Source: a virus. Taken from it: DNA of 22,762 bases. The position numbers and the translations under genes are program-made. Within the stretch, counting starts at the first letter, position 1. Each line of letters opens with the position of its first letter. Of the stretch, positions 1-22,762 are shown piece by piece. The notes below the pieces were generated by a model. It searched no databases and was not told the origin of the DNA. It saw only the letters and a program-made list of their open reading frames with translations. The stretch spans positions 1 to 22,762 of the IMG/VR virus record IMGVR_UViG_3300009786_000097. One strand, given 5' to 3'.

Positions 1-1
1 C

Positions 2-478
2 AAAGGGCCGACTGCTCACGAATCTGACTTTGACCGTTCTATGCGATTGTTGCCACAAGGTGGATATCGCAATGTTGCTCCTAGCATGATTGCCAAGTCT
101 GACTTTGGTTTTGTGGCTTGTGTCTATACCACCATGGATCGTGCAGCCAATCGCGAAATGAAGATGGCCGAAGCCAAGGAATCTGCATCGACTTCTGAAT
201 ACATGGGTTCGGTCAAGACGCGCGCTGAATTTTTCGTCAAGTTGGTTCAAAAGACGTATAGCGACAATGCTGGTTGTTATATCTACAAGGTCAAGGACCG
301 AAAGGGAAACCTCGGGGTCTTTTTCAGTAGCGATTCTTCTATGGCAGAGGTCAACGAATGTTTTCTTGCGAAGATGACTCCGAAGCGCCATAGCGTTTCT
401 GATTTTCACGGAGGCAAGGAGACGGTCTTCAAACGGGTCAAGGTTGTTCAGAATGTGGGTGCATCGACGGCATCGTAA
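2..478 (+). CDS. partial phage protein, possible C-terminal OB-like domain
   Basis: The reading frame is open from the left edge of the window, so the N-terminus is missing. The ATG at 41 is probably internal, since coding-looking sequence (KGPTAHESDFDRS) precedes it in frame. The last 80 residues follow a pattern often seen in phage proteins: a Tyr/Val-rich strand, a short D-x-x-G-N turn (KDRKGN), a second strand, then a segment ending in His..GGKETVFKRVKVV. This resembles the C-terminal OB-like segment of some phage nucleic-acid enzymes, but that is a weak pattern match and not a family assignment. It ends two bases before tRNA-Trp. The function is not recognised. Confidence 0.75.
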   Translation, partial: KGPTAHESDFDRSMRLLPQGGYRNVAPSMIAKSDFGFVACVYTTMDRAANREMKMAEAKESASTSEYMGSVKTRAEFFVKLVQKTYSDNAGCYIYKVKDRKGNLGVFFSSDSSMAEVNECFLAKMTPKRHSVSDFHGGKETVFKRVKVVQNVGASTAS

Positions 479-479
479 T

Positions 480-555
480 AGGGTGATAGCACAATTGGTA
501 GTGTACCGGACTCCAAATCCGGGGGTTGGGGGTTCGACTCCTCCTCACCCTGCCA
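480..555 (+). tRNA. tRNA-Trp (CCA anticodon)
   Basis: It has a complete cloverleaf. The acceptor stem is AGGGTGA (480-486) with TCACCCT (545-551), the D stem is GCAC/GTGT, and the anticodon stem is CCGGA/TCCGG. The loop CTCCAAA gives anticodon CCA at 513-515. The 3' CCA is encoded at 553-555. It starts one base after the stop codon of the upstream gene. Confidence 0.95.
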
Positions 556-583
556 GTTTTTAGACAATAAAAGGATAGATGGT

Positions 584-721
584 ATGTTGAAATGTGAGCT
601 TTGTGGAATTTTTGAGTATGAAACCGGGACTCCAGTATCAAAGGATACAGAAGAACATGTGGATGTTCGGGAGTGTATCAGGCAATTGAAAAAGCAAATT
701 GATTCTGCGAAGGCAGATTAA
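584..721 (+). CDS. micro-ORF, 45 aa, Cys-rich
   Basis: It fills the space between two tRNAs. An AAAGGA Shine-Dalgarno lies about 9 nt before the ATG at 584. The peptide begins MLKCELCGIFEY and carries a CxxC pair, then a His and a third Cys (EHVDVRECI). This could make a small zinc-binding knuckle and is followed by a Lys-rich helix. The stop lies four bases before the next tRNA. Spacing, ribosome site and composition favour a real gene. The family is not recognised. Confidence 0.6.
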   Translation: MLKCELCGIFEYETGTPVSKDTEEHVDVRECIRQLKKQIDSAKAD

Positions 722-724
722 TTA

Positions 725-798
725 CGGGGCGTAGCTCAGTCTGGTAGAGTGTCTGCTTTGGGAGCAGAAAGCCGCAGGTTCGAGTCCTGCCGCCCCGA
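725..798 (+). tRNA. tRNA-Pro (TGG anticodon)
   Basis: The acceptor stem is CGGGGCG (725-731) with CGCCCCG (791-797). The anticodon stem TCTGC/GCAGA has loop TTTGGGA, giving anticodon TGG at 759-761. The T arm is GCAGG TTCGAGT CCTGC. The discriminator is A798. CCA is not encoded, so host CCA-adding enzyme would be needed, unlike the Trp, Leu and Thr tRNAs in this window. Confidence 0.95.
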
Positions 799-820
799 TT
801 TTATAAGGAACTAATAATAT

Positions 821-973
821 ATGACATTAACTCCAGAGCTTAATGCTCACATACGAGAAATACTTAAACAACTGAAATCGCAAGGTCCTCAAGACCCTGC
901 GGTTTCTTTCATAATTAAATCAACAATAGGCAATCTTTGCCGTTCAAAACTGCAAGCCTTTACAGCTAAATAA
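821..973 (+). CDS. micro-ORF, 50 aa hypothetical
   Basis: The ATG at 821 follows an AAGGAA sequence about 10 nt upstream and a short leader after tRNA-Pro. The peptide starts MTLTPELNAHIREILKQL and looks mainly helical and basic, with one Cys. The next gene begins 15 nt after its stop with its own GAGGAG site. No family is recognised. It is called because it is well placed, has a ribosome site and fills an otherwise empty gap. Confidence 0.5.
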   Translation: MTLTPELNAHIREILKQLKSQGPQDPAVSFIIKSTIGNLCRSKLQAFTAK

Positions 974-988
974 AACCGAGGAGAAATC

Positions 989-1192
989 ATGGCGCGAGAT
1001 GCAAAAACTGGAATTCAGGGAGTTTATGTTTTGTCTGATGATACGACTGAGGCTAATATCAAACATTGGAAGAATGAGATGAAAGTTCGTTATGAAACTC
1101 CTGACCAGTATGGTAAAGCTAATGAAGTTGAGTATACGGAAACAACCAATGGCGATGGTAGCCGATATATTAATTTTTGGGTATCAGCTTGA
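989..1192 (+). CDS. hypothetical protein, 67 aa
   Basis: It has a clear GAGGAG ribosome site and an ATG at 989. The product is small and mixed alpha/beta (MARDAKTGIQGVYVLSDDTT at the start), has no Cys and shows no recognised motif. Its stop (1190-1192) overlaps the likely TTG start of the glutaredoxin gene in a TTGA arrangement, so the two are probably translationally coupled. Confidence 0.7.
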   Translation: MARDAKTGIQGVYVLSDDTTEANIKHWKNEMKVRYETPDQYGKANEVEYTETTNGDGSRYINFWVSA

Positions 1193-1452
1193 TTTGGTTA
1201 ATCACAAAGGATAGTTGCCCGTGGTGTGTAAAGGCAAAGGATCTTCTTAACTCATATGGGTATTCATACCAAGAGCTTAAAATTCCAAATTTAATGTCCA
1301 AGGAAGAATTTTATACCTTGGCCGAGAAACACCAGACTCCAAAAACTGTACCCAAGATTTTTAGTGACGATGAATTGATTGGGGGGTATGAAGATTTGGT
1401 AGATTGGATTGAAAACCATGCCGGTGGTTATGGTGATGGTTCTTTAGCCTAA
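1189..1452 (+). CDS. glutaredoxin
   Basis: This is a small thiol-disulfide oxidoreductase of the thioredoxin fold. The N-terminus IWLITKDSCPWCVKAKDLL carries the dithiol active site CPWC. The cis-proline loop appears as TVP in the TPKTVPKIF segment, followed by the glutathione-binding GGYEDL segment, as in bacterial Grx3-like proteins and T4-like phage glutaredoxins. A likely role is supplying electrons to ribonucleotide reductase during phage DNA synthesis, by analogy with T4 NrdC. I chose TTG at 1189, which overlaps the previous stop (TTGA) and puts the CPWC at the usual distance from the N-terminus. TTG at 1177 is possible and adds four residues. Confidence 0.85.
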   Translation: MIWLITKDSCPWCVKAKDLLNSYGYSYQELKIPNLMSKEEFYTLAEKHQTPKTVPKIFSDDELIGGYEDLVDWIENHAGGYGDGSLA

Positions 1453-1493
1453 TAAGATGCTTACCAATTTCAATAAAATTAAAATGGAGCCCT

Positions 1494-1521
1494 AACTAGC
1501 TCTAGTTGACTGCTATATAAT
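1494..1521 (+). promoter_or_regulatory. palindrome next to TATAATA box
   Basis: A perfect inverted repeat AACTAG-CT-CTAGTT (1494-1507) lies 8 nt upstream of TATAAT (1516-1521), which continues as TATAATAATAG. TTGACT at 1506-1511 is too close to be a -35 for this box. The arrangement suggests a -10-only phage promoter with an adjacent operator for the gene at 1600. This rests on sequence pattern only. Confidence 0.35.
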
Positions 1522-1599
1522 AATAGACATTTTTATCGCAAGTTTCGGTGATTGCGTTAAAAGTTTGAATTGACACCGATATTTAAAGGATCTAAAATA

Positions 1600-1821
1600 A
1601 TGGCATTTCGTACTAATAGTCAGGCACGTCGGGTAACCGATTACCTCTCCCGGGGAAAGACCCTCACGGCTGCTGAAGCCCGCGCGCGATTTGGCGTGCA
1701 GAACTTCCGCGCTTTGATTTCACACATCAAGACCACGGTTGAGGCTTATGGTAATCATGAAGTATGGTCAGAGCCGACTGCCACTAGCACGTCCCGTTAT
1801 GGTATGGACTCGCCTTCGTAA
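1600..1821 (+). CDS. small helix-turn-helix-like protein
   Basis: The ATG at 1600 has AAAGGA about 8 nt upstream. An in-frame TTG at 1570 lies before that site and was rejected. The 73-residue product has a basic N-terminal helix (RRVTDYLSRGK). It is followed by TLTAAEARARFGVQNFRALI, which has the spacing of a helix-turn-helix where the first helix is 'AAEARARF', the turn is 'GVQ' and the recognition helix is 'NFRALISHIK'. A winged-helix regulator or DNA-binding accessory role is plausible. It is richer in G+C than the neighbouring genes. A similar domain type occurs in the protein at 17334. Confidence 0.65.
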   Translation: MAFRTNSQARRVTDYLSRGKTLTAAEARARFGVQNFRALISHIKTTVEAYGNHEVWSEPTATSTSRYGMDSPS

Positions 1822-1831
1822 TAGTCCGTTC

Positions 1832-1837
1832 TATAAT
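1832..1837 (+). promoter_or_regulatory. candidate TATAATA (-10 only) promoter
   Basis: TATAATAATG sits in the short gap after the gene at 1600 and just upstream of a strong terminator. No -35 hexamer is visible 16-18 nt upstream. It matches the other intergenic TATAATA boxes at 1516, 14716 and 18117. Confidence 0.3.
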
Positions 1838-1863
1838 AATGTTCTCGTTTAGAGCATGAATTG

Positions 1864-1898
1864 GGGGCGGTAGCTTTGTTGCTGCCGCCCCTATTTTT
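1864..1898 (+). terminator. rho-independent terminator
   Basis: An 11-bp stem GGGGCGGTAGC / GCTGCCGCCCC (one G-U pair) with loop TTTGTT is followed by TATTTTT. It ends only 13 nt before the ATG of the glycan operon and directly abuts the GGAGA ribosome site. It therefore ends the upstream unit and may also act as an attenuator for the operon. Confidence 0.85.
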
Positions 1899-1911
1899 GG
1901 AGAAAATTAAA

Positions 1912-2955
1912 ATGATTGATAGTCCATTTGAGCTTAAAATTACTTCCGATAATGCTTCTGGAGTTGTGTTAGACGAGGATGAGTTAAAGAAAAACGCAGT
2001 TCATAAAGATGCCAAAGGCGGCACTGAGTTAATGCTTGAGGGTTTGAAGTCTCGACTCGATCCTGAGCTTTGGGATAATTTCAATTTTATTATGTCGCGT
2101 GTGCGTGACGAATTTATTGATCCTGACAAACCCAACATTCTTTGGCTTCAGGATCTACCAGAAGATCCCGAGTCGGAGCATCTTAAAGAGGCATCTTCCC
2201 GCGAACGATTCGCCAAGATTGTATTTAATAGCCATTGGCAACAGCAACAGTATAATATGAAGCTGGGCGTTCCATATGAAGATGGTGTGGTACTGAAGAA
2301 TTGTTGCGAGCGTTTTGAGCCTCACGAAAAACCCAAGGACGATAAACTTCGCCTTGTGTATTTTTCTACTCCTCATCGCGGGCTTCATATTCTAGAATCA
2401 GCCATTCGTCATCTAGAAACTCAGCGTGATGATTTTGAAGTGGACATATATTCTAGCTTCAAAATTTATGGTTGGGAAGAAGAAGACAAGCAATTCCAAG
2501 AATTGTATGATCGCTTGGGTGAACTCAAATCGGTTAATTATTATGGCACAGTTTCAAACGATGAGATTCGTGGTGCTTTGACCAAGAGCCATATTCTTGC
2601 ATACCCTTCCACTTACATTGAAAGCTCATGTTGCGTTGCAATTGAAGCCATGGCCGCAGGGCTTTTGGCTGTTGTTCCTAACTATGGCGCATTGACTGAA
2701 ACCTGTACTGACTATGCATGGATGTATAATTGGGAATCAGATCCATCCAGACACGCCCAGAAGTATTCGGGTATTCTGAGCAACGCACTTGACCAATATT
2801 GGGAACCAGCCCTTCAGCAAATTTTAAAACTACAAGTCATATATTATAATTATTTCTATAGCTGGGACATGAGAGCATCGCAATGGACTTCATTACTTAC
2901 TGGCTTGAAGGCTGAGTTTGATGCTCGCCCCAAGCGAAAAAAGTATCCATATTAA
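1912..2955 (+). CDS. GT4-like glycosyltransferase
   Basis: The ATG at 1912 follows GGAGA by 8 nt. The in-frame TTG at 1861 would run through the terminator and is rejected. The 347-residue product has the GT-B, group-1 layout. A glycine-containing acceptor loop (AKGGTELMLEGL, near 34-45) is followed by the domain-linking strand with FSTPHRGL (151-158). The donor site near 227-250 includes SHILAYPSTY and IESSCCVAIEAMAAG, with the E-x7-E pair at E237 and E245. Such retaining enzymes transfer a sugar from a nucleotide donor to a growing glycan or a protein. It is the first gene of the glycan operon, 11 nt before the next gene. Donor and acceptor cannot be told from sequence. Confidence 0.8.
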   Translation: MIDSPFELKITSDNASGVVLDEDELKKNAVHKDAKGGTELMLEGLKSRLDPELWDNFNFIMSRVRDEFIDPDKPNILWLQDLPEDPESEHLKEASSRERFAKIVFNSHWQQQQYNMKLGVPYEDGVVLKNCCERFEPHEKPKDDKLRLVYFSTPHRGLHILESAIRHLETQRDDFEVDIYSSFKIYGWEEEDKQFQELYDRLGELKSVNYYGTVSNDEIRGALTKSHILAYPSTYIESSCCVAIEAMAAGLLAVVPNYGALTETCTDYAWMYNWESDPSRHAQKYSGILSNALDQYWEPALQQILKLQVIYYNYFYSWDMRASQWTSLLTGLKAEFDARPKRKKYPY

Positions 2956-2966
2956 GGAGATTCATA

Positions 2967-3665
2967 ATGGATCTTTTAGTTAAGTTTCCAACCCGTGGTA
3001 GATGTGAGAAATTCTTTACGGTGTTGGATTCGTTCGTGGAAAAACAGTCAGGCGACCATAATTGTCATTATCTAGTTTCTTGTGATACTGACGATGAGAC
3101 GATGAACAATCCAGATGCCATTAAGCGCCTTGAGTCATATGATAATCTTTCATACTATTTTGACGAACGGGCTGGTAAGATTGGTTCTGTAAATCGTGAC
3201 ATGGACAAGGCTCCAGACTATGATATTCTCATGCAGCCCGCAGATGATTGGCTGGCATTAGTGAATGGATGGGATGATAAAATTGTCGAAGAAATGGATG
3301 TATCTTTTGCTGATGGTGACGGTGTTGTCTGGTTTTTCGATGGTCATAATCGAGAGACTGATACACTTTGTATTATGGGCAAGCCTTATTACGAAAGGTT
3401 CGACTATATTTACTATCCTGAATATATCACCTTCTGGGCAGATACAGAATTTACTGCCGTGGCTGATTTACTAGATCGACTTTCGTTTAGCCCAGACGTT
3501 TTGTTTGAACATCAGCATCCTGATTGGATGCAGTCACATGGATATGATGGTCAGAAGCGTGGTTACGATCAGCTATATATTGATAACGATAAGCCAGAAG
3601 ATCGCGACTTTGATGAACGATTGTTCCATGAACGAAAGGCGAAGAATTTCGATTTAGAATTATGA
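2967..3665 (+). CDS. GT-A-like glycosyltransferase
   Basis: This 232-residue protein starts at an ATG with GGAGA 8 nt upstream. The N-terminus MDLLVKFPTRGRCEKFF resembles the opening strand of GT-A glycosyltransferases. A DTDDE stretch (40-44) and YDILMQPADDW (about 85-95) fit a nucleotide-binding DxD-type metal site. The C-terminal half has a conserved-looking segment HPDWMQSHGYDGQKRGYD that may bind the acceptor. It lies in the operon between a GT4-like enzyme and a methyltransferase-like protein. It is assigned by fold-pattern only; the specific GT family is not certain. Confidence 0.6.
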   Translation: MDLLVKFPTRGRCEKFFTVLDSFVEKQSGDHNCHYLVSCDTDDETMNNPDAIKRLESYDNLSYYFDERAGKIGSVNRDMDKAPDYDILMQPADDWLALVNGWDDKIVEEMDVSFADGDGVVWFFDGHNRETDTLCIMGKPYYERFDYIYYPEYITFWADTEFTAVADLLDRLSFSPDVLFEHQHPDWMQSHGYDGQKRGYDQLYIDNDKPEDRDFDERLFHERKAKNFDLEL

Positions 3666-3699
3666 TTATTTACATTACTGGGAAGAGGGAATATTTATT

Positions 3700-4365
3700 A
3701 TGTCGATAGATAAAATACCAAAAGAGGGGAGGACGGCCGGTTGGTTTATTTTTGTGGATGGAATACATACTCAACAAAGTTATAATATTACAGAATCATA
3801 TCCCATATTATTTGGCAATGAAAATTTCGATAGGTGTATTGTAATTGGGACATTTTTTGGTGGTTTGGAGGTTTTCATACGAAGACATTTAGATTTTTAT
3901 GGAGATATTATCTCTTATGATATTGTAGATCATCTTTCTCAACATCCTCATGATTGGTTTAGGGAGGTTGATGTAGGTCACTATAAGGAAACTATTATAG
4001 AAGAAGATGTTCATGGTGTTTTTGCTGAATGTGATATTTATTTGAGATTATTAGATGTGTTTAGTGAAGGGGGTATGTCGGAAATTAGTCAGTTAATTTC
4101 TCAGCCAGGAAAAACTCTACTAATTTGCGATGGTGGAAATAAGGCAAAGGAGATTGAAATTTTTTCTAAATATCTTAAATCTGGGGATATTGTTATAGGG
4201 CATGATTATTTTAAGGATGGTATTGTTGATGATACTATTTGGCTTCTTTGTGAGTTAGATATTTCTATGATTTCAACTGCCATTGATAATAATAATCTTG
4301 ATGCCGATAATGAATATACTGACTTGTTTGCAAAGAGTGCCTCTTTCATTGCAAGGAAATTATAG
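3700..4365 (+). CDS. SAM methyltransferase-like protein
   Basis: The 221-residue product has a pattern seen in CmcI/rhamnosyl O-methyltransferase-like class I methyltransferases. CIVIGTFFGGLEVFIRRH (about 45-63) takes the place of the glycine-rich SAM loop, TLLICDGG is a later strand ending in an acidic turn, and GDIVIGHDYF is the strand-loop normally holding the catalytic or metal-binding Asp. It could O-methylate a glycan sugar. The match is by spacing of motifs, so a related Rossmann protein without methyltransferase activity is possible. Codon use is markedly A+T-rich from here to about 10480, unlike the flanking genes. Confidence 0.5.
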   Translation: MSIDKIPKEGRTAGWFIFVDGIHTQQSYNITESYPILFGNENFDRCIVIGTFFGGLEVFIRRHLDFYGDIISYDIVDHLSQHPHDWFREVDVGHYKETIIEEDVHGVFAECDIYLRLLDVFSEGGMSEISQLISQPGKTLLICDGGNKAKEIEIFSKYLKSGDIVIGHDYFKDGIVDDTIWLLCELDISMISTAIDNNNLDADNEYTDLFAKSASFIARKL

Positions 4366-4370
4366 GGACT

Positions 4371-5192
4371 ATGATTGTTCATACAAACACACAAGTAAAA
4401 GACGAATCGCTGTTATTAGAAAAGGTTCTTCCGTTTTGGCAAGAATATGAAGTAGACGAGTTTGTGTTTGTTGATGATGGATCTACTGATAATACTGTTG
4501 AAGTGATTAAAGATTTCTTGGGTGACGAAGCTACAATATTAACTAGAGATGATTCGTTTCACCACGAAAGTTTATGTCGTTCGACTCTGCTGGAACATAG
4601 TAGAGGTGCAGAAGCCGATATTGTAATTTCTATGGATGCAGACGAGTTGTTATCTCATTCATTTGTCCGACATTTTGGTTGGGTTGTGGAGCAGGCATTA
4701 GACCTTAAATTGCTTGTGTATCAATATAATGTTGTTGGCTCTTTAGGTAAGATTCGACAAGACCCAGAATATATAAACAATTATCGAGATTTTATTTACC
4801 CAGTAAAGCATACTGGATATTATGATTTAACTAAGAGAGAATTTCATGATCCTAGAACTCCTCCTATAAATCTTCCGGCCGTTCCAATTAAAGATTGTGG
4901 ATTTATTCATTTACAAGCTCTTAATTTAAAATACTATGTGATAAAGCAACTTTGGTATAAGGTTTTAGAGTATAAAGAATATGGTAAAGATGTTGCTGAA
5001 ATTAATGCTGCATTTGATCCTGTGATTAATGGTTTGGATTTTTGTGAAGTAGATACGCCAAAAAATATTATCGGTGATTGGACCTTTGATTCGTCTGTCT
5101 ATGATAAAATTATAGACCAGCGCAATTATCTAGAATATATTCATGAACATGGTACTGAAGAATTATTTACATTTGGGAAGGAATATTTGTAA
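4371..5192 (+). CDS. GT2 family glycosyltransferase
   Basis: This 273-residue protein has a GT-A fold. The nucleotide-binding segment FVFVDDGSTDNTVEVI (31-46) is the hallmark of family 2, and ISMDADE (86-92) supplies the DxD metal site. The C-terminal part (HLQALNLKYYVIKQLWYK) is amphipathic and Tyr-rich but has no clear membrane span, so the enzyme is probably cytoplasmic. It begins 5 nt after the previous stop and ends 2 nt before the SDR gene. An inverting sugar transfer in the glycan pathway is expected; the sugar is unknown. Confidence 0.85.
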   Translation: MIVHTNTQVKDESLLLEKVLPFWQEYEVDEFVFVDDGSTDNTVEVIKDFLGDEATILTRDDSFHHESLCRSTLLEHSRGAEADIVISMDADELLSHSFVRHFGWVVEQALDLKLLVYQYNVVGSLGKIRQDPEYINNYRDFIYPVKHTGYYDLTKREFHDPRTPPINLPAVPIKDCGFIHLQALNLKYYVIKQLWYKVLEYKEYGKDVAEINAAFDPVINGLDFCEVDTPKNIIGDWTFDSSVYDKIIDQRNYLEYIHEHGTEELFTFGKEYL

Positions 5193-5194
5193 TA

Positions 5195-6163
5195 ATGCAG
5201 TATTTGATTACGGGCGGCGCCGGGTTTATTGGTTCACATCTTGTGGATAAACTTATCGGTAGAGGTGATAGTGTTGTTGTATTAGATGACTTGTCTACTG
5301 GTCGAATTGATAATCTCAGTCAACATAAAAATAATCCAAAATTAGAGATTGTTATCGGATCTATTTTGAATGTAGACCTTGTGGATGATTGTGTCCGTAG
5401 AGTTGATTCGGTACTTCATCTTGCCGCGGCTGTTGGTGTTAAGAATATTATTGATAAGCCGTTAGAAAGTCTTTCGACAAATATTCGTGGATCTGAAATT
5501 ATATTGGAGAAAGCTCATAAGTATTCTCGTCCAATTCTTGTTACCAGCACAAGTGAAATTTATGGAAAGAATGTTTCTGATTCTTTGGTTGAGGAGGATG
5601 ATAGAATTCTTGGTTCGCCGTTGAATGTTCGATGGTCATATAGCGAAGCAAAGGCTATTGAAGAGGTTCTTGCATATTCGTATTGGCGCAGTAAGAATCT
5701 TCCGGCTAGAATTGTTCGCCTTTTCAATACCGTGGGCCCACGCCAAGTTGGTTTTTATGGGATGGTAGTTCCTCGTTTTGTTGAGGCAGCTTTGCGTGGA
5801 GATGATATTACTGTATATGGAGATGGCAATCAAACAAGATGTTTTGGACATGTTGATGATATTACTGATGGTATTTTGTTGGTTCTAGAAAGTTCGGATA
5901 CAGTTGGTAAGGTTTTGAATATAGGAAACAACGAAGAGATTAGTATTTTTGATTTAGCGAAGCGAGTGATCGAGAAAACGAATTCTGATAGTGATATTGT
6001 TTTTATTCCGTATAAGGAAGCATATGGTGAAGGATTTGAAGATATGGAACGAAGGGTTCCGGGAACTCAATTGATTTATAATTTGGTTGGCTGGAAAGCT
6101 GTTAAGAATCTGGATGAAATTCTTTATGATGTTATTGCGGATGTTCAAAAAAGGATTTTATGA
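5195..6163 (+). CDS. NAD-dependent sugar epimerase/dehydratase (extended SDR)
   Basis: This is a 322-residue extended short-chain dehydrogenase acting on nucleotide sugars. GGAGFIG (7-13) is the NAD-binding loop, DDLS follows the second strand, STSEIYG (118-124) holds the catalytic Ser/Thr, and Y149xxxK153 is the catalytic pair. LFNTVGPRQ and VYGDGNQTRCFGHVDD are typical of the UDP-glucuronate decarboxylase / UDP-hexose epimerase branch. The C-terminal EAYGEGFEDMERRVP matches bacterial COG0451 members of that branch. It probably supplies one activated sugar for the neighbouring transferases. The exact reaction (4-epimerisation, decarboxylation or 4,6-dehydration) cannot be set from sequence alone. 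Confidence 0.88.
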   Translation: MQYLITGGAGFIGSHLVDKLIGRGDSVVVLDDLSTGRIDNLSQHKNNPKLEIVIGSILNVDLVDDCVRRVDSVLHLAAAVGVKNIIDKPLESLSTNIRGSEIILEKAHKYSRPILVTSTSEIYGKNVSDSLVEEDDRILGSPLNVRWSYSEAKAIEEVLAYSYWRSKNLPARIVRLFNTVGPRQVGFYGMVVPRFVEAALRGDDITVYGDGNQTRCFGHVDDITDGILLVLESSDTVGKVLNIGNNEEISIFDLAKRVIEKTNSDSDIVFIPYKEAYGEGFEDMERRVPGTQLIYNLVGWKAVKNLDEILYDVIADVQKRIL

Positions 6164-6309
6164 TGAGACAGCCAACAGAAGATTCGTTTTTATTATATCA
6201 TCATATGGGTCTGGGTGATTTTTTTCAGCTTACTGGTTTGACTAGAAGAATGTACTCAGAGGTCGGGTGTGATTGTTTTTATTTAATGGCCAAAGACATA
6301 TATGCATGA
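6163..6309 (+). pseudogene. truncated heptosyltransferase-like fragment
   Basis: ATG at 6163 opens a 48-codon frame. The segment LLYHHMGLGDFFQLTGLTRR resembles the N-terminus of ADP-heptose/GT9-like transferases, where an aliphatic strand is followed by GxGD and a helix. The gene at 7227 starts with the same kind of motif (GGFGD). The frame stops at a TGA after LMAKDIYA, far short of a full enzyme of 250-350 residues. A second short frame follows at 6302. I read this as the remnant of a deleted glycosyltransferase gene, though a functional short peptide cannot be excluded. Confidence 0.5.
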
Positions 6310-6418
6310 ATTTGATTTAAATGGAGGTAAGGGAAAACTTGGAATTGGTGACCACTCACCAAAAGTTCAAGCGGTATATAAGTCGTTCTGTTCAGATAGA
6401 GGTCTTATTTTGATATGA
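6302..6418 (+). CDS. 38-aa ORF, possibly remnant of a larger gene
   Basis: ATG at 6302 overlaps the end of the preceding fragment in another frame, and the stop overlaps the start of the next gene (ATATGA). The peptide, MHEFDLNGGKGKLGIGDHSP at its start, ends in a hydrophobic GLILI. It reads like genuine protein sequence, perhaps the C-terminal tail of a deleted enzyme joined out of frame to the fragment at 6163. No family is recognised and no good ribosome site is visible. Confidence 0.35.
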   Translation: MHEFDLNGGKGKLGIGDHSPKVQAVYKSFCSDRGLILI

Positions 6419-7224
6419 ATATTTTAATTAATTATGCACACGGCCGTTTTTATGAAAGTCAGAAAAATAATGCAAAAACAGGACTAGAAGTTGGGGGGTT
6501 TGATGAAGTTCGTACTTATAACTTTGATGATATTGACAAATCGTTTATGCGTAAAAATTGGCATATTTTAGGACATAAAACCGGCGCTGGATATTGGATG
6601 TGGAAAAGTTACTTTATTTTAAAAACTTTGAATGAGTGTAGCGAAGGTGATGTTGTTTGTTATTCTGATTCGGGCGCGTCTTTTATTGATAGTGCAAAAC
6701 CGTTGATTGATATTTGTCAGGAAAATGATATTCTTCCATTTTATCTTATTGATCCTGATAAGCCCAGTTTTGAATCGTCTAATGATCCTCGGGGGAAGAT
6801 TTTGTGGGAACGAGAGCAGACAAAGCGAGATGTATTTTATTATATGAATTGCGATGATATGGATGATGTTCGGGTACAGCAGGTACATGAAGCAAGGCCT
6901 CGATGTGGTTCGCCTCAGTTTTATCGTAAGTGTGATTTTACTATGCAATTTGTTAATGAGTATATGCGGTATTGCGAAGACTATAGATTAATTACTGACG
7001 CTCCAAATACATGTGGGTTTGATGACTATCCCGAAAATAAAGTATATAGACGCGACCAGTCTATTTTTAGTGTGTTTACCAAGATGTTAGGTATTAAGGC
7101 ATATCAAGATCCTGCATATCCTTCATTCAGCCAACTGCCCGATACTGGAAAATTTTACTCAAATGAAATGCCGTCTGAGATTTTATACCATCAAATTATT
7201 GATCCTCATAGGAAATCACAGTAG
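6415..7224 (+). CDS. putative glycosyltransferase, GYWxWK type
   Basis: The 269-residue product has the signature GAGYWMWKSYFILKTL (57-72) followed by GDVVCYSDSGASF (78-90). This is the layout of a group of putative GT-A transferases seen in capsule and phage loci, in which the aromatic GYWxWKP-like motif precedes a DxG/DxD metal site. RCGSPQFYRK and RRDQSIFSVF later in the chain fit acceptor-side motifs of the same group. It starts where the 38-aa ORF ends and stops 2 nt before the GT9-like gene. Function is inferred from motif and context. Confidence 0.6.
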   Translation: MNILINYAHGRFYESQKNNAKTGLEVGGFDEVRTYNFDDIDKSFMRKNWHILGHKTGAGYWMWKSYFILKTLNECSEGDVVCYSDSGASFIDSAKPLIDICQENDILPFYLIDPDKPSFESSNDPRGKILWEREQTKRDVFYYMNCDDMDDVRVQQVHEARPRCGSPQFYRKCDFTMQFVNEYMRYCEDYRLITDAPNTCGFDDYPENKVYRRDQSIFSVFTKMLGIKAYQDPAYPSFSQLPDTGKFYSNEMPSEILYHQIIDPHRKSQ

Positions 7225-7226
7225 TT

Positions 7227-7958
7227 ATGCCTAAATTAATGATGATGCAGTCTGGTGGGTTTGGTGATATAATTACTTGTGCCCCAATTGCGAAGAAATA
7301 TGCTGATTCTGGGTATGATGTGTATTGGCCTGTTCGTGAAATGATGTTAGATTTGCTCAGTAGATTTGATTATGTAACTCCAATAGTGTTGAATGATAGT
7401 GATGATATACCTATAAATTCTGGATTAAATTCTGGACCTGATGATTGGCTTAAAGCTGATGTGGTTAAGTGTCTGAAAATTTATGAGGAAGAAGGTTTTG
7501 ATTATGCGTTAAATTTGGCAGACAGGGGCCCCCACCCAACTGCACAATTACCACATGAAACATGTCAAGAGCCTAAGTATAGGTTGTCTAATGTTCCGTT
7601 CGAGGAAATTTATAATTTATCATGGACGAGAAATATAAACAAAGAAGAGTCGTTATACACAGAATTGGTGGGATCGGAAGACGAATATGTTTTAGCTGCG
7701 TTAACCTCTTCTGATAATGAAGTTAAATTACCTATTCAACCAGATTGTAAAGTGATCGAAATGGATATAAAGGATGGGTATGTGATTTTTGATTGGTACA
7801 AAATCATCAAGAATGCCAAAGCTATCTATGCAGTAGAGAGTTCTTTTCATTGTTTTATGGATGGTATTATTCATGAAATTACTTGCCCAAAATATAGACT
7901 TCAAAGAATGCCAGGAAGATACTATACTGTATCTGAACATTGGACGAATTATGATTGA
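7227..7958 (+). CDS. heptosyltransferase-like (GT9-like) protein
   Basis: The 243-residue protein opens with KLMMMQSGGFGDIITCAPIA, the typical first strand, GxGD loop and helix of ADP-heptose:LPS heptosyltransferases and related GT-B enzymes. Near the C-terminus, KIIKNAKAIYAVESSFHCFM resembles the donor-site segment in which a Ser/Asp and a His-containing helix bind the nucleotide sugar. It is shorter than usual heptosyltransferases (about 300-350), so it may be a compact variant. It overlaps the DUF6165 gene by 8 nt. Confidence 0.65.
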   Translation: MPKLMMMQSGGFGDIITCAPIAKKYADSGYDVYWPVREMMLDLLSRFDYVTPIVLNDSDDIPINSGLNSGPDDWLKADVVKCLKIYEEEGFDYALNLADRGPHPTAQLPHETCQEPKYRLSNVPFEEIYNLSWTRNINKEESLYTELVGSEDEYVLAALTSSDNEVKLPIQPDCKVIEMDIKDGYVIFDWYKIIKNAKAIYAVESSFHCFMDGIIHEITCPKYRLQRMPGRYYTVSEHWTNYD

Positions 7959-8352
7959 TATAATAATTCCAGTTTCGGCTGGTGAGTTAATGGATAAATT
8001 GACGATATTAGAAATTAAGAAGAATAGAATTGCCGATAGTCATAAATTGAGGTTTATTAATGATGAATATGATCGGTTGAATGAAATTGCAATTCGGCTT
8101 GATTTATATACTATTGTTGATGCGAAGGTTTTAGATAATTTAAGATTAGTTAACCTAGCCTTATGGAATATTATCAACGAAATGATGATTATGGAAACTA
8201 CTGAAACTTTTAATTATGTGTATTATGATTTGGCTAAAAAAATTCGTTCATTAAACGACGATAGATATGAATGCAAATCTGCTATTGATAATATTATAGA
8301 CAGTGATGTGAAAGAACAAAAAGGATACACTGATGTGGAAATTAATGACTGA
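7951..8352 (+). CDS. DUF6165-like protein
   Basis: The ATG at 7951 overlaps the previous gene by 8 nt. In-frame starts further upstream lie wholly inside that gene and give unlike sequence. The N-terminus IIIPVSAGELMDKLTILEIK matches the hallmark of the DUF6165 family (V-S-x-G-E-x-x-D-K-L-T-I-L-E-I-K). The rest of the 133 residues is helical with a Tyr- and charge-rich middle. DUF6165 genes are often found beside surface-polysaccharide and heptosyltransferase genes, and their function is unknown. Here it is wedged between a GT9-like enzyme and a PLP enzyme, which fits a helper role in glycan synthesis. Confidence 0.7.
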   Translation: MIDIIIPVSAGELMDKLTILEIKKNRIADSHKLRFINDEYDRLNEIAIRLDLYTIVDAKVLDNLRLVNLALWNIINEMMIMETTETFNYVYYDLAKKIRSLNDDRYECKSAIDNIIDSDVKEQKGYTDVEIND

Positions 8353-9460
8353 TGATGCAATTTTAGATACTGAAAGAAGGGAACTAAGTGAGTTTATATT
8401 AAATTCGGAAAAATTAACTCAGGGTCCAGTTGTAAAAGAATTTGAAGATGCATGGTCAAAATGGCAGGGATGTGAATATTCCGTTTTCGTTAATTCTGGA
8501 TCATCTGCTAATTTATTATTGGTGCGGGCTTTGGCAGATAGAGGACATAATTGGATCTGTCAATCGTCCACTTGGATCACCAATGTTTCTCCTGTAATTC
8601 AAAATAATTTAAATCTTCTTTTGTGTGATATTAGTCTTGATAATTTTGGTCCTAGATTAGATTCGCTTGAGCAGATGTTTAAAGAGAATCGAGATTGTGT
8701 TTTGTTTCTTACCCATTTTATTGGATTTCCTGCAATTAGCGATGCTCTTTTAGATTTATGTTTAAAATATAATGTTACTCTTGTAGAGGATTGTTGTGAA
8801 TCTCATGGTGCAACTTTTGGTGAAAAGAAGATTGGTAATTTTGGAGTTGCTTCTTCTTTTTCTTTTTATTATGGGCATCACATGACTACCATTGAGGGGG
8901 GAATGATATGTACTGATGATGAAGAATTATATCACCAATTTTTGTTGTTGCGATCCCATGGTATGTTGAGGGAGCTTCCTGCGGATAAGCAAGATCAATA
9001 TGTTGTTGATGGTGTAGATCCTAAGTTTACTTTTTTGCGAGATGGTTATAATGTAAGAAGTTGTGAAATTAATGCAAAACTTGGAATTATGCAGATTCCG
9101 CGAATGAATCAAAATATTGAAATTAGAAATGGTAACTATAGAGAATTTGTTTCTGGGTTAGATGATGCTAAATATTATTGTAATTTTGATGATGATGGAA
9201 TTAGTTCATTTTGTCTTCCTATTATTACCAAAACTGGAAATATTTCTGAAGTGAAAAAATTATTAGATTCTGAGGGCATTGAGCATCGACCATTTATAGG
9301 CGGAAATTTATATAAACATCCTCCGTTTAATGATAGAGTTGTAGACCATTTTGAATTAAATTCTGAGTATATTAATTCAAATTGTGTGTACGTTGGAAAT
9401 CATCAGGACATTACATTGGGTATGGTTTCTGATTTGGTTTTACAGTTAAATAAATTATAG
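8333..9460 (+). CDS. ColD-like PLP-dependent 3-dehydratase (DegT/AHBA fold)
   Basis: The 375-residue product is a fold-type I PLP enzyme of the DegT/DnrJ/EryC1/StrS group. VNSGSSAN (53-60) binds the cofactor phosphate and VEDCCESHGA (151-160) supplies the PLP-ring Asp. The segment SFSFYYGHHMTTIEGG (175-190) has His182 where sugar aminotransferases have the Schiff-base Lys. That substitution is the mark of GDP-4-keto-6-deoxymannose 3-dehydratase (ColD) and of CDP-6-deoxy-glucoseen E1, which remove the 3-hydroxyl to make 3,6-dideoxy sugars. ATG at 8333 has AAAGGA 7 nt upstream and lies inside the DUF6165 gene by 20 nt. A GDP-linked substrate would fit the GDP-mannose epimerase next door. Confidence 0.85.
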   Translation: MWKLMTDDAILDTERRELSEFILNSEKLTQGPVVKEFEDAWSKWQGCEYSVFVNSGSSANLLLVRALADRGHNWICQSSTWITNVSPVIQNNLNLLLCDISLDNFGPRLDSLEQMFKENRDCVLFLTHFIGFPAISDALLDLCLKYNVTLVEDCCESHGATFGEKKIGNFGVASSFSFYYGHHMTTIEGGMICTDDEELYHQFLLLRSHGMLRELPADKQDQYVVDGVDPKFTFLRDGYNVRSCEINAKLGIMQIPRMNQNIEIRNGNYREFVSGLDDAKYYCNFDDDGISSFCLPIITKTGNISEVKKLLDSEGIEHRPFIGGNLYKHPPFNDRVVDHFELNSEYINSNCVYVGNHQDITLGMVSDLVLQLNKL

Positions 9461-9469
9461 GAGTTTATT

Positions 9470-10480
9470 GTGAAGAGAATTTTGGTATGTGGTGCAGGTG
9501 GGTTTATCGGCAGTAGTTTGGTGTCTCGATTAAAGACCGATGGCCATTGGGTTCGTGGTGTTGCCACTAAAGAGCCTGTGTGGGTCCGCGGTGTTGATAT
9601 AAAGCGGCCGGAATTTGCGCCTACTGCTGCTGATGATTTTGTTGTAGGTGATTTGCGCGATCAGGCATTTTGTGAAAGTATTTTTGAACAATATGATGAG
9701 GTGTATCAGTTTGCTGCGGATATGGGTGGTGCCGGTTATATTTTTACGGGCGACCATGATGCCGATGTGATGCATAATTCTGCACAGATTAATTTGAACA
9801 TTGCTGAGAACTGTAGAAAGTATGGAGTTGGAAAGGTATTTTTCTCTTCTTCGGCATGTATGTATCCAGAACACAATCAGTTGGATGCTGATAATCCAAA
9901 TTGTGCCGAAGCGTCTGCTTATCCTGCTGATCCTGATTCTGAATATGGTTGGGAAAAATTATTCAGCGAACGATTGTATCTTGCGTACCATCGTAATTAT
10001 GGGTTGAATGTGCGTATTGCGCGTTATCATAATATTTTTGGGCCTGAGGGTACATATAAGGGTGGTAAAGAAAAAGCTCCTGCTGCGATGTGCCGAAAAG
10101 CTGCGGAAGCTGTAAACGGTACTGAGATTGAGGTGTGGGGTGATGGTACTCAAACACGATCATTTTTGTATATTGATGAGTGTATTGAGGCCACTTTGCG
10201 ATTAATGGATTCTGATTTTACTGGTCCAGTAAATATTGGATCTGAAGAAATGATTGCAATTAATGATTTTGCTCAAATGGCTATTGATATTTCGGGAAAA
10301 AATTTGGTTATTAAGAATGTTGATGGTCCTAGAGGTGTTCAAGGAAGATGTTCTGATAATAATTTAATTGCTGAGAAATTAGGTTGGGCACCTAGTAAGC
10401 CTCTTAAAGTGGGTATGGAAAAAACTTATCGTTGGATTTCGGGCGAACTTGACAATATTGCTATGTGGCAGAATTTGTGA
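9470..10480 (+). CDS. GDP-mannose 3,5-epimerase (GME-like)
   Basis: This is a 336-residue extended SDR. CGAGGFIGSSL (7-17) binds NAD, and AADMGGAGYIF (82-92) is a GME hallmark. SSSACMYPE (126-134) contains the catalytic Cys130, and Y159GWEK163 is the Tyr/Lys pair. GPEGTYKGGKEKAPAAMCRK (191-210) contains the second acid/base Lys202, followed by VWGDGTQTRSFLYIDE. These match the GDP-mannose 3,5-epimerase family, which converts GDP-D-mannose to GDP-L-galactose and GDP-L-gulose. The GTG start at 9470 has AGGAG 6 nt upstream. The next gene overlaps its stop (GTGA). It probably feeds a rare L-sugar to the transferases of this operon. Confidence 0.88.
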   Translation: MKRILVCGAGGFIGSSLVSRLKTDGHWVRGVATKEPVWVRGVDIKRPEFAPTAADDFVVGDLRDQAFCESIFEQYDEVYQFAADMGGAGYIFTGDHDADVMHNSAQINLNIAENCRKYGVGKVFFSSSACMYPEHNQLDADNPNCAEASAYPADPDSEYGWEKLFSERLYLAYHRNYGLNVRIARYHNIFGPEGTYKGGKEKAPAAMCRKAAEAVNGTEIEVWGDGTQTRSFLYIDECIEATLRLMDSDFTGPVNIGSEEMIAINDFAQMAIDISGKNLVIKNVDGPRGVQGRCSDNNLIAEKLGWAPSKPLKVGMEKTYRWISGELDNIAMWQNL

Positions 10481-11397
10481 AAGCCTTAGTAGTTCCGCTC
10501 TGTAGCACAACTGTTTCAAAAGAAGAATTGCTTCGGTGCGTTAATTCTGTTGTAGACCAAGAGTACCATCCATTTGAATGGGATTTGAAAGTTGTCTGTA
10601 ATACGAACGACGATGATTATTACAACGGAATTAAATCAGCCATCAAGGACTTTGAGGTCGTCAAGACCAAGAGCAATGGTGGTAATGGAATGGGGCATAA
10701 CTCTGTTCTTGACTTATATAAGAGTCTGTACAAGAAAGAGAACTATACCCATTTGATTATGATTGATGGTGATGATTTTTATTACCCATGTGCATTTGAA
10801 TCCATTGGCGATCTTAATCAGATTGTCGATTTCGATTACCTGAGTAATATGCAGATTACTGATTCGGTAAGATGCCACGAAACCCAGCAGCCACACAAAG
10901 AAGTGATTCCTGGTGCCTGGCTTCATTCCTATTTCAATTTTCGATTTCCAGTTCCATCATACACTTATTGGGACGGGCACAACTGTACCGGGGGTGAAGT
11001 GACGCTGGCCATCTCTTCGAGGGCTGTCGAATGTGATTTGAAACATCTGGAAGTTCCTAATATTCCGGATGACTTTACGCACATGCTCTGGGCTCTGAAG
11101 GCTCATGTCGAGGGTAAACTTTTATTTGTGAATACTGACTGCAATGATGTCTATGTTTATGACAAGACGAATCCAATCGGTACGACGAATCAACCAGAAT
11201 TCGTATTCAGCCCAGATCAATGGCCTGAGGCTGAACGGCAATTGTTACGAGGGAATACGTTTGAATGCCTGCGCGACTTCAATCGCCAACAATTGCCATG
11301 GGTAACAATACCACAAATCATGAGCCCAGAGGAAAAGATTGATTTCGTAAAGGCAAACTTAATTAATAAAGGGCAATTCAAGAATTGGCAAGCATAG
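10477..11397 (+). CDS. GT2-like glycosyltransferase
   Basis: This 306-residue protein is the last gene of the glycan operon. I chose the GTG at 10477, which overlaps the preceding stop as GTGA; a GTG four codons upstream (10465) is the alternative. The N-terminal KALVVPLCSTTVSKEELLRC resembles the first strand-helix of GT2, and THLIMIDGDDFYYP (91-104) carries the DxD-type metal site (DGDD 97-100). The middle contains PSYTYWDGHNCTGGE, possibly an acceptor site. Base composition shifts back toward the core-phage norm within this gene. Confidence 0.65.
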   Translation: MKALVVPLCSTTVSKEELLRCVNSVVDQEYHPFEWDLKVVCNTNDDDYYNGIKSAIKDFEVVKTKSNGGNGMGHNSVLDLYKSLYKKENYTHLIMIDGDDFYYPCAFESIGDLNQIVDFDYLSNMQITDSVRCHETQQPHKEVIPGAWLHSYFNFRFPVPSYTYWDGHNCTGGEVTLAISSRAVECDLKHLEVPNIPDDFTHMLWALKAHVEGKLLFVNTDCNDVYVYDKTNPIGTTNQPEFVFSPDQWPEAERQLLRGNTFECLRDFNRQQLPWVTIPQIMSPEEKIDFVKANLINKGQFKNWQA

Positions 11398-11401
11398 AGA
11401 C

Positions 11402-11429
11402 TTGACTTTTCTCTGTTTTTGGCTATACT
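11402..11429 (+). promoter_or_regulatory. sigma70-like promoter
   Basis: TTGACT (11402-11407) and TATACT (11424-11429) are separated by 16 bp, followed by ATAG. It lies after the glycan operon and 32 nt before the GTG of the gene at 11461. The -10 region matches the promoters at 16397 and 17257 (TATACTWTA). Confidence 0.8.
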
Positions 11430-11460
11430 ATAGATAACTGATTACTGGAGAACACCCTTC

Positions 11461-12594
11461 GTGGCAAAAAAGAAAACCAAGCGAACCCGAATTAACCGCG
11501 CTGAAATTGTGACAACGTATGGCGAGAAACCCTCATTCGATGATTTCGATGATCTTACCGAAGACGAACAGACAAAACTTCTCGGCAAAGCCTTGCATTG
11601 GTATCATGGTGTATATTCTACTAAGGAAATTAAAGAGTTTCTTGAGGACTATGTAAAAAATAATCGACCGAAGTCTGACTTGGCTGCTATAAGATCGGCT
11701 TCACTATCATCTTCTACCTGGGGAAATGTATCCAAAATTATCACTGACGGATACAAGTCTGATACACTGACTGCTCGCCTGAATGTGGTTGTTGATGATT
11801 TGGTTGAGGATGGAAAAACTATTATTGCCCAGAAGACAAAAGAGCAAGACATTAAAAATAAATCTCCCATTCTCAGTATTCAGGAACGAGTATCCAATCA
11901 GGTACGCGACCTTCTTGGTGAAGTTGAAGCCGAAGTTGATGATTTCATTGTTGATGATTGTGAAAACTCGAATTTTGATATGTACAAGTTCTTGCAGAAT
12001 AAGGAAGTTAAGGGTCCCCATACCAAGAAACTTCAGGATTATCTAGAAGATATTTTGTTTGAAGTGGAAGAGTTGATTGATGGTGATGATGACCAATTGA
12101 ATGAGGGATATTCCTTTCTGTCAATTCCACAGCAAAAGAAGTATCGTAAGTTTATTCAAGGGATGATAGATGATTCGGTGGCGTGGGGGAACGTCCGTAA
12201 GGCAACAAGAAAGCCTAGATCGAAGAAACATAAATCTGTTGACCAGCAGGTGGCGAAGGTAAAGTATAAGGTTCGGGACGATAGCTTTAAGATCGTTAGC
12301 GTGTCTCCTGATAAGATGATTGAATCTAACCAAATTTGGATTTTCAATACAAAAGATCGTTTTCTTTATAAGTATAACTCAGATAGTGGAATGACAATAA
12401 AGGGAACTACGTTGCATGATTTTGATGTGGCTACTTCGTTCAAGAAGAAGATCCGAAAGCCTGATGCAATTTTACCCGAAGTCTTGAATAACGGTAAAGT
12501 GAAGCTGCGAAAGTTGATGGACACAATTGCCGCAAAGGAAACAAAAGTGACGGGTCGTATTAATAAAGATATGATTATTCTTAGGGTGATTTAG
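11461..12594 (+). CDS. conserved hypothetical protein, 377 aa
   Basis: GTG start with TGGAG about 10 nt upstream, directly behind a sigma70-like promoter. The N-terminus is very basic (AKKKTKRTRINRAEI) and is followed by YGEKPSFDDFDDLTEDEQ. The middle is acidic and helical (VRDLLGEVEAEVDDFIVDD) and the C-terminal third is basic again. Helix-rich layout and charge alternation suggest a nucleic-acid-associated or scaffold-like role, but no family is recognised. It heads a block with the SLOG and RNase H genes (stop to next start 2 nt), so a role in DNA metabolism is a fair guess only. Confidence 0.75.
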   Translation: MAKKKTKRTRINRAEIVTTYGEKPSFDDFDDLTEDEQTKLLGKALHWYHGVYSTKEIKEFLEDYVKNNRPKSDLAAIRSASLSSSTWGNVSKIITDGYKSDTLTARLNVVVDDLVEDGKTIIAQKTKEQDIKNKSPILSIQERVSNQVRDLLGEVEAEVDDFIVDDCENSNFDMYKFLQNKEVKGPHTKKLQDYLEDILFEVEELIDGDDDQLNEGYSFLSIPQQKKYRKFIQGMIDDSVAWGNVRKATRKPRSKKHKSVDQQVAKVKYKVRDDSFKIVSVSPDKMIESNQIWIFNTKDRFLYKYNSDSGMTIKGTTLHDFDVATSFKKKIRKPDAILPEVLNNGKVKLRKLMDTIAAKETKVTGRINKDMIILRVI

Positions 12595-12596
12595 TA

Positions 12597-13040
12597 ATGG
12601 TCAAGATTGGATTCACAGGCACTCAAGAGGGAATGACTATTTCTCAAAAGAAGTCATTCTTGAGTGTCTGGCAAATGATTGAAGATGAGCTTGGGCCCAT
12701 TCGTGAATTTCATCATGGCGATTGTATTGGAGCAGATGATGAGGCTGATGATTTTGCCATAACTATGTTTACCCGTGCTGGAATTGGTACTGTGGTTATT
12801 CATCCACCCGATGTTGATACCAAGAGGGCTTGGTGTGTCGGCGACATAACTGAAAAGCCCCTTCCTTATTTGGAGCGGAATACTGAAATCGTCAAGGCTT
12901 GTGATGTACTAATTGCCACACCAAAAGAGCAAGAAGAAGTTCTGCGCTCTGGAACGTGGGCAACAATTCGCCGTGCAAGAAAATACAACAAGAAACTTGC
13001 TGTGATTTTTCCTGATGGTGTGTGTAAAGGATTGGAATGA
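12597..13040 (+). CDS. SLOG-domain (YspA-like) nucleotide-binding protein
   Basis: The 147-residue product starts VKIGFTGTQEGM, then has FHHGDCIGADDEAD (39-52), and later CDVLIATPKEQE and SGTWATIRRARK. This is the compact Rossmann-like SLOG fold (DprA/LOG/YspA group), where the G-T-x-x-G-M loop and the HGDCxGAD motif bind a nucleotide or nucleotide-derived ligand. Stand-alone versions are common in phages; proposed roles include nucleotide-derivative sensing or processing, but no activity is established for this subgroup. Its stop overlaps the rnh start (ATGA at 13037). Confidence 0.8.
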   Translation: MVKIGFTGTQEGMTISQKKSFLSVWQMIEDELGPIREFHHGDCIGADDEADDFAITMFTRAGIGTVVIHPPDVDTKRAWCVGDITEKPLPYLERNTEIVKACDVLIATPKEQEEVLRSGTWATIRRARKYNKKLAVIFPDGVCKGLE

Positions 13041-13888
13041 TACTGGTAGATCTGAATCAAATTGCCATTAGCAATTTGATGGTGAGTATTAATACCTACA
13101 ATAAAAATCAAGAGATAAATGAAGACTTACTTCGCCATATGGTGCTGAATAGTCTTCGTGCATACAAGATGAAGTTTGGTGAGAAGTATGGCGATCTTGT
13201 AATTTGTTGTGATGGGCGACATTATTGGCGCCGAGATATTTTTCCGTTTTATAAGGCGGGGCGAAAGAAAGACCGTGCTGCTTCGACTTTGGATTGGACT
13301 CTAATTTTTGAAACGCTAAATAAAATCAGAGACGAAATTAAGGAGTATTTTCCTTATATTGTTCTTGATGTAAACCGAGCAGAAGCAGATGATATTATTG
13401 CCGTACTGGTTCAACATGTATGCCCGGTTGAAAATAAATTAATTTTATCTGGTGATAAAGATTTTATGCAGTTGCAACAATACAGTAATGTAGATCAGTT
13501 CGCTCCAGTTCAGAAGAAGTTTCTTCGGACCGATAGCCCTCAGGATTTTTTGAAGGAACATATTATTCGCGGAGATCGTGGAGATGGTATTCCTAATTGC
13601 CTGAGTTCAGATGATGTTCTAGTGAGGGGCGAACGACAAAAATCAATTTCAAAGAAAAAGCTGTCCGGATGGATGGCATCGGACCCCAATGATTGGAACG
13701 ATTCTAATCAGTTGCGCGGTTATCGTAGAAACGAACAGTTGATTGATTTAGAGTTTGTACCTCAAGACTTGAAGGAAGAAATTCTTTCTCAATATACCAA
13801 TGCCGTTTCTGGTGACCGAAGCAAGTTGTTTAATTATTTTGTGAAATTCAAGTTGAAAAATTTGATGGAAGATATTCAGGAGTTTTAA
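13037..13888 (+). CDS. rnh: T4-type RNase H (5'-3' FEN-1 family exonuclease)
   Basis: The 283-residue protein has the acidic metal-binding set of the FEN-1/T4 RNase H family: D5 (LVDLNQ), D59 (CCDGRHYWR), E116/D118/D119 (AEADDIIA), D140 and D142 (LSGDKDFMQL) and D180/D183 (RGDRGDGIPN). The last of these is followed by the helix-hairpin-helix region that grips DNA. YWRRDIFPFYKAGRKKDR is the typical basic arch/bridge segment. In T4 the enzyme removes RNA primers and flaps from lagging-strand fragments. T4 Rnh is about 305 residues, so this is full length. It overlaps the SLOG gene by 4 nt. Confidence 0.92.
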   Translation: MILVDLNQIAISNLMVSINTYNKNQEINEDLLRHMVLNSLRAYKMKFGEKYGDLVICCDGRHYWRRDIFPFYKAGRKKDRAASTLDWTLIFETLNKIRDEIKEYFPYIVLDVNRAEADDIIAVLVQHVCPVENKLILSGDKDFMQLQQYSNVDQFAPVQKKFLRTDSPQDFLKEHIIRGDRGDGIPNCLSSDDVLVRGERQKSISKKKLSGWMASDPNDWNDSNQLRGYRRNEQLIDLEFVPQDLKEEILSQYTNAVSGDRSKLFNYFVKFKLKNLMEDIQEF

Positions 13889-13891
13889 AGA

Positions 13892-14407
13892 ATGCCAAAT
13901 TATAGTGAGAGTCTACCCGAGCTTTTTGGTCGTGTTTCTAAGGCAGAAACAAATGACGAAAAAATTACATTGCTTCGCGGGCATAAAAATACCCAAGCAC
14001 TGCATACTATTTTGCAAGGAGCATTTCATCCCGATATTGTGTGGGAGTTGCCCGAAGGCTCTCCTCCATATAAGAAGGATGATAGTGAATATGGATTGGC
14101 TCCATCTATCTTAGAACGAGAAGTTCGGAAGCTGGTTTATTTTACTTCGCGCACAGGCAAGCTGATTCAGAATAAGATGAAGCGCGAAGAAATCTTTGTC
14201 AATATGCTGGAATCAATACATCCAAGCGAATCTGAGTTGCTTATTCAGATGAAGGATAAAAGGCTTGATGGATTAACAGCCCGATTGGTTTGGGAATTTA
14301 TGCCTGGGCTCATTCCCGAGCCAGCACCGGAACCGGAGCCTGTTGCTGTTGCTGTTAAGAAAACTAAGCCCAAGAAGAAGAGGTCAAAGAAAAATACCGA
14401 TGGGTAA
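13892..14407 (+). CDS. DUF6433-like protein
   Basis: The 171-residue protein matches the pattern of the DUF6433 family of T4-like cyanophages and relatives: an N-terminal KAETNDEKITLLRGHKN, then LHTILQGAFHPDIVWELPEG, PPYKKDD and MLESIHPSESELLIQMKDK. The tail is a Pro/Glu repeat (PEPAPEPEPVAV) followed by a Lys-rich end, which may be flexible. The function of the family is unknown; its position next to rnh is consistent with a role in replication or late transcription. It overlaps the next gene by 8 nt. Confidence 0.75.
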   Translation: MPNYSESLPELFGRVSKAETNDEKITLLRGHKNTQALHTILQGAFHPDIVWELPEGSPPYKKDDSEYGLAPSILEREVRKLVYFTSRTGKLIQNKMKREEIFVNMLESIHPSESELLIQMKDKRLDGLTARLVWEFMPGLIPEPAPEPEPVAVAVKKTKPKKKRSKKNTDG

Positions 14408-14630
14408 AAATAAACGGTCTAAGACTAGTAACGATTCAGACTTTGACGAAGATTATTTTGATGATTATCGGCAAGAGCGCAAGCGCAAACGGGAAACCCG
14501 ACGCGAACGACGAAAAAATAAGCGTTCAGTAGATGATGCTATTAATTCTGCATATTACTATGCCGATGAGGTAATTGAACAGTTAGGATATGAAGACGAG
14601 GAATTTCATTATAATAATGATGATACTTAA
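14400..14630 (+). CDS. small highly charged protein, 76 aa
   Basis: I chose the ATG at 14400, which overlaps the previous stop by 8 nt; upstream in-frame codons read the Lys-rich tail of the previous gene in the wrong frame. Charge is sharply segregated: an acidic DFDEDYFDDY patch, a strongly basic RQERKRKRETRRERRKNKR stretch, then an acidic Tyr-rich C-terminus (YEDEEFHYNNDD). It is probably partly disordered and nucleic-acid-binding. Family not recognised. Confidence 0.65.
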   Translation: MGKNKRSKTSNDSDFDEDYFDDYRQERKRKRETRRERRKNKRSVDDAINSAYYYADEVIEQLGYEDEEFHYNNDDT

Positions 14631-14640
14631 TATCAAGGGG

Positions 14641-14695
14641 TTTTCGTTTCCCTATAGGAAGCGAGAAAAAAAGTGGCAATGTAAAACTTGCCACT
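14641..14695. repeat. tandem hairpins; second is a minus-strand terminator shape
   Basis: Hairpin 1 pairs 14641-14651 with 14657-14668 (about 11 bp, one bulge). Hairpin 2 is a perfect 8-bp stem, AGTGGCAA (14672-14679) and TTGCCACT (14688-14695). A run of As (14666-14671) lies on its left, so read on the minus strand it is a hairpin followed by a T-run, the form of an intrinsic terminator for leftward transcripts. On the plus strand there is no T-run after it. Confidence 0.6.
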
Positions 14696-14715
14696 ATCAT
14701 TAAATAGGCGAATAA

Positions 14716-14721
14716 TATAAT
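14716..14721 (+). promoter_or_regulatory. TATAATA box before structured RNA
   Basis: TATAATAGGGG places a -10-like box immediately upstream of the 5' strand of the closing helix of the predicted RNA (starting 14723). No convincing -35 is seen. Initiation would fall within or just after the GGGGTTCTA strand, so the exact 5' end matters. Confidence 0.35.
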
Positions 14722-15136
14722 AGGGGTTCTATAGAGGACCGTGAATTGAACGGAGTAGCAAACGCCGTAGACTGCGGTTAGTAGCGAATGAGGCTCAGCT
14801 GGCCTTGAGGGAGATTCACGGAGAATTTATGGATAGCCGAGTACCGATACGGCGAATGAATTGTTGGAGTTTGGGAAGTAGTTTTCCTTTGCAATGACAG
14901 ATATAGGTCCTGCTCGGAGAGCCGGCTACTGGAGCCGTTAGTCGTTAAGTCGGGGTGGATCCTTAAAGGAAGAGTCATACTTAATATTTGTGTTGGTAGT
15001 GTTCGGGTACGAATGCATTGACCCTTCACAGAATGGCTTGTGATTTTTGGAGTAGAAACCCTGATGGTCCCCACGGGGGATAGGGCACTTATCATACAAT
15101 TGTACGGGGGGAGTACCTTCCCCCCGCGCCTTTTTT
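14722..15136 (+). ncRNA. large structured non-coding RNA candidate
   Basis: A stretch of about 400 nt between genes with no convincing ORF on the coding strand but dense pairing potential. A closing helix pairs GGGGTTCTA (14723-14731) with TAGAA-A-CCCT (15053-15062), 9 bp with one bulge. Inside lie the 8-bp helix CCGTGAAT/ATTCACGG (14739-14746/14814-14821), enclosing a hairpin at 14789-14807, and hairpins at 14836-14853, 14873-14887, 14923-14937 (CGGCT/AGCCG), 14999-15016 (7 bp) and 15026-15043. TTAAGT/ACTTAA (14945-14950/14979-14984) encloses a further hairpin at 14960-14970. TCCCC-acg-GGGGA (15068-15080) and a terminator follow. The size, multibranched form and phage/tRNA setting recall GOLLD and ROOL RNAs, but I see no specific motif that assigns it to either, nor to RNase P RNA, tmRNA or a group I/II intron. 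Confidence 0.7.
15105..15136 (+). terminator. intrinsic terminator of the structured RNA
   Basis: An 8-bp stem CGGGGGGA / TCCCCCCG (15105-15112 / 15119-15126) with loop GTACCT is followed, after four bases (CGCC), by six Ts (15131-15136). It lies 31 nt before the next gene and would end the structured RNA at about 15136. The four-base gap before the T-run is slightly unusual. Confidence 0.75.
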
Positions 15137-15167
15137 ATCAATATATTATTTTGAAGGATATGTTGTC

Positions 15168-15620
15168 ATGGATATGAAACCTTACGACAATCAATTAAGA
15201 GTTCCCTCTGATGAGCTTGTAGAAATGTATTTAAGCAACGAGCATAATGCCACACCAATCAAAATGCTCATTGGTACTTGCGACAAACAAAAGCAGTTTT
15301 GGATTTCCAAAAATATAGACCACGGCGATACTGTTATTATGTCCGATCATGATGATTCTGATGATTCTATTTTTACCCGATGGAAAATAAATCGAGGTTT
15401 GGCCAAACAAATTAAAATGGCCAGGAGTAAGGATCAACGCATTATTTGGTTCTGTGGGGGGTTAACCCAAAAGGATCGGAATCGTGTCCTAAAGCATTTG
15501 CCGAACTACAGGAAATATGCTGTTGTTTGGGAAGAAGATATAGATCAAATGTTGAGTGATGGATATGAACGCCCCACCTTAGATGAAGGCTTTGATGATT
15601 TCACTTACATTGTTTCATAA
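15168..15620 (+). CDS. degenerate PNK/P-loop-kinase-like protein
   Basis: This 150-residue protein starts at an ATG with AAGGA 9 nt upstream. The order of motifs resembles phage polynucleotide-kinase-type P-loop proteins. IKMLIGTCDKQKQFWISKNI (31-50) stands where Walker A would be; G36 and K42 are kept but the second Gly and the Ser/Thr are Gln. DTVIMSDHDD follows at the place of the catalytic Asp. RIIWFCGGLTQKDRNRVLKH (91-110) aligns with the Walker B strand and the R-rich lid ('D-N-T-N...R' in active enzymes). An inactive or repurposed kinase fold is inferred; it could equally be unrelated. Confidence 0.6.
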   Translation: MDMKPYDNQLRVPSDELVEMYLSNEHNATPIKMLIGTCDKQKQFWISKNIDHGDTVIMSDHDDSDDSIFTRWKINRGLAKQIKMARSKDQRIIWFCGGLTQKDRNRVLKHLPNYRKYAVVWEEDIDQMLSDGYERPTLDEGFDDFTYIVS

Positions 15621-15641
15621 ATACCATAATAAGGAGACTTT

Positions 15642-15896
15642 ATGGAATTCACTACATTAGAACTTATTTTATCTGGTCTGGTTTTAGTAGCCGCTGGTGT
15701 GAGTTATATGTGGGGGCATGATGAGGGAATTGGCGCCGGAACAAATGCTACTATGGAAATTATGATAGAGACTGGGCTTGTATCTCGGTTTAAGGGTGAT
15801 GATGGGGACTGGGAAGTTTGCTCTGCGGGTATTATGAATAACATTTGCCCACAATGTGGATTTGAAGACGGGGAAATTTGTGGCAAACATAAATAA
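15642..15896 (+). CDS. membrane-anchored small Cys-rich protein
   Basis: ATG with AAGGAG 7 nt upstream. Residues 7-24 (LELILSGLVLVAAGVSYM) form one hydrophobic span, probably membrane-inserted. The C-terminus NICPQCGFEDGEICGKHK has a CxxC pair followed by Cys and His, a possible zinc knuckle. 84 residues, no family recognised. The next reading frame overlaps its end. Confidence 0.7.
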   Translation: MEFTTLELILSGLVLVAAGVSYMWGHDEGIGAGTNATMEIMIETGLVSRFKGDDGDWEVCSAGIMNNICPQCGFEDGEICGKHK

Positions 15897-16209
15897 ACTA
15901 TTTAAAGCCCGAGATTATAATGCCATGGATGCGTGTCTTCGGGCTGCCGGATTTATGAAAGACCGTCGTGCGCCCAGAGGCGGCGCCCGGAACTTTCATC
16001 AGGAATATTTGGAGGATGCCATGTCAGAAGAAATGGTTTGTGATTTTTGTGGCGAGTCTGCCGAAGCTCTACGCCGGATTGCCTTGGATGACGGATATGA
16101 CAGGATCACCACGAAGTCTGCTCCGATGTATGCATGTACGCCTTGCTCGACTGAAAAAGAGCAGACGCGGTTAGGGTTGCGCCGCAAGAGGGCTTCTGTC
16201 GGCTTTTAG
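15880..16209 (+). CDS. small double-CxxC protein, possible internal start
   Basis: The frame is open from 15856. GTG at 15880, overlapping the previous gene by 17 nt, gives 109 residues, beginning MANINKLFKARDYNAMD. Alternatively, ATG at 16021 has a very strong GGAGG site 5 nt upstream and gives a 62-residue protein with two knuckles, CDFC and CTPC, typical of a small zinc-ribbon. The upstream part reads as ordinary protein (basic, RRAPRGGARNF), so both forms may be made. The C-terminus is basic. Family not recognised. Confidence 0.55.
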   Translation: MANINKLFKARDYNAMDACLRAAGFMKDRRAPRGGARNFHQEYLEDAMSEEMVCDFCGESAEALRRIALDDGYDRITTKSAPMYACTPCSTEKEQTRLGLRRKRASVGF

Positions 16210-16275
16210 CCCGCCCCCCGAGTCAGAGAGCGTCTTAGGGAGAAAAGACCCGGAGAGGGCGTCCTCCGCCGCTCC

Positions 16276-16348
16276 AAAACTCCTTTAGAATCAAACACTT
16301 AGAACAACCATGTGGATTTCTCAAAACCCCTTTGGAATCAATCACTTA
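16276..16348. repeat. 26-bp imperfect direct repeat, two copies
   Basis: Copy 1 (16276-16301) begins AAAACTCCTTTAGAATC and ends ACACTTA. Copy 2 (16323-16348) begins AAAACCCCTTTGGAATC and ends TCACTTA. They agree at 23 of 26 positions with start-to-start distance 47 bp. They lie just upstream of a sigma70-like promoter and could be binding sites for a regulator. Confidence 0.65.
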
Positions 16349-16350
16349 CA

Positions 16351-16402
16351 AACGAAGTTTTTTCGTTCAATCCCTTGACTTTATCTGAATCTGAGGTATA
16401 CT
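16351..16402 (+). promoter_or_regulatory. hairpin plus sigma70-like promoter
   Basis: AACGAA/TTCGTT (16351-16356/16362-16367) forms an inverted repeat that ends 7 nt before TTGACT (16375-16380). TATACT (16397-16402) follows after 16 bp, continuing TTATATG. The promoter faces the tRNA-like element and the genes from 16725. Confidence 0.8.
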
Positions 16403-16422
16403 TTATATGTAGCTGAGAGAGG

Positions 16423-16454
16423 CGCCCGGGGATACATTCATTGCCCCCCAGGCG
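16423..16454 (+). other. leader hairpin
   Basis: CGCC-C-GGGG (16423-16431) pairs with CCCC-CCA-GGCG (16444-16454) around a 12-nt loop. It lies in the leader between the promoter and the tRNA-like element. It has no T-run after it, so it is not a standard terminator; it may protect or help process the transcript. Confidence 0.5.
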
Positions 16455-16470
16455 AACTAAAAATTTGTGG

Positions 16471-16601
16471 GACCCCATCGTCTAATTGGTAAGACATCGC
16501 AACGATTGGTAATCACCGAATCTCCCTTTACTTTTCCTAACCAGCTAAGTTTTGGGGTGTTTTCGGGGCGGGGAATGCAGGTTCAATTCCTGCTGGGGTC
16601 A
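16471..16601 (+). tRNA. tRNA-Glu(TTC)-like gene interrupted in the anticodon arm
   Basis: The acceptor stem GACCCCA (16471-16477) / TGGGGTC (16594-16600), D arm GTCT-AATTGGTA-AGAC and T arm GCAGG-TTCAATT-CCTGC are perfect, and the 5' half looks like bacterial tRNA-Glu. At 16560-16571, TTTTCGG followed by GGCGG gives an anticodon loop with U33 and TTC (16562-16564) plus the 3' stem. The 5' stem TCGC (16497-16500) is separated from it by about 59 nt (16501-16559), and only four stem pairs form. The insert itself can fold (GATTGGT / ACC-G-AATC). It is far too short for a group I intron. CCA is not encoded. It may be a decayed tRNA, a tRNA with an unusual intervening sequence, or a tRNA-like RNA. 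Confidence 0.55.
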
Positions 16602-16614
16602 GCATCTACCAAAC

Positions 16615-16688
16615 AGAGCCGGAAGGTTCTGGGATAACGAGGCGTCTGAAGCACGCCTACAACCCTGAAAGGGGAGAGGGTAGAGGTT
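16615..16688 (+). other. cluster of three hairpins after the tRNA-like element
   Basis: AGAGCC-GGAA-GGTTCT (16615-16630), AGGCGT-ctgaagc-ACGCCT (16640-16658) and CCCT-GAAA-GGGG (16663-16674), the last flanked by AACC/GGTT (16661-16664/16685-16688) as an alternative closing pair. They fill the leader before the gene at 16725 and form with the tRNA-like element a continuous structured transcript. Confidence 0.5.
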
Positions 16689-16724
16689 CCCATCCAGTTC
16701 GATAAATCAACGATAGAGGAAGAT

Positions 16725-16964
16725 ATGAAACATTTCAAAGATACTGATTTTCACTCAAGCGAAACGCCTGAGTATACAAGAACTTCTATGTTCGCCGAGG
16801 CTTCGGAACTGAACATGCCTCCGGGAATTTGGCCAACGTATATCAAGATTTGGGCTGGGCATGATTCTCAACGATACGGCGATGTTTTGACTCGATGCTC
16901 GCTGGATAAATCCGGCGCTCGTTATGTGGGCGCGAACTTTAATGTAACAATTTTCAATGATTAG
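16725..16964 (+). CDS. hypothetical protein, 79 aa
   Basis: ATG with GAGGAAG about 6 nt upstream. The product, starting MKHFKDTDFHSSETPEYTRT, is soluble with an aromatic middle (PPGIWPTYIKIWAG) and no recognised motif. It lies 10-15 nt before the next gene and downstream of the 16375 promoter; small early genes of T4-like phages look like this. Composition is richer in G+C than the glycan operon. Confidence 0.65.
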   Translation: MKHFKDTDFHSSETPEYTRTSMFAEASELNMPPGIWPTYIKIWAGHDSQRYGDVLTRCSLDKSGARYVGANFNVTIFND

Positions 16965-16976
16965 TAGAGATGTATA

Positions 16977-17231
16977 ATGAATATCAATTGGCGCAAAGGT
17001 TCTATGGGTGTTGAGAGCGTAGCCCAGGGATGGTTGACTCGCCCCGGTGATCTGGAGAAGCATTTCCGCGATTCAACTCCTAAGGCTGATGTAAGTGTGA
17101 TTTTCTGGATGGATGATCCTGCCGAGTTTCTTGCCCAGCAGGCAATCAATTCTTCGTTCGATTTCAAGGATTTGAGTGAAGCTGAGATTCGGGTAGCGGC
17201 AAACAATTTTATTGAGAATTTTCTCGATTGA
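16977..17231 (+). CDS. hypothetical protein, 84 aa
   Basis: The ATG at 16977 is preceded by the weak GTAGAGAT. The product begins MNINWRKGSMGVESVAQGWL, has an acidic Phe/Trp-rich middle (VIFWMDDPAEF) and ends in a helix (EAEIRVAANNFIENFLD). No family is recognised. The sigma70-like promoter at 17234 starts two bases after its stop. Confidence 0.65.
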   Translation: MNINWRKGSMGVESVAQGWLTRPGDLEKHFRDSTPKADVSVIFWMDDPAEFLAQQAINSSFDFKDLSEAEIRVAANNFIENFLD

Positions 17232-17233
17232 GG

Positions 17234-17262
17234 TTGACAAACTCCCCGTCTTGAGGTATACT
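17234..17262 (+). promoter_or_regulatory. sigma70-like promoter
   Basis: TTGACA (17234-17239), 17-bp spacer, TATACT (17257-17262) followed by ATAG: nearly consensus. The TGAGGTATACT stretch is shared with the promoter at 16397. It serves the gene at 17334, whose transcript ends at the terminator at 17658, making a one-gene unit. Confidence 0.85.
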
Positions 17263-17333
17263 ATAGTTAATAATGGTAATTCTGTTCTAGGGAGTTCCTG
17301 GATATAGAATTACTAGGTGTGAGGAAAACAGCA

Positions 17334-17633
17334 ATGGCGAAGGTCAAGCAGTTTGAGCGTGTTCTGGAAGTTCTCCAGAATGCCTCGCCGAAGTCAGTCA
17401 GCAAGGAAGACCTTGCGGCTGCACTTGGCAAGGATGTGGAGATGTATCGCATGTCTACATATATTTGGGAGGTCAAGAACAAGGCCGGCGTCCCGGTTGA
17501 GGCCATCAAGGATGGTCGCAAGGTCGTAGGTTTTCGCGTGGTAGATGCCACTACGGTTCCGGCGCCCGCAACGGAAACGGAGATTGTAGTAGAAGTCGCC
17601 GAGACCGAGGTGGCGGATGCCGCGACGGCGTAG
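17334..17633 (+). CDS. winged-helix-like small protein with Ala/Val/Glu tail
   Basis: I chose ATG at 17334, with GTGAGGAAA just upstream as ribosome site; the GTG inside that site (17319) is rejected. The first 65 residues look like a winged-helix: QFERVLEVLQNA, then a turn, SKEDLAAALGK, then MYRMSTYIWEVKNK as recognition helix, and VEAIKDGRKVVGFRVV as the wing. The last 30 residues are a low-complexity Ala/Val/Thr/Glu tail. A dedicated strong promoter and terminator suggest high early expression, perhaps as a DNA-binding or host-takeover factor (inference). Confidence 0.7.
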   Translation: MAKVKQFERVLEVLQNASPKSVSKEDLAAALGKDVEMYRMSTYIWEVKNKAGVPVEAIKDGRKVVGFRVVDATTVPAPATETEIVVEVAETEVADAATA

Positions 17634-17657
17634 TATTTACGCCAACTTTTAGAATTT

Positions 17658-17688
17658 GGGGGGCGTCCTTCGGGTCGCCCTCCTTTTT
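17658..17688 (+). terminator. rho-independent terminator
   Basis: GGGGGGCGTCC-TTCG-GGTCGCCCTCC (17658-17683) forms a stem of 10 pairs with one T-T mismatch and one G-T pair and a stable TTCG tetraloop, followed by five Ts. It ends the unit from the 17234 promoter and precedes tRNA-Leu. Confidence 0.92.
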
Positions 17689-17703
17689 CTGTATTTAGGA
17701 TCA

Positions 17704-17790
17704 GCCGGGTTGGCGGAATTGGTTTACGCGCCGCACTTAAAATGCGGTGACCGAAAGGTCATGCGGGTTCGAGTCCCGCACCCGGTACCA
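17704..17790 (+). tRNA. tRNA-Leu (TAA anticodon)
   Basis: A class II tRNA of 87 nt. The acceptor stem is GCCGGGT/ACCCGGT. The anticodon stem CCGCA/TGCGG has loop CTTAAAA, giving anticodon TAA. A long variable arm GACC-GAAA-GGTC and T arm GCGGG TTCGAGT CCCGC follow. CCA is encoded at 17788-17790. Confidence 0.95.
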
Positions 17791-17811
17791 TTGTTTACGA
17801 GGTAATAACCT

Positions 17812-18000
17812 ATGCTATCTTATTTGTTTATATTTTGTGTTGGATTGGTTTTAATATCACCCTTCAGTAGAAATGCTCGTAAGATTTTGGGTGGTATTTT
17901 TACAGTTACATTTGCCGTACTTTTTGGCTGGATATTTTTCATTGCAGTATTGGGGTTGTTGTCTTGTTGGTTTGATGCGGCTTGTCATATTATGAATTAG
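17812..18000 (+). CDS. small membrane protein, 62 aa
   Basis: ATG at 17812 with GAGGTAA 9 nt upstream, between two tRNAs. Almost the whole chain is hydrophobic: one span near 4-17 (YLFIFCVGLVLISP) and a second near 26-50 (LGGIFTVTFAVLFGW onward), joined by a short basic loop (SRNARK). A two-span inner-membrane protein is expected. Holin-like or superinfection functions are possible but not shown. The last base of its stop codon is also the first base of tRNA-Thr. Confidence 0.65.
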   Translation: MLSYLFIFCVGLVLISPFSRNARKILGGIFTVTFAVLFGWIFFIAVLGLLSCWFDAACHIMN

Positions 18001-18073
18001 CCCGTGTAGCTGATTGGTTTAGCAGAACCCTTGTAAGGTTCAGACGCAGGTTCGATTCCTGCCGCGGGCTCCA
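18000..18073 (+). tRNA. tRNA-Thr (TGT anticodon)
   Basis: The acceptor stem is GCCCGTG (18000-18006) / CGCGGGC (18063-18069). The anticodon stem GAACC/GGTTC has loop CTTGTAA, giving TGT. The T arm is GCAGG TTCGATT CCTGC. The discriminator is T and CCA is encoded at 18071-18073. It shares one base with the upstream stop codon. Confidence 0.93.
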
Positions 18074-18122
18074 ATTTTATAAAATTGGTGAGATAAATAG
18101 TTATACAATTTAACTATATAAT
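18071..18122. promoter_or_regulatory. palindromes and TATAATA box after tRNA-Thr
   Basis: A perfect 18-bp palindrome, CCAATTTT-AT-AAAATTGG (18071-18088), starts on the CCA end of tRNA-Thr. A second inverted repeat ATAGTTA/TAACTAT (18097-18103/18111-18117) follows, running into TATAATAAAG (18117-18126). It may combine a tRNA 3'-processing or termination hairpin with a -10-only promoter for the gene at 18148. Confidence 0.4.
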
Positions 18123-18147
18123 AAAGTAGTTATAGGAGAATTTAAAA

Positions 18148-18444
18148 GTGAGAGGTCATTTAGAAAAAGAACGCCGGCGCGCAGATGCGCTAGAACGGGC
18201 AAAGAATTACAAACCTTCTGAAGATCCTACGGGCTTGCGCGAAAGGGTTCGCCGAGGGTTGGTTTCTATTGACGAGGCAATTAAACTTGCTTCTGGATAT
18301 AACGATAATATTCGGGCATGGTTGCGCCGTCGTAAGGCTAATAACACAAAGGTATCGACAAAGAAGATTAAACTGCCGAATAAAGCTAAGGGCGGTAAAC
18401 AGAAGCGAACAAATGATCGAGCGAATAAAAACTCTACTTCATAA
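18148..18444 (+). CDS. basic protein, 98 aa
   Basis: GTG start with AGGAGA about 9 nt upstream. The product is strongly basic: KERRRADALERAKNYK at the N-terminus, a central helical segment (GLVSIDEAIKLASGYNDNIR) and a Lys/Asn/Arg-rich disordered tail. It is likely to bind nucleic acid. Family not recognised. Confidence 0.65.
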   Translation: MRGHLEKERRRADALERAKNYKPSEDPTGLRERVRRGLVSIDEAIKLASGYNDNIRAWLRRRKANNTKVSTKKIKLPNKAKGGKQKRTNDRANKNSTS

Positions 18445-18517
18445 ATTATATATTGAGCAGGTTATTATACGACTTTACCACGGCTTAGCTTGGCGCCGAA
18501 ATGATAAAGATGATTAG
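18413..18517 (+). CDS. micro-ORF, 34 aa
   Basis: ATG at 18413 lies within the end of the previous gene and the frame fills the gap up to 2 nt before the next start. The peptide begins MIERIKTLLHKLYIEQVIIR and looks like an amphipathic helix with a charged tail. There is no strong ribosome site. It is listed because this genome leaves few gaps; it may be a non-coding spacer. Confidence 0.35.
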   Translation: MIERIKTLLHKLYIEQVIIRLYHGLAWRRNDKDD

Positions 18518-18519
18518 CT

Positions 18520-18726
18520 ATGCCTATCTATGAATATGGATGTAAATACTGCGAGCATACGTTTGAAGTCTGGCAAAAAGTAAATTCCAGGCGAAAGCGA
18601 AAATGCCCAGAATGTTCTCGAAAAAATGCGCTAAATATATTACTTGGTCGAACATCTTTTAAGTTGAAAGGTGGAGGCTGGTATAAAGATGGTTATTCTA
18701 ATGTTTCAAAAAAAGAAACTGATTAA
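18520..18726 (+). CDS. FmdB-like zinc-ribbon protein
   Basis: The 68-residue product begins MPIYEYGCKYCEHTFEVWQK and has a second pair in KCPECSRK. This is the zinc-ribbon of the FmdB family (putative regulatory protein), where the start MPxYxYxCxxCxxxFE is diagnostic. The rest (LLGRTSFKLKGGGWYKDGYS) also matches the family tail. In phages such proteins may act in nucleic-acid binding or transcription; the function is not established. A second member lies at 19164. Confidence 0.85.
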   Translation: MPIYEYGCKYCEHTFEVWQKVNSRRKRKCPECSRKNALNILLGRTSFKLKGGGWYKDGYSNVSKKETD

Positions 18727-18742
18727 TAAAAGGAGTTAAGTG

Positions 18743-19150
18743 ATGGCTAAAAGTGAACCTGTGGTTGATGAGATTACTGAAGAAGAAACAGATACTTCGG
18801 AAGAGCTTGAGTTTATTGATTCTTCTGGTAATGTAGAAGAAGGTGTTACCGATACTACAGAAGAATTTTGGGAAGCATTCGAGGATGAAAAAGCAGAGTC
18901 TTTGACGACTGTTTGGGTCTGCGATATTTCTTTTGATGTTCCGGAACAAGGGCGAGCCAGAGATATTTTTGCCTGCACAACCAAGGAGAAGGTTGTGACT
19001 AGACTCTTTTCTATTATATCATCTCCTGACTTGAAGGAGCCTTGTGATTTTGATGCCTCAAAGTTCACTACAAAGCAGCAGGCCATTCGAGAGTTCTTCG
19101 ATGGTATAGAGTCGCGAAATTTGTTTGTTGGTCTAGTTCCCGTATTCTAA
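18743..19150 (+). CDS. acidic N-terminal domain protein, 135 aa
   Basis: I chose ATG at 18743 (GGAG 7 nt upstream). The GTG just before it has poor spacing. The first 55 residues are very acidic (EITEEETDTSEELEFIDSS) and probably disordered, perhaps a nucleic-acid mimic or partner-binding tail. The C-terminal 80 residues form a compact-looking domain (TVWVCDISFDVPEQGRARDI ... FFDGIESRNLFVGLVPVF). Family not recognised. It sits between the two FmdB-like genes. Confidence 0.65.
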   Translation: MAKSEPVVDEITEEETDTSEELEFIDSSGNVEEGVTDTTEEFWEAFEDEKAESLTTVWVCDISFDVPEQGRARDIFACTTKEKVVTRLFSIISSPDLKEPCDFDASKFTTKQQAIREFFDGIESRNLFVGLVPVF

Positions 19151-19163
19151 TAGGAACAGGTAT

Positions 19164-19445
19164 ATGCCACTATATTCATATGAATGTAAGTCCTGTAAGA
19201 ATTTTTTTGAAGATTCTTATAGAATTGCTGAACGAAATATTCCTACAGAAAAGCCTTGCATCAAATGTGATGGTGAAGTTGTCCAGGTAATTATGGGAAT
19301 GAATATTGGTGATTCGGTTCGACTCGGTATCACAAAACCGAGTAGTGAATTTAAAGAGGTATTAACGAAAATTAGTGATGCTCATCCTCGTAGCAAACTG
19401 CACGAAAAACTTTCGCAGGGGAGGCGAAAAAAAGGATTTGATTGA
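19164..19445 (+). CDS. FmdB-like zinc-ribbon protein (second copy)
   Basis: The 93-residue product begins MPLYSYECKSCKNFFEDSYR and has a second knuckle PCIKCDGEV, giving the FmdB zinc-ribbon. It has a longer C-terminal tail than the copy at 18520, ending in HPRSKLHEKLSQGRRKKG, which is basic. The shared start motif suggests the two arose by duplication or were acquired together. The stop overlaps the start of the nuclease gene (TGATG). Confidence 0.85.
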   Translation: MPLYSYECKSCKNFFEDSYRIAERNIPTEKPCIKCDGEVVQVIMGMNIGDSVRLGITKPSSEFKEVLTKISDAHPRSKLHEKLSQGRRKKGFD

Positions 19446-20116
19446 TGTTTATTCATAATGCTCCCGTCGAACTACCTGACGGGAAATTGAAAACTGTATA
19501 TGAAGATGGTAGCCGTTTTTATGTGACACCTGAGGGAAACAAGTATCCTTCTATTACGTCAGTTCTTGGCGCAAACCCGGAGAAGATAAAGGGTTTGATG
19601 CAATGGCGCAAGCGTGTGGGTGAAGCTGAGGCGAATAAGATTTCTCAAAAAGCGTCTAGCCGAGGAACGACTGTTCATAAAATGTGTGAAGATTATTTGA
19701 ACAATGAGAAAGAATATATTAATGGAGCCATGCCCGACTCTGTGGGAATGTTTAGTTCATTGAAACCTATCTTGACACAAAGCGTAGGTAATATTTACGG
19801 GCAGGAACTAGCATTATATTCTGACCATCTAGGCGTTGCCGGGCGTGTCGATTTGATTGCCGAGTGGGACGGGGTTCCTTCTATTATTGATTTCAAGACT
19901 TCAGCTCGCCCCAAGAAACTTGAATGGGTTGATGATTATTTCAGACAATGCTCTGGCTATGCAGCCATGTATTATGAGATGACTGATTTCCCCATTAAAG
20001 ATGTTGTAATTGCCATTATGGTTGATGGTGATAGCCCTCAAATTTTTAAAGGAAAGGTATCCGACTGGTTGCCTTCGTTGGCTAAAGCAATTGTTAATTT
20101 TAAAAGAAATATGTGA
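19445..20116 (+). CDS. PD-(D/E)XK exonuclease, RecB/Cas4-like
   Basis: The ATG at 19445 shares a base with the previous stop; TTG one codon earlier is less likely. The 223-residue chain shows the RecB-family nuclease order. KYPSITSVLG and the GTTVHKMCEDYL helix (His78) come first. The glutamate strand QELALYSDHL (E121) and GRVDLIAEWDGVPSIIDFKTS (D136, D149, K151) follow, with Q168CSGY172 as the C-terminal QxxxY. All expected metal and catalytic residues are present, so it should be active. Similar phage genes take part in DNA processing and host-genome breakdown or recombination. Confidence 0.85.
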   Translation: MFIHNAPVELPDGKLKTVYEDGSRFYVTPEGNKYPSITSVLGANPEKIKGLMQWRKRVGEAEANKISQKASSRGTTVHKMCEDYLNNEKEYINGAMPDSVGMFSSLKPILTQSVGNIYGQELALYSDHLGVAGRVDLIAEWDGVPSIIDFKTSARPKKLEWVDDYFRQCSGYAAMYYEMTDFPIKDVVIAIMVDGDSPQIFKGKVSDWLPSLAKAIVNFKRNM

Positions 20117-20144
20117 CGTATTAATTATCGTTTCTCATGATCCT

Positions 20145-20204
20145 ATGATTAGAATTATTGTTCCGATAGTCCTATTAACTTATATTGTGGAGAAATGTCT
20201 ATGA
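20145..20204 (+). CDS. 19-aa hydrophobic micro-ORF
   Basis: ATG at 20145 encodes MIRIIVPIVLLTYIVEKCL, one hydrophobic stretch, and its TGA overlaps the likely start of the wall hydrolase (ATGA at 20201). No ribosome site is visible. It could couple translation or act as a tiny membrane peptide in lysis; it could also be chance. Confidence 0.2.
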   Translation: MIRIIVPIVLLTYIVEKCL

Positions 20205-20815
20205 CATTGATTAAGTATTTTGGTATCACTGCTACTACATTGATTTTGTTTACAGGGGCATTTATTTCTGGTTTTATGGTGGGGAGTCAATCTAAGACAG
20301 TTTTTCATTCTCATATAATTAGTTATCTTGATGCTCCATCTAAAAAGAAACCGAACATTACTGAGATCAAAAATGTTCCTGTGGCAGTTACCCCCAACTT
20401 ACCTCTTCGCAAGTTTGAAGTTTCCCGGCCCATTTCAGACGATGAGTTTGATTGTCTTTCGAGAACGATTTACTTTGAAGCAGGCAATCAATCTTACTAT
20501 GGAAAGATTGCCGTTGGTTCTGTTGTAATGAATCGTGTAAACGACGAACGATACCCAGATACTATTTGCGGTGTGATAAAACAACACAAACAATTTTCTT
20601 GGTACTCCGACGGAAATTCAGATGTTCCGTTTGATGGTCCTGCATGGGAAAATTCTATTCGAGCAGCCAAGGAAGTGTTGTGTGGTTGTGACAAGGCTTC
20701 GGGGCTTTTTGATGATGCGTCAGTTCAGTATTATCATGCAGACTATGTATCTCCCTCCTGGGCAAATAAAATGGAAAGGGTCGCTAAAATTGACAATCAT
20801 ATTTTTTATAGGTAA
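20201..20815 (+). CDS. SleB-type cell-wall hydrolase, membrane-anchored
   Basis: ATG at 20201 lies 8 nt after GGAG, better than ATG at 20195 (2 nt). Residues 5-28 form one hydrophobic segment near the N-terminus (YFGITATTLILFTGAFISGF), a signal-anchor or SAR-type segment. After a Lys/Pro-rich linker the domain starts at about 78: DDEFDCLSRTIYFEAGNQS with the catalytic Glu93, then IAVGSVVMNRVNDERYPDTI and QFSWYSDG, the hallmarks of the Hydrolase_2 (SleB) family. It cuts peptidoglycan and is probably the phage endolysin or a lysis helper acting in the periplasm. Confidence 0.85.
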   Translation: MTLIKYFGITATTLILFTGAFISGFMVGSQSKTVFHSHIISYLDAPSKKKPNITEIKNVPVAVTPNLPLRKFEVSRPISDDEFDCLSRTIYFEAGNQSYYGKIAVGSVVMNRVNDERYPDTICGVIKQHKQFSWYSDGNSDVPFDGPAWENSIRAAKEVLCGCDKASGLFDDASVQYYHADYVSPSWANKMERVAKIDNHIFYR

Positions 20816-20821
20816 CTTATT

Positions 20822-21973
20822 GTGATAATCTCTAGAGATACGGTTGATGATCTTAATCAGACATATCAGAAAGATCATCAGGTAGATGGGATTACATTTG
20901 TTCGATGGTTGCATCCTGATGGGTATTATGGTTATGACACAGGTGCCGATAATGCCATGTTTACAGGATTTTATTTAGCTTCGGCTGCTTTTAGATTATC
21001 TACTATGCAAGGAGAATTGCCGGGATGGCTACTTCACGATATACACCAAACTCTTCAGGGTATACATTTACTCACTAATGTGTCTGGTACTCCAGGAGTT
21101 TTGGCTAGATTAGCCTTTCCTTTAGATGATGCATATAAGAAGATCGGGTATGCCCCGGATTCTATGCAACCCAAGCCTTTGGGCTGGGGCCCCGGAAATA
21201 CTTGGTGGGATAGAAAAGAAGAAGGTTCCTTGTATGAATCAGACACGCATATGTATTATTGTCGAACCACTAGGGATCAATTAACGGGTATTGTTTTTGG
21301 ATTGTCTGTTGCTTGGAATATATTAAGTAAAGAATCCTCAGAGAACCCATTAGTCGAACAAAGCAAATCTTTAATTCAAAGCATTGCTCGGGATCTTGCT
21401 GACCGTCTAGAGAAAACTAACTGGAGCCTAGAGGATCATACAGGGCTTGTTGGAAATACTAATGCCCATAAATTGAGAGATAATTTGCGAGAGGCATTAG
21501 TTCTTCTTAATTGTACGGTTAATGACATACCTCGCCCCTCTACTAACAAACTGAAAAGATTTTATCGGTTTTTGTGGTTTCATACTTTTTACTACAGGTT
21601 CACCCGGCGCATGTATGCTTGGAATTTGAGAACAACAAATGCATTTTCGTTGTTCATTAATGAACCAGATCCAAAACTTCGGGCTGGTGCCGTAAAGTGG
21701 ATGAAGCGAATTTCGTCATTCACTAAAGATGAAGATAATGCATTCTTCATTTTAACAGAAGCTATAATGGGGAATGATGTTCCATCGAGACGAGTAGATG
21801 TAGCATTAAAGGCGCTTGACCAATTGGCGGAGGTGGGCCATAGTAAATTTTTTGCTTGGCAAAAGCCTAAAGGTACAGCAAAAATCTCCGGTGAGGGTGG
21901 TCGATATGGGCCTGGGATTGATGTGATGTTGCCATATTGGATGCATCAGTATTATTTGAAAAGGCGAGTATAA
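20822..21973 (+). CDS. putative alpha/alpha-barrel (glycosidase-like) protein
   Basis: GTG start with AGGTAA about 9 nt upstream. The 383-residue product is nearly all helical. Conserved-looking pieces are YDTGADNAMFTGFYLASAAF (38-57), TNVSGTPGVLAR (85-96), DTHMYYCRTTRDQLTGIVFG (141-160) and GEGGRYGPGIDVMLPYWM near the end. Repeated helix pairs with D/N-rich turns and an RDQ-type acid pair recall six-hairpin glycosidases and related (alpha/alpha)6 enzymes. A role in cutting or modifying a surface polysaccharide would suit its place after the wall hydrolase, but this is inference from fold pattern. Confidence 0.55.
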   Translation: MIISRDTVDDLNQTYQKDHQVDGITFVRWLHPDGYYGYDTGADNAMFTGFYLASAAFRLSTMQGELPGWLLHDIHQTLQGIHLLTNVSGTPGVLARLAFPLDDAYKKIGYAPDSMQPKPLGWGPGNTWWDRKEEGSLYESDTHMYYCRTTRDQLTGIVFGLSVAWNILSKESSENPLVEQSKSLIQSIARDLADRLEKTNWSLEDHTGLVGNTNAHKLRDNLREALVLLNCTVNDIPRPSTNKLKRFYRFLWFHTFYYRFTRRMYAWNLRTTNAFSLFINEPDPKLRAGAVKWMKRISSFTKDEDNAFFILTEAIMGNDVPSRRVDVALKALDQLAEVGHSKFFAWQKPKGTAKISGEGGRYGPGIDVMLPYWMHQYYLKRRV

Positions 21974-21974
21974 T

Positions 21975-22196
21975 ATGGATATAGTGTTAGACAAGAAGGT
22001 GTTTTCTAAGAGAGTGGAAGACTTAGTTCAAGCTAAGCCCATGCCGTATATGGACGCAATCATCATGTGTTCTGAATTAATAGGACTAGAGGTTGAGTCT
22101 GCGGCCAGACTTATTAATAAAAATATTAAAGAAAAGTTAGAAGCTGAGGCTCAAGACTTGAATTTGATGCAAAGGTGTGCTAAACTCCCCCTATGA
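21975..22196 (+). CDS. 33: gp33-like late-transcription coactivator
   Basis: This 73-residue protein has the layout of the short gp33-type coactivators of T4-like cyanophages and relatives: an N-terminal helix (KKVFSKRVEDLVQ), then YMDAIIMCSELIGLEVESAA, a helix with LINKNIKEKLEAEAQDLNLM and the tail AKLPL. In T4, gp33 bridges RNA polymerase and the sliding clamp so that gp55 can fire late promoters. The family match is by pattern and short length, so it is moderately certain. It starts 1 nt after the previous stop and overlaps the next gene (ATGA). Confidence 0.7.
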   Translation: MDIVLDKKVFSKRVEDLVQAKPMPYMDAIIMCSELIGLEVESAARLINKNIKEKLEAEAQDLNLMQRCAKLPL

Positions 22197-22762
22197 TTTC
22201 AAAATTTACTTTGCGCGATCTGCGTAATTTGCGCGGAAGAGATGATAAACCATTCTCTTCGCTTGATGCCCCCAAGTATGCCCCCTACCGAGATGGTAAG
22301 GGGCAGCTTGATGTTGGTATGAAGCCCATCGACACACCCTACATTGCAGGGGCCTACAATAAAGAGCCTGAAGATGTTATTTTTGACATCGACAAGTTTT
22401 GGCCTTATTATATGAACAAGAAGCACTGGCTTTTTGATAATTGTCGTGATGTGGTATACCAAGACATTAACAAGAAAAAGATTACCAAAACTCATCGCGA
22501 ACTATCCTCGTTGAGTTATTTGGGTATTGTTGATATTGAGCATGGGCTTGATTCGTGGAATAACCCTAACCCTAATTGGGAGGATTGGGGTTCTGGAGCC
22601 TCCGGACTGTCTTTTTTTGAACGAATCAACCGCAAAGACGACGGCTCCAGTATGTCTACATATCGAAATTATTTTGGTGGCCCTACTGTTGATGTTTCTT
22701 TTTGGGGACCTACTTGTGATAAGTATGGATTATTAGAACTAGCCCAGCTGGTTCAAGAAGAC
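22193..22762 (+). CDS. unrecognised phage protein, 3' end outside window
   Basis: ATG at 22193 overlaps the gp33-like stop, and the frame is open to the right edge (190 codons seen). It starts MISKFTLRDLRNLRGRDD and contains an aromatic, acidic middle (VIFDIDKFWPYYMNKKHW) and a Gly/Ser/Trp-rich stretch (NPNWEDWGSGASG). No motif is recognised. Its coding character is clear from the long open frame, codon use and coupling to the previous gene. Confidence 0.8.
   Translation, partial: MISKFTLRDLRNLRGRDDKPFSSLDAPKYAPYRDGKGQLDVGMKPIDTPYIAGAYNKEPEDVIFDIDKFWPYYMNKKHWLFDNCRDVVYQDINKKKITKTHRELSSLSYLGIVDIEHGLDSWNNPNPNWEDWGSGASGLSFFERINRKDDGSSMSTYRNYFGGPTVDVSFWGPTCDKYGLLELAQLVQED

Follow-up and report, generated by a model that had tools for sequence, protein, structure and literature searches.

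A previously uncatalogued family of structured noncoding RNA in uncultured bacteria-infecting viruses

Results

The RNA locus and its phage setting

The stretch of DNA analysed here (the window) is a virus record of 22.8 kb, in which a structured RNA of about 400 nt, measured from helix P0 to the terminator, lies on the plus strand at positions 14736-15136; its 5' edge is the start of the first covarying helix rather than a mapped transcript end, and its 3' edge falls where the T tract of the terminator stops. That a conserved structured RNA is encoded at these positions we regard as practically certain. The exonuclease of the window is T4 RNase H-like (Pfam RNaseH_C and 5_3_exonuc_N), and its closest named relatives are found in Methylophilales phages (Melnitz, 55% identity), Melnitz being classified under Kyanoviridae, and in cyanophages (about 50%). 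Moreover, the 107-kb source contig of one homologue, L096, encodes a T4-type major capsid protein Gp23 (E 4e-121). Given the exonuclease kinship and this Gp23, the window phage is probably T4-like.

A contig of the same phage group (L091, contig DUZG01000082.1) is filed in a Nitrospinota metagenome-assembled genome. It is 99% identical to the homologue L004 across 1249 shared bases and thus represents the same phage, and its placement may stem from faulty binning or may point to the host. Since the RNA is absent from the other searched genomes of the Nitrospinota phylum, we assign no host.

The original prediction had described this part of the window as gene-free and had named a conserved protein frame as the finding that would speak against an RNA. 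The stretch is indeed gene-free: every candidate frame is interrupted by stops or frameshifts across the homologues, and none is conserved. The only long ORF (105 aa, minus strand, 14778-15095) does not stay open in L005, L006, L007 and L008, where stops or frameshifts break it, and has no match in L096.

Homologues share the same genomic slot

Seven further homologues of the RNA were found beside that of the window, all in uncultured phage contigs and in the same genomic slot. An exonuclease search yielded L003-L008, whose RNA regions are 98% (L003), 90% (L004), 86% (L005), 84% (L006), 71% (L008) and 69% (L007) identical to the window by blastn. A search with orf3 added L096 and L098, in whose loci nhmmer finds the RNA (E 2e-9); these two form a single lineage, being identical across 560 nt at this locus, and the set comprises eight distinct sequences with an effective diversity nearer five. 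Where the contigs extend that far, the RNA is placed 3' of a small basic ORF and 5' of the gene 'down' or of orf3. In most homologues 'down' comes next, while in L096 no gene stands between the RNA and orf3; orf3 and orf4 lie downstream of the RNA in the window, L005, L006, L007, L008 and L096, that is, in all homologues reaching that far. Two hairpins at 14637-14695 (plus strand) separate the small basic ORF from the RNA; judged by eye, close relatives share them, and L007 and L008 lack them.

Over aligned columns, the window and L008 share about 69% nucleotide identity in the RNA, compared with 73% in the exonuclease, 61% in orf3, 51% in p461, 50% in the small ORF and 48% in the downstream gene. 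The gene directly after the RNA (15168-15620, plus strand) is fast-evolving, its protein being 28% identical in amino acids to the L008 counterpart while the RNA keeps its roughly 69% nucleotide identity; it is unmatched in L096, and searches of Pfam and PHROGs returned no match. Between the window and L096, nucleotide identity is 52% in the RNA, 70% in the exonuclease and 56% in orf3: the RNA sequence has diverged and its pairing is retained.

Wider searches added little. More distant phages that share the exonuclease yielded no match to the RNA at their loci, many of which are short fragments, and when the RNAs of the window and L096 were compared with phage records by blastn, nothing useful emerged (two 36-nt matches, E 0.6). 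Relaxed DNA patterns run over viral contigs recovered, beyond the known members, only L099 and L106, both of the L096 lineage; pattern matches in L087-L089, L100-L105 and L107-L111 were rejected because nhmmer did not align them convincingly with the RNA. When 93 sources were scanned with a covariance model built on the 5' domain, only the known members were returned, together with L102 (E 0.25), which we took as a chance match. An 18-nt similarity between 15032-15049 and coding sequence about 1 kb downstream was likewise judged to be chance, as it is same-sense and unmatched in L008's own RNA, and GGAG repeats considered as Shine-Dalgarno mimics were rejected because, by eye, they are not conserved in L008 or L096.

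Covariation supports a multibranched fold

Alignment folding and covariation bear out a large multibranched phage RNA. A hand-made structural alignment contains 13 helices and the terminator, most of them with compensatory changes, which is the outcome that the original prediction had proposed to look for among homologues. That prediction had put the number of hairpins at eight or more, and the homologues support nine (P2, P3, P4, P5, P7, P8, P12, P13 and the terminator). As covariation shows, the RNA folds into a 5' three-way junction, a hairpin-bearing middle section and a 3' domain that P6 closes, the last less firmly. All elements described below are on the plus strand.

The three-way junction, which contains P2 and P3, is closed by P1 (14739-14746/14814-14821), the 8-bp helix already picked out in the window sequence and now strongly confirmed. 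P1 has 8 bp in seven of the eight homologues and 7 bp in L006; its strands CCGUGAAU/AUUCACGG are replaced by CAUAUUCA/UGAAUAUG in L007 and CUUACCAA/UUGGUAAG in L096, and two-sided changes occur at 7/8 pairs, the most of any helix. The P2 hairpin (14764-14767/14775-14778) reads GCCG/CGGU, CCCG/CGGG, ACCC/GGGU or ACCA/UGGU across the homologues, with 100% of cells paired, and AGUAG-containing sequence on both flanking strands suggests a likeness to loop-E modules. The P3 hairpin (14791-14794/14802-14805) varies among AGGC/GCCU, GGGC/GCCC, CGGA/UCCG and GGAU/AUCC.

In the middle region, the P4 hairpin (14836-14839/14850-14853) pairs GCCG with CGGC or CGGU, and in L096 GCCC with GGGC, and P5a (14862-14865/14896-14899; UGUU/GACA, UGUC/GACG, UAUU/AGUA or UGUC/GACA) encloses P5b (14873-14875/14886-14888). 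The 3' domain is closed by P6 (14900-14903/15090-15093 and 14907-14911/15082-15086), the weakest of the accepted helices, in which 81-94% of cells are paired and the changes are mostly one-sided (U-G to U-A). Two hairpins follow within this domain: P7 (14912-14915/14919-14922; GCUC/GAGC, ACUC/GAGU or UCCC/GGGA) and P8 (14923-14927/14933-14937; CGGCU/AGCCG, in L096 CGGUG/CACCG), the latter with a loop, ACUGG, that is invariant in 8/8 sequences. P9 (14950-14955/15059-15064) changes from UCGGGG/CCCUGA to GCGAGC/GCUCGU in L096, and P10 (14973-14978/15033-15038) from AGUCAU/AUGGCU to AGUCA/UGACU in L005 and AAUCAUAC/GUGUGAUU in L008. The P12 hairpin (14999-15005/15010-15016) is GUGUUCG/CGAAUGC in the window, GUAUUCG/CGAAUAC in L006, GUGCCUG/CGGGCAU in L008 and GGUUG/CAACC in L096, and the P13 hairpin (15068-15072/15076-15080) is UCCCC/GGGGA, with UCUUGC/GCAAGA in L005, UUUCU/AGAAA in L008 and AUCUA/UAGAU in L096; one hand-entered P13 pairing for L007 is missing from its sequence and was not counted.

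Closing helices, a possible switch and the promoter

The 9-bp helix that had been proposed to enclose the whole RNA (14723-14731/15053-15062) did not hold up: it needs a bulged A in the window, its cells are paired no more often than in shuffles (67.7% versus 68.8%), and it shows no covariation. Instead, an alternative closing helix, P0 (14736-14742/15064-15070; GGACCGU/AUGGUCC), has 96.2% of cells paired and two-sided changes at four pairs. P0 shares positions with both P1 and P13, and in each homologue its stability falls short of that of P1 by 2.5-8.6 kcal/mol; for this comparison the L096 pairing, which contains an internal loop, was supplied manually. P0 could represent a minor state or a step in folding, or its signal could stem in part from the covariation of P1. 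A conformational switch had been suggested from a competing pair, AGGACC/GGTCCT (14735-14740/14906-14911), which shows zero two-sided changes and is unsupported; the more general idea fared better, since P0 covaries and overlaps the 8-bp P1, so that a switch between these two long-range pairings may exist.

The TATAATA box noted at the 5' edge is present in the window (14716-14722), where one sigma-70-like site matches at 10/12 positions (14688-14716), but no clear promoter-like site is conserved at the corresponding place in L005, L006, L008 or L096.

The terminator and a predicted loop-loop contact

The RNA has its own intrinsic terminator, as had been predicted. At 15105-15136 it reads CGGGGGGA-GTACCT-TCCCCCCG followed by T6, with the stem at 15105-15112/15119-15126 and the loop GUACCU at 15113-15118. 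It is invariant in seven homologues, whereas in L096 the stem is swapped for CCGGGGAG/CUCCCCGG, leaving it intact in 8/8 sequences. Inspection of the alignment by eye revealed no conserved antiterminator or other strand competing for this stem.

A pair scan showed that the P12 loop (GGGUAC, 15005-15010) is complementary to the terminator loop (GUACCU, 15113-15118), a relation that is new here and had been missed in the original prediction. Seven homologues carry both loops without change. The most distant relative, L096, has GUGGCA in the P12 loop and CUUGCCA in that of the terminator, where UGGCA and UGCCA are fully complementary; by our own arithmetic, the probability that random loops of 6 and 7 nt would offer a five-pair Watson-Crick match is about 0.6% (6/1024), although this register was noticed after inspection and the docking rests on one independent replacement. 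If G15005 pairs with C15010, the P12 loop shrinks to four bases and the contact to four pairs. We consider this complementarity supportive, not conclusive, of a kissing contact, which may be intra- or intermolecular.

Folding statistics

Taken alone, the folding of the single window sequence is weak evidence for structure (-137.7 kcal/mol, z -1.67, 9/100 shuffles as good), and the comparison with shuffled controls foreseen in the original prediction gave a clear result only for alignments. With the terminator left out, RNAalifold run without the covariance term gave z -6.5 for seven sequences, -7.4 for eight and -8.2 for three, and 0/80 column shuffles matched the energy of each alignment. Since every shuffled alignment receives its own new structure prediction, this test is free of selection bias, and we regard the alignment folding as the decisive evidence for structure. 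The fold is also strand-specific (sense -150.5 versus -101.7 for the reverse complement).

In the tool alignment, 91.2% of cells are paired in the 5' domain, with two-sided changes in 12/20 pairs, and 89.7% in the 3' domain together with the terminator and the loop contact, with two-sided changes in 17/52 pairs; these counts are lowered by misplaced L096 rows on P1. None of 500 letter shuffles, which ignore relatedness, reached the pairing values of either domain, and sliding the partner strand by 1-3 columns reduced pairing to 34-51%. As the helices were picked by eye from the same sequences in which they were then counted, the pair counts lean toward structure, and the slid controls leave this bias in place. 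A null model that preserves relatedness predicts 0.08 helices with at least seven pairs and at least two two-sided changes, against three observed (P1, P12 and P0).

Comparison with known RNA classes

The original prediction had assigned the RNA to no known class, and this was borne out against Rfam 15: at the gathering score only tRNAs pass in the window and its relatives, with no GOLLD, ROOL, manA or wcaG, and at permissive thresholds (E <=10 in the window region, E <=5 in L096) no GOLLD, ROOL, manA, wcaG, OLE, RNase P or tmRNA appears. ARAGORN likewise found no tmRNA. A description of the RNA was not found in the openly licensed literature, and an earlier report may exist elsewhere. Hence, we consider it to represent a previously uncatalogued family of noncoding RNA from uncultured bacteria-infecting viruses, with an elaborate fold that evolution has preserved.

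The nearest in kind are GOLLD and ROOL, both of them longer, and the suggested kinship with them was not upheld, as the RNA matches neither model and is shorter than both. GOLLD is a large multibranched RNA of phages and prophages that is often found near tRNA genes, and many of its members exceed 800 nt (PMC12286853); the present RNA shares the multibranched form, the phage setting and tRNA genes in the region, and differs in size. ROOL is a large ornate RNA of phages and prophages, with kissing loops in its structure and a solved example of 659 nt (PMC12286853). The likeness of the present RNA to it lies in the ornate phage-borne form and in the complementarity of the P12 and terminator loops, whose putative contact may lie within one molecule or between two; in ROOL the kissing loops are intermolecular. 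Both solved RNAs form homo-oligomeric, RNA-only cages whose purpose is not understood (PMC12286853). The lytic phage ICP1 produces an abundant, ORF-less long noncoding transcript of about 800 nt as estimated from RNA-seq coverage (PMC7567579), similar to the present RNA in being a long noncoding phage RNA with a role that is not understood; it differs in length, and blastn of the present RNA gave no useful match in the phage collection. Finally, manA and wcaG are structured RNAs of T4-like cyanophages and marine metagenomes (PMC2864571); their Rfam models do not match the present RNA, and they have been described as cis-acting elements that precede metabolic genes.

Discussion

Our collective results are best explained by a free-standing, self-terminated, trans-acting RNA of about 400 nt belonging to a new family, a reading to which we give a probability of roughly 0.68. 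Transcription would stop at the RNA's own terminator, yielding a discrete transcript, and since the next gene differs among the homologues ('down' in most, orf3 directly in L096), the RNA is not tied to one downstream gene and would act in trans. We tentatively suggest a role as a scaffold, a decoy or a self-assembling oligomer during infection. The terminator hairpin also appears to belong to the fold: docking of its loop on P12 would protect the 3' end or would link neighbouring molecules. A bolder reading, which we consider less likely than not, takes the terminator as a tertiary element whose kissing loop locks the 3' end or joins monomers into an RNA-only assembly, with the P0/P1 exchange acting as an assembly switch.

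The strongest competing explanation, which we nonetheless consider improbable, is that the RNA is a very long 5' leader, riboswitch-like or an attenuator, of the downstream operon, with the terminator as the expression platform and either the P12-terminator contact or P0/P1 as the switch. Because orf3 and orf4 lie downstream wherever the homologues reach, such a role for their operon must be weighed; the terminator stands about 30 nt 5' of the next start codon, P0 and P1, each of which covaries, cannot form together, and cis elements of this sort (manA and wcaG) are carried by T4-like cyanophages (PMC2864571). Against it, the first downstream gene varies, and the terminator hairpin is intact in all homologues and faces no conserved competing strand in the inspected alignment. 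Usual leaders, moreover, are far smaller than about 400 nt, and the size thus speaks against this explanation.

Less probable still is a reading in which the exonuclease operon ends in a structured 3' UTR, made by read-through and perhaps released by processing, that would protect the message or the released fragment. This idea arises because no promoter is conserved in the window, L005, L006, L008 and L096, and the RNA begins soon after the small ORF in L007 and L008. However, the fold is far more elaborate than message protection requires, and in close relatives the two hairpins seen by eye separate the ORF from the RNA. The phage setting, the long multibranched form and the tRNA genes of the region might also point to a divergent member of a known large class (GOLLD, ROOL, OLE, RNase P or tmRNA) missed by the models, yet none of these is among even the permissive Rfam matches for the window and L096 and ARAGORN calls no tmRNA, which leaves this very unlikely. 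Chance folding of an untranslated spacer would suit the unremarkable single-sequence energy, but is refuted by the two-sided changes in most helices and by the alignment z-scores.

Large structured phage RNAs are few, and the RNA described here adds a further, shorter family that matches neither GOLLD nor ROOL. With a supported secondary structure and eight natural variants, it lends itself to study by chemical probing and cryo-EM. It would, if true, be unusual for a terminator hairpin to form part of a tertiary fold, and the loop exchange in L096 predicts a direct test by compensatory mutation.

Several other features of the window deserve mention. A tRNA-like element of 131 nt (16471-16601, plus strand) passes the Rfam tRNA score (44.5 bits) while carrying about 60 extra nt between the D and T arms, and ARAGORN makes no call on it. 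Its length is kept in L003 (4437-4566) and L091 (2898-3027, minus strand), and L005 and L006 do not align there as such an element. Around it lies a second ORF-poor stretch of about 500 nt (16210-16724, plus strand), and L003, L005, L006 and L008 likewise have gaps at the matching place. A run of sugar-metabolism genes occupies 1861-11397 (plus strand), in which Pfam identifies NAD-dependent epimerases (5195-6163 and 9470-10480) and a DegT-type aminotransferase (8333-9460), with neighbours that look glycosyltransferase-like by eye. Two small plus-strand proteins, beginning MPIYEYGCKYC (18520-18726) and MPLYSYECKSC (19164-19445), carry paired cysteines and, by eye, share a related zinc-ribbon look.
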